DNA of 64,000 nt from Candidatus Cloacimonetes bacterium HGW-Cloacimonetes-2. Its GTDB lineage: Bacteria; Cloacimonadota; Cloacimonadia; Cloacimonadales; Cloacimonadaceae. The position numbers and the translations under genes were made by a program. The notes beneath the pieces are model-generated. The model did not search any database, was not told the DNA's origin, and saw only the letters and a list, made by a program, of their open reading frames with translations. The stretch is from contig PHBP01000002.1 of assembly GCA_002842035.1 (NCBI GenBank), positions 186,001 through 250,000 of the forward strand, read 5' to 3'. Shown in pieces: positions 1 through 64,000 of this stretch. The stretch's first letter is position 1. Every line of letters begins with the position of its first letter.

Positions 1-2
1 TC

Positions 3-1037
3 ATCTTTTTCTCTTTCGCTGTGCTTTTTATTGTGATAGATGTAATCGACAATCTGCCCCGCTTGATCCGCAGTGGTGCCAGCACTGAGCTTGCGGCGCT
101 CTATTATCTCTTACGCTTGCCTTATCTGATCGTGCTTACCTCTCCTGTGACTGTGCTTCTGACAGGCCTGTTTATGATGAACAGCTTGTCAAAACACAAT
201 GAGAGTGTTGCTATCCGCGCGGCGGGACTCAGTATCAAACGCTCGATGATGCCTCTGTTTATCATAGGTTTTATGATTAGCCTGGGGATCGCTGTGATCG
301 GCGAGTATCTGCTTCCTTATGCAGAATCGAGGCGTTCTTATGTTTACAATGTCCAAATCAAGGGTGAAGAACCGGAAGATCAGATGCTCAAAGCCCGTAT
401 CCATTATCAGGGCAAGGCAAACGACTTTTATTATTTTGGTTTCTTTGATGGATACAAGAATACCTTAAGGATCATCGACCTTACCAAGGTTGACTATGAG
501 ACAAATCAGATATTGGAGCATGTTACAGCCGCCAGTGCAACCTGGCTGGATGGTAAATGGATCATCGAAGACTGTGAGATCAGGCGTTTTGTAGGTGGCA
601 AACAGGTCTATAGCCAGTACTACCCACGCACTGATCTGGCTCTATTGGATGTCGAGCCCAAAGACTTTGTAAGGATCACCAAGAAAACCCTCAGCCTTAC
701 ATTCTTTGAACTGCAGGACTATATCAAGCGCTTGGAAAAGCTGGGAGACAGCACTTTCCGGGAACGCACAGATTTGCATATGAAGCTGTCCTTCCCTCTT
801 ACAAACCTGATTGTGATCTTCTTCTTTATCCCAATAGCCACTACCAATGTCCGCAGCAAAGGTAGAGGCTGGGTCTTTATGCTTGGTTTGGTGGTCTGTT
901 TCGCCTACTTAATAGTGGTCAGAATCATCCAAAGCCTGGGCTACAACGGCATCATTCCTCCTGTTTGGGCTGCCTGGTTACCAAATATAGTCTTTACTTT
1001 ATTAGGTTATGCCTTCCTGCAGAAAGCTGAGATATAA
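3..1037 (+). CDS. LptF/LptG-family LPS export permease, N terminus outside window
   Basis: Inner-membrane permease of the Lpt machine, which extracts lipopolysaccharide from the inner membrane using the LptB ATPase and hands it to the periplasmic bridge. The frame is open to the left window edge, so the first helix is cut; the GTG at 21 is merely the first possible start here. Visible are hydrophobic segments at about residues 30-52 and 75-97 (counted from that GTG), a large periplasmic domain, and three C-terminal helices near residues 262-335. This is the YjgP/YjgQ layout. LptF and LptG cannot be told apart from this fragment. It ends before a 200-bp spacer, so it probably closes an operon. 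Confidence 0.85.
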   Translation: MFFSFAVLFIVIDVIDNLPRLIRSGASTELAALYYLLRLPYLIVLTSPVTVLLTGLFMMNSLSKHNESVAIRAAGLSIKRSMMPLFIIGFMISLGIAVIGEYLLPYAESRRSYVYNVQIKGEEPEDQMLKARIHYQGKANDFYYFGFFDGYKNTLRIIDLTKVDYETNQILEHVTAASATWLDGKWIIEDCEIRRFVGGKQVYSQYYPRTDLALLDVEPKDFVRITKKTLSLTFFELQDYIKRLEKLGDSTFRERTDLHMKLSFPLTNLIVIFFFIPIATTNVRSKGRGWVFMLGLVVCFAYLIVVRIIQSLGYNGIIPPVWAAWLPNIVFTLLGYAFLQKAEI

Positions 1038-1054
1038 TAGATTATACCCTCTTC

Positions 1055-1170
1055 CCTCCCCTATTCAATTATACCTTCGTAATACATTGCAGAATAAGCC
1101 TTTCCTGCTTGTTCATGCAGGATTCAAGCAGGATAGAAGCAGGATACAGGCATCCTATGAAGCAGAGAGG
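1055..1170 (-). repeat. Dispersed intergenic repeat, copy A
   Basis: One of five related elements in the window (others at 15255, 27415, 42843 and 59542). Read on the - strand it has a pyrimidine-rich end CCTCTC (1170-1165), a core of 11-bp units of the type GCTTnnATCCT (units at 1119-1129, 1130-1140 and 1141-1151), a conserved stretch containing TTCTGCAATG, and the end GGGAGG (1060-1055). The two ends can pair over 6 bp with one U-G wobble. No coding potential was seen. The element stops 10 bp before the -35 box of the ornithine decarboxylase gene. Confidence 0.75.
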
Positions 1171-1180
1171 ATGAAATCTA

Positions 1181-1209
1181 TTGACACAAACGGGCATTGT
1201 GTCAGATTG
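1181..1209 (+). promoter_or_regulatory. Candidate promoter with palindromic operator for the decarboxylase operon
   Basis: A perfect TTGACA lies at 1181-1186 and ATTG at 1206-1209, the spacing seen before the stable-RNA genes of this window. A perfect 8-bp inverted repeat TGACACAA (1182-1189) / TTGTGTCA (1197-1204) with a 7-bp spacer covers the -35 box and spacer, a plausible repressor site. No canonical TATAAT is present. The transcript would start near 1216, upstream of the ribosome binding site GAGGAA at 1229-1234. Confidence 0.45.
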
Positions 1210-1240
1210 AACGAAAGTATTGTATTCAGAGGAATCCGTA

Positions 1241-2431
1241 ATGTACAAAGAGCCCTACCACTTCTCGCTGCAACGCTTTATAGAGCCCGAGCAGTTTGAA
1301 GCCCTAAAAGATTATGTAAGCGATCTTCCCACTCCTGTTCTCCTGATAGATGTGGAAAAGATCAGGCAAAAGTATAGAGAGCTCAATCAGAGTTTTCCCA
1401 TGGCACAGATATACTATGCAGTCAAGGCTAATCCTCAAGACTCAGTAGTCAATATGCTGGAATCCGAAGGCTCCAATTTCGATATTGCTTCGCGTTATGA
1501 ATTAGACCAAATGCTGAGATTGGGAATCAGTCCGGATCGGCTAAGCTATGGCAACACTATCAAGAAACCCAGCGATATCAAGTACTTTTATGATCACGGC
1601 GTTAGGATGTTTGTCACCGATTCTGAAAATGATCTGAAAAACATCTCACTCCTTGCTCCGGGGAGCAGAATACTCTTTAGGATTCTTACAGAAGGTACAG
1701 GCGCAGACTGGCCATTATCCCGTAAATTCGGATCTCACTCCGATGTGATCTACTACCTGATTTTGCAAGCCCAGCAGCTAGGTTTGCAACCTTATGGTAT
1801 ATCTTTCCACGTGGGCTCCCAGCAGAGAGACATAGGCCAGTGGGACGATGCCATAGCCAGATGCAAGTATCTCTTTGACGCAGCTTGGGAAGAAGGAATC
1901 GAGCTCAAGATGATCAATCTGGGCGGTGGATTCCCTGCAAGTTACGTAGATCCTACTTATGGCGTTGCTGAGTATGCCGCTGAAATATTGAGATTCATAG
2001 AAGAAGACTTTGGCGATAATATGCCACAATTGATCCTCGAGCCGGGTAGATCTTTGGTGGCAGACTGCGGAATTATCGTATCCGAGATCATCAATATCAC
2101 GCGTAAATCAAAGAATAACCTTTATCTCTGGGTTTATCTGGATGTCGGCAAGTTTGGCGGGATGATCGAGACAATCGACGAATCAATCAAGTTCCCGATT
2201 TACTTTGATCGTGAAGGAATGGCAGATGAGATTATCCTGGCTGGTCCCACTTGCGACTCAATGGATATTTTGTATGAAAACTACAAGTATCATATGCCAG
2301 ATACAGCAATGCCCGGCGACAAGGTCTACATTTTTACTACCGGCGCTTATACCCAGAGCTATAGCTCGGTAAACTTCAATGGTTTTCCGCCTCTTAGAGC
2401 TGAGATTCTACCAAAGCATATAAGGTTGTAA
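1241..2431 (+). CDS. Ornithine decarboxylase (PLP fold type III)
   Basis: Converts L-ornithine to putrescine in the cytoplasm, the entry step of polyamine synthesis. This is a 396-residue alanine-racemase-fold enzyme: the PLP lysine is K62 in YAVKANP, followed by HVGSQ, the phosphate-binding GGGFP, EPGR, and the cross-subunit active-site cysteine C338 in GPTCDSMD, then GAYT and FNGFPP near the C terminus. GPTCD plus NGF matches ornithine decarboxylases better than diaminopimelate or carboxynorspermidine decarboxylases, though some relatives also accept lysine. The ATG at 1241 is chosen over an upstream in-frame codon at 1220 because GAGGAA sits just before it. The dehydrogenase gene starts one base after its stop. 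Confidence 0.85.
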   Translation: MYKEPYHFSLQRFIEPEQFEALKDYVSDLPTPVLLIDVEKIRQKYRELNQSFPMAQIYYAVKANPQDSVVNMLESEGSNFDIASRYELDQMLRLGISPDRLSYGNTIKKPSDIKYFYDHGVRMFVTDSENDLKNISLLAPGSRILFRILTEGTGADWPLSRKFGSHSDVIYYLILQAQQLGLQPYGISFHVGSQQRDIGQWDDAIARCKYLFDAAWEEGIELKMINLGGGFPASYVDPTYGVAEYAAEILRFIEEDFGDNMPQLILEPGRSLVADCGIIVSEIINITRKSKNNLYLWVYLDVGKFGGMIETIDESIKFPIYFDREGMADEIILAGPTCDSMDILYENYKYHMPDTAMPGDKVYIFTTGAYTQSYSSVNFNGFPPLRAEILPKHIRL

Positions 2432-2432
2432 T

Positions 2433-3530
2433 ATGTTAAGATTACCAATAGAACTGCTGCAAGATTTTATGGTCGCTGTCTTCACAAAGATTGGCGTTCC
2501 GATTGAGGATGCCAGGATTTGTTCAGAAGTACTTATCGCATCAGATCTCAAAGGGATAGAATCACACGGGATCGGAAGATTAAAGATGTATTACGACAGG
2601 ATCAAGCTTGGGATTCAAGAGCCCCAGACCAAGATTGATGTTATAAGAGACAGAGCAGCCGTGGCAGTCTGGGATGGTAATCACGGGATGGGGCACGTCG
2701 TAGGGACAAAAGCTATGCAGACAGCGATTCAAAAGGCATCTCAATTTGGCCTTGGAGCTGTAGCTGTCCGCAATTCCACACATTACGGTATCTGCGGATA
2801 CTATGCTGAGATGGCTGCCAAGCAAGGTATGCTGGGGCTTACCTTTACTAATGCACGCCCTTCTATATGCCCTACTCACGGATCTTCCCCACTATTGGGA
2901 ACAAATCCGATCTGCTTTGGAGCACCCACTGATCTTGATTATCCATTCTTGTACGATGCGGCTACCTCTATCTCTCAAAGAGGCAAGATCGAGCAGCTTG
3001 ATCGCGAGGAAAAAGCTACTCCGGAAGGCTGGGCAATAGACAAAGACGGAAACTACTGTACAGACACCAAGCAACTACTCAAGGATTTGGTAAGCCAAAC
3101 AGCCGCGATGCTACCCATCGGTGGAATGGATGAACTAAGTGGAAGCCACAAGGGATACGGCTTGGCTACAATGGTCGAGATACTATGTGCAGCTTTGCAA
3201 GACGGTAGCTTTACTAATGATCTTTTGGGTCAGGATGCCAATGGAAAGCCCGCGCCATACAAGCTGGGGCACTTCTTCATGGCAATCAACATAGATTTCT
3301 TTATAGAATTGGATCGCTTCAAAGCTATCGCAGGACAAATCTGCCGGGATTTACAAAACTCCGCCAAACTGCCCGGACAGGACAGAATCTGGGTGGCCGG
3401 CGAAAAAGAGTATGACAAAGAACTCGATATCCGAACAAATGGCGTCCCTATTGTGCCTAATCTCCTGAAAAATATCAGAGAAATGCAGCAGGAATTGGGC
3501 TTTGAGATGATAGATACAAGTGAAGGTTAA
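2433..3530 (+). CDS. Ldh2/malate-lactate dehydrogenase family oxidoreductase
   Basis: NAD(P)-dependent dehydrogenase of the Ldh2 family, whose members reduce or oxidise 2-oxoacids (malate, lactate, sulfolactate, ureidoglycolate, 2,3-diketogulonate). Evidence is the full-length 365-residue protein with SHGIGRL at 44-50, the catalytic-histidine motif NSTHYG (H117), LLGTNPICFGAP in the cofactor-binding region, and SGSHKGYGL near residue 235. The exact substrate cannot be read from sequence. It starts 1 bp after the decarboxylase stop, so it is co-transcribed with it; a role in amino-acid-derived 2-oxoacid metabolism is inference only. Confidence 0.8.
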   Translation: MLRLPIELLQDFMVAVFTKIGVPIEDARICSEVLIASDLKGIESHGIGRLKMYYDRIKLGIQEPQTKIDVIRDRAAVAVWDGNHGMGHVVGTKAMQTAIQKASQFGLGAVAVRNSTHYGICGYYAEMAAKQGMLGLTFTNARPSICPTHGSSPLLGTNPICFGAPTDLDYPFLYDAATSISQRGKIEQLDREEKATPEGWAIDKDGNYCTDTKQLLKDLVSQTAAMLPIGGMDELSGSHKGYGLATMVEILCAALQDGSFTNDLLGQDANGKPAPYKLGHFFMAINIDFFIELDRFKAIAGQICRDLQNSAKLPGQDRIWVAGEKEYDKELDIRTNGVPIVPNLLKNIREMQQELGFEMIDTSEG

Positions 3531-3558
3531 GAACTAATAGACAATCTGAGAGGATAGA

Positions 3559-4827
3559 ATGAGAAAGATCAGCTACTTTTTGCTCTTAATAATGCTGTTG
3601 GTGGGAGCTTGCAGCAAGACCTCCCAATCTGAAAAGATCAAAGTGAGCTTTTGGCATGGCACCAGTGGTCCGATCGGAGACGTCTTGTCTGATATGATCA
3701 AGGACTTTGAAAAGAGTCACCCGGATATTGACATCGTGGCAATTCCTGTGAGTAGTTACGCAGCTCTATCGCAGAAACTGATGGCATCGATTCAAGCTAA
3801 CAAGCAACCTGATATTGCACAGGTCTATGAATCATGGACAGCCAAATACATAGATGCAGGGGTCTTGGTGTCCCTACAAGATATGATAGACAAAGATCCC
3901 GCATTTGGAGATGATGACCTTGCAGATATCTATCCGGTTTTCCTGAAATCCAATACATTCAACGACACGCTTTACAGCTTTCCCTTCAATAAGAGCGTGC
4001 GAGCATACTTTTATAATAAAGACGCTTTCTACAGAGCTGGCCTTGATCCCAACTATTTCCCGAAGACTTGGCAGGAATTCAGAGAGTATTGCCAGAAACT
4101 CACGGATAAAGTACCCCAAGGCTCCAAACCAAACCACTATGGTACAAACTTTGCAGTTAATGAATGGCAGTTTATCAATCTCCTGCATCAAGCCGGTGGA
4201 AGCCTGCTGGATCAGAATGGGAAGCCTGCCTTAAACAGCTCATACGGATTGGAAGCACTCAATTTCATTACTGATCTTATCCATACAGATGGCACAGTAT
4301 ATACAGTTAGCGGATATGAGGGTCAGAATGACTTTCTCGCAGGGAAAGTAGCTATGTATGAGGGTTCCAGTGTGTCCATCACTCATATGAGGCAAGAACC
4401 TATCAATTTTAATATGGGCTATGCCCCGCTGCCTACTTATAGAACAAACAATAGTGCTGTGAGTGGGACAAACATCGTTATCTTTAAAAGCGGAGATACT
4501 CGTAGAGAACAGGCCGCCTGGGAGTTTATCAAGTGGTTTACAGATACCGAGCAGACAGCCGAATGGGCTACCAGAACATTCTATATGCCGGTAAGACGCA
4601 GTGCTATGAATAGCAGCACTATTCAAGAATTCTTGACCCAGTATCCTCAGTTTAGGGCAATCTTCGAGCAATTGGAAAGCGCAGTCTATGAACCTCAGAT
4701 TGCAGCTTGGTTCAAGGCCAGACCAAAGCTCAAGGAATTCCTGGAAGAGGCTATCGCCAGGAAAAAGGATAATAGGACTGCCTTAAACGGTGCAGCACAA
4801 ATGTTCCAAAACTATATGGATGAGTGA
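3559..4827 (+). CDS. Extracellular solute-binding lipoprotein, family 1 (sugar-type ABC)
   Basis: Periplasmic substrate-binding lipoprotein of an ABC importer. The N terminus is a lipoprotein signal ending in the lipobox LVGAC (C18), followed by a mature domain typical of family 1 binding proteins: SFWHGTSGP near residue 31, QVYESW, FPFNKSVRAYFYNKDAF, and the C-terminal AWEFIKWFTDTEQTA. These features resemble UgpB and maltose-type receptors, which bind sugars or glycerol phosphodiesters; the ligand is unknown. Start supported by GAGAGGAT before the ATG. Oddly, no permease or ATPase gene lies next to it: its neighbours are a dehydrogenase and aspartokinase, so its transporter partners must be elsewhere. 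Confidence 0.85.
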   Translation: MRKISYFLLLIMLLVGACSKTSQSEKIKVSFWHGTSGPIGDVLSDMIKDFEKSHPDIDIVAIPVSSYAALSQKLMASIQANKQPDIAQVYESWTAKYIDAGVLVSLQDMIDKDPAFGDDDLADIYPVFLKSNTFNDTLYSFPFNKSVRAYFYNKDAFYRAGLDPNYFPKTWQEFREYCQKLTDKVPQGSKPNHYGTNFAVNEWQFINLLHQAGGSLLDQNGKPALNSSYGLEALNFITDLIHTDGTVYTVSGYEGQNDFLAGKVAMYEGSSVSITHMRQEPINFNMGYAPLPTYRTNNSAVSGTNIVIFKSGDTRREQAAWEFIKWFTDTEQTAEWATRTFYMPVRRSAMNSSTIQEFLTQYPQFRAIFEQLESAVYEPQIAAWFKARPKLKEFLEEAIARKKDNRTALNGAAQMFQNYMDE

Positions 4828-4828
4828 G

Positions 4829-6010
4829 ATGGCCATAGTAGTCAAAAAGTTCGGCGGAACCTCTGTCGGCAGCATAGAGCTGATCAGATCAATAGCGCAT
4901 AAAATTGCAATAACTCACCAAGAGGGTGAATCTCTGGTTTTAGTAGTCTCTGCAATGGCCAAAACCACGGATGAACTGATGAGGCTCGCCTTTGAGATTT
5001 CTGATCACCCATCTCGCAGAGAGCTAGATATGCTGCTCACTGCAGGAGAAAGAATTTCGATGTCGTTATTGTCTCTGGCCTTGCATAATGAGGGCTATTC
5101 CTCTATCAGTTTTACGGGATCTCAAAGTGGAATTTTGACAGATGCGATGCACGGAAACGCCAGAATCACAGATGTCAATGCCTTTAGAATCCGCGAGGAG
5201 CTAGGGAAAGGCAAGATTGTGATCGTCGCAGGATTTCAGGGCGTAAGCCCAGCAAAAGAGATCACTACTCTGGGCAGAGGTGGTTCCGATACCTCAGCAG
5301 TGGCTTTGGCTAGTTATCTTAAGGCAGATAAATGCGAGATATTTACTGATGTAGATGGAGTCTATACGGCAGATCCACGTTTGGTGGCTAATGCGAGACT
5401 GATTCCTGAAATTGACTATGAACTGATGCTAGCACTGGCATACAGCGGCTCCAAGGTGCTGCATCCCAGAGCAGTGGAATTTGCATATAAATACAATATA
5501 CCAGTTGAGATCAAGTCCTCATTCAGCTTTGCACCTGGCACGATGATGCGATCAGCCTCAAATATGGAGAATAGAAAGACTTTTATGGAAGACAAAAAGA
5601 TAACTGCAATAGCTCATAAAGATGGATTGATCAGATATCAATTCAATCTCGAACCCAAGCTTATTGAATCCCTAAAGAAGTGGAATAACGAGATCTTTAG
5701 ATATCGCTTTGTAGAGGGTGTTTTGGAACTGGTGATCGAATCCAAATACGAAAATGAGATAGATCACTTGATGGTCAGCCAAGGATTTGACCTGTATGAT
5801 AAGAGCTCAGTATGGGCTTCGATCAGCTTGGTTGGGCTTGGCATCAATCTGGATCCTGTGTTTCTGGCTGATCTTCTGGATCTGCTGAATGAGTTTCATA
5901 TCGAGAGTATAAGTCATAGCGACAAGACTATTGATCTGCTGATCAACAGCGACAACCTTGTAGAATGCTTGAACTTGCTGCATAAAACATATATCGAGGA
6001 GTCAAAATGA
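4829..6010 (+). CDS. Aspartate kinase
   Basis: Phosphorylates L-aspartate with ATP, the first step toward lysine/diaminopimelate, threonine and methionine. The 393-residue protein has the N-terminal VVKKFGGTSVGS, LLTAGERIS, GRGGSDTSAVALA and FTDVDGVYTADPR, together the amino-acid kinase signature. The region after about residue 260 is a regulatory ACT-type domain, but its sequence is poorly conserved, so feedback specificity cannot be judged. I take the ATG at 4829; an ATG at 4820 overlapping the upstream stop would add three residues. It overlaps metG by 4 bp (ATGA), so translation of the two is probably coupled. Confidence 0.9.
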   Translation: MAIVVKKFGGTSVGSIELIRSIAHKIAITHQEGESLVLVVSAMAKTTDELMRLAFEISDHPSRRELDMLLTAGERISMSLLSLALHNEGYSSISFTGSQSGILTDAMHGNARITDVNAFRIREELGKGKIVIVAGFQGVSPAKEITTLGRGGSDTSAVALASYLKADKCEIFTDVDGVYTADPRLVANARLIPEIDYELMLALAYSGSKVLHPRAVEFAYKYNIPVEIKSSFSFAPGTMMRSASNMENRKTFMEDKKITAIAHKDGLIRYQFNLEPKLIESLKKWNNEIFRYRFVEGVLELVIESKYENEIDHLMVSQGFDLYDKSSVWASISLVGLGINLDPVFLADLLDLLNEFHIESISHSDKTIDLLINSDNLVECLNLLHKTYIEESK

Positions 6011-8028
6011 GATATCTGGTTACCAGTGCCCTCCCCTATGCAAACGGGAAGCTGCATGTAGGCCATGTTGCCGGTGCTTATCTGCCTGCCGATATATTCG
6101 TTAGATATCTGAGACTCAAAGAAGAGGATGTGATCTATATCTGCGGTACTGATGAACATGGCACACCGATCTCAATCAGTGCCGATAAAGAAGGGATCAG
6201 TCCTTCCGATGTTGTAAAAAGATATCACGAAAGCATCAAAGAAGCTTTCGATGGGATTGGGGTAGAATTTGACAACTTCTCTGGAACAGCCAGAGAGGAT
6301 CATCACAAGCTGTCACAAGAGTTCTTTACCAATCTGCATGACAAGGGATTCATAACTCCCAAGAGCACGCTTCAGTTCTATTGTCATCACGACAAGCGCT
6401 ACCTTCCGGATAGATATGTGGAAGGAACTTGCCCAAAGTGCGGTGCAAGCGGGGCACGAGGTGATCAATGCGATGCCTGTGGACAAATCTACGATACTAC
6501 TTCTTTGAAACAACCCACTTGTAAGATATGCGGTAATCAGCCAGAAATCAGAGAGACCAAGCATTGGTTTCTACAACTGGCAAAGTTCACTGAGCAGATG
6601 AAGGATTGGATCAGTCACAAGGACTATTGGAGAGAGAATGTCCGGAACTTTATGCTGAATCTTCTGGATCAAGGCCTGATAGAAAGATCAATTACCAGAG
6701 ACCTCAGCTGGGGAGTGCCGGTGCCTTTGGATGAAGCAGTGGGCAAAGTGCTCTATGTATGGTTTGATGCTCCCATTGGCTATATTTCCTCGACAATAGA
6801 GTGGGCAAAGAGGATAGGACAGCCTGATCTTTGGAAAGACTATTGGCTTTCTGAGGATACTCAATTGATCCACTTTATCGGTAAAGATAATATTATCTTT
6901 CATGCTCTGATCTGGCCTGCGATGCTAATGGGGCAGGACAAGAAGTATTGTCTTCCCCACGATATCCCGGCCAATGAATTTATGAATCTTGAAGGTGATA
7001 AAATTTCTACCAGCCGGGATTGGGCCGTCTGGGTGGATGAATTTGTTAAAGTATTCCCGGGAGAATACCTGCGCTATTACCTGGCAGTCAATGCCCCCGA
7101 ATCCAAAGATAGTGACTTTAGTTTCAAAGACTTCCAGCAAAAGGTCAATGGGGAGTTAAACAACGTTCTGGGCAACCTAGCAAATCGTATGCTTAGCTTC
7201 AGTATGAAGTATTTTGAGGGAATGGTTGAGAAAGTAGAACTCACTCAGCAGTCCATAGACGTTCTCAAAGAAGCGGATGATCTCCTTATGGAAATTGATA
7301 AGTCATATCAGGAGTATCAAGTAAAAAAGAACTGCAAGCTTATAATGGATATGGCTCGATTGGGTAATAAGTACTTTGATGATAGACAACCCTGGAAGCA
7401 GATCAAAGAAGATAGGCAATCGGTCAAAGAAACCCTATGGGTGAGTATGTTGCTACTCCATAAAGTGTCAATTGCTTTGACGCCAATTATGCCAAAGAGT
7501 ATGAATCAGCTCCGCAGAATGATGAAGCTACCAAGTCAATACAGCTTTGCTGATGCCTTTGCTGAGCCCTGTGGTAAGGTAGTAATCGAGAAAGTGGAAG
7601 CATTATTCTCAAAACTTGACGATGAGCTTATTGATGCCCAGATTGAAGCACTCAAAAGCAAATCGATAGCCAAAGCTATCTCTCAGGAGTATCTACCTAT
7701 TAAAGATACTATCTCTTATGATGATTTTGCCAGGATGGACATCAGAATTGCCCAAGTCCTGCATGCAGAGCCTGTACCCAAGACCGACAAGCTACTTCAT
7801 CTGAAAGTGGATATTGGCAGCGAACAGCGAGAGCTTGTAGCTGGTCTGGCTCTGCACTACAAGGCAGAAGATCTCATCGGCAAGAAAGTCGTAATGCTGG
7901 TTAATCTCGAGCCAAGAAAGATAAGAGGCATCTTGTCTCAAGGAATGATTCTGGCTGCTGATACCAATGGTAGCCTCAGTTTATTACACCCTCACAAAGA
8001 CAGTATGCCCGGAGCGACTATCTCTTAG
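6007..8028 (+). CDS. metG: Methionyl-tRNA synthetase with C-terminal tRNA-binding domain
   Basis: Charges tRNA-Met with methionine. At 673 residues it is the long form. Visible: the HIGH-type motif HVGH at 17-20, a zinc-binding insertion with two CxxC pairs (CPKCG, CDACG and a third, CKICG), the KMSKS-type loop KISTS near residue 332, the anticodon-binding helical domain, and from about residue 570 an EMAP/Trbp111-type OB fold (FARMDIRIAQV, DKLLHLKVDIG, SQGMILAA). Its placement directly after aspartokinase, with overlapping start and stop, links methionine precursor synthesis and its use, possibly only by chance. Confidence 0.96.
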   Translation: MRYLVTSALPYANGKLHVGHVAGAYLPADIFVRYLRLKEEDVIYICGTDEHGTPISISADKEGISPSDVVKRYHESIKEAFDGIGVEFDNFSGTAREDHHKLSQEFFTNLHDKGFITPKSTLQFYCHHDKRYLPDRYVEGTCPKCGASGARGDQCDACGQIYDTTSLKQPTCKICGNQPEIRETKHWFLQLAKFTEQMKDWISHKDYWRENVRNFMLNLLDQGLIERSITRDLSWGVPVPLDEAVGKVLYVWFDAPIGYISSTIEWAKRIGQPDLWKDYWLSEDTQLIHFIGKDNIIFHALIWPAMLMGQDKKYCLPHDIPANEFMNLEGDKISTSRDWAVWVDEFVKVFPGEYLRYYLAVNAPESKDSDFSFKDFQQKVNGELNNVLGNLANRMLSFSMKYFEGMVEKVELTQQSIDVLKEADDLLMEIDKSYQEYQVKKNCKLIMDMARLGNKYFDDRQPWKQIKEDRQSVKETLWVSMLLLHKVSIALTPIMPKSMNQLRRMMKLPSQYSFADAFAEPCGKVVIEKVEALFSKLDDELIDAQIEALKSKSIAKAISQEYLPIKDTISYDDFARMDIRIAQVLHAEPVPKTDKLLHLKVDIGSEQRELVAGLALHYKAEDLIGKKVVMLVNLEPRKIRGILSQGMILAADTNGSLSLLHPHKDSMPGATIS

Positions 8029-9531
8029 ATGAGACTAAATTGCTTGTTGTTCAATATCCTGCTATGCATTCTGCTTACTTGGGGAGGTTTATATGCTGCA
8101 GAGATCAGAAATGGTAGCCTGTGGCTAGAAATATCGCTACATCACAGTAGTCAGGTGAATATCAGACAAACCGGTTCTGCTAATCTAACGGATGATTCGG
8201 GGATTTATTCTCGAGATGTGTCTTCCGATATCGACATACGCATCAGCGGTAGCCCGGTTTCTCATTATGGCATAATCGATAGGGTAGTGACTGCCGAGCT
8301 TGACTATTCTGATTCTGACGATTACTCAAGCAGAAGCTTCTTCGCTTGGGAGGATAGCACCCTGGCAATAAAGGAAGAGCACATCTACTTATTGGATATG
8401 AGCTTTACTACAGAAGAAGCTGCTACTAGCTTTGCCCGTGAGAACAGAATTGCTTCAACGATGGTTTATAACGTCCCAATGTCTGGTTCTACTCTGGAGA
8501 TCACTGATTCAAGCGGAAGGAAGCTGTACTTTGAATCACCAGTAAGGCTAAGGGCTAATTCACCACTCTCCTTTGATAATTCAGGTCTGGAATATAGCGG
8601 TGAGTTCATCATCAAAGTTATCGGCAATCAGATCCAGGTGAATCACCTCATTAATCTAGAGAACTACCTTGCAGGCGTAGTACAAAACGAGATTGGCAAT
8701 GGAGCACCCTTGGAAGCACTCAAAGCCCAAGCCGTTGCTGCCCGCTCCCATGCTGTATCAATGCTTCTCTATAACCGACACAAGAACGATGGATATGATC
8801 TCTGCAACGGCACTCATTGCCAAGTATACAAAGGCGAATACCTGCAAAATGCCAATATACTTGAAGCTGTACTATCTACAGGCGGAGAGATTTTAAGCTA
8901 CAATGGCAGAGCAATAGATGCTACTTACCATAGTGCATGCGGTGGAAAGACAGACTCCTCCCAGTTAATCTGGAGAGGAACGCCCACTCCCTACCTTATG
9001 GGTGTTACTTGTATTGATGATGCCGCTAACCTGGATCTAAGCCGTGAGGAAGATGCCAGGCGTTGGATCAATACATCCACAAATTCCAGCGGAATGAGCT
9101 CTTGGGAGCGCGCCAGCCAGACCTGGACTCGCAGTATCAGACTCTCGACGCTTGCCTCAAATCTAGGATTATCCAGCATCAGCAGAGCAGAGATCCTTGC
9201 AAGAGGACAGTCCGGAAGAATTCTATCCATCAGGTTTTCCGGGAGTTCCAGTAAAACAGTTTCCGGTGAATACCAAATCCGTCGAGCCTTTGGATCGCTA
9301 CCCAGTTCTCTCTTCTTCATCGACGGCAGATATAGCATAAACTCCAATGGCAATGCAGTCTATGAGCTCGGAGCAAATCTCCGAATCAAAGGCAAAGGTA
9401 GCGGACACGGAGTTGGGATGTGCCAGGTTGGAGCACTGAGAATGAGTAGAGATGGTGCTGATTACAGAGAAATTCTAAGCCACTACTACCCTGGGACACT
9501 ACTAAGAACAGATTGGTTGAATTATGAATAA
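8029..9531 (+). CDS. Secreted SpoIID/LytB-domain protein
   Basis: Probable peptidoglycan-acting protein. In sporulating bacteria SpoIID is a lytic transglycosylase that cuts denuded glycan strands; in non-sporulating diderms the relatives (LytB type) act on the cell wall in ways that are less clear. A signal peptide ending near residue 24 (GGLYAAE) is followed by a weakly conserved N-terminal half, then the SpoIID core: LENYLAGVVQNEIG, LKAQAVAARSHA, SACGGKTDSS and the end motif GSGHGVGMCQVGA. The start codon follows the metG stop with no gap. Length 500 residues. Confidence 0.85.
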   Translation: MRLNCLLFNILLCILLTWGGLYAAEIRNGSLWLEISLHHSSQVNIRQTGSANLTDDSGIYSRDVSSDIDIRISGSPVSHYGIIDRVVTAELDYSDSDDYSSRSFFAWEDSTLAIKEEHIYLLDMSFTTEEAATSFARENRIASTMVYNVPMSGSTLEITDSSGRKLYFESPVRLRANSPLSFDNSGLEYSGEFIIKVIGNQIQVNHLINLENYLAGVVQNEIGNGAPLEALKAQAVAARSHAVSMLLYNRHKNDGYDLCNGTHCQVYKGEYLQNANILEAVLSTGGEILSYNGRAIDATYHSACGGKTDSSQLIWRGTPTPYLMGVTCIDDAANLDLSREEDARRWINTSTNSSGMSSWERASQTWTRSIRLSTLASNLGLSSISRAEILARGQSGRILSIRFSGSSSKTVSGEYQIRRAFGSLPSSLFFIDGRYSINSNGNAVYELGANLRIKGKGSGHGVGMCQVGALRMSRDGADYREILSHYYPGTLLRTDWLNYE

Positions 9532-10396
9532 GACAGATACAATATATCGTTCTACAGCTATGAATGACCAGTTTAGAGTGATCGCGGCTGATACCACAAA
9601 TACTTGCCAAAGAGCCAGAGATTTGCACGACCTCTCCCCTATCTCAACAATCCTGATGGGCAGATTGATAACTGCAATAGCGATGATGAGCACAGAGTTA
9701 AAAGATACAAATTCCGAGCTCAGTCTCCGCATAGATAGCGATCAGCCTTTGCGTGGTGCACTTACCATCATCAACGGATCAGGAGACATAAAGGGCTATG
9801 CCTTTGAACCAAAGCTTTTGATTGATGAGCCAAAGGACAACTTCCTCCCCGGTAAATTCCTGCTCCCCGGAACTCTTAGCATTATTAAAAGCTACCAATC
9901 AAGACGTCCTTATTCCGGCCACATCGAGCTAATCAGTGGAGATCTTGCAGAGGATATTGCCTATTACTATCAGCAATCCGAACAAATCCCCACGGCGGTA
10001 AACCTGGGAATCCTAATCGATCCCCAAGCCCGAGTCAGGGCTGCAGGGGGATTTATGATCCAGCAGATGCCCGGTGCAGATCTAAACCTGGCAGACCGGA
10101 TTGTTTCTAATCTCAATGCCACGCCTAACGTAAGTGATTTAATGGATATGGGTATGGATATACCAGCCATTCTGGATCGGTTTGTTCTGAAAGATGTCGA
10201 ATGGAAAATGCTGGATACCAAAGAGGTTCGCTACAAATGCAACTGCTCCAAAGAACGTTTTGCAGCGGCCATGCGCCTCTTGGGACGAGCCGAACTGGAG
10301 TCAATGAATGAAGGGATATCGCCCGTCTGCCACTATTGCAGTACCAGCTATGTATTTAGCCAACAAGATATAGCATCCATTATCGAGAGTCTATGA
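9524..10396 (+). CDS. hslO: Hsp33 redox-regulated chaperone
   Basis: Cytoplasmic holdase chaperone activated by oxidation and unfolding. The 290-residue sequence has the Hsp33 N-terminal fold (RVIAADTT, GRLITAIAMMS, SGDIKGYAFEP, GGFMIQQMPGA) and the C-terminal zinc switch CNC-X27-CHYC, the CxC...CxxC arrangement that releases zinc on oxidation. It overlaps the upstream gene by 8 bp and the downstream gene by 4 bp (ATGA), so it sits within the operon. All four switch cysteines are present, so redox control should be intact. Confidence 0.94.
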   Translation: MNKTDTIYRSTAMNDQFRVIAADTTNTCQRARDLHDLSPISTILMGRLITAIAMMSTELKDTNSELSLRIDSDQPLRGALTIINGSGDIKGYAFEPKLLIDEPKDNFLPGKFLLPGTLSIIKSYQSRRPYSGHIELISGDLAEDIAYYYQQSEQIPTAVNLGILIDPQARVRAAGGFMIQQMPGADLNLADRIVSNLNATPNVSDLMDMGMDIPAILDRFVLKDVEWKMLDTKEVRYKCNCSKERFAAAMRLLGRAELESMNEGISPVCHYCSTSYVFSQQDIASIIESL

Positions 10397-13212
10397 GATA
10401 CTTGTTAACTGCCCTATTGATGATCTTCAGTATATCCTTGGTATCAATCTCTATAGATGATATCCGATTTTGCCTGGATCACGACTACCTCGATATCCTC
10501 TCTAAGAACGAAGCAATGATTGAAGAGCTGATTGATCGCGATAGCCTTAGCCTTTCAGACTGGGACACTATCCTTGAGTATGCTGAACGCAGCAGCCAAA
10601 GAGTTTACCCAATTACAGAAGTACAGGGCATTCTGAGCCTCCCGCGCCAAGAACGTTTGAACGCAAACCGCTTCCTACTAAAAGTATATCTCGAGCGAGC
10701 CAGACGACTCAATTCATTGGATGACGCTTTGGACTGGATACAGCTACGTAAAAAGTATGTTGGAGTACCCATCCCTGATGTTGATGGTGTCGGAGGTCTT
10801 AGAAGACATTATGAAGAGTATAGGGAAGATTACGAAGCCTACGCTGCCTATGAACAGACCATAACTAGCTTTCGAAGTCAATTTGATAACCCCGCTGATC
10901 AATTGGTAATAGGCAGTATTACCTCAAATGACCCTACAGAGCTCATAATCAAGGGATTACCGAATCTGGATCAATACAATGACTACATCGAGAACCTCGC
11001 CAAAGCTTCGATCGATGACATCGGTGTGATCCGGGAAGATAGCCTGGCAATATCAAAGATTGAGGAGTTCTACACCCTATTCCCCCATTCCCATTGGCAC
11101 CAGACAGCTTACTATTACCATCTTTATCATCTAAATAATTCTAATGCTTATCAGTCATTGCTGAACCTTGTTAACCGCTATAGCAGCCTGAGTACTGAAC
11201 ACGCTTATATCTCTGTACTCTATCTGATGATGCCCTCTGTTCGCAGAGCTCTGGCTCTATCATCCGGTTCTACTGAATCAGCGCAGTCCCATATCTGGAA
11301 CCTACTCTATGAGCTATCAATGGATACAGATGACATACAGATACTCTATGATAGCTACAGCCCCGAATACTGGAAAAACAAGCTTTCCCTCCTCAAAGCC
11401 AAAGCCTTTTACTACAATATGATTGCTAGAAACAACCTATATGGAGACGAAGAAAACCTGATTGCCATTTGCAGCTCTGATTCGAATGATTGGATCGAGA
11501 TGATCGACACTTTGGAGCAGATTACTTTTCCCGATAATGACCGAGGTGAACTAGCCGAGCTTAACTATTGGCTGGGACGAGCCTATGCCTTGGCCTCTGA
11601 AAGTTTTAGTCCAGATTACATCGCTGCTTACTTCGCTAAGAGTCTGGCCTATGGTTCTCCGCGTAATCGCTACGATGAAGATTGCTACAAATACATCCTG
11701 CAATTGCACAAGATAAGTATGGTTAAAACCGATCCTCTCACGTGGATGCGCCAGTTACTGGATTATTCAGGACCCATTTTTGCCGACCAGACCTCTCTTC
11801 TGGGTTTGGCAGATACCCGTTTTACCCGTATTGCAATAGGTGATTATAATAACGATGGCTGGCACGACCTGCTATTTAATGGCTGCCGGCTTTATCGTAA
11901 TGACATGGGAACAGGTTTTACTGATGTAAGCGACACTACGAATGTTTCGTACTATCCTGCATCCGGAGGTCTATGGGCAGACTTCAATCGCGATGGTCGC
12001 CTGGACTACGTAACTCTCTCCCAGGATGAACTGACCGGCGAACAGCTTATGAAGAATCAGGGTAACGAGTACTTCGTTTCAGTCAACGAGCGTGCCGGTG
12101 ACATCGCCGATACTTATCCTACCGAAGGCGGAGCCTGGATCGATCCCCAATTGACCGGCTATCCATCACTCTATCTGGCAAACTACGAGAAATGGATGCA
12201 GAGAACCGGATATGAGGATTATTACCATCAGAACAATGAAGGCTACTTTACAGACCAAAGCTCAGCACTGGGCTTTTATGCTCCTAAATACGCGACCGAT
12301 CCCGGTCTCGCCGGTCGTGGAGTAGCCCCAGCCGATTTTGATAACGACGGCATCCAAGAGATATTGGTAACAAACTACCGCCTGACACGCAACTTCCTCT
12401 GGGACTTCCAAGATAGCATCTGGGTCGATACAGCCGGGCATAACACGCTCCAGGGCAAATGTAAGCAAGGTTATTACGGGCATAGCATTGGTGCAGATTG
12501 GGGAGATTATGACAATGATGGCGATCTTGATCTCTTCATCGCCAATCTAGCTCATCCCCGTTACATAGAGATCTCTGATGTCAGCTTTCTTTTGCGAAAC
12601 GACGGTCCTGCGCAGCGTGTAGTAGAAGCCGATACCCTCTTTTACTGGCAATTCACAGATGTCACTCGAAAAGCCGGCATCACCTATGACGAACTTCACA
12701 GCGATCCGCTGTGGGTAGATGTCGATAATGATGGTGACCTTGATCTCTTTATCACCAGCATCTATGAAAATGAACGCAGCTATCTGTATGAGAACCTGGG
12801 TAATGGTAGTTTCCGTGATATCACTTACCTTTCCGGAGCTCGTGTTTACAACGGCTGGGGCAATGCTATGGGTGATTTGAATCGTGATGGCCTTTCTGAT
12901 ATCGTCGTTGGCAGTGGAAGCGGTACTCGCATCCTGATCAATCAAACCCCTACTGAGAACAAGAGCCAGTGGATCAAGCCTGTCCATTACAATGGTGAAG
13001 TCGTATTCATCCCCAGCTATACCGAGCATTCTGATTACCCCAATAGTCCTGCTTTTGGTACTAGATTTGAGATACTGACTCAGGATAGAGAAGGAAGATC
13101 ATTCAATCTCAAGCTGATGAGAGAGCTTTCCAGTGCCAAGGGAACCAGCTCTCAAAGCTGCCAGGAACTGCATTTTGGTCTCGGCACGCGAGACGACTTA
13201 TTTAGAGAATAG
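10393..13212 (+). CDS. Secreted VCBS/FG-GAP repeat protein with a cut ASPIC/UnbV-like tail
   Basis: Function unknown; probably a periplasmic or surface β-propeller protein. A signal peptide covers about residues 1-20. Residues 20-460 are acidic, helical and possibly TPR-like (for example ELNYWLGRAYALASES). From about 469 there are six calcium-binding-loop units of the form DxNxDGxxD: DYNNDGWHD, DFNRDGRLD, DFDNDGIQE, DYDNDGDLD, DVDNDGDLD and DLNRDGLSD. The last 30 residues (RELSSAKGTSSQS, then LHFGLG) look like the start of an ASPIC/UnbV module, which normally continues further; here it ends about 7 residues after LHFGLG. No frameshift continuation was found in the other frames. It overlaps hslO by 4 bp. 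Confidence 0.75.
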   Translation: MRYLLTALLMIFSISLVSISIDDIRFCLDHDYLDILSKNEAMIEELIDRDSLSLSDWDTILEYAERSSQRVYPITEVQGILSLPRQERLNANRFLLKVYLERARRLNSLDDALDWIQLRKKYVGVPIPDVDGVGGLRRHYEEYREDYEAYAAYEQTITSFRSQFDNPADQLVIGSITSNDPTELIIKGLPNLDQYNDYIENLAKASIDDIGVIREDSLAISKIEEFYTLFPHSHWHQTAYYYHLYHLNNSNAYQSLLNLVNRYSSLSTEHAYISVLYLMMPSVRRALALSSGSTESAQSHIWNLLYELSMDTDDIQILYDSYSPEYWKNKLSLLKAKAFYYNMIARNNLYGDEENLIAICSSDSNDWIEMIDTLEQITFPDNDRGELAELNYWLGRAYALASESFSPDYIAAYFAKSLAYGSPRNRYDEDCYKYILQLHKISMVKTDPLTWMRQLLDYSGPIFADQTSLLGLADTRFTRIAIGDYNNDGWHDLLFNGCRLYRNDMGTGFTDVSDTTNVSYYPASGGLWADFNRDGRLDYVTLSQDELTGEQLMKNQGNEYFVSVNERAGDIADTYPTEGGAWIDPQLTGYPSLYLANYEKWMQRTGYEDYYHQNNEGYFTDQSSALGFYAPKYATDPGLAGRGVAPADFDNDGIQEILVTNYRLTRNFLWDFQDSIWVDTAGHNTLQGKCKQGYYGHSIGADWGDYDNDGDLDLFIANLAHPRYIEISDVSFLLRNDGPAQRVVEADTLFYWQFTDVTRKAGITYDELHSDPLWVDVDNDGDLDLFITSIYENERSYLYENLGNGSFRDITYLSGARVYNGWGNAMGDLNRDGLSDIVVGSGSGTRILINQTPTENKSQWIKPVHYNGEVVFIPSYTEHSDYPNSPAFGTRFEILTQDREGRSFNLKLMRELSSAKGTSSQSCQELHFGLGTRDDLFRE

Positions 13213-13219
13213 GATTACT

Positions 13220-14461
13220 ATGCGTACCATTCGAAGCAATTTCTTTAATCCACGCTCTCCAGAGCATTGCGACTATTTATCTGATCATATCCTATCTTGG
13301 GATAATGGCAAGATTAATAATCTTGAGCCCTTTGACCCAGCCAGACATACCGATTACGAGGATTTACGGGATAAGATCGTGCTCCCGGGACTTGTTGATA
13401 TCCACGTCCATCTTAGTCAATACCGTATGCGCGGACTTTACCGCCCGGCTTTATTGCCTTGGCTACAGGAATGTGTTTTCCCAGAAGAACAGCTATCATC
13501 CGACCCGCTATACGCCAGAGACCTGTCCAATGACTTTTTCAAAGCTTTGTTTCAAGCTGGCACAACGACTGCAGTGATTTATACGGCACCCTTTGCCGAA
13601 GCCTGCGAGACAGCTTTTGCTGCTGCTGAAAGCCTGGGAGCAAGAGCTATCATTGGGATGACATTGATGGATCGTAACAGCCCTGGCGGACTGATGCAAA
13701 CTACAGATTACGCCTTGAGCCGCAGTATTGACCTTTGCGAAAGATACCACCACAGGACAGCCCTGCTGGATTACATATTCACTCCCCGCTTTGCCCCCAC
13801 TTGTTCAGAGGATTTGATGTGCGAGATAGGAAGATATGCTGAACAAAAGAGTATTCGTATTCAAACGCATCTCTCGGAGAACAAGGACGAAATCGCCTGG
13901 GTGCAAGAGCTTTTTGGAATGCCATCCTATACTGCAGTTTATGACAAGCTGGGTCTGCTTGGTAGCCGCACCATCCTTGCCCATTGTATTCATCTTGATG
14001 ATACTGAAATCTCTCGTCTGGCGGATTATGATTGCAGGATTGCTCATTGCCCGGATTCAAACTTCTACCTGAAGAGTGGAGAGATGGACTACCAGCGTTT
14101 ATCTGATGCCGGTCTCAAGATAGCTTTGGGTTCGGACGTAGGAGCAGGGACAAAGCTCAGTATGCTCTACCACGCCAAAATGATGAATTACCGTCAGTCC
14201 AGCCTGGCTATCCAGCCTGCTGAGTTGCTCTATAACCTAAGCCTTGGCTCTGCCACAGCCCTGGATATGCAAGATTGTATTGGCTCACTTGATCCCGGTA
14301 AAGAAGCCGATCTGGCTATCTTTGATGTATTTGAAGGTATGCAGATTGGTCCTGATTGCCTTTCCAGATTATGCTTCTTTGGAGATCAATTCAAAGTTCA
14401 CGAGACGATCATCCGAGGACGCAGCGTTCACAGCGCGGATAATCCCAATCAATCTGCTTGA
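13220..14461 (+). CDS. guaD: Guanine deaminase
   Basis: Hydrolyses guanine to xanthine and ammonia in purine catabolism. This 413-residue amidohydrolase has metal ligands in LVDIHVHLSQY, the guanine-deaminase block PRFAPTCSEDLM, QTHLSENKDEI, ILAHCIHL, HCPDSNFYLKSG and LGSDVGAGTKLSML. The PRFAPTCS plus THLSEN pattern is characteristic of guanine deaminase among amidohydrolases. The ATG at 13220 is preferred over an in-frame codon inside the upstream gene because AGGATT precedes it at a good distance. It lies 7 bp after the VCBS gene and is the last protein gene of the long string; its stop codon forms part of the -35 box of tRNA-Gly. Confidence 0.9.
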   Translation: MRTIRSNFFNPRSPEHCDYLSDHILSWDNGKINNLEPFDPARHTDYEDLRDKIVLPGLVDIHVHLSQYRMRGLYRPALLPWLQECVFPEEQLSSDPLYARDLSNDFFKALFQAGTTTAVIYTAPFAEACETAFAAAESLGARAIIGMTLMDRNSPGGLMQTTDYALSRSIDLCERYHHRTALLDYIFTPRFAPTCSEDLMCEIGRYAEQKSIRIQTHLSENKDEIAWVQELFGMPSYTAVYDKLGLLGSRTILAHCIHLDDTEISRLADYDCRIAHCPDSNFYLKSGEMDYQRLSDAGLKIALGSDVGAGTKLSMLYHAKMMNYRQSSLAIQPAELLYNLSLGSATALDMQDCIGSLDPGKEADLAIFDVFEGMQIGPDCLSRLCFFGDQFKVHETIIRGRSVHSADNPNQSA

Positions 14462-14487
14462 CAATCCCTGCCCTTCAATAGTTTTTG
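14458..14487 (+). promoter_or_regulatory. Candidate promoter of tRNA-Gly
   Basis: TTGACA at 14458-14463 overlaps the guaD stop codon. Exactly 20 bp further on lies TTTG (14484-14487), preceded by TAG at 14479-14481. There is no TATAAT at the usual 17-bp spacing. The same arrangement occurs before the SRP RNA, tRNA-Ala and tRNA-Arg genes. Confidence 0.5.
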
Positions 14488-14497
14488 ATCTCAGCGA

Positions 14498-14573
14498 GCG
14501 GGCATAGCTCAGTTGGTAGAGCACTAGCTTCCCAAGCTGGGAGTCGCGGGTTCGAGTCCCGTTGCCCGCTCCA
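14498..14573 (+). tRNA. tRNA-Gly (anticodon CCC)
   Basis: Full cloverleaf: acceptor GCGGGCA/TGCCCGC without mismatch, D stem GCTC/GAGC, anticodon stem CTAGC/GCTGG (one T-G pair) with loop TTCCCAA giving anticodon CCC, which reads GGG, and T stem GCGGG/CCCGT with loop TTCGAGT. The 3' CCA is encoded (14571-14573). The lipocalin gene on the other strand ends 9 bp further on. Confidence 0.95.
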
Positions 14574-14581
14574 ATCTTTTA

Positions 14582-15097
14582 CTACGGATGCGTCTCCACT
14601 AACAAATCTGTATTATATCCCTTATTCCTGATCCGCTCCAGAATTTCGCTATATAGAACTGCATCCATCTGGGTACTGCGGCTCAAGATCCAAAGGTATT
14701 TCAGGCTAGGTTCTCCCACCACGGCATAGCTGTAGTTCTCCTGATCCAGATCTATGATCCAGTAGTCTCCGGTAAAAGGCCAGAAGAAACTAACCTTGAG
14801 CTTGGCATTGCTGGGATCTACTACCCAGGCTCTTGCTTTGGCAACCTTCTTGATTTCCGTGCCTTGCCAATCTTTGTAGCTGGTATTGACCACAGATATC
14901 TTGCCATTGGGTTTAAGGCTGTATTCGGCAGTTGTCAGCGCACCATCACGCGGTTGAAAACTATTCGGGATATAAGCATACTGATACCACTTGCCCAGAT
15001 ACCTATCCATATCGACCGATTCTACCGTCTGTAAATTGCTCTTATTTGTGGAGCAAGCGCTTAACAAGACCAGTATAATTATTGCCAGTATTCTCAT
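14582..15097 (-). CDS. Outer-membrane lipocalin (Blc type)
   Basis: Lipid-binding lipoprotein of the bacterial lipocalin family, thought to help store or move membrane lipids under stress. The signal peptide ends in the lipobox LLSAC. The lipocalin GxW motif is in YLGKWYQYAYIP, followed by NSYKDWQG-like strands and the Blc hallmark YLWILSR. About 171 residues, as usual for Blc. I start it at the ATG at 15097, preceded by GAGGAT, rather than at an in-frame ATG 24 bp upstream, because this places the signal peptide directly at the N terminus. It converges with tRNA-Gly. Confidence 0.9.
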   Translation of the reverse strand: MRILAIIILVLLSACSTNKSNLQTVESVDMDRYLGKWYQYAYIPNSFQPRDGALTTAEYSLKPNGKISVVNTSYKDWQGTEIKKVAKARAWVVDPSNAKLKVSFFWPFTGDYWIIDLDQENYSYAVVGEPSLKYLWILSRSTQMDAVLYSEILERIRNKGYNTDLLVETHP

Positions 15098-15254
15098 CTG
15101 TCTATCCTCAATTTCAAACATCTCTTTTTTGGGAGTATTCTATTAGCTCAGAATATCCTCATAGACTATAAACTAAGGACAATCCGGGTGCTGCCAAACC
15201 TATACTCAACGATTTACATAAATCAATGCCAGTTATAGGGCTCAGTCCCTGCAT

Positions 15255-15366
15255 CCTTCCCCTTTAATAGGATGCTTGAATCCTGCTTGTTCCCTGCTTG
15301 CAGGATGCATCACGAAGCATCAAACAAGCTTTCTGCAATGACTTAGCATCGTTTCATCCAGGAAGG
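15255..15366 (+). repeat. Dispersed intergenic repeat, copy B
   Basis: Same family as copy A, in + orientation. The end CCTTCC (15255-15260) can pair with GGAAGG (15361-15366). Then come AATAGGATGC, 11-bp units GCTTGAATCCT (15274-15284) and GCTTGTTCCCT (15285-15295), a small hairpin CCTGC-TT-GCAGG, and the conserved TTCTGCAATG and GTTTCATC segments. It fills most of the 387-bp space between the lipocalin and hydG genes; apart from the hydG terminator, nothing else was recognised there. Confidence 0.7.
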
Positions 15367-15427
15367 GCAGATAAGCATAAGTTAGACTTTTGCTTATGAG
15401 AGTATTGTTCTGGCTTTCCTGAACATA

Positions 15428-15460
15428 CTAAAAGCCGGGACCATATCTGATACCCGGCTT
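15428..15460 (-). terminator. Intrinsic terminator of hydG
   Basis: Stem AAGCCGGG (15432-15439) / CCCGGCTT (15453-15460) with a 13-base loop. Read on the - strand, the stem is followed by TTAGTATG, giving a short U tract, 25 bp after the hydG stop codon. Confidence 0.75.
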
Positions 15461-15484
15461 ATTAGTTATGCAGTAAGATTTTTC

Positions 15485-16894
15485 TTAGTAGAAGAGATCA
15501 CGCTTTCCGGCATTGAGCTCTGCAAGCTTCTCAACTACGGAATTACGCATACCATCATCCGCGATCTTGGTTAGCTCGCTCTTGATGAGATTGAGCCCTG
15601 CAGCCTTTGTACGATCGGAGGAAAAGTCATTGAGATACTCGGCAAAGGTGAGTAGGGCATTGGGTGTGCAAAAGCGCTTAACAAATCCCGGGATGGCAAA
15701 TTCCATAAAGTGTTCCCCGGTGCGTCCAGCACGGTAGCAACTGGTGCAGAATGAGGGAATATAGCCGTGCTGAGCGAGTTCGTAGATTACATCGTCCAAA
15801 CTGCGAGTATCTCCCAGGACAAACTGGCTCTTCTTTTTGGATTCTTCATCCTTGTTTGAGTAATCGCCGACTCCGATGCTGCTGCCGGCATCGATCTGTG
15901 ATACGCCATAGCGCAGCACTTCATTGCGGATTTCGATTGGCTCTCTGGCTGTAAGAATCATTCCCGTATATGGTACGGATAGGCGTATCGTAGCAACCAA
16001 GTGCTTAAAATCTTCGTCCGAGACCTGATTCGGAGGACGCTCCGCAAACTCCGTGCCATTGGCAGGCTCGATCCGGGGGAATGATATGGTATGCGGACCT
16101 ACTCCAAAGCGATCTTCCAAGTGGATTGTATGATAGAGCAATCCCATTACTTCAAACTTCCAATCATAGAGACCCATCAAAGCGCCTATGCCAAGATCAT
16201 CGATACCGGCGAGCATTGCGCGGTCTAGACCATCCAAACGCCACAGGAAGTTGCTCTTGGGACCTCTGGGATGCAGCTTCTTGTAAGTCTCTTCGTGATA
16301 GGTTTCCTGAAATATCTGGTATGTGCCGATACCAACTGATTTAACGGTGCGGAAGCCCTCGATATCCAGCGGGGCTGCATTGATATTAACACGGCGGATC
16401 TCACCCTTCTTGTACTTGGTGTCATAGACAGTACGGACAGTTTCGGCGATATAATCTGCCGAATACATAGGGTGTTCTCCATAGACCATAATCAAGCGCT
16501 TGTGTCCGGTCTCTACCAGAGCTTGGGTCTCGGCAACGAGTTGATCATGGCTGAGGGTAGAGCGGTGGCATTCGTTATTAGATATGCGAAACCCGCAATA
16601 TACACAATCGTTTATGCACTCATTTCCGACATAGAGCGGAGCAAAGAGGACTATCCGATTGCCATAGATACGTTCTTTGAGCTCGTGAGCACCTTCCAGG
16701 ATCATATTGCGCAGTTCGGGATCGGTAACACTCAGTAGTGCCGCGGTCTCCATCGGATCAAGCCTCTGTTTTGAAAGAGATTTGTCGATGATATCTTTGA
16801 TCTGAGAAGCCGGTGCGTTCTTTGCCTTGACAATCTGCTCCTCAATCTGAGCAGTCGGAATGAACGATTTAACGCCTTCAGTGGAAATCTTCAT
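15485..16894 (-). CDS. hydG: [FeFe]-hydrogenase maturase HydG
   Basis: Radical-SAM tyrosine lyase that makes the CO and CN ligands of the [FeFe]-hydrogenase H-cluster. The 469-residue protein has the radical-SAM motif C93-x3-C97-x2-C100 (NECINDCVYC) and the HydG-specific C-terminal cluster site CTSC...C (CTSCYRAGRTGEHFM followed by VKRFC), which separates it from ThiH. Start preceded by AGGAG. It is transcribed with the small TM1266-type gene just upstream. No hydE, hydF or hydrogenase structural gene is present in the window, so they must lie elsewhere. Confidence 0.95.
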   Translation of the reverse strand: MKISTEGVKSFIPTAQIEEQIVKAKNAPASQIKDIIDKSLSKQRLDPMETAALLSVTDPELRNMILEGAHELKERIYGNRIVLFAPLYVGNECINDCVYCGFRISNNECHRSTLSHDQLVAETQALVETGHKRLIMVYGEHPMYSADYIAETVRTVYDTKYKKGEIRRVNINAAPLDIEGFRTVKSVGIGTYQIFQETYHEETYKKLHPRGPKSNFLWRLDGLDRAMLAGIDDLGIGALMGLYDWKFEVMGLLYHTIHLEDRFGVGPHTISFPRIEPANGTEFAERPPNQVSDEDFKHLVATIRLSVPYTGMILTAREPIEIRNEVLRYGVSQIDAGSSIGVGDYSNKDEESKKKSQFVLGDTRSLDDVIYELAQHGYIPSFCTSCYRAGRTGEHFMEFAIPGFVKRFCTPNALLTFAEYLNDFSSDRTKAAGLNLIKSELTKIADDGMRNSVVEKLAELNAGKRDLFY

Positions 16895-16904
16895 TGGTTT
16901 ACTC

Positions 16905-17156
16905 CTAATCTATCTTTAATTTTATTGTCTTTACTTTGACGGATTTTATCTGCCCTAGTTTGCCGGAGAAAGCGCCCATATCATCTGGATCGAGCTCTAT
17001 GATCAGGAAGATCACGGAGACGTTTTTATCCCGCATTGGGTAGCCTACTCTCAGGTGGATATGTTTTGCGTATTCGTGGAGTAAATCAGATACGGGGACA
17101 AATGCCTTGTCCACATCCCCTACAACTATCGTAACAACGTGTCTCATCATCTCCAT
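16905..17156 (-). CDS. TM1266-family putative iron-only hydrogenase system regulator
   Basis: Small 83-residue protein with an ACT/NikR-C-like fold, known mostly from its position in [FeFe]-hydrogenase maturation clusters; ligand and target are unproven. It matches the family through VVTIVVGDVDKAFVPVSDLL, then RVGYPMRDKNVSVI and AFSGKLGQIKSVKVKT (in the family, LTGKLGxIxGVxVK). A strong AAGGAG lies before the ATG at 17156. It ends 10 bp before hydG, so one mRNA is likely. There is no DNA-binding domain, so any regulatory role is probably indirect or through a partner. Confidence 0.8.
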   Translation of the reverse strand: MEMMRHVVTIVVGDVDKAFVPVSDLLHEYAKHIHLRVGYPMRDKNVSVIFLIIELDPDDMGAFSGKLGQIKSVKVKTIKLKID

Positions 17157-17359
17157 ATACGGTACTCCTTTATCAGCAAAAGGGGGATTGGGGATAAAGA
17201 GATCTCTGTAAGAGCTGTCTTTACCCTTGATGGCAGAGCGTATCCCCCATCGCAGGTCAATTATGCGCCTTCATAAGGCGTCAATATATACTAGCTATTG
17301 CGAAGCCCCAATTTTGGCAAGAACTTTCTGAGCATTTGCCAGGGGAACTAAGAATATTT

Positions 17360-18190
17360 CTATTTTAAAGCTGGATTGACTCCACCGACGTATTCCTGGA
17401 TCACGTTTACTGCCTCAGCCAGATCATCACCGCTGAAGCCTTTCAGGTGGGTGTAGTTTACTTTTTGGAGATACTGTGTCAATATGGGCTTTGATAGCGG
17501 AGCATAGCTCCAGTGCCAAGGCTCGCTGAAGAACCCAGTACGAGAGCTATCGATCTCCGGAGCAGTGTAAACCTGGACAAAGCCATAGTCACCTGCGTGT
17601 TCTGAGAGCCAACGGAAGATCTTGCGTCCCCGGGTTGTTTCAAAGTAAGCTGGATCTACACTACATAGATCGAGCTCCGTGCCCCAATGATGCCTGGATA
17701 TACCCGGCATTGAGTTGTATCGGAGACTTCTGCGAATGATGACAATCTTTTGCTCGCGACTAAGGTTGCCACGATATCCGTGTCCCTGCATACGGGCTTC
17801 CCAGATAGAGCGCTGCTTTGTCCAGGATCTAGCAGCGGAGACAATCTTGAGGTTTATGCTATCCCGTGATGCTGCAGCTTGCATACGCTTGAAAGCCTCA
17901 AACACAAGTCTGTGAACAGGCATATCGGTAAACACATATCTTGGATCTCGCACCATTATGAAATCCGGATGATCAGTTTTTCCGATTAGAAAATCTACTG
18001 AGTAATCTGTGCTATCAGGCAGTTCTGGACTTATCGCGTTCAGCAGGCTGTCTGCACCCGAAACTTCTTTGGCTTCCACTCGGGATTCACGATTGATCAT
18101 TACCAATATTACTATCATACAAATCAGTATGATTAGTTCTGATAACAGCAAACGACTATATAGTCTTGGTGCCTTTGAGCGAGAACGCAT
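17360..18190 (-). CDS. Membrane-anchored D,D-/L,D-carboxypeptidase (VanY/M15B)
   Basis: Zinc peptidase that trims the terminal D-alanine of peptidoglycan stem peptides in the periplasm. There is a single N-terminal membrane anchor (about residues 12-32), then the M15 domain: the zinc motif SxHxxGxxxD is S165-R-H167-H-W-G170-T-E-L-D174, and the second block is EPWHWSY with E223 and H226. All key residues are present. Its start lies 35 bp inside the end of tsaD, an unusually long overlap for this region, so translation may be coupled, or the true start may be a later codon. It is the last gene of the operon that begins at 26029. Confidence 0.88.
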   Translation of the reverse strand: MRSRSKAPRLYSRLLLSELIILICMIVILVMINRESRVEAKEVSGADSLLNAISPELPDSTDYSVDFLIGKTDHPDFIMVRDPRYVFTDMPVHRLVFEAFKRMQAAASRDSINLKIVSAARSWTKQRSIWEARMQGHGYRGNLSREQKIVIIRRSLRYNSMPGISRHHWGTELDLCSVDPAYFETTRGRKIFRWLSEHAGDYGFVQVYTAPEIDSSRTGFFSEPWHWSYAPLSKPILTQYLQKVNYTHLKGFSGDDLAEAVNVIQEYVGGVNPALK

Positions 18191-19172
18191 TTACATTTAA
18201 CTCCGCATAGGATTGGTTGTTTAGCTTGGGAATAGCTGCCGCACCTACCATTGCGGCATTGTCCATACACAGCTTTAGGGAAGGATAGTAGGTATCAATA
18301 CCATAAGGGGCGGCTGTAGCTGCGAGTCTGGCGCGTAATTCGGAATTGGCAGCCACTCCTCCGGCTATAACTATAGTATTTATACCGTTTGTTCTGGCAT
18401 AGCGAGTACTTTTGCTGATCAGAGGATCCACTATGGCTGCCTGGATAGACGCTGCAAGATCGGGCTTGTGCTGCTCAATGTCAGCCTCGTCCATCTGGCT
18501 GAGGTGAGTCAGGACAGATGTTTTGAGACCACTGTAGCTAAAATTGAAATTGGTCTTTTGCTTCAGCCCCCGGGGAAAATCTACATAGCCGGGATCGCCG
18601 GTCTTGGCTAAACGATCAATCAGTGGACCTCCAGGAAAACCCAGCCCAAGCAGCTTGGCACATTTATCAAAAGTCTCCCCGGCTGCATCATCGAGAGTCT
18701 TGCCCACCAGTTCAAACTCTGTCATAGTCTTAAAATGAACCATTTCTGTATGACCTCCTGAGACTACCAGAGCCAGAAATGGCGGTTTAATCTGGGGATG
18801 ATCTATGAAATTGGCAAAGATATGTGCCAGCATATGGTTTACGGTTATCAGCGGGATATTCCTGCTCCAGGCAAGACCCTTGGCAAAAGATAAGCCAACG
18901 ATCAGAGAACCTATCAAGCCTGGATTGATGGAAACAGCAATAGCGGAAATGTCCGAGATATCCAGCTTGGCTTCTCTGATGGCAGCATCGGTGAGATAAG
19001 CTATATTCTTCATATGCAGCCTTGATGCCAGTTCCGGCAGGACACCGCCAAATTCAAGATGCTGGGGTTGAGACGAAATGAGGTTTACCAGCACCTTGTA
19101 ATCAGTATCAATTATAGCGACTGAAGTATCGTCGCAGGAGGATTCGAATGCGAGGATGAGTGAATTGCTCAA
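18156..19172 (-). CDS. tsaD: tRNA N6-adenosine threonylcarbamoyltransferase TsaD
   Basis: Transfers threonylcarbamoyl to A37 of ANN-decoding tRNAs, with TsaB, TsaC and TsaE as partners. A 338-residue Kae1/TsaD protein: LAFESSCDDTSVAI at the N terminus, the metal-binding HMLAH (H113, H117), VVSGGHTEMV, the GETFDKCAKLLGLGFPGGP block and GGVAANSELR. It overlaps the ybbR-like gene by 4 bp and is essential in nearly all bacteria, so this operon includes housekeeping functions together with carbohydrate enzymes. Confidence 0.97.
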   Translation of the reverse strand: MSNSLILAFESSCDDTSVAIIDTDYKVLVNLISSQPQHLEFGGVLPELASRLHMKNIAYLTDAAIREAKLDISDISAIAVSINPGLIGSLIVGLSFAKGLAWSRNIPLITVNHMLAHIFANFIDHPQIKPPFLALVVSGGHTEMVHFKTMTEFELVGKTLDDAAGETFDKCAKLLGLGFPGGPLIDRLAKTGDPGYVDFPRGLKQKTNFNFSYSGLKTSVLTHLSQMDEADIEQHKPDLAASIQAAIVDPLISKSTRYARTNGINTIVIAGGVAANSELRARLAATAAPYGIDTYYPSLKLCMDNAAMVGAAAIPKLNNQSYAELNVNAFSLKGTKTI

Positions 19173-20047
19173 TTGATGGCTCTTACTTTTTCTGGAGTGA
19201 TGTCCAGCAGATTAATCCCGTCCGGGGTTCTGATAGTGATCTCGTGATTGCCCAAAGCGTCGGGAGTTTCGGACACGATAGGAACCAAGCTGGAGCTTCT
19301 TAGGCTATCCACAAGCTGACGATCACCGTTGATTTTTACAGTGATGCGAGGTGGAAAGAATCTCTGTCTATCTGAAGGGCTCAGTGAGATATTATTTATC
19401 ACTCGGGTTACATTTTGATTTGAGGATACCACCACTCTAAGTTCAGTGACATCCATTCTGATCTTCTCACCCGGAGAGACCAGTGGAATTCGGAAGCTGG
19501 TGAGATTGGAGTGTTTGCGATTGATCTCAGAGCTTACGATATAGCGAATTCGGTCAAGCTCGGTAGCCGGGCCTGAGAGCAGAATAGATTCCGGGGATAT
19601 CTGCAAGGTTTTGCTGCTGAATTCCGCGCTTGTAGCTTCATCAGCAAAGCTGAGCCTTACAGGAACACGTTTTTCCTTCTGTGTCTCAGCGTGTACTTTT
19701 ATATCTTCTCCTACTGCGGGACCTACGAGTGTAAGCTTGATATTATCTGGGATATCCAGGCTGTAGTTTTCCAGAGACAGAATGTCCTCTCCGGGCTTTA
19801 ACTGGCTGGCATCTATGGCGAGCTTGGTCTTGGACAAAGCAAAGCGGAGGATCTCAATACCCTTACCCTGAACGACAAAAGGAATGCTATCCGGCTGTTT
19901 GTCGATGCTGATATCACGAGGACTATTCAGCAGCTGAACCGGGAGCTTGATGATCGTTCTGTGTTCATTAATCAAAGCTGCTTGAAGCCAAAGCAAGATG
20001 GCTATTAATACCGCGAGCAGCTTTGTACCAAGGTATTCACTACGCAA
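19169..20047 (-). CDS. YbbR-domain protein with N-terminal membrane anchor
   Basis: 292 residues: one N-terminal membrane helix (KLLAVLIAILLWLQA), then repeated β-rich YbbR-like domains exposed outside the cytoplasm (for example LPVQLLNSPRDI and VPVRLSFADEA). In other bacteria YbbR (CdaR) binds and controls the diadenylate cyclase CdaA, but no cyclase gene adjoins this copy, so that role is not shown here; a c-di-AMP phosphodiesterase-like gene does lie at 43 kb. It starts with TTG at 20047, directly after the regulator's stop codon; GGAGG sits across that stop, which supports this start. Confidence 0.78.
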   Translation of the reverse strand: MRSEYLGTKLLAVLIAILLWLQAALINEHRTIIKLPVQLLNSPRDISIDKQPDSIPFVVQGKGIEILRFALSKTKLAIDASQLKPGEDILSLENYSLDIPDNIKLTLVGPAVGEDIKVHAETQKEKRVPVRLSFADEATSAEFSSKTLQISPESILLSGPATELDRIRYIVSSEINRKHSNLTSFRIPLVSPGEKIRMDVTELRVVVSSNQNVTRVINNISLSPSDRQRFFPPRITVKINGDRQLVDSLRSSSLVPIVSETPDALGNHEITIRTPDGINLLDITPEKVRAIN

Positions 20048-21463
20048 TTATTCCTCCGAATAGACCGGATTTATACCCAATAACTTCATTTTCTTGTATA
20101 GAGTAGTTCGCTCAATTCCAATAGCCTTGGCAGTAGCACTTACACGCCAGTCGTATTCTTTGAGATAATGGAGGATATAATCACGCTCGAATGCAGCCGT
20201 GCTGTCTCTGATATTGCTGATTGATAGGTACTTGTCCACCGCATTCTCAGTCGTGTAGGCTGTATGGTTCACCTTCTGTCGAAGATGCTTTAGTATGACA
20301 TTGTTTGTGATCTCTTTCTCGTTGATCATAATGAACTTGCAGAAATTCATCAGTTCGCGGATATTACCAGGCCATGTATAATCCATCAGATCATCATACA
20401 GAGCTTCGAGATCGAGTTTGTCGTTGAAATCATATTGTGATGAATAACTGGTCAGGAAGTAGCTCATAATCAGCAGGATGTCCTTCTCACGCTCTCTGAG
20501 GGGAGGCAGCTCCACTATATTGCCTTCGATGCGGAAGAAGAGGTCTTTGCGCAGTATATTGGGATCACTCAAGCTAGATGGTTCTGCGTTGGTAGCAAAG
20601 ACCAGGCGGGTATTGACCTTCTTCATATTGCCACCAACGACCTGAATCTCCTTGTTCTCAATAGCTCTCAGGATCTTGGCCTGGGCTTTCAGCGAGAGGT
20701 TGGTAACTTCATCCAGAAATAGCAAGCCATTGCTACACTCTTCGAAAAAGCCGGTCTTGTTTTTACTGGCATCAGTGAAGGAACCCTTGACGTGGCCAAA
20801 TAGCTCACTTTCGATGATCGTTTCGGTGAGAGCGCTGCAGTTTACTGTATGGAACATCTTGCCAAACCTACGGCTGTTTATATAGTAGTAGTTAGCTGCA
20901 ACCTCTTTGCCTGTGCCTGTCTCTCCAACTAGGAAGAGATCCTCATCGACCTCAGCTAGCTTTGAAATCTGGGCTCTTACCTGCTTGATCACTTCGCTTT
21001 CGCCGATAAAGGGAAAACTGCGGGTGAACTGCTTCTTCAAGTTGATAAACTCAATCTGAAGGCCAATATGCTCCTCTTCTTGTCGCTTCAGGGTAACAGC
21101 ATTATCTATATGCAGCAGCAATTGATTGGTATTAAAGCTAGCGCCTTTCTCAATGAAGTGGTATGCTCCAAGCTCTCTGATCTCTGAGACTTGTTGTGAA
21201 TTGGCTTCACCGGAAATCACAATTACTTTGTAATTCAGATCGAGATTATCCCTCAAGTATCTCAAAACCTGTATTCCATTCAGGGGACTTCCAATCAAGA
21301 AGACATCCAATAATATAACATCCGGCTTAAAGTTTCGCAGCTCATTAAAGAAAGCATCGCTATTTGTGGTTTGGAGCACTTCATAACCGTGTCTCTGAAT
21401 GATATTGCCTACATTAGTCGAGAGTACTACATCGTCTTCGAGTATGATTACTTTTCCTTTCAT
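20048..21463 (-). CDS. Sigma-54-dependent response regulator (NtrC type)
   Basis: Two-component transcription activator. The receiver domain (1-120) has the acidic pair near 9-11, the phospho-accepting D53 in LLDVF and a lysine in FIEKGA. The AAA+ domain has Walker A GETGTGKE, Walker B LLFLDEV and arginine fingers in LPPLRER. The Fis-type helix-turn-helix is at the C terminus (SATAKAIGIERTTLYKKMKL). The sigma-54-contacting loop reads GSFTDA where most family members have GAFTGA. No histidine kinase is encoded nearby. It lies between the GH57 gene (8 bp away) and ybbR, so it may or may not control its own operon. Confidence 0.9.
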   Translation of the reverse strand: MKGKVIILEDDVVLSTNVGNIIQRHGYEVLQTTNSDAFFNELRNFKPDVILLDVFLIGSPLNGIQVLRYLRDNLDLNYKVIVISGEANSQQVSEIRELGAYHFIEKGASFNTNQLLLHIDNAVTLKRQEEEHIGLQIEFINLKKQFTRSFPFIGESEVIKQVRAQISKLAEVDEDLFLVGETGTGKEVAANYYYINSRRFGKMFHTVNCSALTETIIESELFGHVKGSFTDASKNKTGFFEECSNGLLFLDEVTNLSLKAQAKILRAIENKEIQVVGGNMKKVNTRLVFATNAEPSSLSDPNILRKDLFFRIEGNIVELPPLREREKDILLIMSYFLTSYSSQYDFNDKLDLEALYDDLMDYTWPGNIRELMNFCKFIMINEKEITNNVILKHLRQKVNHTAYTTENAVDKYLSISNIRDSTAAFERDYILHYLKEYDWRVSATAKAIGIERTTLYKKMKLLGINPVYSEE

Positions 21464-21471
21464 CTTGTATC

Positions 21472-22668
21472 CTATCTAAGGCGTTCCTCTAAGTCCGCCA
21501 GTGAGTTTATATAGTATATATATGCCTGATCAGGCGAGTCATACGGAGAGAAGTACTTGTGTACGTCTCCATCCTGGAAATACTTTGTGCACATATAATA
21601 GAAGTGGTCGCTTGTGCTGAGCTTACGGGCGATATCCAAAAGCTTCTCATCACCCTTTTGCTTTACATGATACAAGAGGTCATAAAAAGTCTCGATGGCA
21701 TTCTTTTGCATATCGTTTTCCAGCCATGCTGATAGGTCTCTTTCTTCATCTGCCCAGCTTACCGGATCAGTAAACGACAGAGATTCCTGCTGGTAATTTG
21801 ATAGATGGGTTGTTTCCCGGGGAGTAACGAAACCCAGGTGATCTCTTTTCAAGACTTCATCAGGGAAATGTTTCATAAACTCAAATATCCCGGATTCTGC
21901 CCACTGATGCTCTCCAAAAGTCTCATAATCCATAAAGAGATTGAGGAATTGGTTTCTTCCTTTCTTCTCATCCAATGTGAGGTGATCAATCCAGTTCGTA
22001 AATTTATCTACTGTGAGCGGATACTCCGGCCAATCCCGGTTTGAGAACCTGAAAGCTATATCATCTGAAAGTTTATAATACTTCAAGAGCAGATTCAAGT
22101 CTTTGGAGTAGTTCTTATAGGAGTACAGAGGAGAACGCCACTGTAAAATCCTATCGACTCCCTCGGTAATAATAGTCTTAAAGCCCTCTATCTCATAGAT
22201 CAGATCTGATAAGCGATCCTGATAGATCAATTCCGTATTGCGAAAAGTCTCCGTAAAGCACCCAAACTCATCTTGCATTAGCTTTCGATGCATCATCACT
22301 TGATCCAGAAACTCGTTTGTATCATAGAGGAAAGCCAGGGAGTGATAGTAAGTCTCCCCCAAAAACTCCACAGATCCTGTCTCTGCCAGAGCCTTGAAGC
22401 TATCCAGCACCTCAGGACTATATAGCTTAAACTGCTCAATCGCTGTACCGGTAATTGAGTAAGCTATCTTAAAGCGTCCTTCGTGTTTCCTGATCAGGTC
22501 GAGTAGCAGCTTATTAGTAGGCAAGTAACACTTCTCTGCTACTTTCTTCATCACCATAGAATTCAGCTTTGCATCAAACAACTCCGGATTCTCGCCAATA
22601 TCCAGCAAGTTCACGTGTCTGAGCCTATATGGCTGATGCACTTGGAAGTAAAAGACAATATTCAGCAT
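21472..22668 (-). CDS. Glycoside hydrolase family 57 (α-amylase type)
   Basis: Cytoplasmic retaining α-glucan hydrolase or transferase. The 398-residue protein has the GH57 conserved regions: HQPYRL at 11-16, FLGETYYHSL, the probable nucleophile E146 in FRNTELIY, and the probable acid/base D247 in MDYETFGEHQW. There is no signal peptide, so it should act on an internal glucan. It directly follows the GT4 and debranching-enzyme genes in one operon. This trio is often found together in Bacteroidota and related groups, pointing to glycogen-like storage polymer metabolism. Confidence 0.88.
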   Translation of the reverse strand: MLNIVFYFQVHQPYRLRHVNLLDIGENPELFDAKLNSMVMKKVAEKCYLPTNKLLLDLIRKHEGRFKIAYSITGTAIEQFKLYSPEVLDSFKALAETGSVEFLGETYYHSLAFLYDTNEFLDQVMMHRKLMQDEFGCFTETFRNTELIYQDRLSDLIYEIEGFKTIITEGVDRILQWRSPLYSYKNYSKDLNLLLKYYKLSDDIAFRFSNRDWPEYPLTVDKFTNWIDHLTLDEKKGRNQFLNLFMDYETFGEHQWAESGIFEFMKHFPDEVLKRDHLGFVTPRETTHLSNYQQESLSFTDPVSWADEERDLSAWLENDMQKNAIETFYDLLYHVKQKGDEKLLDIARKLSTSDHFYYMCTKYFQDGDVHKYFSPYDSPDQAYIYYINSLADLEERLR

Positions 22669-22670
22669 AC

Positions 22671-24008
22671 TTACTCCTGTTCCTTCAGATACTGCGCCAA
22701 AACCTGTGAATACAGAGGCCTGATCTTTTCTGCGGCTTCATTCCACTGAATCCTGTTCACTTCATTTTTACCATCAAGACCCATCTTACGGCAAAGCTCC
22801 GGATGCTCGATCAGATGGTTGATTGTATCTGCCATCAGATCGACATCCCAATAATCAACCTTGAAGGCGTGATTTACTACTTCCGCAACGCCAGATTGCT
22901 TTGAGATAATCGCTGTAATGCCATATGCCATCGCTTCAAGAGGGGCGATTCCAAAGGGCTCTGATACTGATGGTAAGACATAGATATCGCTGGCACGGAG
23001 AATACGCTCCACCTGCTTACGATTGAGGAAACCGGAGAACAAGAACTTGTTTCTCAATCTTAGCTCCGCTGATCTCCTTAGCAGCCTGCGCGCCATATCA
23101 CCCGTCCCTGCCATTATAAACCTTGCATCAGGATGTTGTTCTAAAACCCTTGCTGCTACATCCAGGAAGTAATCAGGCCCCTTCTGTAGCGTGATACGCC
23201 CAAGGAACAGCACTGTAGGTCCCTTGAATATCCTCTTTTTGGCATATACTGCATCCTCAGGCATTGAGAAAGCATTGTGAACTATCCTGATCTTGCCGGT
23301 ATCTATTCTATATCTGGACATTATCATCTGTGCCGTATATTGGGATACGGCTATCACCAGATTGGCATACATCATTCCGGCATGCTCTATCTTGTGGATG
23401 CGCTCGTCGCCTGGACCGCCAGCCCGATCAAATTCTGTAGCGTGGATATGAACCACCAAAGGCTTTTGTGATATCTTACGGCTCAGCATTCCTGCCGGAT
23501 AGGTGAGCCAGTCATGGGCATGGATCAGATCATACTGGAGTTCTTTGGCAAACCGTTCCGATCGGACAGTGTATTCCTGCACCTTTTTCATCAGGTCTTC
23601 ATCTCCGATCAGGTGCGTGGTCATCTCATCAAACAGCTCGTTCTCTGCAAGATTATGGCTTTCGCTATACTCTTTGCTCCGGTAGCTAACGAGGAAATTC
23701 TTTACTTCGGAAAGCTGAAAATATGATTCCGGACGAGTACTGATCCCCACATACTCCAGCCTTTCCTGCATTGTCTCAAACTTCTGGATGATATACTCTG
23801 AGTGCTGAACAGGATCAAGGAAGACCACCGGCATAGTATCAGCATCGCTTTCTTGCCTCAACGGGAAATAGACCATCTCCCTTGTAGGCAAGACGAGATC
23901 AATCTTGATCCCCTGAGCCAGGAGGGCTTTGACCATACCATAGCATGCCATCGCTAAACCTCCGGAAATCAGAGGCGGAAACTCCCAAGAAAACATCAAT
24001 ATCTTCAT
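22671..24008 (-). CDS. GT4 glycosyltransferase (glycogen-synthase-like)
   Basis: Retaining GT-B glycosyltransferase. The N terminus has the glycogen-synthase-like MFSWEFPPLISGG nucleotide-binding loop; HAHDWLTYPAG follows; the C-terminal donor-binding domain has LFLGRITLQKGPDYFLD and the EX7E motif in SEPFGIAPLEAM. Its length is 445 residues. Position between the debranching enzyme (4-bp overlap) and GH57 suggests it builds or extends a cytoplasmic α-glucan, though family 4 is broad and the acceptor is not proven. Confidence 0.85.
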   Translation of the reverse strand: MKILMFSWEFPPLISGGLAMACYGMVKALLAQGIKIDLVLPTREMVYFPLRQESDADTMPVVFLDPVQHSEYIIQKFETMQERLEYVGISTRPESYFQLSEVKNFLVSYRSKEYSESHNLAENELFDEMTTHLIGDEDLMKKVQEYTVRSERFAKELQYDLIHAHDWLTYPAGMLSRKISQKPLVVHIHATEFDRAGGPGDERIHKIEHAGMMYANLVIAVSQYTAQMIMSRYRIDTGKIRIVHNAFSMPEDAVYAKKRIFKGPTVLFLGRITLQKGPDYFLDVAARVLEQHPDARFIMAGTGDMARRLLRRSAELRLRNKFLFSGFLNRKQVERILRASDIYVLPSVSEPFGIAPLEAMAYGITAIISKQSGVAEVVNHAFKVDYWDVDLMADTINHLIEHPELCRKMGLDGKNEVNRIQWNEAAEKIRPLYSQVLAQYLKEQE

Positions 24009-26029
24009 TTCGGCTCCCTCAGCATGGTGATGAAACTCTCTACGTTATACAGAGCAGCCACGCTCATTGCCAGTGCCGGAGCACCTTTGGGAAAGTGTGG
24101 ATTATCACCATCCCAGATCTCCGCAATGGAAGCGATATGCCCCTTCATAAAGCTCGTTCTGAATGTCCCGATAATCTCTTCCAGTTTATCAGCAAGCTCG
24201 GGATCAGATAGATGCTCACTATTGATCTTAACAAACAGACCGCAGAAAGGACTCAGAAGCCAAGACCATACGCTGCCATTATGACATGCCAGATCACGTT
24301 CTCTTTGAGGACCATAATACTTTTTCCTAAACTTAGGGTCTTTTGGACTGAGTGTTCTGATACCATAAGGGGTATAGAGCTCTGCTTTCGCTATGTTAAA
24401 AACTGATTTCATCTTTTCTTTATCAAGGAAATCGAAAGGTAGGGATAGAGCAATCACAGCATTAGGTCTGATCTCATTAATACTCTCATCCCCCAGCAGT
24501 CTGTCCGCCAGATATGAGCCGTTCCAAAACTTCTTTAGAGATACTTTCAGAGGATCTTTTAGCTGCAGGATGCGCTCTTGCGAGACTGTGAAATCCCTGA
24601 TGTTAAGACGTTGTGCAATATCTTCATATACGCAAATCGAATTGTACCACAGAGCGTTGATTTCCACCGGTGCACCATTTCTGGGTGTTACCGGGCGACC
24701 ATCAATTCTTACATCCATCCAAGTGGCATGCGCAAATTCCGGCAGTAACTCCAATAGCTTGTCTTCTCTTACTCTGAAGGGGAAATTCACATTGTCCAAA
24801 ATAGCCAGCAGGATCTTCTCCACAATGCCAGCCATTTCCGGTAGTAGCTCCGGTTTTCTCTTCCCGAGCTTCCAGAGCATTATTACATACCACAAGCTGG
24901 CATCAATAGTATCATAGTTTACTTCTCTGCCGCTCTCTTCAAAGACGTTTGGGATCAGACCATTCTTTGTATAGAGATTGTATTTTCTCAGAATCCTTTC
25001 TGCCAGGTCTTGATTTCCGTCCATATGAAGCAGCGCATTGATCACAAACATCGAATCCCTGCCCCAGGCACCATAGAAAGGATAGCCGGCGACCACATCG
25101 TCATTACCAATGAAATCCATCAGCGCAAGCTCTAGGATTTTTTGATAAGCCTCTGGACGAAAGAGCTTGTTATCTGCGTAATCAAGATTGGTGAGCAGTG
25201 TATCATCCTGATCGGGAAGTAGTGGAAGATCCATCGGTTGGGGCAGATCTGAGTAGCGATTGATTATCTTGGCGATTGCTTTTTCCGGATCAGCTATCTT
25301 CACATCGCTAAAGACGATGCAATTGCTCTCTCCTATGCCAAGCTCAAAGCTGAGCTCAAACAGGCTGATCTGATCGCCGATGCCTTCATATCCGCTCATC
25401 ACTTCCCAAGGATAGTAAACGTTGTAATAGACATAACGGTTGCTCTCAATCATACCTTTCTGAGTATAGGTAAAGACTTCATACTGATTGCTGTTTCTCC
25501 GGCAATAACCTTCCGGGCGATCTTCACCACCATTTATCTCTGTATAAAAGTCCTCATTGTCGAGGCTTCCCGGACTATTGAGCTGATGATGATGAGTCAT
25601 TGTATATTTGGGGTGCAGATGGAAATGCAACCTATGATGCCCCAGATTGCGATAACGCACCAAGACAGTATTGCTATCTTCATCCATCATAATCTCTTTG
25701 AGGATCAGTATCTCGTTTTGATGCGGCAATGCACTGTAGAGAAAGGCGGGATATGGTCTTAGCCAGGGCTTTACCAGATAGAGAAAGCCTTCCGGGTAAA
25801 TGCAGTTGCTATAGTTATTGCTATCCAGGTGAATAATCTCACCTCGCCATTCCACCTTCTCTTCCATCCCGGCAATCAGATGCCGACGATTGAAGTTGCT
25901 ATCACTGGCTATCAAAAGCCCATGATACTTACGCTGATTAATCAGATTTCCCGTTCCCAGCGCGTATGATCCCTTCCTATTGGAGAGGATCCATTCATGA
26001 TGATGGGTCTCCATGAAGTAATTATTCAT
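24005..26029 (-). CDS. Glycogen debranching enzyme (amylo-α-1,6-glucosidase type)
   Basis: Removes α-1,6 branches of glycogen-like polymer. At 674 residues it has the N-terminal β-sandwich domain of bacterial and archaeal debranching enzymes (NRKGSYALGTGN, QRKYHGLLIAS) and a C-terminal (α/α)6 glucosidase domain with GAWGRDSMFVINALL, NYDTIDASLWYV, IRPNAVIALSLPFDF and CHNGSVWSWLLSPF. It is the first gene of the operon running down to 17360. The start at 26029 has a modest AGGGGC site; an in-frame ATG five codons later (METHHHEW) is an alternative. Confidence 0.88.
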   Translation of the reverse strand: MNNYFMETHHHEWILSNRKGSYALGTGNLINQRKYHGLLIASDSNFNRRHLIAGMEEKVEWRGEIIHLDSNNYSNCIYPEGFLYLVKPWLRPYPAFLYSALPHQNEILILKEIMMDEDSNTVLVRYRNLGHHRLHFHLHPKYTMTHHHQLNSPGSLDNEDFYTEINGGEDRPEGYCRRNSNQYEVFTYTQKGMIESNRYVYYNVYYPWEVMSGYEGIGDQISLFELSFELGIGESNCIVFSDVKIADPEKAIAKIINRYSDLPQPMDLPLLPDQDDTLLTNLDYADNKLFRPEAYQKILELALMDFIGNDDVVAGYPFYGAWGRDSMFVINALLHMDGNQDLAERILRKYNLYTKNGLIPNVFEESGREVNYDTIDASLWYVIMLWKLGKRKPELLPEMAGIVEKILLAILDNVNFPFRVREDKLLELLPEFAHATWMDVRIDGRPVTPRNGAPVEINALWYNSICVYEDIAQRLNIRDFTVSQERILQLKDPLKVSLKKFWNGSYLADRLLGDESINEIRPNAVIALSLPFDFLDKEKMKSVFNIAKAELYTPYGIRTLSPKDPKFRKKYYGPQRERDLACHNGSVWSWLLSPFCGLFVKINSEHLSDPELADKLEEIIGTFRTSFMKGHIASIAEIWDGDNPHFPKGAPALAMSVAALYNVESFITMLREPK

Positions 26030-26176
26030 CTCAGCCCCTATAAATCTTAGATTTCATTTGTGTTGATTTTTTTCAATTGTCTGAAATCGTCAAGGTTTTT
26101 ATGCCCAAAAACCTAAAGAAAGTGCTATTAGCCTGCTCTGCAAGCTTTTAACTTCGGGGATTTACTGCCCTGATAA

Positions 26177-27148
26177 TCAGTTTAAGCTGGATTCTGAGGC
26201 TTCGCTTACGTTTTGAGTATTGTTTAACACCCTCTGGTTAACCGGCTGAAATGTATCATAGATAGAGGGCATATCGGAGAAATATTTACTATATACTATA
26301 CGTAAGTCATCTTCTTTGAGCCTGCTGACATCCGGCATTTGGTAGATCAGATCCAAGGAACCACTGGCATCAACCGTTGCATACTCGTGATCGATTGTCT
26401 CCAGATAAGTACCATCAGAATTGAATAGGGCAAGCATAAAGAATCCGGTGACCGGAACTGACAAGCGGTTTGAAAGTGTAACGTAAACATCCGTAGGCCG
26501 TTGCAGATCGCCCAGTTCATAGAGGAATAGCTCGTCGCTACTTACATCCTGAACTACAATCTCGCTATCCATATTGAACGCATCTTCATCCAGCCAATTT
26601 CCGGAGTATGATCTGGCAGCCTTGAATCCACCAAAGTATGCCAGGGTTCGCTCTTGATAGGTCGTCATACCGGGATCGTTTACTATATATGATGATGCCA
26701 CATTGGCAGGCCCGCGCTGCTCCACGACGAGCACCCAATGGCTACGGCGTCCGGCGACTTTTACAATTACTTTATTGCCTTTTGAGAGCTCACCACTGAG
26801 ATAGTCCCAATCGTTTCTGCGCGCACTCTGGGAGACCAGTTCCAGCCCAAAGCCTGATCCATCGATCTCTCCGGGTATCTGCCAGCGCATATTGTTCCCG
26901 GCAAAGCCACCGTTGCGGCGTAACCAGTCATTAAGACGGTCCGGAGTCATACGGGTATTGCTGGCCTCTGTATTGAGTAACATTGCCAGGCAACTCAGAA
27001 CGCAACCACTGTTTCCGATCGAACTACGGCTCGATCCCAGTCGTTCGCTATTCCATCTCGAATCATTTTGAGAAAACCAGCTAAAGTTGCCGGCACTCAA
27101 AGCAGAGCATAGTATTACAATTATTGTTATTATCGTTATTTTTTTCAT
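26177..27148 (-). CDS. Secreted C39-like cysteine peptidase domain protein
   Basis: Signal peptide (about residues 1-19) followed by a peptidase_C39_2-type papain-like domain: FSQNDSRWNSERLG, the candidate catalytic cysteine in IGNSGCVLSCLAML, the histidine in RRSHWVLVVE and the aspartate in YIVNDPGMTTY. Residues from about 200 form a β-rich C-terminal domain of unknown role. Substrate unknown; the family includes both active peptidases and carbohydrate- or peptide-handling proteins. Monocistronic: 147 bp separate it from the debranching enzyme downstream and a 484-bp spacer lies upstream. Confidence 0.75.
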   Translation of the reverse strand: MKKITIITIIVILCSALSAGNFSWFSQNDSRWNSERLGSSRSSIGNSGCVLSCLAMLLNTEASNTRMTPDRLNDWLRRNGGFAGNNMRWQIPGEIDGSGFGLELVSQSARRNDWDYLSGELSKGNKVIVKVAGRRSHWVLVVEQRGPANVASSYIVNDPGMTTYQERTLAYFGGFKAARSYSGNWLDEDAFNMDSEIVVQDVSSDELFLYELGDLQRPTDVYVTLSNRLSVPVTGFFMLALFNSDGTYLETIDHEYATVDASGSLDLIYQMPDVSRLKEDDLRIVYSKYFSDMPSIYDTFQPVNQRVLNNTQNVSEASESSLN

Positions 27149-27321
27149 AGGCGTAGATCTTCTAAATCAATCACTTACGATAGTATGAGCCATTTTTGTT
27201 CCAAAGCTGGCTTTAATGCCTCACCTTTCTAAATGACCCATTCTATATCCTATTGTATTACATATAGATATACCAAGCGCTCTTAGTCTCCCCTGAAGCA
27301 CCACGTATGAATGCACCCAGG

Positions 27322-27355
27322 TATCTCCCACGATTCTCCCACAAAGAGGGAGATA
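27322..27355. other. Hairpin in the 27149-27632 spacer
   Basis: TATCTCCC (27322-27329) and GGGAGATA (27348-27355) form an 8-bp perfect inverted repeat; an inner CTCCC/GGGAG pairing is an alternative. No U run follows on either strand, so it is not an obvious terminator. The spacer separates divergent genes and otherwise holds repeat copy C. Confidence 0.5.
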
Positions 27356-27414
27356 TGAGGGAGCGAGCAGGCAGTAATCTATGAGAGAGCTTAAGGAGAG
27401 ACTTTGTGAACTGC

Positions 27415-27526
27415 GCTCTCTTTGATAGGATGCTTCTACCCTGCTTGTATCCTGCTTGAATCCTGCTTGAACAGGCATCATAAAGCTGTCCTGCAATGCT
27501 TTATAATTGTTTCATCGAAAGGGAGC
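27415..27526 (+). repeat. Dispersed intergenic repeat, copy C
   Basis: GCTCTC (27415-27420) can pair with GGGAGC (27521-27526). Between them are GATAGGATGC, units GCTTCTACCCT (27432-27442), GCTTGTATCCT (27443-27453) and GCTTGAATCCT (27454-27464), a CCTG/CAGG mini-hairpin, and the shared tail GCTGTCCTGCAATGCTTTA. Sequence just upstream (GAGAGAGCTTAA, from 27383) also resembles the flank of copy E, so the element may extend further. Confidence 0.78.
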
Positions 27527-27632
27527 AATTGAGGGAGCCAGGTAATCGACTATATTGATGATACTTAGCCGATACTAACATGCAAACGAAAAAGCACTTG
27601 ACGTTCAACAGAATTGTCAGAGAATATGCATT

Positions 27633-28475
27633 ATGGAAAACATAGTGATTTTGATCGTAGTTTTACTTGTCGTTTCGGCTCTGGCTTATGCTGAAGAACT
27701 GCCGGAGATTGAAGGTTTATGGACGGATGGAGTAGCCGTGCAGACCACGGCACAGACTCCCCGCGAAGGTGCGTCAGCTATCAGAGCGCAGATTGATGGT
27801 ACATGGGCCAGCTATCCGCTGGTATCTTTTCCGGATAGTTTTTGGGAATGGAACAGAAGCAAGCGGATGGAGTATATCCAGATATTCAGGGAAATGCTGG
27901 AGCAAGGCCCCCGGGCTACTCGTCAACCCCAGCTTGCAGGGCCTCATAACGGCATCATAGCCACCTATGGACAGGCACGTGGAGACAGCCGTTTCAAGCT
28001 CAATAATGCCATCAAAGGTATGGGCTTTCTACCCAAACCGGCTTATCTGGCTGAGATAATCAATCGGCTTGAGACTAACCTGGAAGAGCCTCTCAATGTA
28101 AAGCTGGATATTCTTGATTCACTGTATGCCAATGCCGAGAAATACTTTGAAGCAGATCGCCTGATCTCACTGGAGCTCTATGCAGAGCCTGGCTATCAGA
28201 CCCAGACCTTTATCAATCAGATGGTCAATCCTCAGGCTGTGATCGTATGGATGGATATACCTACTTTCAAGATGAAAGCGATTGTGAGATTGCTCGATCC
28301 CAAAGATACGGCACTATCTGAATATGAAAAACAGACAATCCACTATATCAATCTGATGCATAGTTTCTTTCACGGAGCTTTTCCCAGAGATTACATAGCC
28401 GCGGTCTATTATGCCACAGAGATCTATGATAGCTCTCCGGGCAGACCCGATGCCAGGGGGACAAGAGTTCGCTAA
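27633..28475 (+). CDS. Secreted protein of unknown function
   Basis: 280 residues with a clear signal peptide (cleavage near ALAYA-EE at residue 20). I do not recognise the family. The mature part is rich in aromatic and charged residues; the second half looks α-helical (AYLAEIINRLETNLEE, NVKLDILDSLYANAEKYF). No cysteine-based or metal motif stands out and there is no T9SS-type tail. The start codon has only a weak ribosome binding site, and a TTGACG (27598-27603) plus TATG (27625-27628) would place transcription initiation almost on the ATG, so this start is uncertain. The SRP RNA gene follows after 70 bp. Confidence 0.6.
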   Translation: MENIVILIVVLLVVSALAYAEELPEIEGLWTDGVAVQTTAQTPREGASAIRAQIDGTWASYPLVSFPDSFWEWNRSKRMEYIQIFREMLEQGPRATRQPQLAGPHNGIIATYGQARGDSRFKLNNAIKGMGFLPKPAYLAEIINRLETNLEEPLNVKLDILDSLYANAEKYFEADRLISLELYAEPGYQTQTFINQMVNPQAVIVWMDIPTFKMKAIVRLLDPKDTALSEYEKQTIHYINLMHSFFHGAFPRDYIAAVYYATEIYDSSPGRPDARGTRVR

Positions 28476-28508
28476 AGAGCTGATCCACTCTCTGCTTGGA
28501 GAAAGCCA

Positions 28509-28538
28509 TTGACAAAATGAGCCCGCTCAGGAGCTTTG
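28509..28538 (+). promoter_or_regulatory. Candidate promoter of the SRP RNA gene
   Basis: TTGACA at 28509-28514, then 20 bp, then TTTG at 28535-28538 (full element GAGCTTTG from 28531). The RNA's first paired base is 6 bp downstream, which fits a start site there. No TATAAT-like hexamer is present at 16-18 bp spacing. Confidence 0.5.
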
Positions 28539-28542
28539 CATC

Positions 28543-28643
28543 AGCCAGGCGCAACACAATGGCTGCTTGTGAACCATGTCAGGTCAGGAATGAAGCAGCA
28601 TTAAGCAATGCCAGTCATGTGTCGTTGTTAGCCTGGCCTTTTT
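28543..28643 (+). ncRNA. ffs: Signal recognition particle RNA, small bacterial type
   Basis: The scaffold RNA of SRP that binds Ffh. The conserved apical domain is present: GTCAGGTC, then a GGAA tetraloop closed by an A-U pair, then GAAGCAGC (about 28578-28599). The ends pair as GCCAGGC (28544-28550) with GCCTGGC (28631-28637), followed by TTTTT (28639-28643) as terminator. The total of about 95 nt matches the small 4.5S form without Alu domain. It lies alone between the unknown secreted gene and the M14 peptidase gene. Confidence 0.93.
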
Positions 28644-28718
28644 CACATTCTGCTTTTGTGGTATGGAAATTGCTCTGAATATTCATCAGATTTATACAAT
28701 TAAAGGATTATATTTGGT

Positions 28719-31583
28719 ATGAAAAAAGTGATACTTGCCCTGCTTTCGGTTCTGGCCGTACTGGCAGTTTTTGCCTATCCCGTCAGAATCCAAAGCTGGG
28801 ACATAGACAACGATATCAAGGTTTTGAACAATGCCAGAGCTTCAATAGATTACGTAAACCGTACGACCGGAGTGATCATCGTTTATGTGCGAAACTCAGT
28901 TGATGAAGAAAGCATCAAATCTCTGGGATATTCTACTGAACGCGTCCCGGAGCCGGATAAGGAATATGCTGCTCGGCTTTGGGAAGAAACCAAGGATAGC
29001 AAAGATCCGATGAATGCTTATTATAGCCTCGCTGAGTATCAGAGCTTTATGCAAAACACAGCGGCTCAATATCCTGCCATCTGCCAGCTTGTTACAATCG
29101 GAAATTCTGCAAATGGAAATCCCTTGATGTATCTCAAGATTACGGATAACGTAAGCCTGAACGAGAATGAGCCGGAGTTTCGCTATGTATCAAGCATTCA
29201 CGGCGACGAAGTGGTGGGTTATGATATGATGATCCGCTTGATTCAGCTTCTTACGACAGGTTATGGCACGGATACCAGAATCACCAATATCGTAAACAAT
29301 GCGGAAATCTGGATCAATCCAATGTACAACCCTGATGGTTACCAGCTTCAACAAAGATTCAACGCCGCGGGGATTGACCTCAATAGAAACCTCCCGATGC
29401 CGACCGGTGAGCAGCATCCCGATGGAAACGTCTGGGGTGTGGAAAACATAGCCTTTATGAATTTTGCCAATAGCAAGAACTTTGGCCACTCGATAAACTT
29501 CCATGGCGGTGCGCTGGTGATAAATTATCCCTGGGATTATACCTATACTTTGGCACCTGATAATTCGCTTTTGATAGATATGTCTCTGGCTTACTCCACG
29601 ACAAATACAGCAATGTATAATGGTGAGTTTAACCAAGGCATTACCAATGGTGCTGCCTGGTATGTGATCACCGGTTCGCTGCAGGATTGGAATTATGGTC
29701 TCACAGATTGTATAGATATTACAGCAGAAATCAGTAACATCAAGTGGCCAAACGCCACGACCCTGGATAGCTATTGGAATCAAAACCGTGAATCTATCCT
29801 GAACTATATGGAATATGCTCTGAAAGGCTTGCACGGCCTGGTTACTGATAGCTCCGGTAATCCGCTCGATGCAGCCATCGTTGTATCAGGAAACAGCCGG
29901 ATTACACACACTGATCCCTCAATTGGAGACTATCACAGGCTCTTGCTGGGTGGCACATATAGTGTAACAGCACAGGCAAATGGCTTTATCCCCCAGACAC
30001 AGAGCATCACTATCCCGGCTGGTGGAGCGGCTAGCTTGAACTTCAGCCTGGAGCCTGCCCAGCAGATCAGCTTTATGGGAATAGTCCGAGACCAGAATGG
30101 CTTTGCAGTTCCTCAAGCTCAGGTCACGATAGGCACAGAGCCACCCTTGGAGATCACAACGGCTGTAGATGGTAGCTTTATTATACCCAGTATCTATGAA
30201 GGTAATTACTCACTTGTGATTAGTGCCAGCGGAAGCCCGCAATTGAATACCGTGATGAATGCTCTCAGTAATGACAATCGTCAGGTCTTCATCCTGACTG
30301 AACCGATCTTTACAGAAGATTTTGAGAGTGGTATCGGCAACTGGACAGCAACCTCGCCCTGGGCAATCACAACCGAGAGCGGAAACAGCGTGCTCAAAGA
30401 CTCTCCCAGCGGGAATTATGCGAATAACATAAACAAGAGTGTCAAACTGACCAGCCCTCTGGATCTGAGCTCGATCACCAATCCTCAGTTGCAGTTCCGA
30501 GCCAAGTACGCTCTAGAATCAGGTTATGATTTCGTGAGAGTGGAGGCTTCAGCCACAGGCACCAGTTGGACAGAGCTGGCAAGTTTTACCGGCAATCAAA
30601 GCAATTGGCAAAACTACAACTACTCCCTTAACCCCTTTGCCGGGGGACCGCTGCACCTTAGATTCAGGATTACGACCGATAGTGGTGTAACCGCTGATGG
30701 CATAACTATAGACGACATAGTAATCACCGGGATGCAAAGCAACCTCCTGCTGGCAGGCGATGTCAACATAGACGGTCGCATCTCTCGTAATGACATTGAT
30801 CGATTGATGCTCCACTGTGCCGATATGGATGAAGAAGCCTGGACAACTGCTCAGACTCAGGCAGCAGATGTCGATGCTAATGGCTCTGTTGACGAGCTTG
30901 ATGCTTACCTTATACACAAGTATATGACGCTTGGAGCATACAGGCTGCCGGTTCAGACAGGAGTGCCTGAGCAGTTCCCTAGCCCCCAGATCAGCTATGC
31001 AAATATCAACAATCAAATACAGATCAATGCCAATCCCCAGGGTGATCTGCGTTCCCTCAGTATCAGTTTTACCGGAGCAAACACTTCGATCAGTAACGTC
31101 AGCATTACCGGTGCTTTGTATCATACTGTGAATCTGAATGATAAGTACATTGGATTGGTTACTGAAGGCAATGCTCTGCAGATAACTTTTAATCTCACCA
31201 GCCCCAGCTTCCCTGTGATTGCAAGCGGACTCGTCAACGGCTCTGCTTATCAAATCAGTATCAATACCGGTAGCTCTGCGGATGATGATAGTAACCCTGC
31301 AGTTATAAACGCTCTGAACCAAAACTACCCCAATCCTTTCAATCCGTCCACGATCATCTCCTATAGCATCAAAGAAGCTGATCAAATGGTTCGTTTGGAT
31401 ATCTACAACGCTCGTGGCCAATTGGTCAAGACTCTGGTAAACCAGATCCAGGCATCAGGAAATCACCATATCGTCTGGAATGGCACAGATGAAGCCGGTG
31501 AAGCGGTATCTGCAGGGCTTTATCTCTATAGACTAAAAACTCCTTCCTTTGACACGACTCGCAGGATGGTGCTGCTCAAATGA
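28719..31583 (+). CDS. Secreted M14 zinc carboxypeptidase with multidomain tail and T9SS-type sorting domain
   Basis: Extracellular metallo-carboxypeptidase. Signal peptide 1-20; M14 domain about 98-370 with zinc ligands H161 and E164 (HGDEVVG) and H262 (NFHGGA), and the catalytic glutamate E337 (ITAEISNI). Then two carboxypeptidase-regulatory-like β-sandwiches (about 370-445 and 452-525), a MAM/jelly-roll-like domain (about 530-680), a dockerin-like pair of calcium loops (DVNIDGRISRND, DVDANGSVDELD; about 690-755), a further β domain, and from about 870 a type-IX-like C-terminal domain (NYPNPFNPSTIISYSI, ending in RRMVLLK). It overlaps the next gene by 4 bp. It probably degrades external peptides for an amino-acid-fermenting host. 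Confidence 0.9.
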   Translation: MKKVILALLSVLAVLAVFAYPVRIQSWDIDNDIKVLNNARASIDYVNRTTGVIIVYVRNSVDEESIKSLGYSTERVPEPDKEYAARLWEETKDSKDPMNAYYSLAEYQSFMQNTAAQYPAICQLVTIGNSANGNPLMYLKITDNVSLNENEPEFRYVSSIHGDEVVGYDMMIRLIQLLTTGYGTDTRITNIVNNAEIWINPMYNPDGYQLQQRFNAAGIDLNRNLPMPTGEQHPDGNVWGVENIAFMNFANSKNFGHSINFHGGALVINYPWDYTYTLAPDNSLLIDMSLAYSTTNTAMYNGEFNQGITNGAAWYVITGSLQDWNYGLTDCIDITAEISNIKWPNATTLDSYWNQNRESILNYMEYALKGLHGLVTDSSGNPLDAAIVVSGNSRITHTDPSIGDYHRLLLGGTYSVTAQANGFIPQTQSITIPAGGAASLNFSLEPAQQISFMGIVRDQNGFAVPQAQVTIGTEPPLEITTAVDGSFIIPSIYEGNYSLVISASGSPQLNTVMNALSNDNRQVFILTEPIFTEDFESGIGNWTATSPWAITTESGNSVLKDSPSGNYANNINKSVKLTSPLDLSSITNPQLQFRAKYALESGYDFVRVEASATGTSWTELASFTGNQSNWQNYNYSLNPFAGGPLHLRFRITTDSGVTADGITIDDIVITGMQSNLLLAGDVNIDGRISRNDIDRLMLHCADMDEEAWTTAQTQAADVDANGSVDELDAYLIHKYMTLGAYRLPVQTGVPEQFPSPQISYANINNQIQINANPQGDLRSLSISFTGANTSISNVSITGALYHTVNLNDKYIGLVTEGNALQITFNLTSPSFPVIASGLVNGSAYQISINTGSSADDDSNPAVINALNQNYPNPFNPSTIISYSIKEADQMVRLDIYNARGQLVKTLVNQIQASGNHHIVWNGTDEAGEAVSAGLYLYRLKTPSFDTTRRMVLLK

Positions 31584-32071
31584 AGCTCAGACTTTTAGCA
31601 GTTATCTGCCTGATGGCATTGATCAGTATCTTGGCGATTGCTTGTACAAAACAGCAAGCTCCAGATCAGGAAGAGCGTAGATACGAGTTTCGTAAAGATG
31701 GTGAGCTCGAAGTAGTGGCTCCTGATGGCACGACCAAAGCACGCTTTGATGTAGAGATCGTGAGCACCGATCTTGCTCTGATGCAAGGGCTGAAATATCG
31801 GGATAAACTTGGTGAGAACCAGGGAATGCTCTTCATAATGAGCGGAGATACTGCTCATTCCTTTTGGATGCAAGACACCTACCTCTCTCTCGATATCATC
31901 TATATAGACCACACCAGGAGTATCTTCCAAATCTACAAAAACACTATTCCATTCAGTGAAGAAACGCTTCCTCCGGACAAGATCAACAAATACACTCTCG
32001 AGCTCCTTGCCGGGAGCTGCGACAGACTAAATATCAAAGAAGGCGATAGTATCAGATGGCAAGAATTGTAA
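31580..32071 (+). CDS. DUF192-domain lipoprotein
   Basis: 163 residues. The lipobox is AIAC (C22). The DUF192 domain follows with the family's typical LMQGLKYRDKLGENQGMLF, SFWMQDTYLSLDIIYID and a C-terminal LLAGSCDRLNIKEGD. The biochemical function of DUF192 proteins is not known. It overlaps the peptidase gene by 4 bp and the polysaccharide-deacetylase gene by 16 bp, so all three are translated from one mRNA. Confidence 0.85.
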   Translation: MKLRLLAVICLMALISILAIACTKQQAPDQEERRYEFRKDGELEVVAPDGTTKARFDVEIVSTDLALMQGLKYRDKLGENQGMLFIMSGDTAHSFWMQDTYLSLDIIYIDHTRSIFQIYKNTIPFSEETLPPDKINKYTLELLAGSCDRLNIKEGDSIRWQEL

Positions 32072-32976
32072 TTCTATTAACGATCCTGATTCCCCTCCTC
32101 CTCCTGTTTGCTTGCGGCAAAAAGGAAGTCGGCGAAGATTATTATACCGAAGACGAAATGCCTGCCCAAAGTTCTAATGAATATTCCGAATCCGAGCAAT
32201 CTGATACTCTGAATAGCGAGCACAAAGACCGTCCGGCGAGCAGCCCCGGCTCTACGATTGCCAATTATGAGTATACATGGACTGGCTCGGATGCCATTCC
32301 TGACGTAGTCATCATTATAGATGACTTTGGATATGCTGCGGGAAGCTTGCTTGAAGACTTTGCCTCCCTGCCCAAAGAGATCGTCTTCGCAGTATTGCCT
32401 GATCTCCCTCAAACTGCCAGAAGCGGTCAGATTGCATCCCAAAACGGTCACGAAGTCATCATCCACGTTCCGATGCAAGCTCTGAACAGCCCCACCAGCC
32501 CCGGAGCACGATATATAAAGACCGGTATGCAGGCTGAAGAAATCCGCGAGCTTCTTAGCGATTTCCATAGACAAATCCCGATGGCTATAGCCGCAAACAA
32601 TCATATGGGATCATCTGCCACCTCAAATGAAGAGCTGATGAATCCAGTGCTGGATCACCTCAACAGCCTGGGTTTGTTCTTTATCGATAGTGCCGTCACA
32701 GCTAACCGCCTGAGCTACAATCTGGCAAAGCAGAAGGGTTTCAGATCTCATAGAAGAGATATCTTCCTGGATGTACCTGATAATACCGATGCTACCATTG
32801 CCCAAAAGATAGAGGGCCTGGGACGATACAAGGGACGACGTGAACCGATCGTTGTGATCACACATTGTCACAACCGCAGCAAACTCGAGGCTCTACAAAA
32901 GTTTATCACACAGATACAAGCTATGGGCGTACGTATCATCTCCCTCAGAGAAGCTGCTCAGTACGCAGCATTATAG
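32056..32976 (+). CDS. Divergent polysaccharide deacetylase (YibQ/DUF610) lipoprotein
   Basis: 306 residues with lipobox LFAC near residue 20, an acidic Ser-rich linker (about 25-75), then a divergent polysaccharide-deacetylase domain: VVIIIDDFGY, FAVLPDLPQT, NGHEVIIHVPMQA, ANNHMGSSAT, FIDSAVT and PIVVITHCHNRS. The Asp pair and His motifs suggest a metal-dependent deacetylase, possibly acting on cell-wall or envelope glycans, but no activity is established for this subfamily. It is the last gene of the peptidase operon; a long hairpin follows. Confidence 0.85.
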   Translation: MARIVILLTILIPLLLLFACGKKEVGEDYYTEDEMPAQSSNEYSESEQSDTLNSEHKDRPASSPGSTIANYEYTWTGSDAIPDVVIIIDDFGYAAGSLLEDFASLPKEIVFAVLPDLPQTARSGQIASQNGHEVIIHVPMQALNSPTSPGARYIKTGMQAEEIRELLSDFHRQIPMAIAANNHMGSSATSNEELMNPVLDHLNSLGLFFIDSAVTANRLSYNLAKQKGFRSHRRDIFLDVPDNTDATIAQKIEGLGRYKGRREPIVVITHCHNRSKLEALQKFITQIQAMGVRIISLREAAQYAAL

Positions 32977-32999
32977 ATAGTATATTAGTATAGTATTCG

Positions 33000-33050
33000 A
33001 GCCTGAATGTCTGGTAGAGCTTATTCGACCGGATGATCAGGCTTATTTTA
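33000..33050 (+). terminator. Probable terminator after the deacetylase gene
   Basis: AGCCTGA (33000-33006) pairs with TCAGGCT (33037-33043), with an inner stem TCTGGT/ACCGGA, followed by TATTTTA. It lies 24 bp past the stop codon. The U tract is interrupted, so efficiency is uncertain. Confidence 0.55.
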
Positions 33051-33083
33051 TATGAACTTTTCCCCATCTTCCCTAAAGAATTG

Positions 33084-33145
33084 CCGGGGCATAGGCGGGA
33101 GATCCCCGGGAGATTCCCGGGCCTATGCCCGGGAATCTCCCGCCT
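33084..33145. repeat. GC-rich nested palindrome cluster
   Basis: A 15-bp perfect inverted repeat GGGAGATTCCCGGGC (33108-33122) / GCCCGGGAATCTCCC (33127-33141) with a 4-base loop CTAT. Just upstream, CCGGGGCATAGG (33084-33095) can alternatively pair with CCTATGCCCGG (33122-33132), and the unit GGGAGAT+CCCGGG occurs twice in tandem. It is far richer in GC than its surroundings, with no U run. It resembles REP/BIME-type elements but no second copy was found here. Confidence 0.65.
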
Positions 33146-33446
33146 TGGGCCAGCTTTAGACCCAGCACTTCTAAAGGGAAGCCTAAGGTAATCTGACTGC
33201 ATTACACCAGTAGCCACTACTCATATCCAGATTTTCTTGTAATACTATGGCTGGCATTGGATTGTGCATATATGTAACCGATGAGTATCTTGCTGACTTC
33301 CCCACGTTTTTATAAAACTTATCTAAAACAAATACTCTGTGCTTAACATATCTTATCTCCTTGTATTTAATAGCTTTACCAATGCATTACGGGATAGCTT
33401 GTGATAGTCTAATTAGCTGCGATTCATACCGTAAAGCAATTCCCGC
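33146..33446. other. Non-coding spacer without recognised features
   Basis: About 300 bp of AT-rich sequence between the palindrome cluster and the porin promoter. The only open frames are short and lack ribosome binding sites. I see no RNA fold or repeat that I can name. Confidence 0.5.
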
Positions 33447-33474
33447 TTGCATTAAAGGTTTTTGCCTTTATACT
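33447..33474 (+). promoter_or_regulatory. Porin promoter
   Basis: TTGCAT (33447-33452) and TATACT (33469-33474) with 16-bp spacing, the clearest classical -35/-10 pair in the window. The predicted start near 33481 leaves a short leader with AAGGAG at 33495-33500 before the ATG at 33509. Confidence 0.65.
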
Positions 33475-33508
33475 ATCGATAAAAAACCAATACAAAGGAG
33501 AACTAAGA

Positions 33509-34627
33509 ATGAAGAAAATTATTGCCCTTTTGTTACCGCTCCTGATCGTTGTCGGCTTGGCCGCTTTTGAAGTGGAATTGGGCGGAGAATTCCGTTCACG
33601 CGCAGCAATGTACAACGATACCGATGAGGACAATGGCGGACACATCGACAACCGTTTGCTTCTTAATATGACCGGAAGGCTCTATCCCAATTGGAATCTG
33701 GTCTATGGTGCTGAGATTGGTGATATTGTTTGGGGCGGTGCCGGTGGTGGAATCGCTACCCGTGGTGTCAATATTGAAACTGCTGAGCTCTATATTGAGC
33801 ACAACTGGGTTGCGAAAAACTTGAAGTTCAAGATTGGTCAACAATATTGGGCAGATCACCGCAGTATGATTCTTGATGATCCTTTCTCCGGCGCTCTGGT
33901 CGAGATTGGCGATCTGGGCGGAATGAGAGCAGAGCTCGCTTATATGAAGCCTATGGAAAGACGCTGGGACATCAACGATGACTATCATATCGGAATGTTT
34001 AGCTTGTATATGGACAGGCTCAATGCAGGTATGCATTCGTTCTATGGTAACGATCTGAAGCAAAACGATATGGCAAACTTCACCGTAATGCCCTTTATCA
34101 CAATGCCTGCCGGTCCTGTAGAGCTTGATGCCACCCTTTTTGTTGATTACCAGGTAGTACCCGGTGACGACCAGATTGGTTTTGGCGCAGCTTTCAAAGC
34201 TGAAGCTAATATGGGTAATGCCGGAATCGGCGCAGACCTGCTATATATGGGAGAGAATGGTCTCACTGTCCTCTCTCCTTACTATCAGAATGGTCTGTAT
34301 CTGTTTGGATGGGGTCAGTGGAACGATAGCGTTACCGTCGCTTTCCCTTATCCTGATGGAAACGATGGCTTGCTTTCCGCAGTAGGACAAGTCCACTATC
34401 AAGTTAATCCCAAGATGAAGGCTTTTGCCAATGCCGGATACGTCACCACAATGGCAAACAACGATCCCGCAGTAGGTCTTGAGCTGAATGCCGGTATCGA
34501 GATGAATCTCTATCGTGACAAGATTAAGATGGCTGTGTTTGGAGCTTTTGGTAATCCCGGCGAAGGTATCGACAACGATCCCAACGCTCTTTACCTGCTT
34601 GGCACCACACTCAAAGCTGAGTTCTAA
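33509..34627 (+). CDS. Outer-membrane porin-like β-barrel protein
   Basis: 372 residues with a signal peptide (about 1-19, GLAAF) and alternating hydrophobic/polar strands through the mature part (for example VELGGEFRSRAAMYND, NLVYGAEIGDIVWG, DATLFVDYQVVPGD). It ends in LKAEF, the terminal phenylalanine recognised by the BAM complex. It has no plug or TonB box, so a general or substrate-specific porin is most likely. It has its own strong promoter, a good SD and a strong terminator, as expected for an abundant monocistronic product. Confidence 0.8.
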   Translation: MKKIIALLLPLLIVVGLAAFEVELGGEFRSRAAMYNDTDEDNGGHIDNRLLLNMTGRLYPNWNLVYGAEIGDIVWGGAGGGIATRGVNIETAELYIEHNWVAKNLKFKIGQQYWADHRSMILDDPFSGALVEIGDLGGMRAELAYMKPMERRWDINDDYHIGMFSLYMDRLNAGMHSFYGNDLKQNDMANFTVMPFITMPAGPVELDATLFVDYQVVPGDDQIGFGAAFKAEANMGNAGIGADLLYMGENGLTVLSPYYQNGLYLFGWGQWNDSVTVAFPYPDGNDGLLSAVGQVHYQVNPKMKAFANAGYVTTMANNDPAVGLELNAGIEMNLYRDKIKMAVFGAFGNPGEGIDNDPNALYLLGTTLKAEF

Positions 34628-34652
34628 ATATACTACCTGTTAAAGCTATCCC

Positions 34653-34679
34653 AGCCCCGGTATTTCCGGGGCTTTTTTT
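34653..34679 (+). terminator. Intrinsic terminator of the porin gene
   Basis: AGCCCCGG (34653-34660) / CCGGGGCT (34666-34673) with loop TATTT, then a run of T to 34679. Classic Rho-independent form, 26 bp past the stop codon. Confidence 0.92.
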
Positions 34680-34810
34680 GAACATACGAACCAGTTCAGA
34701 TGCTTGCATGCGTATTTCAATCTGAAATGGATCATTTTTACTAAGAAATTGTCTGGTTAGGAGATGGCGTGCTAAAAGAAGATTTCCTTGGATATTTTGC
34801 CAGAATCTGC

Positions 34811-34840
34811 TTGACAAAAAAGCAGCCCCAAAGGAACTTG
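34811..34840 (+). promoter_or_regulatory. Candidate promoter of tRNA-Ala
   Basis: TTGACA (34811-34816), 20 bp, then CTTG (34837-34840; GGAACTTG in full). No TATAAT-like hexamer is present. The spacing is identical to that before tRNA-Gly and the SRP RNA. Confidence 0.45.
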
Positions 34841-34865
34841 GCAAAACTTTGAAACGCTCAGTTTT

Positions 34866-34941
34866 GGGGCATTAGCTCAGCTGGGAGAGCGCATGACTGG
34901 CAGTCATGAGGTCAACGGTTCGATCCCGTTATGCTCCACCA
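34866..34941 (+). tRNA. tRNA-Ala (anticodon GGC)
   Basis: Acceptor GGGGCAT/ATGCTCC (one G-T pair), D stem GCTC/GAGC, anticodon stem CATGA/TCATG with loop CTGGCAG giving anticodon GGC (reads GCC/GCU), T stem AACGG/CCGTT with TTCGATC. The 3' CCA is encoded. The transketolase gene starts 78 bp further on. Confidence 0.95.
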
Positions 34942-34947
34942 AATATA

Positions 34948-34990
34948 CCCCTTCACGTTGCCCAGCAATGTGGAGGGGAATCTTATTTTA
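34948..34990 (+). terminator. Terminator-like hairpin between tRNA-Ala and transketolase
   Basis: CCCCTTCACGTTG (34948-34960) pairs along its whole length, with two G-U pairs, with CAATGTGGAGGGG (34966-34978); the loop is CCCAG and AATCTTATTTT follows. It may end the tRNA transcript or act as a leaky attenuator before tkt, for which I see no separate promoter. Confidence 0.6.
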
Positions 34991-35019
34991 ACAGGTTTTT
35001 TCAGTAAAGGAAAACAGAA

Positions 35020-36909
35020 ATGATCAAGCAAAACCTCATAGCTACATTACAAAATCAGGCTCTGATAGCCAGAACTGCCATCCTTCATATGACTACTCTG
35101 GCAGCTTCAGGACATCCCGGCGGATCAATGTCCTCCATCGACCTGCTTTTGGCAGTTTATTCCCAAATCAAGCACGATCCCCGCAAGCCATATATGCCTG
35201 ATAGGGATAGGGTCGTTGTGTCCAATGGCCATATCTCCCCTGCTGTGTACAGCACATTGGGAATTCATAAGTACTTTGAATTGGATGATGCAATAGCGCT
35301 ATTTAGAAAGTTTGGCAGCATCTATGAAGGACACATTGAGAGAACAGTGCCCGGAGTGGAATGGACGACAGGTAATCTGGGACAGGGACTTTCTGCTGGA
35401 GCTGGATTTGCGATGGCTTCTGTCATAAATAAGACCCCTTATAAGGTCTTTGTCTTGATGGGAGACGGAGAGCAGCAAAAGGGTCAGATCAGTGAAGCAA
35501 GACGTTTTGCCGTAAAATATCAGCTAAACAACCTCTGTGCGATAGTGGACTACAATCGTTTACAGATCAGCGGTTCCATCGAAGATGTAATGCCTCAACA
35601 GATACGCGCTAACTGGGAATCGGACGGCTGGGCAGTGATCGAGACAGATGGTCACGATTTTGCAAAGATCCTTGATAGTCTGGATGAAGCGGCAGGCATT
35701 GACAAGCCTGTGATGATCCTTGCGCATACAGTAATGGGCAAAGGCGTAAGCTTTATGGAAAACCTGGCTAAGTATCACGGCTCTACCCTTACTGAATCAC
35801 AGCTCGATGAAGCCCTCAAGGAGCTGGGAGCCGTGAACAAGCTCAGAGATTATCGTAAAGCAAGGACTGAATTCGTCTATGACTTGACAGAACACAAAAC
35901 GGCTCAGTTTGAGCTGAAAGGCGATCTGACGGCAGGACAACCGATTGTTTATGACACTGAGAACGACAATCGAAGTGCTTGGGGCAACGCCATTGCTGAC
36001 CTTGCAAAGATCAATGAGAAAGCAGATACAGCTCTGGTAGTAGTGGATTGTGACCTTGCAGCAAGCGTTAAAACGGGTGATTTTGCCAAAGTGGCACCAG
36101 ATAGATTTATCCAAGCCGGTATTATGGAGCATAATGCAGCAGTTCTCAGTGGAGCACTTTCTGCCAGCGGTATCCAGACTTTCTGGAGTGATTTCGGAAT
36201 GTTTGGGATCGATGAAGTTTACAATATGCACAGACTCAATGATATCAACCATACTAACCTGAAGGTAGCCGTAACCCACGTTGGCATCGACGTTGGTGAA
36301 GATGGCAAAACGCACCAATGCATAGACTATATCGGTCTGGCAAGAAACCTCTACAATTTCAAACTGATCTGCCCGGCTGATTCAAACCAGACTGATAGAA
36401 TTATCCGATACCTGATCAATAAACCCGGTAACTACTTCATCACAATGGGTAGATCCAAGCTTCCTGTGATTCGTAACGAAGAGGGAGCAATCTTTTATGA
36501 TATGGGCTACAACTATGAGTATGGTAAAGAAGACCAGCTAAGGATCGGAAACCACGGGACTGTATTTGTTACGGGGACACCGGTTGGCAGAGCTCTCAAA
36601 GCAATAGACAGCCTGAGGGATGAGGGTATTTACCTCAATCTGTACTACGTGTCCAGCCCGTTGGAAATCTCTGATGATGCGATCGAGAAAGCTGTATCGC
36701 ACGGCGTGATCTTTAGTATCGAAGATCATAACGTGCATAGCGGCCTTGGCAGTGTGATCGCAGACAAGCTGGTTGCTATGGGATTGCGTGCTCCTTTGAT
36801 CAAGCTGGGAATCAAGCAATACCCCTTTGCAGGAAACTCCGATGAGGTATATAAATGGGCAGAGCTCGATAGCATCAGCCTCATTAAAAAGATCAAAGCC
36901 AATCTATAA
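35020..36909 (+). CDS. tkt: Transketolase, full length
   Basis: Thiamine-diphosphate enzyme of the non-oxidative pentose phosphate pathway; moves two-carbon ketol units between sugar phosphates. The single chain of 629 residues joins both halves that are separate in some anaerobes. Visible: HPGGSMSSIDLL, NGHISPAVYS, TTGNLGQGLSAGAGFAM, the TPP motif GDGEQQKGQ...N, then the pyrimidine-binding half (AGIMEHNAAVLSGALS) and C-terminal GNSDEVYKW. AAAGGA precedes the ATG. It could be a relative acting on other aldehydes, but the full layout favours transketolase. Confidence 0.93.
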   Translation: MIKQNLIATLQNQALIARTAILHMTTLAASGHPGGSMSSIDLLLAVYSQIKHDPRKPYMPDRDRVVVSNGHISPAVYSTLGIHKYFELDDAIALFRKFGSIYEGHIERTVPGVEWTTGNLGQGLSAGAGFAMASVINKTPYKVFVLMGDGEQQKGQISEARRFAVKYQLNNLCAIVDYNRLQISGSIEDVMPQQIRANWESDGWAVIETDGHDFAKILDSLDEAAGIDKPVMILAHTVMGKGVSFMENLAKYHGSTLTESQLDEALKELGAVNKLRDYRKARTEFVYDLTEHKTAQFELKGDLTAGQPIVYDTENDNRSAWGNAIADLAKINEKADTALVVVDCDLAASVKTGDFAKVAPDRFIQAGIMEHNAAVLSGALSASGIQTFWSDFGMFGIDEVYNMHRLNDINHTNLKVAVTHVGIDVGEDGKTHQCIDYIGLARNLYNFKLICPADSNQTDRIIRYLINKPGNYFITMGRSKLPVIRNEEGAIFYDMGYNYEYGKEDQLRIGNHGTVFVTGTPVGRALKAIDSLRDEGIYLNLYYVSSPLEISDDAIEKAVSHGVIFSIEDHNVHSGLGSVIADKLVAMGLRAPLIKLGIKQYPFAGNSDEVYKWAELDSISLIKKIKANL

Positions 36910-36931
36910 GTATTTCTTTGTCCTATATACG

Positions 36932-36961
36932 AGGCAAGCCCCCAAAAGGCTTGCCTTTTTC
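36932..36961 (+). terminator. Intrinsic terminator of tkt
   Basis: AGGCAAGCC (36932-36940) / GGCTTGCCT (36948-36956) followed by TTTT, 23 bp after the stop codon. Confidence 0.9.
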
Positions 36962-36979
36962 GTTATTAGCTAAATTTCA

Positions 36980-37008
36980 TTGACTGAAAAACAGCTTTGT
37001 TCAAACTG
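36980..37008 (+). promoter_or_regulatory. Candidate promoter of the ferredoxin-AOR operon
   Basis: TTGACT at 36980-36985 and ACTG at 37005-37008 (19 bp apart), in the arrangement seen before the stable RNAs and the decarboxylase gene. It leaves a leader of about 25 nt that contains TAGGAG (37027-37032) before the ATG at 37040. Confidence 0.35.
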
Positions 37009-37039
37009 GCAAAAAACAAAAATATGATAGGAGCGGGTT

Positions 37040-37429
37040 ATGAAAAAAGTTCTGAAAACCTACCCCGATAAGTGCATAGCTTGTCACCTCTGTGAGAGTG
37101 TATGCTCAAATCTCTATTTCAAGGTAGACAAGGCTGAGAAATCCTGTATCAGGATCAATGAAAGCTTTAGCCCTACCGAGATGAAAGTCTGTAACCAGTG
37201 CCAAACCTGCGTACAGGTCTGCCCCACCCAAGCCCTTAGTGTCAATCACCAAGGCGTTGTAATGCTCAATAAGAAGCTCTGCATCGGATGTCTGATGTGT
37301 GTAGCAGCTTGTCCGACCAAGACTATGATGCATTTCGAGGGAGCGCTAAGCCCTTTCAAGTGCATTGCCTGTGGAGCTTGTGCCAAGCAGTGCCCGGTTG
37401 AAGCGCTCAAAATAGAGACGGAGGAATAA
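37040..37429 (+). CDS. Poly-ferredoxin (four [4Fe-4S] sites), probable AOR electron carrier subunit
   Basis: 129 residues with four complete CxxCxxCxxxC motifs: C12-C22, C51-C61, C81-C91 and C108-C118, plus a lone C36. This is the HycB/CooF/AorA-type electron-transfer subunit layout. Its stop overlaps the first base of the AOR gene, so it most likely takes electrons from that enzyme and passes them to ferredoxin pools or hydrogenase. There is no twin-arginine signal, so it is cytoplasmic. Four clusters in so short a chain make an electron wire rather than a single-carrier ferredoxin. Confidence 0.9.
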   Translation: MKKVLKTYPDKCIACHLCESVCSNLYFKVDKAEKSCIRINESFSPTEMKVCNQCQTCVQVCPTQALSVNHQGVVMLNKKLCIGCLMCVAACPTKTMMHFEGALSPFKCIACGACAKQCPVEALKIETEE

Positions 37430-39570
37430 TGGAAAGCAGAAAAGTACTCGCTGAGTTTCGCTATGAGCTGAAACCGATAGTAAGAGGTTACAACCGTAGA
37501 ACATTGTATGTTAATCTCGATACACTTGAAATCAAATCCAAACCTGTGACCGATATGATGATAGACAAATTTGTAGGCGGTAAGGGATTTGATCTCTATC
37601 TGATGTGGCATGGCGTCAAAGACGACACCAAATGGAACGATCCCGAGAATGAGATTTGTATCTCCTTTGGTCCTCTCTGCGGTAATACCAACTATCCCGG
37701 AAGCGGAAAGTCCATAGTTACTACGATCTCTCCCCTTACAGGTATTCCGGTTGATTGTAATGTTGGCGGTCATTTTGGCCCCTACACCAAGTTTGCCGGT
37801 TGGGATGCTTTGGAGATTCAAGGCAAAGCCCGCGAAGATGTATTGCTCTATATCGATGGTGATAATGGAATAGTACAGATCCTCTCCGCTCCGGATGAGG
37901 AAGTAAACAGCCATATTATATCCGAAGAGCTCCACAAAGAGTTTGCTGGCAGTGAAGAGCATCTGCAACACGTCTCTGTGGTATCCTCCGGAAGAGCTTC
38001 ATCACATGTTAATATCACCTGTCTCAATTTCTCTTTTTGGGATAAACGCCGCAAGGTAGCGAGGCTTAAACAAGCTGGTCGTGGTGGCACCGGAAGCGTG
38101 TTTAGAGATAAGAAGCTCAAAGCATTGGTAGTGAAATACTCCGCATTGTCCGGAGATACTAACGATCCCGAAGATATCGATACACTTCAGAAGACAGGTC
38201 TCAAACTGCACAATGAGATTGAGAAAGGCGATAGCAGCCAGTGCCATATGAGAGAAATGGGGACTGCTCACCTGATGGAGATTATGAACGATTACGATCT
38301 CCTGCCGATCAGAAACTTCAAATACGGTCAGATGCCGGAAGCAATCAGCTTGGCATCTTGGGAGTTCAAAAAGCTCTTCACCCAGAATATGCCTGATGGT
38401 TGCTGGTTTGGATGCTCGCTCTCCTGCTGCAAGGCTGTGGATGATTTCTTGCCTCGTACAGGTCCTTACAAAGGACAGCCGGTCTGCGTTGACGGCCCCG
38501 AATATGAGACAGGTGCCGGTTGTGGCTCCAATCTCTGCATCTGGGACCCCAAGGATGTGGTCGAGATAAATTTCTACTGCGATACCTACGGGGTTGATAC
38601 AATCTCCTTCGGAACATCAGTGGCTTTTGCGATGGAGTGTTACGAGAATGGTATCCTTAATAAAGAACGCACCGGAGGCTTGGATCTTAGCTGGGGCAAT
38701 GCCGATGCAGCTTTGGAATTACTACACCAGATGGCTCGTGGTGAAGGCTTTGGCGTGACAGTCGGAATGGGCGTCCGTAAGATGAAAGAGATCTTCGCTA
38801 GAGAATACGGTGCTGATCCCCAGTTCTTGCAAGATATCGGAATGGAAGCCAAAGGCTTGGAATACAGCCAGTATATGTCCAAAGAGTCACTCGCTCAGCA
38901 AGGTGGTTACACTCTCGCGCTGAAGGGACCTCAACACGATGAAGCCTGGCTGATCTTTATGGATATGGTGAACAACCTGATTCCCACCTTTGAAGATAAA
39001 GCTGAAGCTCTGCATTACTTCCCGATGTTCCGCACCTGGTTTGGTCTGCAGGGACTCTGCAAGCTTCCCTGGAACGATATTGAGCCGGATGACAATGCTC
39101 AAACAGACGAACCTGCTAAGGTTCCTGAGCATGTCCAAAACTACGTTGATATCTACAAAGCTATCACCGGGAAACCGATGGACAAGCATGAGCTGATACG
39201 CCAGTCTGAACGCGTTTACAACTTCCAAAAGGTCTTCTGTATGAGAATGGGCAAAGGCCGCAGAATAGACGATATCCCGCCATACCGTGCAGTCGGACCG
39301 GTCACAGAGGAAGAGTATCTCTCCCGCCAGGAACGTTATGACAAAGCCCTTGTTGAAAAGCAAGGTGTTGATCCTCAGAACCTCACAATCATCGAGAGAA
39401 TGGCAAAGCTTCGCGAGTATAGAGAATCACAATACCAGCAGTTGGTTGATTCTGTTTACAAACGTAAAGGCTGGACTCCTGATGGTGTACCTACTCCTGA
39501 ACACCTCAAATCAATTGGTATGGATCTTCCTGAAGTAATGCAGGTAATCCAAAGGTATCTTAAAGCCTGA
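37429..39570 (+). CDS. Aldehyde:ferredoxin oxidoreductase family tungsten/molybdenum enzyme
   Basis: Oxidises aldehydes to acids with reduction of ferredoxin, using a bis-pterin tungsten (or molybdenum) centre. The 713-residue protein has the N-terminal AOR domain (FVGGKGFDLYLM, ISFGPLCGNTNYPGSGK, VGGHFGPYTKFAGWDAL, AGRGGTGSVFRDKKLKA). The cluster-binding region reads DGCWFGCSLSCCK, that is CX3CX3C, where the classical family has CX2CX3C; a later cysteine in GLQGLCKLPW may be the fourth ligand. Downstream blocks include GPEYETGAGCGSN and YGVDTISFGT. It is long for AOR (about 600-620 in archaea). Substrate unknown; amino-acid-derived aldehydes are plausible. Confidence 0.9.
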   Translation: MESRKVLAEFRYELKPIVRGYNRRTLYVNLDTLEIKSKPVTDMMIDKFVGGKGFDLYLMWHGVKDDTKWNDPENEICISFGPLCGNTNYPGSGKSIVTTISPLTGIPVDCNVGGHFGPYTKFAGWDALEIQGKAREDVLLYIDGDNGIVQILSAPDEEVNSHIISEELHKEFAGSEEHLQHVSVVSSGRASSHVNITCLNFSFWDKRRKVARLKQAGRGGTGSVFRDKKLKALVVKYSALSGDTNDPEDIDTLQKTGLKLHNEIEKGDSSQCHMREMGTAHLMEIMNDYDLLPIRNFKYGQMPEAISLASWEFKKLFTQNMPDGCWFGCSLSCCKAVDDFLPRTGPYKGQPVCVDGPEYETGAGCGSNLCIWDPKDVVEINFYCDTYGVDTISFGTSVAFAMECYENGILNKERTGGLDLSWGNADAALELLHQMARGEGFGVTVGMGVRKMKEIFAREYGADPQFLQDIGMEAKGLEYSQYMSKESLAQQGGYTLALKGPQHDEAWLIFMDMVNNLIPTFEDKAEALHYFPMFRTWFGLQGLCKLPWNDIEPDDNAQTDEPAKVPEHVQNYVDIYKAITGKPMDKHELIRQSERVYNFQKVFCMRMGKGRRIDDIPPYRAVGPVTEEEYLSRQERYDKALVEKQGVDPQNLTIIERMAKLREYRESQYQQLVDSVYKRKGWTPDGVPTPEHLKSIGMDLPEVMQVIQRYLKA

Positions 39571-39583
39571 TTTTAAAGTATAA

Positions 39584-39616
39584 AGAAAGAACCCCGCGCA
39601 AGCGGGGTTCTTTCTT
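39584..39616. terminator. Bidirectional terminator between AOR and the redox operon
   Basis: AGAAAGAACCCCGC (39584-39597) / GCGGGGTTCTTTCT (39602-39615) with tetraloop GCAA: a 14-bp perfect stem. T/A-rich flanks on both sides let it serve the AOR gene and the oppositely oriented thioredoxin-like gene. Confidence 0.9.
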
Positions 39617-39630
39617 ATTATCTGGTTTAT

Positions 39631-40152
39631 TTACTTTGCTTTGGGCACCAGCAACTGCTTGAGATGATCTACATAGCTGCTCGCACCACCGGGTCTGTAT
39701 CCGGTCCGGTTGATCTCCACACCCTCAGAATTAACCAGAACTATCGTAGGATAACCAGTTATCCCAAGGCGTTCTTGTAACTCGTTGTTCTGAGCTCTCT
39801 CAGCCTGGCTTTGGTTGTTGACCCTGGGGAAGTCAATGGTCAGTAGCACAAGGTTGTCCTTGGCATAATCTGTGAATTCCTGGCGGGAAAAGACTTCGTT
39901 GCGAAGCTTAATACACCAGCTACACCAGTCAGAACCGGTGAAGTTCATCAGGATTGGCCTTCCAAGTTCTTGCGCATAACGCAGAGCTTCCTGATAGTCT
40001 GTGATCCATTCGCCCTGACCATAAGCACCAAGAGCTTCATCTATTGTCGGCTCCTGTGGTTCGGGAGGATTCTCCATAGCAGGCTCTGGTGCTGGAGTGC
40101 AACCGGCAACCATCACCAATGACAGTAGTAGTATTGTGATGAATAGTTTCAT
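39631..40152 (-). CDS. Thioredoxin-like lipoprotein (DsbD-γ/thioredoxin_7 type)
   Basis: 173 residues. The lipobox MVAGC is followed by a Pro/Glu-rich linker (about 20-38) and a thioredoxin fold with ILMNFTGSDWCSWC, the CxxC being CSWC, and the cis-proline in TGYPTIVLV. This form resembles DsbD-γ-like periplasmic reductants. It is the last gene of a four-gene operon with glutaredoxin, MarR and OsmC, so a role in thiol or peroxide stress in the envelope is likely. The start overlaps the osmC stop by 4 bp. Confidence 0.88.
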   Translation of the reverse strand: MKLFITILLLSLVMVAGCTPAPEPAMENPPEPQEPTIDEALGAYGQGEWITDYQEALRYAQELGRPILMNFTGSDWCSWCIKLRNEVFSRQEFTDYAKDNLVLLTIDFPRVNNQSQAERAQNNELQERLGITGYPTIVLVNSEGVEINRTGYRPGGASSYVDHLKQLLVPKAK

Positions 40153-40580
40153 TGTTTGACCTCTTCACCGTTTATATAGACAATAGCTGTAACATCTGAA
40201 GACTTCTTCAGCATAGCATTCACTCCACAGTACTGCTCGGTAGAAAGCCTAACCGCCTTCATTACCTTGTCCTGAGGAAGATTCTCACCTTCAAAGAAGA
40301 ATTTCAGCTTGATGTCTTTATAAATAACGGGATGTTCATCTGTGGAATCAGCTTCTACTTCCATTCGAAACTGGTATCCGTTTATCTTCATTTTATCCAG
40401 GATAGAAACGACATCCATTCCGGAGCATCCGCTGAGAGCCGAAAGCAGCAATGGCTTTGGCCGGGGACCCTTGTTGAGTCCACCCCACTCAGGATCAGCA
40501 TCCATAAAGAAATGGTGTCCGTTGACCTCTGTATCAAAGGTCATACCCTCTACCCACTTGGTTACGACTTTAGTTGGCAT
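40149..40580 (-). CDS. OsmC-family protein
   Basis: 143 residues of the OsmC/Ohr superfamily, whose best known members reduce organic hydroperoxides with two cysteines. Here one cysteine lies in ALSGCSGMDVVSIL and the second in TEQYCGVNAML, the two expected places. KGPRPKPLLLSALSGC is typical of the YhfA/OsmC branch rather than Ohr. Its ATG overlaps the TAA of marR. The redox neighbours support a peroxide or thiol stress role. Confidence 0.88.
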   Translation of the reverse strand: MPTKVVTKWVEGMTFDTEVNGHHFFMDADPEWGGLNKGPRPKPLLLSALSGCSGMDVVSILDKMKINGYQFRMEVEADSTDEHPVIYKDIKLKFFFEGENLPQDKVMKAVRLSTEQYCGVNAMLKKSSDVTAIVYINGEEVKQ

Positions 40581-41035
40581 TAGATCTCCACGTATGTTTC
40601 TTTGAGTATTTCCTCATACTTATCGACGTAAGTCTTGAAGGCTTTGTAAATATCATCCAGGTTCTTTTCAGGGATGCGCTTGATAATCTTCTTCTGATGG
40701 TCCACAATAGTCTGTTGACTATTTTCCGCAAGCTTCTTACCTTTTTCTGTAATTATCGCAAACCAGCAGCGGCGATCTTCTTCGGAAGGCTTACGGGTGA
40801 CCAGCTTTTTGCTCACCAGATTGTCCATTATGCGAGTCACTCTGCTATGAGAGACATTAAGCACTTTGGCGAGTTCGTTCATATTTGCGGGTGTCTTGAT
40901 CTGAAAGAGGTAATTCAGAAGGTGACACTCCATCTTTCCTGCCTGCAGACAAGCTTTTTGAGAGTAGTCGATGTCGCTGAGTACAACCTGTAATCTGGTG
41001 ATCAGCTCATGAAATTTCTCGGGGTAATTTGCCAT
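40580..41035 (-). CDS. MarR-family transcriptional regulator
   Basis: 151-residue winged-helix repressor-type protein: LNYLFQIKTPANMNELAK leads into the recognition region VLNVSHSRVTRIMDNLVSKK, then the wing RKPSEEDRRCWFAIITEKG, where DxR is the family hallmark. A strong GGAG precedes the ATG at 41035. It lies in the middle of the operon it probably controls; MarR proteins of this type often sense oxidants or phenolics. There is one cysteine near the N terminus and another in the wing, so thiol sensing is possible but unproven. Confidence 0.9.
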   Translation of the reverse strand: MANYPEKFHELITRLQVVLSDIDYSQKACLQAGKMECHLLNYLFQIKTPANMNELAKVLNVSHSRVTRIMDNLVSKKLVTRKPSEEDRRCWFAIITEKGKKLAENSQQTIVDHQKKIIKRIPEKNLDDIYKAFKTYVDKYEEILKETYVEI

Positions 41036-41051
41036 GGTATTCTCCTTTTTT

Positions 41052-41294
41052 CTATTTAATAATTCCTAATAATCGATCGATTTTACTACGATCGAAGCCC
41101 ACGACCGGTTGGTTGTTGATCCATAATTGTGGGACCGATTGCTGTCCTGTCTTGCGGATCATATCTCTAAGCCCGGCGTCATCCCTAGACACATCTATAT
41201 CTTTATAATTAAATCCTTTAGAGCGAAGATAGTCTTTCACTTTCTTACACCAAGAACAAGTTGGCGTACTAAAAACTACTATGTTGAATCTCAT
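41052..41294 (-). CDS. Glutaredoxin-like protein
   Basis: 80-residue small thiol-disulfide protein: FSTPTCSWCKKVKDYL gives the active-site CSWC, QSVPQLWI the cis-proline, VGFDRSKIDRLLG the C-terminal helix. The CSWC instead of CPYC suits the broader glutaredoxin/NrdH-like group found in anaerobes that may lack glutathione. It is the first gene of the redox operon; its upstream region carries a tandem repeat that could be the MarR site. Confidence 0.88.
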   Translation of the reverse strand: MRFNIVVFSTPTCSWCKKVKDYLRSKGFNYKDIDVSRDDAGLRDMIRKTGQQSVPQLWINNQPVVGFDRSKIDRLLGIIK

Positions 41295-41304
41295 TATTGA
41301 ACCT

Positions 41305-41340
41305 CAAACATATATTAACACAATTCACGCAATTCACCAA
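41305..41340 (-). promoter_or_regulatory. Candidate promoter/operator of the redox operon
   Basis: On the - strand TTAATA (41318-41313) could be a -10, 18 bp after TTTTGG. Overlapping it on the + strand is a direct repeat CAATTCAC (41321-41328) and CAATTCAC (41330-41337), 9 bp apart, a possible binding site for the operon's own MarR protein. Spacing to the start codon is short (about 12-20 nt). Confidence 0.35.
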
Positions 41341-41405
41341 AACTATTTTTGATGACCTGCCAAATTTTTATGATTGAGGTCATTTACCCTTGTCTATGTG
41401 ATATA

Positions 41406-41431
41406 CTGGCAGTAAAAAAATTACTTGCCAG
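41406..41431. other. Hairpin in the glutaredoxin-radA spacer
   Basis: CTGGCAGTAA and TTACTTGCCAG pair with one bulged base around AAAAA. TGACCT (41353-41358) and AGGTCA (41377-41382) nearby form a second inverted repeat. Both lie between divergent genes and may be operator sites; no factor can be named. Confidence 0.4.
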
Positions 41432-41478
41432 TTTGAAGTGACCTGCAAAGCTGTGCAAAAATCTAATCTGGAGAAAGA

Positions 41479-42807
41479 ATGGCTAGTAGCTTCTTTTGCA
41501 AAGAATGCGGATATGAAAGTTCCAAGTGGTCTGGCAAATGTCCATCCTGCGGTGCTTGGGACAGCCTCAAAGAAAGCACTGTAGTCGTTGGCAAGAAAGG
41601 TAAGCAAAGCGTTGGCACTCAGGCCAAACCGGAAAGAATAGTGGATCTCAAAGCTGCTGCTGTCGAAAGGATAAACACAGGCAGCAGAGAGTTTGATCTC
41701 GTCTTGGGTGGTGGAATCGTCCCCGGTATGCTCACTTTGATTGGAGGCGAACCGGGTATAGGTAAATCGACCTTAATGCTGCAGCTATCAGAATGGATGG
41801 GCAAACTGGGCAAGTCCGTGCTCTACTGCTCCGGTGAAGAAAGTATGGAACAAATACGCCAACGGAGCAACCGACTATCGGTTCACAACGAGAATATCTG
41901 GCTGCTTTGCACTAACGATACGGAGCAAATAATTGATCTGGTATCTGACAATAAACCAGGACTTGTGGTAGTAGATTCGATCCAATCTGTATCGATCCCC
42001 TCTCTGGATTCGATCCCGGGTAGCGTTACTCAACTCCGTGAGAGCTGCAATCGATTGCTACGTCTTGCAAAGAACGAAAACATCCCAATCTTCCTGGTCG
42101 GACATGTCACAAAGGAAGGATTCGTCGCAGGCCCCAAGATATTGGAGCATATGGTAGATACTGTACTCTATTTCGAGGGCGAATTGCGTAATCAATACAA
42201 GATTCTGCGTGCAGTAAAAAACCGGTTTGGATCAACCAATGAGATTGGTCTATTCGAAATGACCTCCTCAGGATTGATGGAAGTCCTCGATCCGAATTTC
42301 ATTTTCCTAAGTACCGAAGGCAACCAAATTGGTAATTCTTATGCATGTATAATGGAAGGTAGCCGCAGCTTCATCATCGAAGTTCAGTCGCTGGCAACCG
42401 GCTCAAACTACGGCACTCCCCAAAGAGTTGTAATGGGCTTGGAACAGAAAAAGCTCGCTCTTCTTTTGGCTATACTGGAGAAGAACCTCGCTCTCTATCT
42501 CAGGAGCAGCGACGTCTTTATCAATCTGACCGGTGGAATACGCACAAACGACCCCAGCCTTGATCTATCCATCCTGGCCGCTATTATTTCCAGCCTCAAA
42601 GATGTACCGGTACCGGAGCATTCAGTTTTCATAGGAGAAGTTGGTCTTAATGGCCAGATACGCCCCGTAAGCCAGATGGAACAGCGAATCAAAGAAGCCA
42701 TCAAGCTGGGGTATGAGAAGATCTACATCTCAGGATATGCCAAGACCAAGCACAAAACCAAAGTAATAGGACTCCGGGATATCAAGGATCTTTACAAGCT
42801 TTTCTAA
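41479..42807 (+). CDS. radA: DNA repair protein RadA
   Basis: Branch-migration ATPase that helps RecA in recombination. 442 residues: N-terminal zinc finger CKECGYESSKWSGKCPSCG, Walker A GGEPGIGKST, the RadA-specific KNRFGSTNEIG, and a C-terminal Lon-protease-like domain (VFINLTGGIRTNDP, FIGEVGLNGQIRPV). All signature motifs are present. The start has GGAG at a normal distance. It is followed by repeat copy D. Confidence 0.96.
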   Translation: MASSFFCKECGYESSKWSGKCPSCGAWDSLKESTVVVGKKGKQSVGTQAKPERIVDLKAAAVERINTGSREFDLVLGGGIVPGMLTLIGGEPGIGKSTLMLQLSEWMGKLGKSVLYCSGEESMEQIRQRSNRLSVHNENIWLLCTNDTEQIIDLVSDNKPGLVVVDSIQSVSIPSLDSIPGSVTQLRESCNRLLRLAKNENIPIFLVGHVTKEGFVAGPKILEHMVDTVLYFEGELRNQYKILRAVKNRFGSTNEIGLFEMTSSGLMEVLDPNFIFLSTEGNQIGNSYACIMEGSRSFIIEVQSLATGSNYGTPQRVVMGLEQKKLALLLAILEKNLALYLRSSDVFINLTGGIRTNDPSLDLSILAAIISSLKDVPVPEHSVFIGEVGLNGQIRPVSQMEQRIKEAIKLGYEKIYISGYAKTKHKTKVIGLRDIKDLYKLF

Positions 42808-42842
42808 GGATGCATCGGTGATCTCTGATCCGGATGGTAACT

Positions 42843-42956
42843 GCTCCCTGCTTGATAGGATGCTTCTATCCTGCATGTATCCTGCTTGAATCCTGCATGA
42901 ACAACCATGAATGACTTGTCCTGTAATGCTTTAGGATATTGGATTTGAATGGGAGC
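42843..42956 (+). repeat. Dispersed intergenic repeat, copy D
   Basis: GCTCCC (42843-42848) and GGGAGC (42951-42956) pair perfectly, extendable by two more pairs. Inside: GATAGGATGC, units GCTTCTATCCT (42862-42872), GCATGTATCCT (42873-42883) and GCTTGAATCCT (42884-42894), and CTTGTCCTGTAATGCTTTA. It ends 9 bp before a TTGACA at 42966-42971. It fills the spacer between radA and the PgpH-like gene. Confidence 0.78.
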
Positions 42957-43000
42957 GGAAGAGGCTTGACACCAAAACCTAATCGCGATAAAAGGGGTAT

Positions 43001-45109
43001 ATGGAAACTAAACATATATATTACAGCCTGATAACTGCACTTGTGATAGTGGGATTGTACCACCTTTTTGCCGTAGGTAGATTCAACTATCCTGAGTTTA
43101 AACTCAAGGCAGGGCAAGTCTCCGATGCTGAGCTGATAGCCCCATTTGATTTTCCGATTTTAAAATCCGAGGAAAGACTGCAGCAGGAGAAAAACGAAAC
43201 AATTGCCAGCCTGAAGAAGCCTCACCGCATAACAGAAGATAGACTGTTTGATGCCAACGCTTTGTTGGATGACTTTTTTCTGGTGGTTCACGATACCCAG
43301 GCGATGAATGCTGAGCAACTCAGTTTAGCCCTTACTGAAAAGGGCTTCAAGATAAACCCCCAGAATCTGGGACCGCTGCTTACCAGAAACAGAGCCGATG
43401 CGCTCTATACGCGCTTGGGACAAGAGCTGGACAAGTTATACAGAAAAGGGATTTATGAATCGATCAGAGGAGATTCTGTCTTGTTCGTTAGTGGTGACGA
43501 ACTCAAAGAAGTACCAAAAAATAGCTTTAACAGCCTTGAAGAAGCCAGGCAAAAGCTTCAGTCAGCTTTCAACGGAACAGAATACAAAGATATCGTGATC
43601 GAGCTCTCCCCCATCCTGGTGAATGCGAATCTGATCCTTGACGATGCGATGCTAACCAGAATTTCCGAAGATGCTACCAGACAGATTCAAGATACCGAGG
43701 GGATGGTATTACAAAACGAGGTGATCATCCGCAAGAATGCCAGGATAACAGAGGCGGATATGGTAAAGCTGAATTCACTACAAGCTGCTTACCGTAATCG
43801 TGAGATCAGCCGGTCTCCTCTCCAGCAACTGATGCTATCACTGGGTTTACTGCTGTTTAATTTCATCATCATTCTTGTGGCAAATACATACTATGCCTTT
43901 ATAGAGCGCAAATCTACGAATAGATTTATGGATTGCCTTCCTCTGAACCTGGGCTTTGTTCTGATTGTTATTTTGAGTCTTTCGAACAATATGCTTTTGG
44001 GCTACAGTAATCTGATCATCCCGTTTGCAATGGTAGCATTATCAGCAGCGATTCTGGTGGGAGTAGATTTTGGCATTTTCTACAGCCTCAGCACTCTATT
44101 TGTGATAAGCCCCTTTATCAACTGGGAGACTTATACTCCAGTCGTACTGGTGATGACAACTATACTGACCCTGATCCTGATGATCCGCTTTAACGTTTTT
44201 CATAATTATCTCAGTATCTGGCTTTACCTACTACTCTCCGGGGCTGTAGTAAACATCTCTTTGGGAATATACAAAAACGATCCCTTGATGACTGTACTTT
44301 CGACTACCGGCTATAGCTTCATCTCCTCCAGTATCTCAGTAGCAGGGATACTCTTGATCGTTCCATATTATGAAAAGAAGTGGCACAGGGCAACCAGACA
44401 GACTTTGTTGGAGCTGCTGGATTTTAATCACCCCCTGCTGAAGAAACTAGCTACAGAAGCGGTTGGAACATATCATCACAGTCTGATCGTAGGCAATTTA
44501 ACCGAGCGTGCAGCGGAAGCCATTGGAGCAAATCCGCTTTTGGCACGGGTGGGTAGCTATTATCACGACATCGGGAAAGTGATAAACACGGATATCTTTA
44601 CAGAAAACAACGAAGACTCTGATGAAATCCACGACGATATCGAGCCGGAAGACAGCGCTAAACTGATCAAGGGGCACGTCCTGGAAGGCATAGAGATGGC
44701 AAGACGCTATAAGATGCCTCAGCCGGTAATCGATATCATTATGCAGCATCACGGAACCAGCCATATCAGGTACTTTTTGGAGCAGGCAAAGCGTGAAAAC
44801 CGTCAGGTTGATAGTACTGTTTTCCAATACCCAGGTCCGCGTCCACAGACCAAAGAAGCTGCACTGGTGATGATGGCTGATATTATTGAATCTACTACCA
44901 AAGCCAAGAATATCAAGAGCGTTGAAGATATCGATGCAATTGTAGAACAGACAGTTCAAAGGCTGATCAGAGAAAACCAGTTTGATGAAGCACCAATAAC
45001 GCTCAAAGAGATATTTATGGCTAAGACGGTAATGGTCCCTATACTTGAAAGCATTTATCGAAAGCGCCTTGATTACCCGGATAGCCCTGCTGATGAAACC
45101 GCAAATTGA
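43001..45109 (+). CDS. 7TM-HD-domain phosphohydrolase (PgpH/YqfF type, c-di-AMP phosphodiesterase)
   Basis: Membrane phosphodiesterase; characterised relatives (PgpH) degrade c-di-AMP. 702 residues: N-terminal helix (about 6-27), an extracytoplasmic 7TMR-HDED domain (about 30-270, with IITRKN-like VIIRKNARITEADM), seven membrane helices (about 285-480), and a cytoplasmic HD domain beginning with TYHHSLIVGNLTERAA near 488, the HD pair in YYHDIGKV near 522, and IIMQHHGTS. The start has AAGGGG. It overlaps ybeY by 17 bp, a gene order common in many bacteria. Confidence 0.92.
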   Translation: METKHIYYSLITALVIVGLYHLFAVGRFNYPEFKLKAGQVSDAELIAPFDFPILKSEERLQQEKNETIASLKKPHRITEDRLFDANALLDDFFLVVHDTQAMNAEQLSLALTEKGFKINPQNLGPLLTRNRADALYTRLGQELDKLYRKGIYESIRGDSVLFVSGDELKEVPKNSFNSLEEARQKLQSAFNGTEYKDIVIELSPILVNANLILDDAMLTRISEDATRQIQDTEGMVLQNEVIIRKNARITEADMVKLNSLQAAYRNREISRSPLQQLMLSLGLLLFNFIIILVANTYYAFIERKSTNRFMDCLPLNLGFVLIVILSLSNNMLLGYSNLIIPFAMVALSAAILVGVDFGIFYSLSTLFVISPFINWETYTPVVLVMTTILTLILMIRFNVFHNYLSIWLYLLLSGAVVNISLGIYKNDPLMTVLSTTGYSFISSSISVAGILLIVPYYEKKWHRATRQTLLELLDFNHPLLKKLATEAVGTYHHSLIVGNLTERAAEAIGANPLLARVGSYYHDIGKVINTDIFTENNEDSDEIHDDIEPEDSAKLIKGHVLEGIEMARRYKMPQPVIDIIMQHHGTSHIRYFLEQAKRENRQVDSTVFQYPGPRPQTKEAALVMMADIIESTTKAKNIKSVEDIDAIVEQTVQRLIRENQFDEAPITLKEIFMAKTVMVPILESIYRKRLDYPDSPADETAN

Positions 45110-45539
45110 CATTGTAATAGAAGAGGGGATTTCACCCGAACTGGAGCGGATCGAGCAAATAGCCGAGACAATCTGGGAAGAGGAAAGGGTACAAGGTGAA
45201 TATGAGATATCAATCCTCTTCTGCGGCGATGATAGGATGAGGGAACTAAACCGCCAGTATAGAGGCTGTGACAGCGTTACTGATGTGCTTAGTTTCTCGA
45301 GCAAGGCCTTTGATCTCGCGCTTGGGGTACAAGGTGAGAAGTGGATTTGCGATATAATCATTGACACAAAGTACATACAATCACAAAAGGGTTCTAATGG
45401 TTATACACAAGAGATTGAGGAAGTTCTAATACATTCATTCCTGCATATTCTTGGGTATGACCATATGAAGACTAAAGATAAAGAAAAGATGGAAACAAAA
45501 GAAAACTATTACAAGCAGCTATTACAAGGTGTAAGCTAA
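45093..45539 (+). CDS. ybeY: Endoribonuclease YbeY (16S rRNA maturation)
   Basis: Metal-dependent RNase needed for 16S rRNA 3'-end maturation and ribosome quality control. 148 residues from the ATG at 45093; the zinc motif H-x3-H-x5-H is HSFLHILGYDH, and CDSVTDVLSFS is the other conserved block. I prefer this start over one 48 bp upstream because MKPQIDIVIEEG fits the family N terminus. A GTG-initiated CNNM gene follows one base after its stop. Confidence 0.93.
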   Translation: MKPQIDIVIEEGISPELERIEQIAETIWEEERVQGEYEISILFCGDDRMRELNRQYRGCDSVTDVLSFSSKAFDLALGVQGEKWICDIIIDTKYIQSQKGSNGYTQEIEEVLIHSFLHILGYDHMKTKDKEKMETKENYYKQLLQGVS

Positions 45540-45540
45540 A

Positions 45541-46809
45541 GTGGAAGACGGTAAACCGCTTTTAATATTGTCGTTACTAATTCTGTCCGCATTTTTTTCA
45601 AGCTCAGAAACTGCCCTCTTCTCCCTGTCCAGGATATATCTTAAAAAACTGGAAAACACTACTGGTGCAGGTGGCAGAAGGGTGCTCAAATTGCTTAGTA
45701 AGCCGCGCAGATTGTTGATAACTCTGCTATTGGGCAATACCTTCGTAAATATCGCATTATCATCTCTTGCCACATTGTGGGCAATTGATATAGCCTCGAA
45801 GGTGCAAGTCTTCTCTCTTAGTTGGATGATCACAATCCAAGTAGTATTGGTCACTATATTGATCTTAGTATTTGGAGAGATTATTCCCAAGCTGGTTGCA
45901 CTTGCCACCGCTGATAAACTGAGCGTATTTCTTAGCCTACCGCTGCAGATCATCCAGATCCTATTGTGGCCATTTGTGAGTATCTTTATCTGGATCAGCC
46001 AGATGGTATCACGCAAGAGCACTACAGATAAGCATTTGGGCTCTCGCTTCACCACAGAGGAGTTTCATAAACTGATCCAATCCGAGAGTTCAAAACACAG
46101 CCTTGAAGAGCATGAGAAGAAAATGTTGGTCGGCCTGTTTAGATTTAAGGAAGCCGAGATCAGCGAGATATACGTTCCAAGAGTCAAGATAACAGCTATT
46201 GAAGAGAACCAAAGCCTGGACGAACTACGAGATCTGATCATCAGCTCCGGCTACTCAAGAATACCTGTTTATCGCGAAAGCATAGACGACATTATCGGAA
46301 TTATTTACGTAAAAGACTTGCTGCTTTATCCTGATCGCAATAGCATCAAGGAATACATTCGCCCAGCTTGGTTTGTGACCGAGAATATGAAGGTCCAGAC
46401 ACTGCTGAATCAATTCAAAAGTAAGAAGCTGCAAGTCGCCATCGTAGTTGATGAGTATGGCGGAACATCCGGTATAATCTCGCTTGAAGACATCCTCGAA
46501 GAAATCGTTGGCGAAATCCAGGATGAATATGATCTGGACGAGAGCCCTGAGATAGTCAAGATCAATGACAATGAATATGATATTTGCGGTTCTTATGGTA
46601 TTCGCCAATTCAATCATGAATTTGGCACCGACCTCGATACCGAAGAGTACGACAATATAGCCCAGTTTTTGCTGGAAAACTTCAACCACGTTCCCAGCAT
46701 CTCCGAAAGCTTTGTTCTGGATGATAGAATTACCTTCACTGTATTGGAAAGCGATGAGAAGAGCATCAAGCAGGTACGCATCAGCATATCCAAAGAGGAT
46801 GAGATTTGA
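45541..46809 (+). CDS. CNNM/HlyC-CorC family membrane protein
   Basis: 422 residues with a DUF21 transmembrane domain (about 1-150, four helices), paired CBS domains (about 205-320; VPRVKITAIEENQSLDEL and YSRIPVYRESIDDIIGI) and a CorC/HlyC C-terminal domain (about 340-420). Relatives transport or sense Mg2+ and other divalent cations. It starts with GTG, with AAGGTG upstream. Its end overlaps the next gene at TTGA. Confidence 0.88.
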   Translation: MEDGKPLLILSLLILSAFFSSSETALFSLSRIYLKKLENTTGAGGRRVLKLLSKPRRLLITLLLGNTFVNIALSSLATLWAIDIASKVQVFSLSWMITIQVVLVTILILVFGEIIPKLVALATADKLSVFLSLPLQIIQILLWPFVSIFIWISQMVSRKSTTDKHLGSRFTTEEFHKLIQSESSKHSLEEHEKKMLVGLFRFKEAEISEIYVPRVKITAIEENQSLDELRDLIISSGYSRIPVYRESIDDIIGIIYVKDLLLYPDRNSIKEYIRPAWFVTENMKVQTLLNQFKSKKLQVAIVVDEYGGTSGIISLEDILEEIVGEIQDEYDLDESPEIVKINDNEYDICGSYGIRQFNHEFGTDLDTEEYDNIAQFLLENFNHVPSISESFVLDDRITFTVLESDEKSIKQVRISISKEDEI

Positions 46810-47510
46810 TCCGAAGGCTGATGCTAGCCCTTCTCCTGTTGTTCTCAATTTGCCTCAATGCCTGGGAAGCTACATATCATGTCAAATCGCTTGGAATAAC
46901 TGTTTCAAGAATATCTTTGAATGTAACGCCCCGCAGGATCAAAGTTAGAGCCAATAACTCCGGATCAGCATTAGCCCCGGCAATGAACAACACTTATGTG
47001 AGCTATTATAATTCTGGATATCTACCGAGCTCTTTCAGCCGAAAAGTAGTTCAGGACTCAGATAGGGATTCAGTCTATACTACTTACAATCACAATGCCG
47101 GTAATGCCACTTTGTATCGGCACAGCACAAGGCAGATAATTCAATACAGCTTACCAGCTAATACCAGAGACTTGTTCTCTTTATTGGCGTATATTTCCTC
47201 CAATCAACCCAGCCGCGCCACCCGATACACTGTTGATGGTAATGGCAGCATTTGGGATGCAGATCTTGAAGTGGTATCAAGAGAGCAAGTAAGAACAAAA
47301 ATCGGAAATCTGCTTTGCAAAGAGTATCGGATTTCCTTGTCCGGAAGAGGTATCACCAAAGCACCCTATGTAGATATGGTAACGAATAATATCCTCAATC
47401 GCGATACAGTGTTAAACCTGTGGATAGCAGATAGTGGTTTAATAACTATGGCCCGAGTAAGGCGGGGTATTACTTCGATGAATTGGGAACTCCAGGAATA
47501 TCGAAATTGA
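46806..47510 (+). CDS. DUF3108-domain secreted protein
   Basis: 234 residues with an N-terminal signal peptide (LMLALLLLFSICLNAWEA). The mature part is β-rich and follows the DUF3108 pattern (VKSLGITVSRISL, NLLCKEYRISLSG, LNLWIADSGLITMARVRRG). Such proteins often lie near envelope genes in diderms; function unknown. The TTG start at 46806 is supported by AGAGGA upstream and the TTGA overlap with the CNNM stop. Confidence 0.72.
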   Translation: MIRRLMLALLLLFSICLNAWEATYHVKSLGITVSRISLNVTPRRIKVRANNSGSALAPAMNNTYVSYYNSGYLPSSFSRKVVQDSDRDSVYTTYNHNAGNATLYRHSTRQIIQYSLPANTRDLFSLLAYISSNQPSRATRYTVDGNGSIWDADLEVVSREQVRTKIGNLLCKEYRISLSGRGITKAPYVDMVTNNILNRDTVLNLWIADSGLITMARVRRGITSMNWELQEYRN

Positions 47511-47884
47511 CAAAGAATACCTTTAGTCCAAGGCTGGCGATGTCTTTGGGCTGGCTGTCCCTGATCTGGATTGTATCATCCATACCTAGCGATGAACTCC
47601 CCGGGATCAAAATTGTCAGTGCAGATAAACTTGCTCATATAGCAGTATATCTGGTTTTGGGCTTACTAGTCAATTCATGGATCAAAGAATTGAGCTTGAG
47701 CCGCAGATGGATAAATTTAATATACGCTGTACTAATACTGCTTGCCAGCCTGGATGAGCAGCATCAGGTATTGATCAGAGGCAGGACAGTATCAGTTTAT
47801 GATCTGCTGGCAAACTGCTCAGGGATAGCTTTGGCATATCTAGGTACTTTGCACAATGATAGAGTTTCAAGAAGTAAGCGTTAA
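47507..47884 (+). CDS. VanZ-like membrane protein
   Basis: 125 residues with three to four hydrophobic helices: LAMSLGWLSLIWIVSSIP, DKLAHIAVYLVLGLLVNSW, WINLIYAVLILLASLDEQHQ and VYDLLANCSGIALAYLG. DKxxHxxxYxxLG, and DExxQ...R...DLxAN in the second half, are VanZ-family hallmarks. VanZ raises teicoplanin resistance in enterococci but most homologues are uncharacterised. I prefer TTG 47507, in the TTGA overlap with an upstream AGGA, over TTG 47483. Confidence 0.75.
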   Translation: MTKNTFSPRLAMSLGWLSLIWIVSSIPSDELPGIKIVSADKLAHIAVYLVLGLLVNSWIKELSLSRRWINLIYAVLILLASLDEQHQVLIRGRTVSVYDLLANCSGIALAYLGTLHNDRVSRSKR

Positions 47885-48575
47885 GCTCGATAATAGGCAG
47901 ATTCTCAATCAGATCAGCTTTGTATTGGAATCAAACGAAAACCTGGTGATCCTGGGACGAAGTGGCTCCGGCAAGACTGTATTGACCAAGACTCTTTTGG
48001 GGATCTACCCTCCCTCGAAGGGACGGATTTTGGTAGATGGGTTTGATATCGGTAATCAAGAAAGAAAAGATAACCAAGCTCTCAAAGAGAAATTTGCTAT
48101 GGTCTTTCAAAACGCGGCTTTACTGGACTCATTTACTGTATATCAAAACATCTCCCTGCCTCTATTCGAGCGCCGGTATGGCACTGAAGAAGAAATCCGT
48201 AGTAGAGTCGACCAGTGCCTGGAGATTGTAGGGCTGGCAGAAACCAGAAGCCTCTACCCGGCAGAGTTGAGCGGTGGAATGAAAAAGAGGATTGGGATAG
48301 CTCGAGCCTTGGCATATAATCCGCAATATATCATATTTGACGAACCTGTCTCGGGATTAGATCCAATGACATCTGCAGAGGTTCTCTACTACATAGCCAA
48401 AATCGCTCAGGATAGAGATGTAACAGTAATCACTGTGACTCACAATCTCAAAGATCTCCACAAGATTTCTGACAAACTGCTTTTCATAGATAATGGCAAG
48501 TTGTTGTATTATGGTAATTTGACGGATATAGGCAAGACAAATAACTCAATGATGAGGGAATTTCTGGATTTGTAA
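47856..48575 (+). CDS. ABC transporter ATPase, MlaF/Mkl type
   Basis: 239-residue ATPase: Walker A LGRSGSGKTVLTK, Q-loop MVFQNAALLDSFTVYQN, signature LSGGMKKRIGIARAL, Walker B YIIFDEPVSGLD and the H-loop TVTHNL. The signature form GGM.KR and ALLDS after the Q-loop fit the MlaF family, which drives lipid transport between membranes. The usual MlaE permease and MlaD substrate protein are not adjacent; neighbours are VanZ and Gx proteins, so either the partners lie elsewhere or the substrate differs. Confidence 0.85.
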   Translation: MIEFQEVSVKLDNRQILNQISFVLESNENLVILGRSGSGKTVLTKTLLGIYPPSKGRILVDGFDIGNQERKDNQALKEKFAMVFQNAALLDSFTVYQNISLPLFERRYGTEEEIRSRVDQCLEIVGLAETRSLYPAELSGGMKKRIGIARALAYNPQYIIFDEPVSGLDPMTSAEVLYYIAKIAQDRDVTVITVTHNLKDLHKISDKLLFIDNGKLLYYGNLTDIGKTNNSMMREFLDL

Positions 48576-49084
48576 TGCCTGTGAATAGAAATCTATGGCT
48601 TGGTTTTCTAATAGCTACAGCTTGTGTGATATATATGATTGAAAGCCTCATTATGAGGTTTTTACCTATGTCATTTTTGAGGCTGGGGCTTTCTAATATC
48701 ATCATCTTGCATCTGGTTACAGAGCGTCAGTATAAGCATGCTTTCGTAGTGAACATAGCTAAATCACTAATCGGAGGATTCTTTACTTATACCCTGATCA
48801 GTCCTGCTACAATGCTATCGATCAGCGGAGGTATAGCAGCTTTGCTTGTAATGATGGCTGCGAAATCGAGCAAGCTTGGCTTTTCGATCTATGGAATCAG
48901 CATCGCAGGCGCAGTATTGCACAATCTCACTCAATTGGCGCTAGTGAAATATACGATTATTCCAAATGTGCAAGTTTTTGTATTGACACCTATACTGCTA
49001 TTGCTTGGAATGGTCAGTGGAATAGTGGTTGCGTATCTCACGCTGATATTTAGAGATAAAATTAAAGATTTGAGGCTTACCTAG
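48575..49084 (+). CDS. Gx transporter family protein (heptaprenyl-diphosphate-synthase component I-like)
   Basis: 169-residue integral membrane protein with about five helices. The family pattern is seen in MSFLRLGLSNIIIL (R-x-GL-x-N) and in GISIAGAVLHNLTQL. These proteins are ECF-like membrane components, sometimes annotated as heptaprenyl diphosphate synthase subunit I; their transport substrate is unknown. The ATG shares a base with the ABC gene's stop, so the pair may work together, but nothing more supports that. Confidence 0.75.
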   Translation: MPVNRNLWLGFLIATACVIYMIESLIMRFLPMSFLRLGLSNIIILHLVTERQYKHAFVVNIAKSLIGGFFTYTLISPATMLSISGGIAALLVMMAAKSSKLGFSIYGISIAGAVLHNLTQLALVKYTIIPNVQVFVLTPILLLLGMVSGIVVAYLTLIFRDKIKDLRLT

Positions 49085-49087
49085 CTT

Positions 49088-51187
49088 ATGAATAAAAGAA
49101 AGAAAGAACGCTGGAATAGAATCCTGAAGTGGTCAGGCTTGGGTGCTTGTATATTGATCGGAATGATCATGGGCTTGTTTTGGTTTTACCAGGATGATCT
49201 ACCTCCAACCAGTGAGCTCAGGAACTTTACGCTGAGAACCGGAAGCGAAGTTTATGACGCAAATGGCAAAATGATCTATCTCTTTGCTTTTGAAAAGAGA
49301 AAGCTCGTATCGCTTAAGGAACTTCCTCCCCATTTGATCGATGCGTTACTCGTAACCGAGGATAAGTACTTTTACTCCCACTTTGGTGTCGATATCATAG
49401 GGAATATAAGGGCAGTATTGATTGATATAGTTAGGATGGACTTTTCCCAAGGCGCCAGTACAATTACTCAGCAAATGGCAAGAAATATGTTCCTGACCTT
49501 GGACAAGAAAGTCTCTCGCAAGATCAAGGAGATTATTCTTGCGATTAGGATCGAGCGTAGCTTCACCAAGGACGAAATCCTTGAGATCTATTTTAACAAG
49601 ATATTCTGGGGTGGGCAGATACATGGCTTGGAGACCGCATCGCTCTATTACTTTGGTAAGCATGCCCGAGATTTGAACGTTGCAGAATCGGCTATGCTAG
49701 TCGGAATGATTCAACGCCCGAACTACTATAGTCCGCTTAAGAACCCTGAAGCTGCCCTTAATAGACGCAATTCTGTATTGAAAAGGATGTATAAATCAAA
49801 GAAAATATCTGAAGAAGAATACAATGCCGCAATTGCTTCACCTATTATAACCGATCCATCAGGAATGCAGCGATTTGCCAATGACTATTTTATCGACCAT
49901 ATCAGAGTGCAACTTGAACGCAAGTACGGCACTGACAGGCTGTTTGAAGGTGGTTTGAAGATCTATACTACATTGGATCCAGATTTATCCGCCTATGCAG
50001 ATTCCACTTTGAACAAATACCTTACACAGATTGAAAATAGCAGAGGATTCAGAATAAAGTACTCGCAAACATCCAGAGATGCCTATGACATCGACACCAG
50101 ATACATACAAGGCGGTCTGGCTTTGATAGAAAACTCGACTGGGCATGTGAAAGCCCTGATTGGGGGCAGAAACTTTGTTCACAGCAAGTTCAACAGGATG
50201 ACTCAGGCACGAAGGCAGCCAGGCTCATCAATCAAGCCCATTTACTATACTCTAGCAGTGGAAAACGGCTATACACCTTCCACGATTATCAATGATGCAC
50301 CTCTTACTGTAGGCACCGGAGAGGGTTCTTGGACACCAAAAAACTTCTCCAGGGGATATTACGGCTATACCAGGATGAGAGTGGCATTACAGCACTCCTA
50401 CAATGTCTGGGCAGTGAAGTGCGCTATGGATATCGGTCTGGACAAAATGAGCGATGCCTTCCGGAGATTTGGGGTTGGCGGAGACGTTACGGATTTCTCT
50501 GCCGCACTCGGTTCATACGAGGTAGTCCCGATAAAGCACATTGCAGCTTATACTACTTTCCCCAATGGCGGATTCAGAGTAATGCCGCTCATGATCACTA
50601 AGATCGAAGACGATAAAGGCAGAGTCTTGGAACGTTTCTCACCTCAAAGATCCCGCGTTTGCAGCGAAGAAGTGGCTTACATTATGACTTCAATGCTGCA
50701 ATCAGTAGTATCTGGAGGAACTGGTGGTCAAGCAATGCAAGGTTATCACTGGGCAGCAGCCGGCAAGACCGGTACCTCAGAAGACCACCGGGATGCATGG
50801 TTTATCGGATTCAATAAACGCTTCACACTCGGTATCTGGCTAGGTTTTGACAGCAATCAGGCGATGGCTGCAAGTGGCGGCAGTTCTCCTGTAGCAACGC
50901 CTATTTGGGGGCAGATAATGACTAGAGCGATACGCAATGATAACAACAAGCGTCTGCCCAAAGCCAATGATGAGAGATATGGATTTAGCAGACCGGCAAA
51001 GATTGTGTCGCGTCAGATTAACTCCAGAACGGGTTTTGTAGTCGAAGCCGGTGGTATTGAAGAAGTCTTTATTGAAGACAACATACCTCAGGCTGTTTCA
51101 GACTCACTGAGGATGAATTTCTATCCCACTGGTTATACTTTCCAGGATGACTTTTCTTCAGATAAACCCAAACGAGGTCAGGACTGA
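49088..51187 (+). CDS. Penicillin-binding protein 1A (bifunctional class A)
   Basis: Peptidoglycan glycosyltransferase and transpeptidase. 699 residues: membrane anchor (about 17-38); GT51 domain with the catalytic glutamate in LVTEDKYFYSHFGVD, GASTITQQMARN and RKIKEIILAIRIE; then the transpeptidase with GSSIKP (serine near 380), SYN, and AGKTGTSEDHRDAWF. All motifs are intact. It lies directly before a GT2 and the GlmU-like gene, an envelope-building cluster. Confidence 0.95.
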   Translation: MNKRKKERWNRILKWSGLGACILIGMIMGLFWFYQDDLPPTSELRNFTLRTGSEVYDANGKMIYLFAFEKRKLVSLKELPPHLIDALLVTEDKYFYSHFGVDIIGNIRAVLIDIVRMDFSQGASTITQQMARNMFLTLDKKVSRKIKEIILAIRIERSFTKDEILEIYFNKIFWGGQIHGLETASLYYFGKHARDLNVAESAMLVGMIQRPNYYSPLKNPEAALNRRNSVLKRMYKSKKISEEEYNAAIASPIITDPSGMQRFANDYFIDHIRVQLERKYGTDRLFEGGLKIYTTLDPDLSAYADSTLNKYLTQIENSRGFRIKYSQTSRDAYDIDTRYIQGGLALIENSTGHVKALIGGRNFVHSKFNRMTQARRQPGSSIKPIYYTLAVENGYTPSTIINDAPLTVGTGEGSWTPKNFSRGYYGYTRMRVALQHSYNVWAVKCAMDIGLDKMSDAFRRFGVGGDVTDFSAALGSYEVVPIKHIAAYTTFPNGGFRVMPLMITKIEDDKGRVLERFSPQRSRVCSEEVAYIMTSMLQSVVSGGTGGQAMQGYHWAAAGKTGTSEDHRDAWFIGFNKRFTLGIWLGFDSNQAMAASGGSSPVATPIWGQIMTRAIRNDNNKRLPKANDERYGFSRPAKIVSRQINSRTGFVVEAGGIEEVFIEDNIPQAVSDSLRMNFYPTGYTFQDDFSSDKPKRGQD

Positions 51188-52362
51188 TGAGTTTGAAGGA
51201 AACACTCTTCTACATTCTTTTTGCACTGGTCTCCGGAGGTTTTGTAACCTATGTATATTTCTGTATCAGGTTCTATTTCGGATATAAGAACTACAAGCCC
51301 ACTCTTTCATATACAAAGAAGACCGTTTCCGTGATCATTGTAAGCAGAAATGAAGCGGACAACTTACGCAAGCTACTACTGGTACTTGTCAATCAGAACT
51401 ACCCAAAGAACCTCTATGAGGTTATAGTCGCAGATGATGACTCCGAGGATGATACCGAAGAAGTTGTCGCGATGTACAAAGATAACGAAGTAAGCGTACG
51501 CTACATGCATATTCTGGGAAGGGAGAAAGCTATCTCTCCAAAGAAACAAGCCCTGGAAAAGGCTATTCTAGCAAGCAATGGTGAGTTGATTCTTACGACA
51601 GATGCTGATTGCATTGTCCCAACAACCTGGATTGAGAAGATGGTTGAAGCCTTTGCAGATGACGTATCGATGGTCGCCGGATATTCCAGAACACAGCTTA
51701 ATGACTGGGCTGGTGAAAGCTTGCTGCATAAATATGAACACTTCGATTTTGCAGCTACATATATGGTTCTGGGCGGAGGTTATACGATCGGAAGAAGTTG
51801 GGCTTGCATTGGGCAAAACCTGGCTTACCGGAGATCTGCATTTGAAGACGTAGGTGGATTTGACCAGATCAGACATTTGATCTCAGGCGACGATGTAAAC
51901 CTAATGCAATTGATGCGCAGAAAGGGACACAAGATTATTTTTAATTTCAACCCCAAGTCATACGTTTATACACGTCCCGTTGGTAGCTGGAAGAAGCTGG
52001 TAAATCAACGTAGTCGCTGGGCTTCAAATATGAAATATCAGCTCAAGTTTGATCCTGAGTTTTTCTTCATCCTACTATCAATGGGGCTTATGTATTGGGG
52101 TGGTGTACTGATGTTCATTTTTAGCTGGAAGATTGCCTTATCCATAATGATCTTCAGGTGGACGGTGGAAACTGTCTTCCTATCCTATACCAGAAAACGC
52201 TTTGGCATTGGTAATGAAATGGCATGGTTTTACCCAATCTGGTTTGTAATTCAGACCTTCTTCCTGGTCTTTACGATGGTACTGGGGCAGTTTAACCTAT
52301 TCAGTTGGCATGGCAAGAAACCTTATAGAAGGAGTCAATCAAATGAAGCTGCTGCTGTTTGA
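51187..52362 (+). CDS. Membrane glycosyltransferase family 2
   Basis: 391 residues with one N-terminal helix, a GT-A domain (VSVIIVSRNEADNL, VIVADDDSEDDT, TTDADCIVPTTW, then a QRSRWASN motif) and three C-terminal helices. The (Q/R)xxRW-type motif is typical of processive or membrane-linked GT2 enzymes. The acceptor may be a lipid or cell-surface polymer; unknown. Its end overlaps the upstream region of the GlmU-like gene by 20 bp. Confidence 0.85.
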   Translation: MSLKETLFYILFALVSGGFVTYVYFCIRFYFGYKNYKPTLSYTKKTVSVIIVSRNEADNLRKLLLVLVNQNYPKNLYEVIVADDDSEDDTEEVVAMYKDNEVSVRYMHILGREKAISPKKQALEKAILASNGELILTTDADCIVPTTWIEKMVEAFADDVSMVAGYSRTQLNDWAGESLLHKYEHFDFAATYMVLGGGYTIGRSWACIGQNLAYRRSAFEDVGGFDQIRHLISGDDVNLMQLMRRKGHKIIFNFNPKSYVYTRPVGSWKKLVNQRSRWASNMKYQLKFDPEFFFILLSMGLMYWGGVLMFIFSWKIALSIMIFRWTVETVFLSYTRKRFGIGNEMAWFYPIWFVIQTFFLVFTMVLGQFNLFSWHGKKPYRRSQSNEAAAV

Positions 52363-53560
52363 AGATAAGCTGCGAGAGAACTTCTTTCCCCTGACGTTAA
52401 CACGATTTACAGGAGACTTGCGATGCGGAGCATTGAAGCTCAGGCAACGCCTGGAGGCTTTGTTAACAGACGACGAGGTTTCTTTCCTGATTGACAGTTC
52501 AATAGAGGATTTGTACTCAGAACGGCATCCTGACTGGCAGATTAATCTTATCAAACCCGGAGACAAGCTATTTGTTAATTGTCTCCTAAAGTACAGCCCT
52601 ACCCTGTTTGATAAGATACAGACCCTGGATCATGAGCAAGCTCTGGTGCAAGGCAATGCTTTAGTAGCATACAGAAGTAATAAAGATCATGGATCATTTG
52701 ATCCTGATTCAGTACTTAAGCAATTCGGGATATCAACAGAGAATGTTGATGACGCACTTTATAAGCATCCAGCTGATCTAGTCCACGATAATGGCAGAAT
52801 GATTACTTACGATTTCGACAATTTCTTCTCTGACAAGGACAATAGCTTCGAGACCGAGCCTGGTGCCACTATACTGAATCCCTATAACGTATGGCTGGGG
52901 GAAGGTGTGGAATTGAAGCCCGGTGTTGTCATAGATGCCTCCGATGGTCCGGTAATCATTGATAACGACGCCCTTTTGATGCATAATTCAGTTGTCATAG
53001 GTCCAGCCTATATTGGAAAGAACAGCATCATCAAAGTAGCTGCCAAGATCTACGAGAATTGCTCCATAGGACCGGTCTGCAAGGTTGGTGGAGAGCTTGA
53101 AGCTTGTATCATCCAAGCCTACACCAATAAACAGCATGATGGCTTTCTAGGTCACTCGTATCTGGGAGAGTGGGTTAATCTGGGGGCTGATACCAATAAC
53201 AGTGATTTAAAGAATACATACAAGAATGTTGTAATGCACTCCTATAATGATCGACCACCCTTCGACACCAATACTATGTTTATGGGCTGTATCATTGGAG
53301 ATCATACCAAGCTGGGGATCAATTCTACCATAAACACGGGTTGTGTAGTCGGAACAGGCTCCAATCTCTGGGGTCGGGACCTTATCTCTGGCTACATACC
53401 GGAGTTTTCCTGGGGTGAAGCTTCCCTGCTCCAGCCCTATAGGATTGATGCATTCCTATCTACCGCACAGCTGGTAAAACAACGCAGACAGCTCAAGCTA
53501 TCCAATAAAGAGAGATCACTATACACCAGTATATATCATAGATACCAGGAGAATCAATGA
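52343..53560 (+). CDS. Alternative GlmU (putative sugar-1-phosphate nucleotidyltransferase/acetyltransferase)
   Basis: 405 residues. The N-terminal part (MKLLLFEDKLRENFFPLTLT) is the FCB-group form of a nucleotidyltransferase that lacks the usual GxGTRM loop; the C-terminal half is a left-handed β-helix acyltransferase (hexapeptide repeats: VVIDASDGPVIIDND, IGDHTKLGINSTINTG). Together they match the alternative bacterial GlmU model, proposed to make UDP-GlcNAc. The ATG at 52343 has GGAG before it; an upstream start at 52310 is less likely. Confidence 0.82.
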   Translation: MKLLLFEDKLRENFFPLTLTRFTGDLRCGALKLRQRLEALLTDDEVSFLIDSSIEDLYSERHPDWQINLIKPGDKLFVNCLLKYSPTLFDKIQTLDHEQALVQGNALVAYRSNKDHGSFDPDSVLKQFGISTENVDDALYKHPADLVHDNGRMITYDFDNFFSDKDNSFETEPGATILNPYNVWLGEGVELKPGVVIDASDGPVIIDNDALLMHNSVVIGPAYIGKNSIIKVAAKIYENCSIGPVCKVGGELEACIIQAYTNKQHDGFLGHSYLGEWVNLGADTNNSDLKNTYKNVVMHSYNDRPPFDTNTMFMGCIIGDHTKLGINSTINTGCVVGTGSNLWGRDLISGYIPEFSWGEASLLQPYRIDAFLSTAQLVKQRRQLKLSNKERSLYTSIYHRYQENQ

Positions 53561-54396
53561 ACGATTATATAGAAGTAGAATTCCGCTCGGGACGTATGGG
53601 TTACTTCCAGAATGCAGCCAGTATTCCGGTAAATCCGGAAGATCTTGTGATTGTGGAGGTAGAGCGCGGAGAAGATATAGCGCAAGTAGTCCATATGTCG
53701 ATCCCTGCTGCGGAACTGGATGATCAGTTAACCAAGGGAAAGCTCTTGAATATCAAGCGAATTGCTACAGAAGAGGATCTCGGCAAGCTAAGCAACATAG
53801 GCTTTGAAGAAGAGAAAGCTTCAAAGACTTTTCTTGATATCTTAGAACGATATCCCTTTGAAATGAAGCTTATCGAGACCATTTACCAGTTTGATGGAAA
53901 CAAGCTTACTTTCTTCTTCACCGCTGATGGAAGGATCGACTTTCGTCAATTTGTGCGTGAACTGGCTTTGGTATTCAGAACCCGCATCGAATTGCACCAA
54001 ACCACTGGCAGAGATGAAGCCAAGCGTCTGGGCGGATTCGGAATGTGTGGGCTGCAATACTGCTGCGGAAGCTTTCTAAAGCACTTTAACCAAGTTACTA
54101 TCAAGATGGCAAAAGACCAGAATCTTGCAGGTAATCTATCCAAAATATCCGGCCCTTGCGGCAGATTGCTTTGCTGCCTCAATTTCGAAGAAGACTTCTA
54201 TGTAGAGGAAGCCAGAGACTTCCCTCTGGTCGGCACTTGTGTAAAGATGAATGGAACACGGATGATCGTGCTACGAAACGACGTCATCAACAAGAAAGTA
54301 ACCCTCACAAATGAGAATCAGGAACTTACAGAAATCAGTCTTGAGCAATTTGAAGGCTTGGAACTGGTTAGTAAGCCTGCTATTGAACAATGCTGA
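53557..54396 (+). CDS. PSP1-domain protein RicT-like
   Basis: 279 residues. The PSP1 C-terminal region carries a cysteine-rich set, GGFGMCGLQYCCGSF and SGPCGRLLCCLNFEED, as in RicT (YaaT), which with RicA and RicF forms an Fe-S complex affecting RNase Y in Bacillus. An isolated extra cysteine ends the protein. RicA and RicF are not in the window. It overlaps alt-GlmU by 4 bp and rlmN by 7 bp. Confidence 0.87.
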   Translation: MNDYIEVEFRSGRMGYFQNAASIPVNPEDLVIVEVERGEDIAQVVHMSIPAAELDDQLTKGKLLNIKRIATEEDLGKLSNIGFEEEKASKTFLDILERYPFEMKLIETIYQFDGNKLTFFFTADGRIDFRQFVRELALVFRTRIELHQTTGRDEAKRLGGFGMCGLQYCCGSFLKHFNQVTIKMAKDQNLAGNLSKISGPCGRLLCCLNFEEDFYVEEARDFPLVGTCVKMNGTRMIVLRNDVINKKVTLTNENQELTEISLEQFEGLELVSKPAIEQC

Positions 54397-55409
54397 AGAA
54401 TATCTATCAAGTTCATCCGGATATTCTATCAGCTGAGATAGCTAAAGAATTCAAATCTTACAGAGCAAAACAGGTATTGGACTGGCTCTATAAGAAGTTC
54501 ATTTACGATCCTCTGGATATGTCTAATCTTCCGAAAGAGCTCAAAGATTGGCTGATCAAGCATTACAATTCAAACCTCCCTGAGATAGATTTGAAACTCG
54601 TATCATCCGATGGAACTGTAAAATACAGGTTAAAGCTGAATGACGGTGCATTGATCGAGATGGTGATAATCCCGGAAGATAACAAAAGAACTCTCTGTGT
54701 TTCATCTCAGGTAGGTTGTTCTCGAAACTGCTCATTTTGCGCCACTGCAAAGATGAAACTAAAACGGAATCTTGAGGTCTATGAGATCTTGGGACAGATC
54801 ATTCTGGCCAGTCGGGAACTTACCCCGGATCGCCTAACAAATATAGTCTTTATGGGTATGGGCGAACCTATGGATAATCTAGATAATCTGATCCAAAGCC
54901 TCATCCAGCTCCAATCAGAGACAGGTTTGAGTTTCAGTCCCAGAAGGATAACCGTATCCACTTGCGGCGTTATCCCGGGAATTAGGAAGCTTGCAGATCT
55001 GGGGATCAAGACCAAGCTGGCAGTCTCGCTAAATTCTGCAATCAATGTAAAACGAACCAATTTGATGCCTGTTAATGCAGCTTATCCACTCCCAGACCTC
55101 AAACAATCACTGCTCTACTTCCGTAGGAAGACGAATTTTAGAATTACTTTTGAGTATATCTTAATACCTGATGTCAATATGGATGCCGCAGATTTAAAAG
55201 CCTTGGCGGCCTATGTAAATGACATCAGCTGCAAGGTTAATATTATTCCCTACAATCCCAGCCCCGGCAGTCCTTGGCGGGCACCCAGCCAGGAAGAAAT
55301 TGAACAATTTATGAGTAAAGCGATGATTGTAAAACAAGCCGTCACACTCAGAAAAAGCCGAGGCAAAGACATCTCGGGTGCCTGTGGTCAACTGGTCGCA
55401 AAAGTATAG
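54390..55409 (+). CDS. rlmN: 23S rRNA/tRNA adenine-C2 methyltransferase RlmN
   Basis: Radical-SAM enzyme methylating C2 of A2503 in 23S rRNA and A37 in some tRNAs. 339 residues: LCVSSQVGCSRNCSFCATAK gives the CX3CX2C cluster motif; FMGMGEPMDNLDN and ITVSTCGVIPGI follow, and the C-terminal GKDISGACGQL holds the methyl-carrying cysteine. All needed residues are present. Confidence 0.96.
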   Translation: MLKNIYQVHPDILSAEIAKEFKSYRAKQVLDWLYKKFIYDPLDMSNLPKELKDWLIKHYNSNLPEIDLKLVSSDGTVKYRLKLNDGALIEMVIIPEDNKRTLCVSSQVGCSRNCSFCATAKMKLKRNLEVYEILGQIILASRELTPDRLTNIVFMGMGEPMDNLDNLIQSLIQLQSETGLSFSPRRITVSTCGVIPGIRKLADLGIKTKLAVSLNSAINVKRTNLMPVNAAYPLPDLKQSLLYFRRKTNFRITFEYILIPDVNMDAADLKALAAYVNDISCKVNIIPYNPSPGSPWRAPSQEEIEQFMSKAMIVKQAVTLRKSRGKDISGACGQLVAKV

Positions 55410-55417
55410 GAGAAAAG

Positions 55418-56197
55418 ATGAAAACAATAGCTCAAATCGCCAAAGAACTATTCGGAGATTCACACCCCTGCGCTTGCGGTGGAGGACACGAGATTTGCTT
55501 GAAGTGTGCTGTATGCAGAGCACATGAACCAGACAGAATTTATAACGAAAGAGATGGCTTGGCATCCACGATTGATGCAACCGTACTCAAAGCTCAAGCT
55601 ACAGATATCGAGGTAAAAGAGCTTTGCTCCGTAGCTAATAAGTACCAGACCGCATCGGTATGCATAAACTCACATTTCATTGAGCTAGCCGGGAAATTGT
55701 TGGCCGGCAATCCGGTGACCTGTACAGTGATCAATTTCCCGCTGGGAGCAGGCTCAAGCGAAGCAATCCTGGCAGAAGCCTGTGCTGTTATCAAAGCAGG
55801 AATATCCGAGCTTGATATGGTTCAAAATCTTCCTGCCTTACTGGATGAGGACTACAACGAAGCTCAAGAAAGCATTGCTTTGGTAGCTGAGCAATGTATT
55901 GCTCAATCCGTATTGCTAAAGGTTATCCTTGAGACTTGTTATCTGGATCGTGAGCAGATCATCATCAGCTGTCTTATCGCAAAGAAAGCCGGTGCTCATT
56001 TTGTAAAGACATCCACGGGGTTTGGCACGGCAGGAGCTACTGCAGAAAATATTGCATTAATGCGCGAAACCGTCGGACCCAAACTTGGGGTTAAAGCATC
56101 CGGGGGAGTCCGAACGAGAGAACAAGCTCTGCTTATGATAGATTCCGGAGCTAGCCGAATCGGTGCTTCTGCAGTAAAAGAGATACTGGAAGTATAA
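55418..56197 (+). CDS. deoC: Deoxyribose-phosphate aldolase with a cysteine-rich N-terminal extension
   Basis: Cleaves 2-deoxyribose-5-phosphate to acetaldehyde and glyceraldehyde-3-phosphate in deoxynucleoside breakdown. The TIM barrel runs from about residue 45 to the end, with the Schiff-base lysine K197 in VKTSTGFGTAGAT, DMVQNLPALL, and GVKASGGVRT. Residues 1-40 are unusual: C18, C20, C27, C30 and C33 with H24 and H36 (CACGGGH...CLKCAVC) look like a metal or Fe-S site not present in ordinary DeoC. The acetaldehyde product could feed the AOR pathway (inference). Confidence 0.9.
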   Translation: MKTIAQIAKELFGDSHPCACGGGHEICLKCAVCRAHEPDRIYNERDGLASTIDATVLKAQATDIEVKELCSVANKYQTASVCINSHFIELAGKLLAGNPVTCTVINFPLGAGSSEAILAEACAVIKAGISELDMVQNLPALLDEDYNEAQESIALVAEQCIAQSVLLKVILETCYLDREQIIISCLIAKKAGAHFVKTSTGFGTAGATAENIALMRETVGPKLGVKASGGVRTREQALLMIDSGASRIGASAVKEILEV

Positions 56198-56198
56198 A

Positions 56199-57605
56199 AT
56201 GCAAGTACAAATAGCCGGATTCAATATTGATAAAAGCCTGATCGACAAGCTTGATACAGAGCTCGCTACTCCCGAGGTAATCTCGGCAGCCTATGCCAGA
56301 ATCAGTAGAAGCAGCAAAGACGTCACTGAGCTCCGCACTGAGGCTATGGAAGAGCTTGCCAAAGCCAGAGCCTCCAATGATAGGATAATCTTCGAGATGG
56401 GGCATTCGTCGATTGCCGAACACGCGGTCTTCAATATCGATATCATTGGTATATCCCGAGTATTAGCAGAATTGATTCAATCTGTGCGTTTAGCTTCATT
56501 TACCGAGAAATCACAACGTTATGTGACTCTTGATGAAGACTTTGTAATCCCCAAGGAGCTAGACGATCCAAAGCTGGACTGGTTTAAAAAACGTTATATC
56601 GCTTACAGCAAACAACTTTTTGCCGAGTATCAAAAGACCTACGATAAGCTCCTCGTTTATTACAAAAAGAAGTTTCCAAAGCTAAACCAGCGTGAGCTCG
56701 AAGGCAAAGCAAAGGAAGACGCAAGATATATCCTCCCGATGTCCACTAAGACGCAAATGGGGATCACTATCAATGCTCGCAGCTTGGAAAACCTGCTACG
56801 CAAGCTATACCACAGCCCCTTGCTCGAAGCAAAGGAACTTTATGATTTGCTGTTTACGGAAGTAAGTAAGATCAGTCCATCCCTTATCCGTTATACAGAG
56901 AGTACTGGCCTAAAACCAAAGCTAAGATCAATCAATAAGTCTTTACCTATCTGGAAAGAACAACTCGATGTAGATAAACCACTCAAAGTTGTTTCATTTA
57001 CCCCTGATCCGGACGAGTTGATTCTGGCAGCTTTATTAACTGAAGAGCTATACTATGGCATAGAAGATATAAAGGAACTGATTTATGATATGTCATGGGA
57101 TGAGCAGGACAAGCTTTGGCGCGACGTTTTTGAGGGCATCCAATCCTGGCACAAGATGCCCAGAGCCTTTGAACTTTGTGTGTTCTGCTTTGAGATTATA
57201 ATGTCCGAATCCTGCTGGGCTCAGTTCAAGCGCCATCGGATTGGTACAATCATCAAAGAAGATGAGGTTTACGAACCCAGCCACTTTTACCAGGAAGCAA
57301 TTCGCAAGGTGAAGAGAACAGAGATATGGGAAACCCAGATAGAGAAAGTCCATTACTTCCGAGACCAATTGAGTTTTCATAATGAAGAAGCAGCCCGATA
57401 TATCAGAATGAACACTGATACTGTAAAGATACTGGCTCAGTTCAATCTCCGAGAGATCTACCACTTCGTGCGCTTACGCTCAGATGATCACGCTCAAGCT
57501 GAGATCCGCAATATTTCAGACCTGATGCGCACGTATGTCCGCGTCTTTGCCCCGTTTGCCTCCAGATACCTCTGCGGGAAGAGTGAATTCTGCATTAATG
57601 ATTGA
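56199..57605 (+). CDS. Tandem ThyX-family protein (flavin-dependent thymidylate synthase)
   Basis: 468 residues formed by two ThyX-like halves. ThyX makes dTMP from dUMP with FAD and methylene-tetrahydrofolate; its motif is RHRX7S. In the first half (to about 235) the equivalent segment is SVRLASFTEKSQRY (95-108): the S, E and SQRY are kept but RHR is SVR. In the second half (about 275-468) RHR is kept at 345-347 but the serine position is D355. Other ThyX blocks: GHSSIAEHAVFNI, and LREIYHFVRLRSDDHAQAEIR (split over 417-437). One active site could be built from both halves. No thyA was seen. Confidence 0.85.
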   Translation: MQVQIAGFNIDKSLIDKLDTELATPEVISAAYARISRSSKDVTELRTEAMEELAKARASNDRIIFEMGHSSIAEHAVFNIDIIGISRVLAELIQSVRLASFTEKSQRYVTLDEDFVIPKELDDPKLDWFKKRYIAYSKQLFAEYQKTYDKLLVYYKKKFPKLNQRELEGKAKEDARYILPMSTKTQMGITINARSLENLLRKLYHSPLLEAKELYDLLFTEVSKISPSLIRYTESTGLKPKLRSINKSLPIWKEQLDVDKPLKVVSFTPDPDELILAALLTEELYYGIEDIKELIYDMSWDEQDKLWRDVFEGIQSWHKMPRAFELCVFCFEIIMSESCWAQFKRHRIGTIIKEDEVYEPSHFYQEAIRKVKRTEIWETQIEKVHYFRDQLSFHNEEAARYIRMNTDTVKILAQFNLREIYHFVRLRSDDHAQAEIRNISDLMRTYVRVFAPFASRYLCGKSEFCIND

Positions 57606-57631
57606 CAGATAAAGCATCTTTCAGATTTATG
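57602..57631 (+). promoter_or_regulatory. Candidate promoter of tRNA-Arg
   Basis: TTGACA (57602-57607) overlaps the thyX stop codon; 20 bp later TATG (57628-57631; GATTTATG in full). Spacing equals that of the other stable-RNA genes. Confidence 0.45.
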
Positions 57632-57646
57632 CACATTGATCCTTGC

Positions 57647-57723
57647 GTCCCTGTAGCTCAGCTGGATAGAGTGGCACCCTCCGAAGGTGAAGGTCAGGCG
57701 TTCGAATCGCCTCAGGGACGCCA
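57647..57723 (+). tRNA. tRNA-Arg (anticodon CCG)
   Basis: Acceptor GTCCCTG/CAGGGAC, discriminator G and encoded CCA; D stem GCTC/GAGT; anticodon loop CTCCGAA gives CCG (reads CGG); T stem AGGCG/CGCCT with TTCGAAT. The outermost anticodon-stem pair is G-A. The ABC-F gene starts 11 bp after the CCA. Confidence 0.95.
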
Positions 57724-57734
57724 AGCCCTCCCTT

Positions 57735-59486
57735 ATGCCTACTGACGTCATTCTTACTCTGGAACACGTCTCCAAAGAGATTGGAGACTTGCTTCTCCTG
57801 GATGATTTATCCCTCGGCATCCACTCAGGAGACAAGATTGGTGTAGTAGGAGTCAATGGCTCAGGTAAAACCACCCTCCTCAAGCTACTTAGCACTCAAA
57901 TTCCACCCACAAATGGCACTATCACTATCCGTAAAGGGATTAAGACTGCATATCTGATGCAAGATGCAGAGTTACAAATTCCTCTTACGCCTTTGGAGTT
58001 TGTAAGCCAGGATGATTCAGCCCCGGATGAGCATCTTTGTAAAGCAATGCTTACACTTCTGGGCATTACCGATCACGACCTTCCTATGTTCAAGCTCTCC
58101 GGAGGCCAGCGTCGCAAGGTCGATCTGGCTCGAGTTCTGGTACGCGAACCTGACCTGCTCTTTCTCGATGAGCCTACTAACCATCTTGATCTAGCGAGTA
58201 TCGAATGGCTGCAAAATCTCTTAGCGAACTCCAAGATGACAGTGATCTTCGTAACGCACGACCGCTATTTTCTGGATGCAATTTGCACTCGCATTTTGGA
58301 GATCGAACACAGCAAGGCATATCTGTATGAGGGTAACTACAGCGAATACGTCCGTGGTAAGATCATCAGAGCTACTGATCTGCAACGTAAAGAAACCAGG
58401 CGTCAAGCTCAGCTCAAGAAAGAGCTGGATTGGCTCAATCGTGGTGCCCAGGCTCGCAGCTCCAAGCCCAAAAACCATATCGACCGGGTTAAAGAGCTAC
58501 TTTCCAAATCTTACCTGATCTCAAATGCTGAGCTAAGTATATCCTTCCAGACTGATAGACTGGGCAAGACTATACTGGAGTTGCATCACCTATCGAAAAG
58601 CCTGGGTGGAAAAGAACTTTTCCACGGTCTTGAACACCATTTTCAACCCGGAGAACGCATAGGTATCATAGGTCCCAATGGTTGCGGTAAAACCAGCCTC
58701 TTAAAGATCATCACTGGAGAAATGGAGCCGGATCTGGGCACCGTCAAAGCCGGGATAAATACAAACTTTGCATACTACAAGCAAGAAGAGGATAGTTTTG
58801 ACCCCACTCTCTGCGTCTATGACTACATTGCCCAGTATGCCGAGGTGATCAAGACTCGCGATGGGACCAAACTCACAGCAAGCGAGATGCTAAAGCGCTT
58901 TCTCTTCGATGCCAAGATGCAGCAATCCAAGCTCTCATCGCTGTCTGGGGGTGAACGAAAACGCCTCTTCTTACTGAAATCTCTGATCTTTGGCGCAAAT
59001 TTTATTGTCTTGGACGAGCCTACCAATGATCTGGATATTCGTACTCTCGAAATTCTCGAGGACTATCTGGATGCCTTCCGCGGCTGTCTATTGATCGTTT
59101 CGCATGATAGATTCTTTCTGGATCGTACTGTAGATTACCTGTTTATCTTTGAGGAACGCGGGATACGTAAATTCCCGGGATCTTATTCGGATTACCTGCT
59201 TGTTCATAAGTATGAAGAGGAAGAGAAGGCCGAGAAGCAGGTGATAATGCGTCCAAAGCGAGTTTATAAAGGCCTTAGCTACAACGAGCAACGTGAACTG
59301 ACCGCGCTCGAGAAGACCATAGATGAGCTCGAGCTTGAGATAGTGAGCCTGGAAGAGAGCCTGGTAAGCTCCGGTGCATCTCTCAGCCATACTGATTACC
59401 ACAATATCAGCACCCGGCTGGAAGAATTACAAAGCAGGCACAATAGCCTCTTTGAGCGTTGGGCGGAACTCTCCGAACGAGCCTGA
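57735..59486 (+). CDS. ABC-F family ATPase (Uup/EttA type)
   Basis: Ribosome-associated ATPase with two ABC domains: first GVNGSGKTTLLKLLS, LSGGQRRKVDLARVL and FLDEPTNHLDLAS; second GPNGCGKTSLLKII, LSGGERKRLFLLKSL and LDEPTNDLDIR. They are joined by a charged linker (about 235-270) and followed by a C-terminal coiled coil (about 515-583), which resembles Uup. 583 residues from the ATG at 57735. No Shine-Dalgarno is visible: the 11 bases after the tRNA CCA are AGCCCTCCCTT. An in-frame codon inside the tRNA (57687) exists but would be destroyed by tRNA processing. Confidence 0.9.
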   Translation: MPTDVILTLEHVSKEIGDLLLLDDLSLGIHSGDKIGVVGVNGSGKTTLLKLLSTQIPPTNGTITIRKGIKTAYLMQDAELQIPLTPLEFVSQDDSAPDEHLCKAMLTLLGITDHDLPMFKLSGGQRRKVDLARVLVREPDLLFLDEPTNHLDLASIEWLQNLLANSKMTVIFVTHDRYFLDAICTRILEIEHSKAYLYEGNYSEYVRGKIIRATDLQRKETRRQAQLKKELDWLNRGAQARSSKPKNHIDRVKELLSKSYLISNAELSISFQTDRLGKTILELHHLSKSLGGKELFHGLEHHFQPGERIGIIGPNGCGKTSLLKIITGEMEPDLGTVKAGINTNFAYYKQEEDSFDPTLCVYDYIAQYAEVIKTRDGTKLTASEMLKRFLFDAKMQQSKLSSLSGGERKRLFLLKSLIFGANFIVLDEPTNDLDIRTLEILEDYLDAFRGCLLIVSHDRFFLDRTVDYLFIFEERGIRKFPGSYSDYLLVHKYEEEEKAEKQVIMRPKRVYKGLSYNEQRELTALEKTIDELELEIVSLEESLVSSGASLSHTDYHNISTRLEELQSRHNSLFERWAELSERA

Positions 59487-59541
59487 CAAGATACTACGCT
59501 ATCTCCCGTTTTTTCTTCGCATTAGCATCACGATTCCACTC

Positions 59542-59676
59542 CTCCCCTATCGCCTCCTGATTCAGTGATATGATCTTATGTATATACAGGACAGCCGTTT
59601 CATACTTGTTCATACAGGATTCAAGCAGGGTAGAAGCAGGATACAAGCAGGATAGAAGCATCATATCAAAGAGAGC
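59542..59676 (-). repeat. Dispersed intergenic repeat, copy E
   Basis: Read on the - strand: GCTCTCTTTGATATGATGC, then four 11-bp units (59649-59659, 59638-59648, 59627-59637 and 59616-59626: AGGATAGAAGC, AGGATACAAGC, AGGGTAGAAGC and AGGATTCAAGC on the + strand), then GCTGTCCTG. The far end is degenerate and its limit (CTCCCC at 59542-59547) is a guess. It lies between convergent ABC-F and secF genes. Confidence 0.7.
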
Positions 59677-59684
59677 ACATTAAG

Positions 59685-59783
59685 CTCTCTCGAAGCACCC
59701 ACCTGTGCAACAGCTGTTTAGAAGCTGTGAATCTGCTGTCTCGGGGATGCACACGGGCTGCACAGGTGGGTGCTTCGAGAGAG
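59685..59783. repeat. 99-bp element with 25-bp perfect terminal inverted repeats
   Basis: The left arm 59685-59709 begins CTCTCTCGAAGCACCCACCT and ends GTGCA; the right arm 59759-59783 is its exact reverse complement. The 49-base centre holds a smaller hairpin ACAGCT/AGCTGT. No U run, no coding potential, no clear target-site duplication. It resembles a MITE-like or structured-RNA element and starts 8 bp after copy E. Confidence 0.7.
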
Positions 59784-59846
59784 AAAAAGAGATCCTCAGA
59801 GTATCTGCACGCAAGACTTAGTGATAGAATTGATTCCTTGGCACAA

Positions 59847-59870
59847 GATCAGCCTATTAGGCTGCTGATC
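59847..59870. other. Palindrome in the ABC-F/secF spacer
   Basis: GATCAGC and GCTGATC pair around an inner near-palindrome, 10 bp before the secF terminator. The role is unknown. The remainder of the 59487-59925 spacer contains only the two repeat elements and the terminator. Confidence 0.4.
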
Positions 59871-59875
59871 AATTG

Positions 59876-59906
59876 AAAAAAGCCACCCCTGATGAGGTGG
59901 CTTTTA
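59876..59906 (-). terminator. Intrinsic terminator of secDF
   Basis: AAGCCACC (59880-59887) / GGTGGCTT (59896-59903), followed on the - strand by TTTT. It lies 20 bp after the secF stop codon. Confidence 0.9.
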
Positions 59907-59925
59907 TGTTTCCGTTGTAGCGGAA

Positions 59926-60906
59926 TTACTTTTTCTTTTTGGTCAGATGTTGAATGGCATCTTTCTCTTTGTGAGTAAGATGGAAGGTCTCCACCACGAG
60001 GTTGCTGGCAACGAAGATCGAGGAATAGGTTCCAAAGATCAAGCCGAGGCACATTGCAAACGCAAAGTCGTGGATTACAGTACCACCAAACAGGTACAAA
60101 GCAAACGCTGTGAAGAAGGTTGTAAGGGCAGTGATTACAGTTCTGCTAAGAGTTCTGTTGATTGCCTTGTTAAATACTTCGTGATAGTCAGCTTTGCGAT
60201 CCAGCTTCATATCTTCACGGATTCTATCAAAGACCACGATTGTATCATTGATCGAATAACCGACGATTGTAAGCAATGCCGCGATGATCTGGATGGAGAT
60301 TTCCTTGCCTGTAAGGGCAAAGATTCCCAGAATAATCATCACATCGTGGAAGAGAGCTACTATAGCCATCAAACCAAAGATGAATTCGAAGCGGAACCAG
60401 ATGTAGATGATCATCAGAAGCAGAGAAATCAAGACCGCAAGTATAGCTTGCGTACGGAGTTCTCCACCGACCTTGGGACCGACAACGTTAGTCTCAAGGA
60501 TCACGTCTTGGCTGATGTCTCTACCCTTGAGCTGCTCGGGGAATGACTCTTGGATCAGGGCGATCAGGGCTTTACTGGTTTCTGAGGAAGTATCTTCAGT
60601 TTTGTCTATGCTTCTGATCTTAATCAGGAAAGTAGCATCAGCTTCATCACCGACGTATTGGATCTGAGCTTCGGGGAATTTGCTTTTTAGTACTGAGCGA
60701 AGCTTATCTACAGTAACATCGGGGACATTCTGATCGAGGGCTTTCAGATTGACTTGAGTAGCAACACCGCTGGAGAAATCGATACTCCAGTTTAAGCCAC
60801 GAACTGCGATTCCAACGATACCTGCGATAATCAGGATGAGCGAAAATGCATAAGCAATGTAACGACTCTTAACGAACTGGATATTGGTTTGTTTTATCAG
60901 TTTCAT
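59926..60906 (-). CDS. secF: Protein translocase subunit SecF
   Basis: Membrane partner of SecD that uses the ion gradient to help pull proteins across the inner membrane. 326 residues: first helix at about 16-36, a periplasmic domain (NWSIDFSSGVATQV), then five helices with the conserved VGPKVGGEL, GYSINDTIVVFDRIRE, INRTLSRTVITALTT and FGTYSSIFVAS. A basic tail HLTKKKK ends it. It starts 10 bp after secD. Confidence 0.95.
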   Translation of the reverse strand: MKLIKQTNIQFVKSRYIAYAFSLILIIAGIVGIAVRGLNWSIDFSSGVATQVNLKALDQNVPDVTVDKLRSVLKSKFPEAQIQYVGDEADATFLIKIRSIDKTEDTSSETSKALIALIQESFPEQLKGRDISQDVILETNVVGPKVGGELRTQAILAVLISLLLMIIYIWFRFEFIFGLMAIVALFHDVMIILGIFALTGKEISIQIIAALLTIVGYSINDTIVVFDRIREDMKLDRKADYHEVFNKAINRTLSRTVITALTTFFTAFALYLFGGTVIHDFAFAMCLGLIFGTYSSIFVASNLVVETFHLTHKEKDAIQHLTKKKK

Positions 60907-60916
60907 CTTTCGCTCC

Positions 60917-62509
60917 TTATATACTCAGGCTCTTTTTAGTGCCGTTTACAACGAAGGTCTCAAGGATTGAGCGTACAAAGACGATTGCTGTGAACATCGA
61001 ACCAACGATACCGATGGCGAGAGTCACGGCAAAACCGCGGATCGGGCCTGTGCCAAAATTATAAAGCACAGCTGCTGCGATCAGGGTCGTAAGCTGGGAA
61101 TCCCAGATGGTGATAGTAGCACGTTTGTAGCCTGCGTCAACTGCGCTGCGCGGAGTCTTGCCTTGTGCCATCTCTTCTTTGATGCGTTCGTAAATCAAAA
61201 CGTTCGCATCAACTGCCATACCTATGGTCAGGATAATACCTGCTATACCGGGCATTGTAAGTGATGCGCCAAAAGCGGTCAGCATAGCGAGGATGAAACC
61301 TACGTTGAAGACAAGCGCGATATCTGCAATCAAGCCTGAGAGCTTGTAATAGATAAGCATAAAGAGGGCAACCGCAATGATACCGATCAAGCCTGCCAAC
61401 TTACCGGACTCGATGCTATCTTTACCAAGTGTAGCTCCGACGTCAGTACGGTTAATTGGCTCAATAGGTGCCAGAAGGTTACCGGTATTAAGCACGATGG
61501 CAAGATCATTGGCTTCCTGAATGGTGAAACTGCCTGTAATCTGAGCGCTTCCGCCGGCGATGCGTTCTTGGATATTGGGCGCACTATAGACTACTCCATC
61601 CAGCACTATCGCCAATCTGCGACCAACGTTGTCGCCGGTTACAGTCTCAAACTTACGAGCGCCTTCACGCTTCATTTCGATAGAAATATAAGGCTTATTC
61701 GCTGTACGAATATCTGTGGAGGTTGATGAACCAATCTCAACGCGAGCTTTAGCAAGATCAGAGCCGTTCATTTTGGCTTCTGAGCTCAGTACATAGAGAT
61801 CCCGGTCTTCAAGCTTGGATTCCAGATTGGATTTGCCAAGAGCAAGAGTGTATCCCATAGGCATCAGCTTTACAAAATTGGTATCAGCAACAAGGGTTTG
61901 AATGATATCAACAACGTCGTATTGGACTTTGAGATCGACTTCACCCTTGCGGACAAGGCTGCTAAAGACACCTGTGCCGGTATCTAGGGTATCAGCTTTG
62001 GTGCTGTCAGCGCCGGCTATGAGTTGCTTGTCCTTTCTGGCGATCTCCTGCAGAGCAGGGAATTGCTGTAGATTAGCTGCGACATTGGCATCCAGAATCT
62101 GAATAACCTGATTTGCAGCATCAGGAGGGGCAACCAGCTTGAATTCAAGCATAGCAGTTTGACGGATCAATTGCTCGGCTGCTTCGGGATCGCGCACACC
62201 GGGTAATTGCACCATTATTCGGTTTGTCCCCACCTTTTGAATGATGGGCTCAGCAACACCGTATTGGTCGATACGCTCGCTGATAATTTTGATGTTTTGA
62301 TCGACTGCTTTGGCTGCGTCAGCCTCGGACAGCCCCTTAGTATCAACTGCCAGAAGGATCTGAGTACCACCCTTCAAATCCAGGCCGAGTCTCAATTTTT
62401 GAGAAGCCCAGAATTCGGGTAGGTTCGGAATTGCCAAAGGAGCCAAGAAATATGCTGTGAGGCATATGAAAATGACTATTGACAGGCCGCGCCAGGAAAA
62501 TTTCTTCAT
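60917..62509 (-). CDS. secD: Protein translocase subunit SecD
   Basis: 530 residues: first helix about 8-28, the P1 periplasmic domain with LGLDLKGGTQILLAVD and the ARVEIGSSTS region, then helices with LGKDSIESGKLAGLIGI, GMAVDANVLIYERIKEE (the DANV proton-path block) and a C-terminal RGFAVTLAIGIVGSMFTAI. Length and motifs are normal. GGGAG precedes the ATG. Confidence 0.96.
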   Translation of the reverse strand: MKKFSWRGLSIVIFICLTAYFLAPLAIPNLPEFWASQKLRLGLDLKGGTQILLAVDTKGLSEADAAKAVDQNIKIISERIDQYGVAEPIIQKVGTNRIMVQLPGVRDPEAAEQLIRQTAMLEFKLVAPPDAANQVIQILDANVAANLQQFPALQEIARKDKQLIAGADSTKADTLDTGTGVFSSLVRKGEVDLKVQYDVVDIIQTLVADTNFVKLMPMGYTLALGKSNLESKLEDRDLYVLSSEAKMNGSDLAKARVEIGSSTSTDIRTANKPYISIEMKREGARKFETVTGDNVGRRLAIVLDGVVYSAPNIQERIAGGSAQITGSFTIQEANDLAIVLNTGNLLAPIEPINRTDVGATLGKDSIESGKLAGLIGIIAVALFMLIYYKLSGLIADIALVFNVGFILAMLTAFGASLTMPGIAGIILTIGMAVDANVLIYERIKEEMAQGKTPRSAVDAGYKRATITIWDSQLTTLIAAAVLYNFGTGPIRGFAVTLAIGIVGSMFTAIVFVRSILETFVVNGTKKSLSI

Positions 62510-62544
62510 TGGCTTATGCTCCCTTTCTCTAATATTATGTTATA

Positions 62545-62575
62545 CAAATTACTTTAGTTATTCCAAAACTTTCAA
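62545..62575 (-). promoter_or_regulatory. Candidate secDF promoter
   Basis: On the - strand TTGAAA (62575-62570), 21 bp, then TTTG (62548-62545), with TA just before (TAATTTG), similar to the elements before the stable-RNA genes. A TATAAC just downstream is an alternative -10, but without a good -35. Confidence 0.3.
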
Positions 62576-62628
62576 TAGGGCTCTTTAGTCAAGTCTTTTA
62601 TTGATGCAGACTGAGAGCGTTATGAGAA

Positions 62629-62952
62629 TCAGTGCTTTGTTTCTGCAGGATTGTCCATCTTGAATCCGACGCCTTTGTCTGTTGTCTGACCTTGGATTCT
62701 GATTTCACCAAATACATTCTCAAAATTCTCTATGTTCTTTTCCAGAGCTTGCAAAAGCTGTTTGGCGTGTTGTGGCGTGCAGACCACTCTGGAGTATATC
62801 TTGGCATCCGGAACACCGGGCAGTATTCTGCCAAAATCCAGTACGAATTCTGATGGGTTGTGGTTGATCACGAAGAGATTGGCATATACGCCCTCTCCCA
62901 CCTTTTCATCGATCTTGAGGTTGATCTGTTGGGGTTGATTGGGTTGATTCAT
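62629..62952 (-). CDS. DUF3467 protein
   Basis: 107-residue cytoplasmic protein: INLKIDEKVGEGVYANLFVI, then SEFVLDFGRILPGVPDAKI and RVVCTPQHAKQLLQALEKNI, the typical DUF3467 pattern. Function unknown in all bacteria that have it. GGAG precedes its ATG, which overlaps the helicase stop by 4 bp, so it is made from the helicase mRNA. Confidence 0.85.
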   Translation of the reverse strand: MNQPNQPQQINLKIDEKVGEGVYANLFVINHNPSEFVLDFGRILPGVPDAKIYSRVVCTPQHAKQLLQALEKNIENFENVFGEIRIQGQTTDKGVGFKMDNPAETKH

Positions 62953-64000
62953 TGTAAACTCCTTAGTATGTCATAATCTGTTATGATTCCGTTTGTTTTA
63001 ATGCTTTCCAATAGTTTTCTATAATGTTGGGAAATTTGGCAGATCCTTGGGGAACCCAGTATAATCAAGCGTTCACAGGCACGGCTGACTGCTACATTCA
63101 GCTTGCGGTCTATACTACCATCTTCATTTAGGGATTCGATGGCTCCGATATCAGAGCCGGATCTTAGGGGTAAGCATAGAATGATGATCTTACGCTGAGA
63201 GCCCTGGAAACGCTCCACTGTATCTATAATAAGCTCTGAATTGTCCAGCTCTTTGGCAAGACAATGGATCATAGCTCTAAAGGGTGCAATTACTCCGATA
63301 TCTGCACTATAGTCACTGATCTCCCCCGCTTCGGTGAGGATATCAATTAGCTGTTTTACGGCTTTTACCTGATTCAGATCGTATCTCTGTGTATCTGTAG
63401 GGGGAAAACTAATCCAAACAATACGCTTGTCCAGTACTGAAAGCCCCGTACTGTTAGCCGGTAGAGGTGCCTTTTGACGTGAGGTTGAAGCCTGTAGCTT
63501 TCCATCGTAGTAATGGCCAATCAAGGCTGCAATACTCTCGTGCATTCGGTAATGACAGGATAGCATACTGATCGATTGATGCCAGCCATTCCTGTCACAC
63601 AATAGATAGAGCCTCTCCATCAATGAGCGTTGATATGTGCTGTAGCGCAAACTGGAGAGTTGCTCACTGGTAAAAACGTATGGATCATAGTCTTGGGCGG
63701 TTATAGGCGGGAGCTGGTTTTGGTCTCCGATCAGGATAAGCTTTGGTATCTCAGAAATGATACCCAAGACACTTGGCTCGATAATTTGAGAGGCTTCATC
63801 AATGATCAGTTCGTCAAAAGCTATGATGCTTTTTGTATCCTTGAACCAAGAATTCGCGCTTTGCACGGTGGATACGAATACTCTGGCATCGCGGATCATG
63901 TCCTCAATCTCAGAGATCGTCTTACCTTCCGCAAGTGAAGATAGTAGCTGACCAGGTACGGCGCGAGACTTCCCTGTGCGAATAAAGGGTATGCCTGCTT
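62949..64000 (-). CDS. SF1B (Upf1/Dna2-like) helicase, C-terminal part
   Basis: The gene runs off the right window edge; the frame is open from 64000, and the first ATG at 63899 is internal. Visible helicase motifs in order: VFVSTVQSA, motif II DEASQ, motif III GDQNQLPPI, motif IV SCHYRMHES, motif V TVERFQGSQ and motif VI NVAVSRACERLIILG. DEASQ identifies the Upf1-like SF1B group, which unwinds DNA or RNA 5' to 3'. The N-terminal domains with Walker A are not in the window, so any fused nuclease cannot be seen. Confidence 0.87.
   Translation of the reverse strand, partial: AGIPFIRTGKSRAVPGQLLSSLAEGKTISEIEDMIRDARVFVSTVQSANSWFKDTKSIIAFDELIIDEASQIIEPSVLGIISEIPKLILIGDQNQLPPITAQDYDPYVFTSEQLSSLRYSTYQRSLMERLYLLCDRNGWHQSISMLSCHYRMHESIAALIGHYYDGKLQASTSRQKAPLPANSTGLSVLDKRIVWISFPPTDTQRYDLNQVKAVKQLIDILTEAGEISDYSADIGVIAPFRAMIHCLAKELDNSELIIDTVERFQGSQRKIIILCLPLRSGSDIGAIESLNEDGSIDRKLNVAVSRACERLIILGSPRICQISQHYRKLLESIKTNGIITDYDILRSLQ

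Follow-up and report, generated by a model that had tools for sequence, protein, structure and literature searches.

A double-domain ThyX of a Cloacimonadota genome with its active-site residues divided between two halves

Crystal structures of ThyX, the FAD-dependent thymidylate synthase, show one active site to be composed of residues of three subunits (PMC6514825). A gene of Candidatus Cloacimonetes bacterium HGW-Cloacimonetes-2 raises the question of what becomes of such a site when two ThyX domains are carried by a single polypeptide chain and neither exhibits the signature motif in one piece. The gene lies in the window, i.e., the whole stretch of 64,000 nucleotides that was analysed (contig PHBP01000002.1, positions 186,001 to 250,000 of the forward strand), and the coordinates of its features, counted from the first letter of the window, are collected in Table 1.

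A double-domain gene and the thymidylate supply of its host

The first-pass annotation had taken the open reading frame for a double ThyX, and profile searches bear this out, PF02511 matching it in two separate stretches and TIGR02170 agreeing. Taken as a whole, the protein scores 201 bits against PF02511 (E 2.1e-59; curated cut-off 24.8) and 139.2 bits against TIGR02170 (E 1.3e-40; curated cut-off 87.9), which places it among the ThyX proteins, and with two Thy1 domains by PF02511 in one chain it corresponds to a domain-duplicated ThyX. Compared directly by BLAST, the two halves reach only an E of 0.033 over 69 aa and, as such, their mutual homology rests on the common Pfam model. The AF2 prediction of the single chain is confident (pLDDT 88.2, pTM 0.85), and the top Foldseek matches of the predicted chain are ThyX chains (probability 1.00, TMt of about 0.7), i.e., the predicted fold is that of ThyX. 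The opposite strand across the region holds no gene, its frames being either broken by stops or overlapping.

Respective to thymidylate supply, the host genome (2.5 Mb in 14 contigs, 99.55% complete) contains neither a match to PF00303, i.e., no ThyA, nor any further match to PF02511, i.e., no second ThyX; the absence of thyA had been named in the first-pass annotation as a check on its reading, and it holds. The gene product is probably the only de novo thymidylate synthase of the cell. Besides DHFR, the genome encodes a thymidine kinase, so that thymidylate synthesis need not be essential where salvage is available. At the level of the phylum, the protein was matched in 104 of 125 genomes, and full-length ThyA was present in five, four of which are without the double ThyX (Fisher p = 0.003, uncorrected for relatedness or incompleteness), two further PF00303 matches being short and partial and left out of this count. 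The sole genome of the phylum sample combining full-length ThyA with the double ThyX is G104. A single-domain ThyX occurs in three genomes of the phylum, accompanying the double ThyX in two (G041:C101:88386-88952 and G057:C7:3895-4494) and ThyA in the third (G059:C487:4678-5214). As for the neighbourhood, the thyX gene is probably co-transcribed with the deoC gene upstream, a homolog of which is found in the flanks of 42 of the 80 best among at least 555 relatives in named genomes.

Table 1. Features of the double-domain thyX gene and its upstream neighbour (window positions; fractions refer to the 67 double proteins unless stated otherwise; Mtb, M. tuberculosis; Tma, T. maritima)
Feature	Positions	Strand	Basis or conservation
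deoC (deoxyribose-phosphate aldolase-like)	55418..56197	+	named by sequence resemblance; ends 1 nt upstream of thyX
Double-domain ThyX (FAD-dependent thymidylate synthase), 468 aa	56199..57605	+	intact ORF; PF02511 and TIGR02170, two stretches each
Half 1 Thy1 domain, residues 23-227	56265..56879	+	PF02511, 132 bits, E 2.2e-38
S71, equivalent of Mtb Ser71 (subunit-B role, FAD)	56409..56411	+	alignment to 3gwc; 67/67
R87, equivalent of Mtb Arg87 (subunit-C role, dUMP)	56457..56459	+	66/67
S95-V96-R97, half-1 degenerate RHR position	56481..56489	+	RHR in 0/129 homologs
E103-K-S105-Q-R107-Y108, serine/SQRY side of the ThyX motif (subunit-C role)	56505..56522	+	S105, R107, Y108 67/67; E103 66/67
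R176, equivalent of Mtb Arg172 (dUMP phosphate)	56724..56726	+	alignment to 3gwc; 67/67
R194, equivalent of Mtb Arg190 (subunit-B role, FAD)	56778..56780	+	67/67
Half 2 Thy1 domain, about residues 263-452	56985..57554	+	PF02511, 77.5 bits, E 1.5e-21
R322...E325, half-2 side of presumed defective site	57162..57173	+	E325 58/67; co-lost with R97, R418 in 9
R345-H346-R347, half-2 RHR (subunit-A role, FAD)	57231..57239	+	67/67
D355, half-2 former catalytic-serine position	57261..57263	+	13 residue types in 129 homologs, freely variable
R418, half-2 equivalent of Arg190, presumed defective site	57450..57452	+	58/67; co-lost with R97, E325
R427, equivalent of Mtb Arg199 / Tma Arg174 (dUMP activation, subunit-A role)	57477..57479	+	67/67

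Division of the active-site residues across the family

The active-site residues were followed in (i) a cellular set of 129 homologs, corresponding to 22 clusters at 50% identity, and (ii) 67 double proteins, comprising 49 cellular representatives of less than 60% identity and 18 from viral-contig and phage records, unclustered among themselves. From their record titles, the best 80 of the at least 555 relatives confirmed by the scan belong to Cloacimonadota, Aminicenantes, Acidobacteria, Smithella and other deltaproteobacteria, Goldiibacteriota, WOR-3, Latescibacterota, Delongbacteria and others. On the viral side, no match was obtained with the single query P0001 and 21 loci were retrieved with the alignment A2 as query; many of these viral contigs may be host DNA.

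When half 1 is aligned to 3gwc, positions 71, 87, 95-97, 105, 107, and 108 are numbered identically, while Arg172 corresponds to R176, Arg190 to R194 in half 1 and R418 in half 2, and Arg199 to R427. Half 1 exhibits TEKSQRY in all 129 cellular homologs and its RHR position is occupied by 22 different triplets, RSR being the commonest (40/129) and RHR never occurring. The loss of the Arg199 equivalent from this half is alignment-dependent: with a one-residue gap, its partner would be position 202, where 44 of the 67 double proteins have R and another nine have K. Half 2 exhibits RHR in 129/129 cellular homologs and its serine position is occupied by D (31), K (19), G (18), S (18) or others, the equivalents of Arg107 and Tyr108 varying just as freely; the Ser71 position of this half is mostly R, not S.

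It results that the contiguous RHRX7S motif is absent from either half, half 1 reading SVRX7S and half 2 RHRX7D, and that the full set of FAD and dUMP residues is present in the polypeptide once both halves are counted. In 129/129 cellular homologs as in 67/67 double proteins, half 1 possesses S71, R194, S105, R107, Y108, and R176, and half 2 possesses R345, H346, R347, and R427, i.e., the complementary split is found in every double protein. This is how the motif had originally been read, namely as divided between two jointly complete halves, one keeping the serine, the glutamate and SQRY with SVR replacing RHR (S95-V96-R97 and E103 to Y108), the other keeping RHR with D at the serine position 355 (R345-H346-R347 and D355), and the division proves invariant over both sets. 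As judged from these sequences, the split has a long history and a very wide distribution, and is not the decay of one genome. Single-domain ThyX of the same phylum carry both residue sets in one chain.

Another set of residues varies jointly, namely R97 in half 1 with E325 and R418 in half 2, all three being kept in 58/67 double proteins and all three being lost in the other nine (L146 and L148-L155), which retain every other site residue. As the nine resemble one another and form one group, the co-loss may have happened just once.

Some members of the family are unusual in other respects. The proteins L146 and L148-L155, from IMG/VR contigs, are divergent double ThyX of 25-29% identity, without a basic residue at the half-1 RHR position (SNT, SNE, ANS and like) and with RH-N-R in half 2 of those displayed. 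In a gut phage record without annotation (MT835736.1, 16326-18080; L138), a double ThyX of about 470 aa exhibits the same split, with EFR...SRRY in half 1 and RHR in half 2. A subgroup of one family (L048-L051) comprises long double ThyX of about 510 aa, with about 30% identity in half 2 and a one-residue insertion after the half-1 arginines (ARRIG.AYTEKSQRY). Of note, the locus L156 was considered as a half-1-only gene and rejected, being an ordinary single-domain ThyX of a viral contig with RSR; since this single-domain protein also has RSR, an altered RHR alone is no proof that half 1 is inactive.

Subunit roles and proposed assembly

According to a review of ThyX crystal structures, and in M. 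tuberculosis numbering, subunit A contributes RHR 95-97 together with Arg199 to a site, subunit B contributes Ser71 together with Arg190, and subunit C contributes Arg87, Ser105, Arg107, and Tyr108 (PMC6514825); Arg172 was placed on the dUMP phosphate by docking (PMC9571937). Transposed to the double protein, half 2 would fill role A and half 1 role C, and a 222 tetramer made of a fused pair would therefore comprise four sites, two of them complete and two defective. Role B likely falls to half 1 as well, because S71 and R194 are invariant and E325 and R418 are lost in 9/67 proteins. Half 1 would thus probably fill both the B and C roles and, there being one half 1 per chain, a complete site would need two chains, in other words each complete site probably requires both fused chains of the pair. 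The original proposal of one site per fused chain, formed from both of its halves, would thereby stand by count but not as a site built within one chain, half 1 probably supplying also S71 and R194.

From the division of residues, we infer how the chains assemble, that they are active and how three contributions make up each site, as follows. A ThyX gene would have been duplicated and fused into the double gene, the products of which would associate in pairs as a ThyX-like pseudo-tetramer. In a productive site, half 2 would provide the RHR clamp on FAD together with the dUMP-activating R427, one half 1 the dUMP-binding loop (R87, E103, S105, R107, and Y108) together with R176, and the half 1 of the other chain S71 and R194, while R97 from half 1 would join E325 and R418 from half 2 in the other site of the tetramer, the catalytically defective one, each dimer of fused chains comprising two of either kind. 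It is likely that the protein is a working FAD-dependent thymidylate synthase of this build, i.e., a fused-pair pseudo-tetramer with two complete and two defective sites. Since R97, E325, and R418 are kept together in most double proteins and dropped together in one group, a second ligand site would seem to have been preserved at first and later given up as a whole; that the defective sites are kept as a non-catalytic nucleotide pocket, for a structural FAD or a regulatory nucleotide, is conceivable but doubtful.

The same residues bear on other ways of reading the protein. Should half 2 fill the Ser71/Arg190 role, with the intact sites pairing the other way, the presence in it of E325 (58/67), N416 (59/67), and R418 (58/67) would be accounted for; this appears improbable with R rather than S at its Ser71 position in most proteins, with S71 and R194 in half 1 of 67/67, and with E325 and R418 missing from nine proteins that otherwise keep all site residues. 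Were half 1 alone catalytic, in a homotypic assembly where half 2 serves only as scaffold or regulator, its higher PF02511 score, the location there of most of the motifs kept, and the RSR of the single-domain viral-contig ThyX L156 would be in agreement, but half 2 exhibits RHR and R427 in 67/67 proteins, just as it would if these were catalytic, and the nine divergent proteins without a basic residue at the half-1 RHR position retain those of half 2, which makes it very improbable. That thymidylate synthesis is no longer the function of the protein, which would have decayed or been repurposed in a cell living on thymidine salvage, is hardly credible: while the thymidine kinase gene and the deviation of both halves from the classical single-chain motif speak for it, all site residues are fully conserved over many phyla, the genome is without ThyA or other ThyX, and the double ThyX and ThyA nearly exclude each other within the phylum.

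Known systems and significance

Compared to the single-domain homotetrameric ThyX/FDTS, e.g., T. maritima TM0449 and M. tuberculosis ThyX (PF02511, TIGR02170), the fold and the residues are the same; where those enzymes have the full set in each chain and four alike sites, the double ThyX has the set divided and is predicted to have only two complete sites. The ThyX of C. trachomatis, dealt with by Griffin in 2005, is reportedly unusually long and biochemically active, and part of the double-ThyX picture may already be known. For most Chloroflexi, ThyX has been stated to contain "a domain duplication" which "has not been characterized," as in "a few other species" (PMC3224940, 2009). As far as this text goes, the architecture is the same, and the Chloroflexi protein most likely belongs to the same family, the divided motif found here being unmentioned there. 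Beyond PMC3224940, no description of the residue split or of a fused ThyX was found in the literature searched, with most subscription papers outside it.

Two other enzymes offer partial parallels. The monomeric dUTPase of herpesviruses is likewise duplicated, with motifs from separate ancestral subunits forming one site, but its fold is unrelated and the motif moved within one chain of a monomer (PMC8961515). In the deoxyhypusine synthase of trypanosomatids, DHSc/DHSp, active copies and degenerate ones form a tetramer in which two sites are active and the other two dead, but this unrelated enzyme is encoded by separate genes and the catalytic residues were lost in one paralog (PMC7581365).

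In practice, a motif scan of one half alone would label such an enzyme inactive, which calls for caution. With two unlike halves, the residues on the FAD side and those on the dUMP side can be altered separately in one gene, and the double ThyX would permit direct tests of the subunit roles, of half-of-sites behaviour and of FAD binding by the defective sites. More generally, it would represent a natural and very widespread case where an enzyme with a site shared between subunits has been duplicated and fused, and its catalytic residues divided between the copies.
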